A stretch of 13,022 bases of DNA from an uncultured bacterium. Lineage in GTDB: Bacteria; DRYD01. Shown here piece by piece: positions 1-13,022 of the stretch (positions are counted from its first letter, which is position 1; each line of letters begins with the position of its first letter). The stretch is taken from NCBI GenBank assembly GCA_937139605.1, contig CAKZQG010000016.1:1-13022 (forward strand), in the 5' to 3' direction. The position numbers and the translations under genes were made by a program. The notes below the pieces were generated by a model that worked only from the letters and a program-made list of their open reading frames with translations, ran no database searches and was not told the origin of the DNA.

Positions 1-322
1 ACATTCTTTTATATAACTTCAAAAATTCTAATATACAACTTCAAAAATATTTTCTTAAAAAATAAAAAAACTAAAAATATATCATTACAATATACCATAA
101 CCAAAAACATAAAATTAAAAAAAATTTAAAAACAAAAAATCTTAATAATTAACTACAATTATATCCTTTACAAATAAATTAAATAAATTGACTTTTAATT
201 ATCTAATAAATAAAAATATTATCAAAACAAAAATCAGAATAAAAATATTATCAATAAATAATATTTAATTAGTCTTAGAAAACAAGAAAATCTTAGAAAA
301 AAAATTTAATAAATATATAAAT
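1..322. other. AT-rich non-coding stretch
   Basis: I see no gene here on either strand. The sequence is almost only A and T and full of A-tracts on the plus strand. It lies downstream of the last gene of the minus-strand cluster and contains short direct repeats (listed separately) and one AT-only hairpin that may be a terminator. No tRNA-like or GC-rich structured element is visible. What lies beyond position 1 is unknown. Confidence 0.6.
209..254. repeat. Short direct repeats (17 nt, twice)
   Basis: AATAAAAATATTATCAA occurs at 209-225 and again at 238-254, a 29-nt period. A second pair, TCTTAGAAAA, occurs at 273-282 and 291-300. The sequence is so AT-rich that slippage or local duplication is the simplest explanation. 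No transposon ends or coding content accompany the repeats. Confidence 0.5.
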
Positions 323-324
323 TT
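302..324 (-). terminator. Possible AT-only terminator hairpin
   Basis: Read on the minus strand, AAATTTA (318-324) pairs with TAAATTT (302-308) across a 9-nt loop, followed by a T run (A run at 297-301 on the plus strand). It overlaps the stop codon of the exonuclease gene. The stem has no G or C and would be weak, so this is a tentative call. Confidence 0.22.
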
Positions 325-1354
325 AAAACAATTTTAGCTGCTTTTGAGTATCCTTAATCTTTGATGTTATATCCTTTGCTAAATCTTTTTCATTTGTTGT
401 TATTTTTTCATTTGCTGTAATTTCTTCTAATTGTAAATAATTAAATTCTTTTTGAATTTCTTGTAATATACTCTTAAAATTATATTTTTTTAAAAAATCA
501 ATAAACCCTTTATTTATCAAATTATTTCTAATTTCTAAGCTATCTAAATTAAAATCTTCTAAATCATCTATAAACTTTAGCTTTAACAAATTATAATTCC
601 TAATGATAATTTCTTTTATTTTATCTATAGTAATATTTAATTTAAAAGAAGTGAATAAAGTAGATGCTAAGAAATGTATATTATCTTGTGTAAATTCAAA
701 ATCTAAAAATTTTTGTTCAATTTTTTTTATAAAATCTTTAGCCTTTTTAGGCCCTATGCCATCTACCCCTTTTATATTATCCGAATTATCCCCTACTAAT
801 ATCTTATAAAGCAAATAATAATTACTATCAAAATTATATTCATTATAAAACCTTTGCTTATCATACAAAATATACTCACTTATCCCCTTCTTTAAAATAA
901 CTACAAAAATATTTTTATTGATTAACTGTAATAAATCACTATCACCTGTTATAATAAATATAAAATTGTTTTCATTTATTTTTTGATTAACAAATTTATG
1001 TATAACTGTATTAATAATATCATCAGCTTCAAAGCCTTCTTTATATAATAACTTTAATTTTGAGGAATTATAGAATTCATAAATAATAGGGATCTGTTGC
1101 TTAAATAAGTCAGTAGCTGGCAACCTTTTTGATTTATATTCATTATAAATAACATTTCTCCCACTTTTCCCCTTATCTATACATGAAATTAAATAATCTA
1201 ACTTAAAATCTTTGTATATTTTTAATAATATTCTAATAAATCCAAAGATAGCATTAACAGGAGTATTATTGGTAGATAATAAAGGGATAGCAAAAAAAGC
1301 CCTATATAATAAACTATATACATCTAATATAGCTATTTTCTTAAAATTACTCAT
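323..1354 (-). CDS. Stand-alone 5'-3' exonuclease (PolA N-terminal-like, FEN family)
   Basis: A 343-residue protein of the structure-specific 5' nuclease family, the fold found at the N-terminus of DNA polymerase I, which removes RNA primers and flaps during replication and repair. Visible motifs are D11 in the N-terminal ILDVYSLLYRAF block, YKSKR (73-77), EADD (109-112), TGDSD (137-140) and VGDNSD (187-192), which together supply the metal-binding acidic residues. A helix-hairpin-helix GIGPKKA follows at 199-205. The tail after about residue 290 is charged and low in complexity. No polymerase domain follows, so this is the single-domain form; a separate polA could exist elsewhere. The start is ATG at 1354; a TTG directly before it (1357) would add one residue, and neither has a clear ribosome binding site. 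It is the last gene of the minus-strand cluster, 69 nt after ahcY. Confidence 0.88.
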   Translation of the reverse strand: MSNFKKIAILDVYSLLYRAFFAIPLLSTNNTPVNAIFGFIRILLKIYKDFKLDYLISCIDKGKSGRNVIYNEYKSKRLPATDLFKQQIPIIYEFYNSSKLKLLYKEGFEADDIINTVIHKFVNQKINENNFIFIITGDSDLLQLINKNIFVVILKKGISEYILYDKQRFYNEYNFDSNYYLLYKILVGDNSDNIKGVDGIGPKKAKDFIKKIEQKFLDFEFTQDNIHFLASTLFTSFKLNITIDKIKEIIIRNYNLLKLKFIDDLEDFNLDSLEIRNNLINKGFIDFLKKYNFKSILQEIQKEFNYLQLEEITANEKITTNEKDLAKDITSKIKDTQKQLKLF

Positions 1355-1423
1355 CAAAAATCAAAAAATATTAAAAATTTTAAAATAAAATCATTAAATA
1401 CAAAAATTATAAATAAAAAACTA

Positions 1424-2668
1424 TTAAGTACCTAAGGACCAGCTGTTAAGGTAATTTTGCTGCTCAGGAGTTAGCTCATCTATACTTATTTTCATAGAAG
1501 CTAACTTAAGTTTAGCGACTTTTCGATCTATTTCTATTAGAACATCATATACCCCAGGTTCCAGTTTATTTTTTCTATTAGCAAGATACTCTAAAGCCAG
1601 AGCTTGATTAGCGAAACTCATATCCATAACATCAGCAGGATGCCCCTCAGCTGCTACTAAATTCGCTAACCTACCCTCAGCTATTAAATAAATATGTTTT
1701 CCATCAGGCATTATATACTCCTCTAAATTATCTCTTATCAATCTTTTAGAAATCTTTTTAGATTCTAAATAATTAACATCAATTTCTACATTAAAATGCC
1801 CAGCATTAGCAAGAATAGCCCCATCCTTCAGATTATTTATATGCTTAGAAGAAATAACATTTATATTTCCAGTAACAGTTATGAAAATATCTCCTAATTT
1901 AGATGCTTCATCCATAGTTTTAACTTCAAACCCATCCATAACAGCTTCTAAAGCTTTAATAGGATCAACTTCACAAACGATAACCCTAGCCCCTAAACCT
2001 TTTAATTTAGAAGCTACTCCTTTACCACACCATCCATAACCGGCAACAACCGCTACCTTACCAGCTATTAATATATTAGTTGCTCTTAATATACCATCAA
2101 TAGTACTTTGACCTGTACCATACCTATTATCAAACATATGTTTAGTTTTAGCATTATTTACTGCTATAACAGGAAAATATAATTTACCTTCATTATATAA
2201 ATTATTTATTCTAATAACGCCGGTAGTAGTTTCTTCAGTAGCACCAATTATCTTAGAAGCAATAGTTTTATACTCTTTGTTAGTAGTTATTATTAAATCC
2301 CCGCCATCATCTATCAATAAATTAGGATTACTTTCTATAACTTTTTTTATATTATTATAATATTCCTGGGTTGTTTCTCCAGGTTTAGAAAGAACTTCAA
2401 TATTTTCATATTTAGTTAAATATTCTACTATTTCTGGTTTAGTGGATAAGGGGTTAGAAGCGGTTAAAATAACGTTAGCCCCCGCTTCTTTTAGAGTAAT
2501 AACTAAATTAGCGGTTTCTGCGGTAATATGTAAGCAAGCCCCTATTTTTAAGGAAGCTAACGGCTTCTTAATCCTAAATTCCTCTCTTACCAATTTAATT
2601 ACAGGCATATTCCTATATGCCCAATCCACTAATAATTTCCCTTTTTCAGCTAAATCAACTACTTTCAT
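1424..2668 (-). CDS. ahcY: Adenosylhomocysteinase (S-adenosyl-L-homocysteine hydrolase), short class
   Basis: This cytosolic NAD-dependent enzyme splits S-adenosylhomocysteine into adenosine and homocysteine, clearing the by-product of SAM-dependent methylation. At 414 residues it is of the short form, lacking the roughly 40-residue insertion of longer bacterial enzymes and the C-terminal PDHYRY-like tail. Family signatures are LHITAETANL (47-56), DDGGD (120-124), the ATEETTTG block with Glu146, NAKTKHMFDN (172-181) with Lys175 and Asp180, the NAD-binding loop GYGWCGKG (210-217), and EGHPADVMDMSFANQ (341-355). ATG at 2668 is chosen because a strong ribosome binding site lies just before it; an in-frame TTG at 2686 would add six residues and has no such site. 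It begins 22 nt after metG stops, so co-transcription is likely, and the pair fits the methionine/methyl cycle. Confidence 0.95.
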   Translation of the reverse strand: MKVVDLAEKGKLLVDWAYRNMPVIKLVREEFRIKKPLASLKIGACLHITAETANLVITLKEAGANVILTASNPLSTKPEIVEYLTKYENIEVLSKPGETTQEYYNNIKKVIESNPNLLIDDGGDLIITTNKEYKTIASKIIGATEETTTGVIRINNLYNEGKLYFPVIAVNNAKTKHMFDNRYGTGQSTIDGILRATNILIAGKVAVVAGYGWCGKGVASKLKGLGARVIVCEVDPIKALEAVMDGFEVKTMDEASKLGDIFITVTGNINVISSKHINNLKDGAILANAGHFNVEIDVNYLESKKISKRLIRDNLEEYIMPDGKHIYLIAEGRLANLVAAEGHPADVMDMSFANQALALEYLANRKNKLEPGVYDVLIEIDRKVAKLKLASMKISIDELTPEQQNYLNSWSLGT

Positions 2669-2671
2669 AAT

Positions 2672-2681
2672 CCCCCTCCTT
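2672..2681 (-). promoter_or_regulatory. Ribosome binding site that fixes the ahcY start
   Basis: On the minus strand AAGGAGGGGG ends three bases before ATG 2668, with the core AAGGAG at normal distance. It is the clearest Shine-Dalgarno in the window and rules against the upstream TTG as start. Confidence 0.8.
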
Positions 2682-2690
2682 ACCAATTAA

Positions 2691-4202
2691 TTAAGCAAGA
2701 ACATTTTCAATTTTAGGGAATAATATTTTCCTTTCCTTGATATTAAAACTATCTGGAATAGTATAATCCCATTTTAAACTCTCTAAAGGTAAATTTAACT
2801 GTTCTAAAATATTATTAGCAATAAATGGCATAAACGGATATAACATTTTATTTAAAACAACTAATGAATAAACTAATTCATACATTATTTGATTAAGATT
2901 TTTATCTTTAATTTCCCATACTTTATAATTTTCTATGATTTTATTAAGATAATCTGCTAAATTTAAAATTTCTAATACAGCTTTAGAATAATTAAAATTA
3001 GATAATTCTTTATCAAAATTAGATAATCTTTCATTTATAAAAGAATTTTGAATATAAGAGAAATCAGATTCTTTAAAGACATATTTATTTAATTTTTTCT
3101 CAATAATAGCAAGTACTCTTGAAAATAAATTCCCAATATTATTAGAAAGCTCAGAAGTATAAATATATTTAAATCTTTCTAAGCTAACAGGGATATCCTG
3201 TCCAAAAGATCCTTCTCTAAGTAAATAATATCTTAAAGCTGAGATTTTTATTTTATCATTAGATAATGCGATTTCTTTCAGATTAAAAATATCGCCGCCT
3301 TTTGATTTAGATATCTTTTGATTATCATACATAAGCCATCCATGAGCAATTATTTTTTTAGGTAATTTTATATTTAATGCCATTAAAATAGCAGGCCAAA
3401 TAACTGCATGAAACCTTATTATATCTTTACCTACCATATGATGAGAAACTTCCCAATACTTATCAAATAAATCTAATTCAAATGGATAACCTAAAGCACT
3501 AATATAGTTAGTTAAAGCATCTATCCAGACATATATTGAATAATCTTGATCAAAAGGAACTCTTATCCCCCAATTATTATATTTTCTACTAACACTTAGA
3601 TCCTGAAGCCCACTTTTAACAAAAGAAACAACTTCATTAAATCTATAGTCAGGATAAACAAAATCTGGGTTATCTTCATAATATTTAAGGAGTTTATCTT
3701 CAAAAGCAGATAATTTAAAGAAATAATTTTCTTCTTTTATATAATTAAGTGGTCTTCTACATTCAATATTAGGGCATAATTTTGAATCATCTACTTTAGA
3801 AGTAGTCCAAAAAGTTTCGCAATGAATACAATACCATCCTTCATATAAGCCCTTATAAATATAACCCTGTTCATATAATTTTTGAAAAACGAACTGTGCA
3901 GTCTTAATATGATAATCTTCAGTAGTTCTTATAAATTTAGTATATTCAATATCCAGATTTTTCCAGATATTTTTAAACAACTCAGCCATTTCATTAACAT
4001 ATTCTATTGGTTTTTTATTAACTTTATTTGCGCTTTCTATGATTTTATTACTATTTTCATCAGTACCTGTTAAGAAAAATACATCATAATTCTTTTGTTT
4101 ATAAAACCTACTGATAACATCGCAAGCTATAGTAGTATAGGCTGTGCCTATATGAGGCTCCGAATTAGGATAATATATAGGCGTAGTTATATAAAATCTC
4201 AT
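2691..4202 (-). CDS. metG: Methionyl-tRNA synthetase, short form without C-terminal tRNA-binding domain
   Basis: A cytosolic class I aminoacyl-tRNA synthetase that charges tRNA-Met and initiator tRNA. The catalytic domain opens with ITTPIYYPNSEPHIGT (5-20), followed by TGTDEN (45-50). The zinc-binding knuckle has C125 and C128, then C143 and C148. DLSVSR, WIDALTNY (226-233), HHMVGKDIIRFH (254-265) and the KISKS loop (296-300, the KMSKS equivalent) follow. The helical anticodon-binding domain fills the rest to residue 503. The EMAP-like C-terminal domain (around 150 residues) present in many bacterial MetG proteins is absent. Oddities: the HIGH motif reads HIGT, and the usual TGTDEH reads TGTDEN. 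The start at 4202 has GGAAGAGGGAA just upstream. PilZ lies 60 nt upstream and ahcY 22 nt downstream. Confidence 0.96.
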   Translation of the reverse strand: MRFYITTPIYYPNSEPHIGTAYTTIACDVISRFYKQKNYDVFFLTGTDENSNKIIESANKVNKKPIEYVNEMAELFKNIWKNLDIEYTKFIRTTEDYHIKTAQFVFQKLYEQGYIYKGLYEGWYCIHCETFWTTSKVDDSKLCPNIECRRPLNYIKEENYFFKLSAFEDKLLKYYEDNPDFVYPDYRFNEVVSFVKSGLQDLSVSRKYNNWGIRVPFDQDYSIYVWIDALTNYISALGYPFELDLFDKYWEVSHHMVGKDIIRFHAVIWPAILMALNIKLPKKIIAHGWLMYDNQKISKSKGGDIFNLKEIALSNDKIKISALRYYLLREGSFGQDIPVSLERFKYIYTSELSNNIGNLFSRVLAIIEKKLNKYVFKESDFSYIQNSFINERLSNFDKELSNFNYSKAVLEILNLADYLNKIIENYKVWEIKDKNLNQIMYELVYSLVVLNKMLYPFMPFIANNILEQLNLPLESLKWDYTIPDSFNIKERKILFPKIENVLA

Positions 4203-4262
4203 AAATATTCCCTCTTCCGTTTTAGTTTATATCTTTGTATATATAATTTTTTTATAAAAAAC

Positions 4263-5108
4263 TTAAGGAGAATAAATAAAGTTTTCAATTTTTTTAATAT
4301 CTTCATTATTAGCTTCAATAAATTGTAATCCAATAACTACTCCAAAAGATTTTTCTTGTTGCCAGACTACTTTAGCTTTAATATAATCAGTTTCTTCATT
4401 ACCTAAAATAGCTTTAATTAATATCGGTTCATCAGTAGGTAATTCAAAATCATTAATTATACGCATACCAGTAATAGATAAATCCACAGCATAGGTATAA
4501 AATTTTTGGACCTCTTCTAAATATTTTACTTCTATTAAGAAGGGTTTTTTAACTCTAACAGCTCTTCTTTCTTCAAACGGAGCAAAATTTATTAAAAATT
4601 TATTAATAATTTCATAATCAGCATCCTTTAATTTAGCTAAATCAAAACCTACAGCATACAAACCAGAGTTTCTTATTAATTCCTTACACCAAGCAATTCT
4701 CCCTTCAGTTACTACTGGTTCCTTAGCTACATAAAATTCCACTTTAACATTATCTTCTAGTTTTAATGGGATATCAGAAATAATTTTCATCCCATGCCGA
4801 GATATATCAACAACACTAACCCATTTATCAACAATAAAATCTTCTGAATAATGAATAACTATTCTCACTAATCTAGCAGGCTCTAATACTCTTCTTTCTT
4901 CTTTTCTTCTATCTTTACCTTTGGAATATTTAAAATCTACTAGAACAGGGGTATTATTATTTTCTTCTTCTTCTTCTTCTGTTTGATTAATATCATTATT
5001 ATTTTCTTGATCATTAATATTATTTTTATTAAATTCATTATAATTATTTTCATTAGAATTATTTTGATTATTATTATTTAGGTTGTTTTGATTTTTTTCT
5101 TCTTGCAT
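4263..5108 (-). CDS. Tandem PilZ-domain protein with Asn/Glu-rich N-terminus
   Basis: A 281-residue predicted cytosolic cyclic-di-GMP receptor with two PilZ domains. Residues 1-53 are low complexity: mostly Asn, then a six-Glu run (44-49) encoded by a TTC repeat on the plus strand. The first domain (about 66-175) has the RxxxR motif at 68-72 and DISRHG (101-106), the D/N-x-S-x-x-G signature. The second (about 178-279) has R181-x3-R185 and DLSITG (209-214). Both sets of binding residues look intact, so both domains could bind ligand. No enzymatic or membrane domain is attached; such proteins usually work through a partner in motility, adhesion or envelope functions, but nothing here identifies it. 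ATG 5108 follows a GGGGGAG ribosome binding site. The next upstream gene, encoding an exported protein, ends 27 nt before it. Confidence 0.85.
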   Translation of the reverse strand: MQEEKNQNNLNNNNQNNSNENNYNEFNKNNINDQENNNDINQTEEEEEENNNTPVLVDFKYSKGKDRRKEERRVLEPARLVRIVIHYSEDFIVDKWVSVVDISRHGMKIISDIPLKLEDNVKVEFYVAKEPVVTEGRIAWCKELIRNSGLYAVGFDLAKLKDADYEIINKFLINFAPFEERRAVRVKKPFLIEVKYLEEVQKFYTYAVDLSITGMRIINDFELPTDEPILIKAILGNEETDYIKAKVVWQQEKSFGVVIGLQFIEANNEDIKKIENFIYSP

Positions 5109-5135
5109 TTATAAACTCCCCCTGAATTTTATTTT

Positions 5136-6149
5136 TTAAAATTTATTAATAATTTCTTTATATCTATTAAAATTATTAATAAAATTAAAAACAGAGATAT
5201 CAATAAGATCTAAAAGTTTAGATTTCCTATATCTAGTGGAACTAGAAGAAAAGACAGCTAATCCTCTAATTACATTTTGAGAATCAAAATATAATATATC
5301 TCCTTTATTATTGATTAATATATAATCAATAATAAGTTGTACTTCAGGATTCATTATATTTTCTGATTTTTCGTGATATTCATATGCTCTAATAATGGGA
5401 ATAATAGCAGCAGATACCCCCCTTTTATTTAAATAATCTAATATTTCCTTTATGTTTAAAGCATTGATATTCTGATTTTTATCAACTATAACAGGAATAC
5501 TTAATTTACTAATAAAAGAATCATTTATTCTATCTTTTATATTATTTAATTCTTCTTTATATACAATAGAATCTTTATAAAGTGGTTTAATTTCATTTAT
5601 TGCATCTATTATAACTATATTTTTAATAGAATTAATTTCCTTCAATATAATTTTATTTATTGAAGTATTAGAATAATATTTATCAGAATAACTTAAATAA
5701 GAATTATCATAAGAAAAATTAGGAGTACTAGAAGAATTTGTTGTTTGTAAATTACTTGTAGTATCTTTATTAACTAACTCGGATTTATCTTGATTTTTTT
5801 TAGGATTATTAGTAGCAGTAATTGTAGAATTAGAAGTATTAGAATAATTATTTGATGAAACATTAGGTAAATTAATATTCTTATAAAACATTATATATTT
5901 CCTTGTTAAATTTATTTCATAATCAATATTAAATAGAACTGAAAGATCATAAATATCCACAAAAACATTCGTTCCTTTTATGATAGGATTAGTAGGAGTT
6001 TCTTTTTCTTGGCCCTTAATTTTTAATTTCCATTTATCTTCAGAAAAAATAATAACTGAAACTAAAATAAAAATAAAAATAAAACTTAAAATAAAAAAAT
6101 ATTTATTAAATTTATTATTATTATTCAGATTATAATTTTTAATTTTCAT
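5136..6149 (-). CDS. Membrane-anchored extracytoplasmic protein, function unknown
   Basis: I do not recognise a named family. The 337-residue product has a basic Asn-rich N-terminus, one hydrophobic segment (about 17-36) acting as signal anchor, and then an exported part. Residues about 52-90, including IIKGTNVFVDIYDLSVLF, resemble the small beta repeat of the copper amine oxidase N-terminal type found in many secreted proteins; this is a loose resemblance. A Ser/Asn/Thr-rich linker (97-165) follows, then a compact domain (166-337) with alternating beta and helical patterns, reminiscent in style of envelope lipoproteins but without a lipobox Cys. ATG 6149 is preferred: it has AAAGGAG upstream, and starting at 6230 would overlap the previous gene by 74 nt and add an odd N-terminus. 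It begins 7 nt after the DUF116-like gene ends. Confidence 0.6.
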   Translation of the reverse strand: MKIKNYNLNNNNKFNKYFFILSFIFIFILVSVIIFSEDKWKLKIKGQEKETPTNPIIKGTNVFVDIYDLSVLFNIDYEINLTRKYIMFYKNINLPNVSSNNYSNTSNSTITATNNPKKNQDKSELVNKDTTSNLQTTNSSSTPNFSYDNSYLSYSDKYYSNTSINKIILKEINSIKNIVIIDAINEIKPLYKDSIVYKEELNNIKDRINDSFISKLSIPVIVDKNQNINALNIKEILDYLNKRGVSAAIIPIIRAYEYHEKSENIMNPEVQLIIDYILINNKGDILYFDSQNVIRGLAVFSSSSTRYRKSKLLDLIDISVFNFINNFNRYKEIINKF

Positions 6150-6156
6150 ATTATGT

Positions 6157-6996
6157 TCAACTCCTTTTATATGGCATATATGAAATAACTTTTTTAGAAT
6201 CAATTTTTTCATCAATATAATCTTTATCAATATTTTTAATTTTTATAGTATCCTTATTTTTAAGTTTTATAGCTTGGTTTAAGATATTAATTAGTAATTT
6301 TTTATTATTATCGGATATATCGGTTTGGACATTTTTATACCCAAATTCAGATAATTCATAAGCAAAAATAGTTAAACAAGCTCCCTTGTTAAATGGCAAA
6401 ATAATACCAGTAAATCCAAATAAAGGAGATATATATTTTACTACATTTAACACCATATTACAGGTAGTTAAAATATAAGAAGCAAATAAGTATTTCCTAA
6501 ATTGATTTCTTAGTATATTCCATACGCTATCCAAATCACCTAAAACTATATAATAATCAAGATTCAGGATATCACATTTATTTTTAACTTCATATAAAAA
6601 GCAACTTTTACATCTTTCATAAGATGCACTACATTTATAAGAAAACCTTCCATCTGGGCAATCAAACGGTTTTTGACAATAACTTATAGTTATAAATCCC
6701 TTACCTTTAGAAAAATCAGTTATTATCCTTTTTAAATTACTATCGATATAGAATTCCGGATTTTTCTTAAAAATTTTATTTAATGTATTAATAAAAATAA
6801 CTCTAGGTAAGTAAATTAATGTATTAAAAATAATTCTAAATGGGTTTTCAAAAAATAATTGTAATAAATATTTAAAAGTGGGTTTTCTTAAGTAGTATTT
6901 AGTCATTAGTAAAAAACTAGGATTTTTTATTTTAAAATAATTAGGGAATTCCTTAGAGAAGTTTTTAAAGTACTTAATTAGTTTATTATCTATCAT
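6157..6996 (-). CDS. Cys-rich DUF116-like protein
   Basis: A 279-residue protein whose middle resembles the uncharacterised DUF116 family. There is a Cys cluster at C107, C113, C122, C129, C132 and C141 (SYCQKPFDCP then CSASYERCKSC), then TTCN (177-180) and KGACLTIFAYE (204-214). The spacing suggests a metal or iron-sulfur site, but no ligand is proven. The N-terminal 75 residues hold aromatic, partly hydrophobic stretches (about 41-71) that may associate with the membrane. The C-terminus is Lys-rich. ATG 6996 has AAGGA eight bases upstream. It follows prfA by 55 nt and is followed after 7 nt by the exported protein gene. The family assignment rests on the Cys pattern and would need a profile search. 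Confidence 0.55.
   Translation of the reverse strand: MIDNKLIKYFKNFSKEFPNYFKIKNPSFLLMTKYYLRKPTFKYLLQLFFENPFRIIFNTLIYLPRVIFINTLNKIFKKNPEFYIDSNLKRIITDFSKGKGFITISYCQKPFDCPDGRFSYKCSASYERCKSCFLYEVKNKCDILNLDYYIVLGDLDSVWNILRNQFRKYLFASYILTTCNMVLNVVKYISPLFGFTGIILPFNKGACLTIFAYELSEFGYKNVQTDISDNNKKLLINILNQAIKLKNKDTIKIKNIDKDYIDEKIDSKKVISYMPYKRS
6161..6167 (-). promoter_or_regulatory. Ribosome binding site deciding the start at 6149
   Basis: AAAGGAG on the minus strand lies 11 nt before ATG 6149 and inside the 3' end of the preceding DUF116-like gene. It supports the short start and tight co-translation of the two genes. Confidence 0.6.
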
Positions 6997-7040
6997 ATTT
7001 AAATTCCTTAAATTATATTAAATTATTATTTTCAATTATT

Positions 7041-7075
7041 TTCAAAGTTAATTAGTTATTAGATTCAAAGTTAAT
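7041..7075. repeat. 12-nt direct repeat spanning the prfA stop
   Basis: TTCAAAGTTAAT occurs at 7041-7052 and 7064-7075. The right copy encodes the end of RF1 and the left copy begins at its stop codon, so the gene end looks partly duplicated with a 23-nt period. Probably a slippage product in AT-rich DNA. Confidence 0.5.
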
Positions 7076-8173
7076 AAGCTCTTGGATTTTAGAGATAGCT
7101 TCATTTTTTTGTAGTTCTTGGATAATAGGTAATAGATCTCCATTTAAAACAGCTTCTAAATTTTGGATAGTTAGATTTATTCTATGATCAGTTACTCTAT
7201 TTTGTGGGAAATTATAGGTTCTAATTTTTTCGCTTCTATCACCTGTTTTAACTTGTTGTCTTCTTTGTTTTCTTAATTCCTCTTCTTGTTTTTCTTTTTG
7301 TAATTGTGATAATTTAGCTCTTAATATTCTAAGGGCTTTAACTTTATTTTGATGTAAGCTTCTTTCGTCTGAACAAGTTACCACTATTCCAGTGGGTATA
7401 TGTTTTAATCTAATAGCGCATTCATTTTTATTAACGTGTTGTCCTCCAGCTCCACCAGCCTTAAATGTTTCCATTTCTAGTTCATCTTCTTTTATTTCTA
7501 TTTCTTTTTCTTCTACTTCAGGTAGAACTACCACAGTGGCAGTAGAAGTATGGATTCTTCCACTTGCCTCAGTTATTGGTACTCTTTGAACTCTATGGGT
7601 TCCACTTTCATATTTAAAATATTTATATGCGTTCTTATTATTAACTGCAAATACTATTTCTTTAATACCTCCTAAGTCTGTTAAGTTTTGATCTAATATT
7701 TCTATTTTGAATTTCATTTTATCAGCAAACTTAGAGTACATTCTAAATAAATCGAAAGCAAATAAAGCAGCTTCCTCTCCACCAGTTCCTGCTCTTATTT
7801 CTACTATTATATTTTTTTCCTCTTCTTCAGGTAAAACTAATTCCCATAAGTAATCTTCTATTTTTTTAGCTTCTGCTTCTAAGTTAATTATTTCATTTTT
7901 ATAGAACTCTTTAGCTTGTTCATCTTTTTCTTGAGATATTAATTCCTGGGCATATTCTATATCAGATAGTATATTTTTTAATTTTTCATAATTTTCTATA
8001 AATTCTTTTATTCTTGATTTAGTTTTATTTAAATTTATATAATTAGGGGAAGTATAGCCTTCTGTATTTGTTATATGCTCTATTTTTTTATCTAATTCTA
8101 TTATTTTATTCTTATTAATTTCATATATTTTTTGTAGTATATTAAAATTTTTTTCATCTTTTAGATCTAGCAT
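7052..8173 (-). CDS. prfA: Peptide chain release factor 1 (RF1)
   Basis: RF1 ends translation at UAA and UAG in the ribosomal A site. The 373-residue protein has the N-terminal coiled domain, then IRAGTGGEEAALFAFDLFRMY (126-146). The decoding loop is RVQRVPITEASGRIHTS (194-210), where PIT (199-201) is the PxT tripeptide of RF1; RF2 would have SPF. The peptidyl-hydrolysis loop GGAGGQHVNKNE contains GGQ at 243-245, whose Gln is normally methylated by PrmC. Length and order are normal. ATG 8173 has AGAGGA six bases upstream. prmC, often next to prfA, is not in the window; instead a DUF116-like gene follows and two unknown genes precede it (31 nt gap). Confidence 0.97.
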   Translation of the reverse strand: MLDLKDEKNFNILQKIYEINKNKIIELDKKIEHITNTEGYTSPNYINLNKTKSRIKEFIENYEKLKNILSDIEYAQELISQEKDEQAKEFYKNEIINLEAEAKKIEDYLWELVLPEEEEKNIIVEIRAGTGGEEAALFAFDLFRMYSKFADKMKFKIEILDQNLTDLGGIKEIVFAVNNKNAYKYFKYESGTHRVQRVPITEASGRIHTSTATVVVLPEVEEKEIEIKEDELEMETFKAGGAGGQHVNKNECAIRLKHIPTGIVVTCSDERSLHQNKVKALRILRAKLSQLQKEKQEEELRKQRRQQVKTGDRSEKIRTYNFPQNRVTDHRINLTIQNLEAVLNGDLLPIIQELQKNEAISKIQELINFESNN

Positions 8174-8204
8174 AGTTATCCTCTTATATTTTTTTTATTC
8201 TTTA

Positions 8205-8984
8205 TTAATTCATATATCTTAGAGAATTTATAAAAAAAGCTTGTAAAATAAATCTTAGATTAAGTAAAATATCACTTAAATTTATTTTAATTTGATAATT
8301 CTCATTATTTTTTAACTTTAGTAATTTTAAATCAAAATTTTTAGATAAACTTATAATATACTCTGAATTAGTTTTATTTTTAAATAAAATATTTAATAAT
8401 GTTTTTAATTTATCGGTATCTATAAATTCAGATAAAATTCCAAGTTCATTAATTAGATCTTCTTCTATTTCCAATTTAATATTATTCAATTTATCATAAA
8501 CAATTTCATATAAGTTCAAAATAATAGAAAAAGTAAAAAGTAAAGTAAAAAAATTCTTATTAAGATTAAAATATTGATAAAAAACTTTGTTATTATTGAA
8601 AATTTTATTATTTGATATATTAGGGATTATTTTGTTTTCAGTAGTAGGATTTAATAAGAAAAAAATAATATACTGATAATAATTTAAAATATTAAATAAA
8701 TAAATACTTTTAATATTATCTAATAATATTTCTTGACTTATGTCATATATATTAATTTTTCCTTGTAATTTATGAAAAAAATCAAAGATAGGTAAATAGT
8801 TATTGTTTTTTTTATTATCAGTTATTATTAATATATCTATATTCTTAAAAAATGGAGTAATAATATCTAATTCTTCTTTTTTTTTAAGTTCAAAAGCATA
8901 ATGAACTAAAAAAAAGTAAGTATTAAGATCTAAAGAATTAAAATCTTTAATTTCAAATAGATTAAAATTTAGTTTTAGTTTCAT
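8205..8984 (-). CDS. Hypothetical protein, coupled to the preceding gene
   Basis: I do not recognise this 259-residue protein. It has no Cys or Trp and is rich in Leu, Ile, Asn, Lys and Phe. The N-terminal half alternates strand-like stretches (such as IDILIIT) with helices; a hydrophobic stretch near residues 143-161 could be a core helix or a membrane segment; the C-terminal part looks helical. There is no P-loop or other catalytic motif. Its ATG overlaps the stop of the upstream gene in an ATGA arrangement and there is only a weak ribosome binding site, so translational coupling is likely. The gene itself is credible because it is long, in frame and tightly packed between neighbours. Confidence 0.6.
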   Translation of the reverse strand: MKLKLNFNLFEIKDFNSLDLNTYFFLVHYAFELKKKEELDIITPFFKNIDILIITDNKKNNNYLPIFDFFHKLQGKINIYDISQEILLDNIKSIYLFNILNYYQYIIFFLLNPTTENKIIPNISNNKIFNNNKVFYQYFNLNKNFFTLLFTFSIILNLYEIVYDKLNNIKLEIEEDLINELGILSEFIDTDKLKTLLNILFKNKTNSEYIISLSKNFDLKLLKLKNNENYQIKINLSDILLNLRFILQAFFINSLRYMN

Positions 8985-9481
8985 AGGATTATATCTTTTA
9001 CAATCCAGTTATCTAATATTATATCAATTCCATTTTCTAATTCTTTAAGGTTTATGCTATTATAAATTTTAATAAATCCCTGAATAGTTCTTAATAATAT
9101 TGTATCTCCTTCTTTTAAATTATTAACATAATCCATATAGTTTATAATATTTTGTTTAATATTATTTAGGTTTTCAATAGTTTTTGATTTACTTAGGTTA
9201 GATGGGATATTATCTACTTTATCTTTAATTTCATCAATAAAAGTTCCCTTATATAGCTGTCCAATTTTAAATACTTTTTTATTTTGATAATTTTTTATAG
9301 ATTCCTCTACATAGTTTAACAAGTTTTCTAATTCTTTAATTATATTCTTTTTAGTTTCTTTATTTATTAATAGTTTTATATTAAAATTAACTGGCAAAAA
9401 TAATTCAATTTCTTTATTTTTTTTATTCTCTTTAGTTTGATTTTTTTTTATATTTTTTTTAGAATTTTTTTTAGTATTCAT
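8981..9481 (-). CDS. Hypothetical Lys-rich helical protein
   Basis: An unrecognised 166-residue protein. The first 25 residues are almost only Lys, Asn and small polar residues. The remainder looks helical, with a possible coiled-coil stretch near 40-70 (INKETKKNIIKELENLLNYV), and there is no Cys. It ends ...WIVKDIIL and shares four bases with the start of the next gene, suggesting the two products are made in step and may interact. No good ribosome binding site precedes ATG 9481, and no other canonical start lies close by. With the next gene it forms an unknown pair just upstream of prfA. Confidence 0.55.
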   Translation of the reverse strand: MNTKKNSKKNIKKNQTKENKKNKEIELFLPVNFNIKLLINKETKKNIIKELENLLNYVEESIKNYQNKKVFKIGQLYKGTFIDEIKDKVDNIPSNLSKSKTIENLNNIKQNIINYMDYVNNLKEGDTILLRTIQGFIKIYNSINLKELENGIDIILDNWIVKDIIL

Positions 9482-9487
9482 ATTATA

Positions 9488-9547
9488 TTATTTTTTAACA
9501 TCAAAGACAGTCCTTCTTTTTTTAAGTTTAGTTTCAGGGTATTTCAT
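9488..9547 (-). CDS. Possible 19-residue basic peptide or readthrough tail
   Basis: In the gap between two genes an ATG at 9547 opens a 19-codon frame whose product is basic (it includes KLKKRR and ends TVFDVKK). The frame stays open further upstream, exactly to the TAA stop of the preceding membrane-protein gene (9578-9580) and in the same frame as that gene. There is no ribosome binding site for the ATG. It could be a small gene, a C-terminal tail cut off by a nonsense change, or chance. Confidence 0.2.
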   Translation of the reverse strand: MKYPETKLKKRRTVFDVKK

Positions 9548-9577
9548 ATAAACAGGAATAGTATTTGTTAATTCTTT

Positions 9578-10057
9578 TTATTTTAAATAATTTATATAAA
9601 ATATTCCTAAAATTAAAGCTATAATGCTTAAAAAAGAAATTATTAATAAAATAGTCATTAAATTCATTGAATTAGAAGTATATGATGTATTATTTTGTTT
9701 ATTTAAATTATGATAATCAGTTTCAGTATTTTGTATATTATTATCTATTTTATCATTATTTATTGGGTTTATATTATTTTTATTTTGGTAGTAGTTTTTA
9801 AATAGGTCTGGTGGGTAGTAGTAGATTTTCTTAGGTTTTTTTTCTAATTCTTCATTTCCTTCTTCTGTTTTATCTATGGGGTTAGGGGCTTGGGGATCAT
9901 ATTTATATTCAAATCCTTTAGGAGGAACCAGCACCCCAGCATTAGCTTTATTTTCACTCAAAAGGAATAATACCATACTATTAATAATTATAAAATATAT
10001 GAAAGTTAATAATAAATTTTTAAGTAATATTTTTCTTAGGAAAAATTCCTTCGACAT
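9578..10057 (-). CDS. Small exported protein with C-terminal membrane anchor, unknown function
   Basis: A 159-residue protein with a basic N-terminus (MSKEFFLRK) and a hydrophobic segment (about 14-33) ending in the ANA signal-peptidase-like site (38-40). Next come a Pro/Tyr-rich part (GVLVPPKGFEYKYDPQAPNP, 41-60), a charged stretch, an Asn-rich linker (90-130) and a second hydrophobic helix (about 133-157) close to the C-terminus. This predicts an exported, C-terminally anchored protein with about 90 residues outside. I do not recognise a family. ATG 10057 follows GGAAGGGAAAG on the minus strand. The gene is the first of the leftward cluster and diverges from hemW, with overlapping 5' ends. 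Confidence 0.6.
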   Translation of the reverse strand: MSKEFFLRKILLKNLLLTFIYFIIINSMVLFLLSENKANAGVLVPPKGFEYKYDPQAPNPIDKTEEGNEELEKKPKKIYYYPPDLFKNYYQNKNNINPINNDKIDNNIQNTETDYHNLNKQNNTSYTSNSMNLMTILLIISFLSIIALILGIFYINYLK

Positions 10058-11210
10058 TTCTTTCCCTTCCTTTATTAATAATATCCTTCCTATTAATAGT
10101 TTAGGTATTTATATACATTTTCCCTTTTGTCAAAAAATCTGTTTTTATTGTGATTTTTTCAAAACCACTCCATTTAAGTATAGATTATATTTTAATAACA
10201 TTATTAATGAAATATTGAATTCTAAAAAATATTTTAATGAGATAGGTTATGAGTATTTTGATAAAATTATAAATAGTATATATTTTGGGGGTGGGACTCC
10301 CAATTTAATTAATCCTTTTAGTTTAGAAAAAATTTTAAACAGTATTTTTAATAATTTTAGTTTATCTTCTGAATGTGAAATAACGATTGAATTAAATCCT
10401 GAATTAATTACATTAGATTATCTTAAATCTTTAAAGTATTTGGGGATAAATAGGGTTAGTATTGGGGTTCAAACTTTTAGTTTATTTGGATTAAGGGTTT
10501 TAGGTAGAACCAGTAATCCTTATGAAATTATTTCCAAAATAGAATTAGTCTCTAAGTTTTTTAATAATATTTCTATTGATTTGATTTATTTATATCCTTT
10601 TCAAAAAATTAGCTCTTTATTAAATGATATAAATACAATAAAAAATTTGCCTATAGATCATATTTCTTATTATGCTTTAGACATATATGATGATAAAAAA
10701 GTAATATATCATAGATTTGATACTTTAATAAAAGAGATATATGATATTCAAGAGAATTTTAATAAGTTTTATGATTTAATTCATTATGGGTTAAGAGACT
10801 TAGGATTTGAGCATTATGAAGTTTCTAATTTTGCTAGGAACAAGAAATATTCTATTCATAATTTAAAGTATTGGTATTACTTTGATTATATTGGTTTTGG
10901 TCCTTCTGCTGTTTCTAAATTAACACTAAATAATAATCAAAATAAAAAGATTATTAGAATAAATAAAAAGAGTTTTGATTATTTTATAAAGTTTAGTTTT
11001 AGTAATGCTTTTTATGAAAGTATTGAAAATATAGAAGAAATTGATGATTTAACTGCTATAAAAGAGATATTAATGCTTTCTTTAAGAACCAGATGGGGAA
11101 TAAAAGTAAAATATAAAAGTAATCTATATAATTTAAAAGTTAATCTCTTAAATTTTAAAAAATTAAATTCATTTATTAATAAAGTTTATAATAAATTAAA
11201 TTTTTTCTAG
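9999..11210 (+). CDS. hemW: HemW-like radical SAM protein (heme chaperone family)
   Basis: A radical SAM protein of the HemW/HemN-like family; HemW is thought to deliver heme and was formerly annotated as coproporphyrinogen oxidase. Counted from ATG 9999 (403 residues), the [4Fe-4S] motif is C44-x3-C48-x2-C51 in GIYIHFPFCQKICFYCDF, followed by FGGGTPN (96-102), IELNPELI, INRVSIGVQTF (150-160), GFEHYEVSNFAR, and HNLKYW before YIGFGPSAVS. Other HemW proteins have GAH near this last site; here Val305 replaces His. The C-terminal domain stops soon after LSLRTRWGIKV and seems to lack the last 30-40 residues of the family. The start is uncertain: 9999 is the only canonical codon downstream of 9876, lacks a ribosome binding site, gives a 35-residue extension and overlaps the divergent gene by 59 nt. 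An ATT or ATC start near 10074-10092 would give the normal N-terminus. Confidence 0.85.
   Translation: MKVNNKFLSNIFLRKNSFDISFPSFINNILPINSLGIYIHFPFCQKICFYCDFFKTTPFKYRLYFNNIINEILNSKKYFNEIGYEYFDKIINSIYFGGGTPNLINPFSLEKILNSIFNNFSLSSECEITIELNPELITLDYLKSLKYLGINRVSIGVQTFSLFGLRVLGRTSNPYEIISKIELVSKFFNNISIDLIYLYPFQKISSLLNDINTIKNLPIDHISYYALDIYDDKKVIYHRFDTLIKEIYDIQENFNKFYDLIHYGLRDLGFEHYEVSNFARNKKYSIHNLKYWYYFDYIGFGPSAVSKLTLNNNQNKKIIRINKKSFDYFIKFSFSNAFYESIENIEEIDDLTAIKEILMLSLRTRWGIKVKYKSNLYNLKVNLLNFKKLNSFINKVYNKLNFF
10108..10133 (-). promoter_or_regulatory. Possible promoter for the leftward gene cluster
   Basis: On the minus strand a perfect TTGACA (10128-10133) is followed after 14 nt by TATAAA (10108-10113), about 50 nt before ATG 10057. 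The spacing is shorter than the usual 16-18 nt and the site lies within the hemW coding sequence, so this may be chance. Confidence 0.25.
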
Positions 11211-11286
11211 AATAATTAAGCACTTTTCTTTTTCAATTCTTTTTTTTCAATTCCTCTAAGTTCAGATACAACTTTGTTTATTTTAA
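11211..11286. other. Trailer end of the CRISPR array with degenerate repeat fragments
   Basis: Between the hemW stop and the first intact repeat lies a pyrimidine-rich stretch holding TTTCAATTC (11231-11239) and TTTCAATTCCT (11245-11255), the latter matching positions 2-12 of the repeat. Neither is in register with the 66-nt repeat-spacer period. They look like eroded remnants at the leader-distal end. I see no hemW terminator hairpin here. Confidence 0.45.
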
Positions 11287-11447
11287 GTTTCAATTCCTTA
11301 TAGGTAGGCTAAAACGAACAATCATAAAAACAGAAAAAGGGAATTATATTCTGTTTCAATTCCTTATAGGTAGGCTAAAACCTACTTTACCTGAAAACTT
11401 TGAAGAAAAATTTCTTAAGTTTCAATTCCTTATAGGTAGGCTAAAAC

Positions 11448-11470
11448 GTGGGTATGGATACCATACCTAC
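11448..11470. repeat. Hairpin in spacer 3
   Basis: GTGGGTATGG (11448-11457) and CCATACCTAC (11461-11470) are reverse complements at 9 of 10 positions, with a 3-nt loop. The only exception is a G-T wobble. The hairpin fills about two thirds of the spacer. Confidence 0.8.
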
Positions 11471-12043
11471 TATACCAAGTTCCGTTTCAATTCCTTATAG
11501 GTAGGCTAAAACATACAAAGAAAAAATTTGAAATAAAAGAATATTTCCGTTTCAATTCCTTATAGGTAGGCTAAAACAATATATCTATATCCTCATTCCA
11601 TATATACATAGTTTGTTTCAATTCCTTATAGGTAGGCTAAAACAATTAAAAATTTAAGGAAGAGATTGAAAATATTGGAGTTTCAATTCCTTATAGGTAG
11701 GCTAAAACCATTCATTATCCCTATTTTATCATCTATACTCCACATAGTTTCAATTCCTTATAGGTAGGCTAAAACATCTATATATATATCTATCCTACAG
11801 AAAATAAAATACGTTTCAATTCCTTATAGGTAGGCTAAAACTTGAGATATTTGATTGGGAGGATTATGTGATATTTGTGTTTCAATTCCTTATAGGTAGG
11901 CTAAAACGATAGTGAAGGAGTTGAAGGAGATAAGGAATGAGATAAGTTTCAATTCCTTATAGGTAGGCTAAAACAAAGAAAGAAAGGGGGTGTAGATATG
12001 GAAAGATATGAGTGTTTCAATTCCTTATAGGTAGGCTAAAACG

Positions 12044-12076
12044 AGTTCAGGGAAGGAATTGAACCTTCCCTGAACT
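12044..12076. repeat. Hairpin in spacer 12 (13-bp stem, loop AATTGAA)
   Basis: AGTTCAGGGAAGG (12044-12056) and CCTTCCCTGAACT (12064-12076) are perfect inverted repeats around the 7-nt loop AATTGAA. The palindrome occupies 33 of the 36 spacer bases. The same stem recurs in spacer 25 with the loop inverted. Confidence 0.95.
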
Positions 12077-12314
12077 AAGTTTCAATTCCTTATAGGTAGG
12101 CTAAAACTTATTAAATAGTTCATTGAATGGATTATTTTTATCAAGTTTCAATTCCTTATAGGTAGGCTAAAACTACTGGGTGAATGAGGAGTATAGCGGG
12201 GATGGAGCGTATGTTTCAATTCCTTATAGGTAGGCTAAAACACATACTATATGATTTTTTGTTAAAGAAGTTATTAGAGTTTCAATTCCTTATAGGTAGG
12301 CTAAAACTTCCTAG

Positions 12315-12332
12315 CTTCACTTTCAAGCGAAG
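12315..12332. repeat. Hairpin in spacer 16
   Basis: CTTCACTT (12315-12322) and AAGCGAAG (12325-12332) are reverse complements at 7 of 8 positions around a 2-nt loop. Confidence 0.55.
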
Positions 12333-12383
12333 AATTCCAAAAAAGTTTCAATTCCTTATAGGTAGGCTAAAACTATTTTGTTA

Positions 12384-12409
12384 AAAATTTGTTAATTTTA
12401 ACAAATTTT
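12384..12409. repeat. Hairpin in spacer 17 (12-bp perfect)
   Basis: AAAATTTGTTAA (12384-12395) and TTAACAAATTTT (12398-12409) are perfect inverted repeats separated by TT. The arms are AT-rich, so chance is likelier here than in the GC-containing hairpins, but 12 paired bases in one spacer is still striking. Confidence 0.85.
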
Positions 12410-12505
12410 GTTTCAATTCCTTATAGGTAGGCTAAAACAATATGAGTAATTTATATCTTACCAATGCTTTTTCAATGTTTCAATTCCTTATAGGTAGGCT
12501 AAAAC

Positions 12506-12524
12506 GTTGCAATTGTATTGCAAC
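12506..12524. repeat. Hairpin in spacer 19 (8-bp perfect)
   Basis: GTTGCAAT (12506-12513) and ATTGCAAC (12517-12524) are perfect inverted repeats around TGT. The hairpin begins at the first base of the spacer. Confidence 0.85.
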
Positions 12525-12641
12525 CCGGTTTACAGGAACTTCGTTTCAATTCCTTATAGGTAGGCTAAAACCGAGGGGGAGATCCTCGCTACTGAATGGG
12601 AAACTAACGAGTTTCAATTCCTTATAGGTAGGCTAAAACTC

Positions 12642-12670
12642 TCCGCGGTGGGACACGTATCCACAGCGGA
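12642..12670. repeat. Hairpin in spacer 21
   Basis: TCCGCGGTGG (12642-12651) and CCACAGCGGA (12661-12670) pair at 9 of 10 positions around a 9-nt loop. The spacer is much richer in G+C than the surrounding genes. Confidence 0.8.
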
Positions 12671-12911
12671 AGTAAGTTTCAATTCCTTATAGGTAGGCTA
12701 AAACGGGGGTGGGGAGGCTCACCCTCTGAAATTATTTTAGAGTTTCAATTCCTTATAGGTAGGCTAAAACTAGCAAGTGGTTGGCTATAGACATTTCTTT
12801 TTATTCATTCATTTGTTTCAATTCCTTATAGGTAGGCTAAAACTTTCAGATATATGCTCCAATTCACGGTTATGATTATAGTTTCAATTCCTTATAGGTA
12901 GGCTAAAACGG

Positions 12912-12944
12912 AGTTCAGGGAAGGTTCAATTCCTTCCCTGAACT
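12912..12944. repeat. Hairpin in spacer 25 (13-bp stem, loop TTCAATT)
   Basis: The arms at 12912-12924 and 12932-12944 are identical to those of spacer 12, but the loop TTCAATT is the reverse complement of the spacer 12 loop. This is the spacer next to the leader, so it is probably the newest. Positions 12923-12935 match 12 of the first 13 bases of the CRISPR repeat. Confidence 0.95.
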
Positions 12945-12975
12945 AAGTTTCAATTCCTTATAGGTAGGCTAAAAC

Positions 12976-13022
12976 CCGTAAAGTAAATTTTTTACTTTCT
13001 ATAATAAAATTAAATAAAAAAT
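12976..13022 (-). promoter_or_regulatory. Start of the CRISPR leader (cut by the window edge)
   Basis: The 47 bases after the last repeat are AT-rich and unlike a spacer followed by a repeat. They include a perfect inverted repeat, AAAGTAAA (12980-12987) and TTTACTTT (12991-12998), with a 3-nt loop, five bases from the repeat. This could be a leader element used for docking of the adaptation complex, an inference from its position. The array promoter would lie further right, outside the window. Confidence 0.55.

Follow-up and report, generated by a model that had tools for sequence, protein, structure and literature searches.

Type I-B CRISPR arrays with a GTTTCAATTCCTNATAGGTA-type repeat are found in Firmicutes, Thermodesulfobacteria and others, and are accompanied by 36–39 nt spacers, a ATTGAAAC tag and a cas1-2-4-6-3-5-7-8b gene set; ATTGAAAC is the usual tag of type I-A, I-B and III crRNAs. 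The window analysed here, a stretch of 13,022 nt, is one whole contig (C16) of a genome of 1.88 Mb (88.5% complete, 45 contigs, GC ≈24% in the stretches read), and its final 1.7 kb is an array that shares the repeat, spacer length and tag with these systems, with the gene set found beside a sibling array. Direct repeats (26) alternate with regular, unique spacers (25), as in a type I-B array. The minus-strand repeat terminates in ATTGAAAC, so that the crRNA strand is the minus strand and the leader lies on the right; the sequence-only reading had placed it there, and the 46–48 bases that follow the last repeat are indeed common to all four arrays with this repeat, being identical in C16, C22 and C4 and one base off in C26. 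Besides the three further arrays with the identical repeat (on C22, C4 and C26), the same genome carries a fifth, on C45, with a second repeat (CTTTCAATTCCACTAGGTTCAGATATAAC; 13 spacers; detected through the similarity of one spacer), for a total of 66 spacers over the five arrays. Spacers of the window array are given below by number alone and the others by contig and number, e.g., C45-11.

The C26 locus, beside a sibling array with the same repeat and leader, reads cas1-cas2-cas6-cas4-cas3-cas5-cas7-cas8b, which is a type I-B set. Its effectors, encoded outside the window, are Cas8b (5e-98), Cas3b (8.5e-173), Cas7 (1.5e-66) and Cas6, with a weak match for Cas5. Three of the four contigs with same-repeat arrays stop ≈47 nt into the leader (window 12976–13022; ends of stretches L009 and L011), and three contigs ending in an identical leader indicate that the assembly breaks at repeated leaders. 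The decayed second-family repeat at the trailer end (Table 1) makes the C16 array seem to occupy the site of a former array of the other family. A comparable second-family relic lies ahead of the C4 array (stretch L011), and decayed same-family repeats are scattered ≈10 kb from the C26 array, beyond the Cmr genes (L010 about 4100–5400; C26:24.1–25.4k).

Table 1. Positions in the window of the array, its flanks and the spacers with stems (E, folding energy)
Feature	Position	Strand	Description
CRISPR array	11287..12975	-	26 identical 29-nt repeats GTTTCAATTCCTTATAGGTAGGCTAAAAC, 25 spacers; Rfam CRISPR-DR2 match at every repeat
Leader, first 47 nt	12976..13022		Near-identical beside all four same-repeat arrays
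Decayed repeat, second family (CTTTCAATTCCACTAGGTTCAGATATAAC)	11244..11272	+	Trailer end; CRISPR-DR43 27.5 bits, below cutoff
Spacer 3	11448..11483		Stem GTGGGTATGG/CCATACCTAC from spacer base 1; E -6.7, p 0.03
Spacer 12	12043..12078		13-bp perfect stem AGTTCAGGGAAGG, 7-nt loop AATTGAA; E -14.1, z -7
Spacer 17	12374..12409		AT-rich 11-bp stem; carries TTTTGTTAAAAATTTGTTAA, found also in host oriC-like region
Spacer 19	12506..12542		Perfect 8-3-8 palindrome from spacer base 1
Spacer 20	12572..12610		Stem CGAGG/CCTCG at base 1; coding-like site common to C45 spacer 11, overlaps C22 spacer 7
Spacer 21	12640..12675		9 pairs plus one mismatch, offset 2; E -8.9, p 0.003
Spacer 22	12705..12741		Wobble-containing stem GGGGGTGGG/CTCACCCTC from base 1; second stem AT-rich
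Spacer 25 (newest)	12910..12946		13-bp stem of spacer 12, loop inverted (TTCAATT); PAM-side end equal, PAM-distal end +1 base

We find that the spacers of this genome are strongly enriched in hairpins. The sequence-only reading had proposed such an enrichment for the window array, and had named shuffled spacers, or other arrays with the same repeat, reaching similar stem lengths as the outcomes that would speak against it; neither dinucleotide shuffles nor 1,544 spacers from related-repeat arrays of other genomes reach the level seen here. Added up over all 66 spacers, the folding energy lies 9.4 s.d. below that of dinucleotide shuffles (8.1 s.d. when spacer 12 is left out), with 10/66 spacers at shuffle p ≤ 0.01 and, in the window, 8 of the 25 at p ≤ 0.05. 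Perfect stems of at least 10 bp occur in 5/66 spacers and in 0/1,544 controls (p = 2.4e-6 with the locus of spacers 12 and 25 counted once), a comparison to be read with the hairpin measures partly chosen post hoc, the 10-bp measure being already in use before the second control set was added. The controls comprise 226 spacers from five other genomes with related repeats and 1,318 spacers from loci of named genomes found by repeat pattern; their GC content of 0.35–0.40, vs 0.30 for our spacers, should favour stable stems, and the comparison is therefore conservative. Within the window array by itself, 6/25 spacers reach E ≤ -6 kcal/mol, vs 52/1,544 controls (p = 2e-4, or 1.3e-3 with spacers 12 and 25 collapsed).

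The excess spans the C16, C26 and C45 arrays and is thus a property of the genome, not of a single array, and is limited to this genome among those compared. Palindromic spacers are about ten-fold commoner in this genome than in comparable bacteria. It does not reflect a habit of the host genome, a candidate that we rejected on finding few GC-containing stems in 83 kb of its own DNA; a perfect stem of at least 8 bp with at least three GC pairs is present in 0.08% of its non-array 37-mers vs 9.4% of 53 of its spacers. Chance or base composition does let AT-rich spacers form long AT stems, as in spacer 17, C22-1 and C22-11, but has next to no likelihood as the general explanation, and is refuted for the GC-rich stems by the 9.4 s.d. 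distance from shuffles and by the empty ≥10-bp class among the 1,544 controls. A concentration of stems in the leader-proximal half, earlier taken as a possible recent trend, is not borne out (6/13 vs 2/12 spacers, p = 0.20).

Most of the individual stems stand as first described: 10 bp with one wobble in spacer 3, 13 bp perfect in spacers 12 and 25, 8 bp perfect in spacer 19, and a one-mismatch stem in spacer 21, counted here as nine pairs plus the mismatch. The weaker stems of spacers 20 and 22 are modest (p ≤ 0.05 against shuffles), those claimed for spacers 16 and 23 are non-significant by the same measure, and the stem of spacer 17, given as 12 bp perfect, measures 11 bp, is AT-rich and has a dinucleotide-shuffle p of ≈0.01. 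Four perfect stems of 8–13 bp had been counted in the window array, and the stems are present; since one hairpin, its loop inverted, recurs in spacers 12 and 25, which are thus non-independent, the four stems amount to three loci. Other strong hairpins in the genome are found in C26-3 (10 bp), C26-6 (11 bp) and C45-3 (8 bp plus wobbles). An intrinsic terminator would show a GC-rich stem followed by a T-run; C26-9 has a stem and a T-run on the crRNA strand, C26-3 has a GCAA loop, and most other hairpins have no T-run within the spacer.

Spacers 12 and 25 are closely related. Spacer 12 reads G-AGTTCAGGGAAGG-AATTGAA-CCTTCCCTGAACT-AA and spacer 25 reads GG-AGTTCAGGGAAGG-TTCAATT-CCTTCCCTGAACT-AA, such that they agree in the stem and at the right end, differ by one base at the left end, and have 7-nt loops that are exact reverse complements of each other. 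Duplication within the array would have left the length unchanged, which makes two acquisitions sharing a fixed right (PAM-side) end the simplest explanation, and from their sequences the pair is best read as one site captured twice, the second time after inversion of the loop. The two loops would reflect either a single locus whose loop inverted or a 13-7-13 site present in two copies of opposite orientation. Flanking identity in favour of one locus amounts to only 3 nt (G on the left, AA on the right), and AA is a frequent spacer end (15/66). Template switching at perfect hairpins inverts loops, including loops of 7–8 nt (PMC8794818). The inversion alters all seven central bases of the site, and a loop-inverted invader would plausibly have escaped the older spacer 12. 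A host origin of this hairpin was considered and rejected, as within the own genome only the array itself matches. The two spacers (12043–12078 and 12910–12946) also have 11 nt, TTCAATTCCTT, in common with the CRISPR repeat, where 0.05 such cases are expected among 66 spacers, and their hairpin is reminiscent of a tRNA acceptor/T-arm helix (12 bp, TTCAATT loop).

A second site is sampled repeatedly across arrays. One stretch that looks coding, EG..LA(T/A)EWE(GQK), is common to spacer 20, C45-11 and C22-7, and the first two of these spacers stop at the same homologous base despite belonging to arrays with different repeats, which suggests a PAM-fixed end on DNA. Two sets of spacers thus re-sample one site with the same PAM-side end (12/25 and 20/C45-11), which favours DNA capture; the invaders behind the five arrays may have been few, and the genome assembly is incomplete. 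The stem shared by spacer 20 and C45-11 lies in coding-like sequence (E-G-x-x-L-A-T/A-E-W-E), as it would if the invader genome were a highly structured single strand, of DNA or RNA, whose coding regions fold; an RNA source would need reverse transcription, and the genome does encode a stand-alone reverse transcriptase (RT). We consider such an invader quite improbable, given that the PAM-like fixed ends indicate DNA, that perfect 10–13 bp stems with short loops resemble DNA elements, and that the RT resembles retron or unclassified RTs and is not near cas genes in the stretch read. C22-4 and C22-12 (stretch L009) encode the kindred peptides FDGEYEM and DGDGQYEIWYE, which suggests that one gene family of an invader was sampled more than once.

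The position of the stems within the spacers may also be non-random. Among the 13 spacers of this genome with a GC-containing stem above a fixed score, the stem starts exactly at the left (PAM-distal, crRNA-3′) base in seven, with 1.26 expected if random (p = 5e-5), and ends at the right (PAM) base in none, a pattern that is post hoc and based on small numbers. Two of the three C45 cases are left-flush, and that array was found after the pattern had first been noticed by eye. Of 102 stems in the 1,318-spacer control set, 16 are flush on the left and 12 on the right (8.6 expected), a mild symmetric excess of the kind expected where spacer ends cut longer stems short; a one-sided rule generic to the repeat family was rejected on these grounds. 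The left-end excess in our spacers exceeds that of the controls (p = 0.004; 0.007 with repeats collapsed), with p = 0.07 for the left-vs-right contrast against controls, and stems flush with the PAM-distal end are suggestive of capture at extruded hairpin ends.

Flush stems at one end only, always PAM-distal among the GC-rich flush stems of this genome, would also be produced if a 3′ end folded back and were extended before integration, leaving part of the spacer with no counterpart in the invader. This is highly doubtful: spacer 20 and C45-11 have both the outer and the inner stem arm in common, within one uninterrupted reading frame, the stems of spacers 12, 21, 25 and C26-3 do not reach the spacer end, and the larger control set has only the mild excess, at both ends. 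The seven end-flush spacers leave 7–23 nt of the PAM-proximal (seed) end free of the stem, and could therefore still give working guides; in spacers 12, 25 and C26-3 the seed lies inside the stem, and guides transcribed from them might not work.

Capture of structured RNA through an RT-Cas1 fusion was another source proposed from the sequence alone, and a type III-B effector set and an RT are both present in this genome. Inspection of the cas loci for a fusion leaves this extremely improbable. The genome has two cas1 genes, one in the C26 locus and a second on C6 together with cas4, cas3 and the type III-B set; both are of normal length, neither is fused to an RT, and no RT lies nearby. At 88.5% completeness a missing locus is possible but not indicated. 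The sole RT found is a stand-alone gene on a different contig, C2 (L057 5416–6585, 389 aa; best PADLOC match RT_XIII). Its resemblance is to retron and unclassified RTs, and the reading frames listed for part of the stretch around it include no cas gene. A 12-bp perfect hairpin (L057 6615–6643) lies ≈30 nt upstream of the RT start and has no Rfam match; the two are possibly a retron.

No protospacers were found in viral contigs, by exact scans with eight patterns, or in phages, plasmids, the own genome and its relatives. A viral match to the degenerate peptide pattern falls in a GC-rich integrase-like gene (L058) and was rejected as chance, and phage and plasmid blastn matches of the array were either to repeat units of other arrays or due to chance. 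Spacer 17, which is AT-rich, is alone in having notable partial matches in the own genome and relatives, all in AT-rich host regions, one of which contains DnaA-box clusters and TTTGTTAA iterons. Like spacer 17, the AT-rich spacers C22-6, C22-11, C45-8 and C45-13 resemble the TTTGTTAA iterons of the host oriC-like region (L079 900–2720), near which many TTATCCACA boxes are found and with which spacer 17 shares 20 nt. These spacers may stem from elements that use a similar origin, or may be self-derived.

The likeliest account, which we put at an even chance, is that the spacers are ordinary type I-B DNA captures by Cas4-Cas1-Cas2 from uncatalogued invaders, over-sampled at palindromes; DNA capture by such a module is consistent with every measurement made here, and we infer from the spacers the DNA source, the PAM side, the identity of the sites and the preferential capture at palindromes. 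Cas1, Cas2 and Cas4 would take DNA with a PAM-fixed end from viruses or plasmids outside the collections searched, and the hairpins would be palindromic sites of these invaders, namely intergenic elements resembling terminators, operators or recombination sites, together with at least one stem in coding-like sequence. Such palindromes would probably extrude as hairpins or cruciforms, stall forks and be cut, with the resulting DNA ends feeding Cas4-Cas1-Cas2. The over-sampling would arise either from extraordinarily palindromic invaders or from palindromic sites being preferred capture points. The sequence-only reading had likewise proposed a palindrome-dense invader and capture from single-stranded or cruciform DNA; both are still candidate causes, and the PAM-distal flush stems hint at the latter.

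Random capture from a few invaders with small, palindrome-rich genomes would do without any capture bias. The same sites are sampled repeatedly (12/25; 20/C45-11/C22-7), so few invaders dominate, and a GC-richer invader class may carry the hairpins, with E ≤ -5 in 10/17 spacers of GC ≥38% vs 2/49 of the AT-richer ones, although GC content is confounded with stem stability in this comparison. To make roughly half of the GC-richer class hairpins, however, the invader genome would have to be largely palindromic, and the end-flush pattern is left unexplained; we regard unbiased capture as unlikely, though far from negligible.

Palindromes could be outright capture hot spots for this adaptation module, which as a complete scheme we hold to be rather unlikely. 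Hairpins or cruciforms extruded by the invader would be cut, e.g., by Cas4 or a junction resolvase, the cut end flush with the stem base would become the PAM-distal end of the prespacer, and loop inversion would be a one-step escape of the invader that the host answers by capturing the flipped form. If a fragment end is made at the stem base, the one-sided flush pattern would follow. One CAS-Cas4 is reported to nick a cruciform plasmid and cut branched DNA (PMC12538437), and E. coli Cas1 neither bound nor cut Holliday junctions in one study (PMC4678826). Related-repeat hosts, which presumably meet palindromes too, show no excess, so something host- or invader-specific is still needed.

We found no report of palindromic or hairpin-forming spacers of this kind in the open-access papers searched, which is weak evidence of novelty as subscription papers fall mostly outside them. 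How naive adaptation picks its DNA is an open question in the field, and a genome with ≈ten-fold palindrome enrichment, in which many stems stop at a defined end of the spacer, would offer a natural setting for testing structure-guided capture. Guides that pair with themselves raise the question of whether such crRNAs interfere, and spacers 12 and 25 would document, in nature, an invader that changed seven bases at once by loop inversion and was then recaptured.

The core sites of tyrosine recombinases such as loxP and FRT have a 13-8-13 layout. The 12/25 site resembles them in being 13-7-13 with an asymmetric centre, seen here in both orientations, and differs in having no known recombinase or invader locus and in flanks that fit a single flipped-loop locus better. 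With template-switch loop inversion (PMC8794818) the pair shares a perfect stem that is kept, a reverse-complemented loop and a constant length; the difference is that the case is known from two spacers alone and not from the invader. RT-Cas1 type III systems (PMC5513706) have in common with this genome type III-B effectors, an RT and spacers with no identified source, and differ in that Cas1 here is unfused and the RT is unlinked to any cas gene found. From the type I-B arrays with a GTTTCAATTCCTNATAGGTA-type repeat, which it matches in repeat, spacer length, tag and cas set, the locus differs in spacer content, with perfect stems of at least 10 bp in 5/66 spacers here vs 0/1,544 there.
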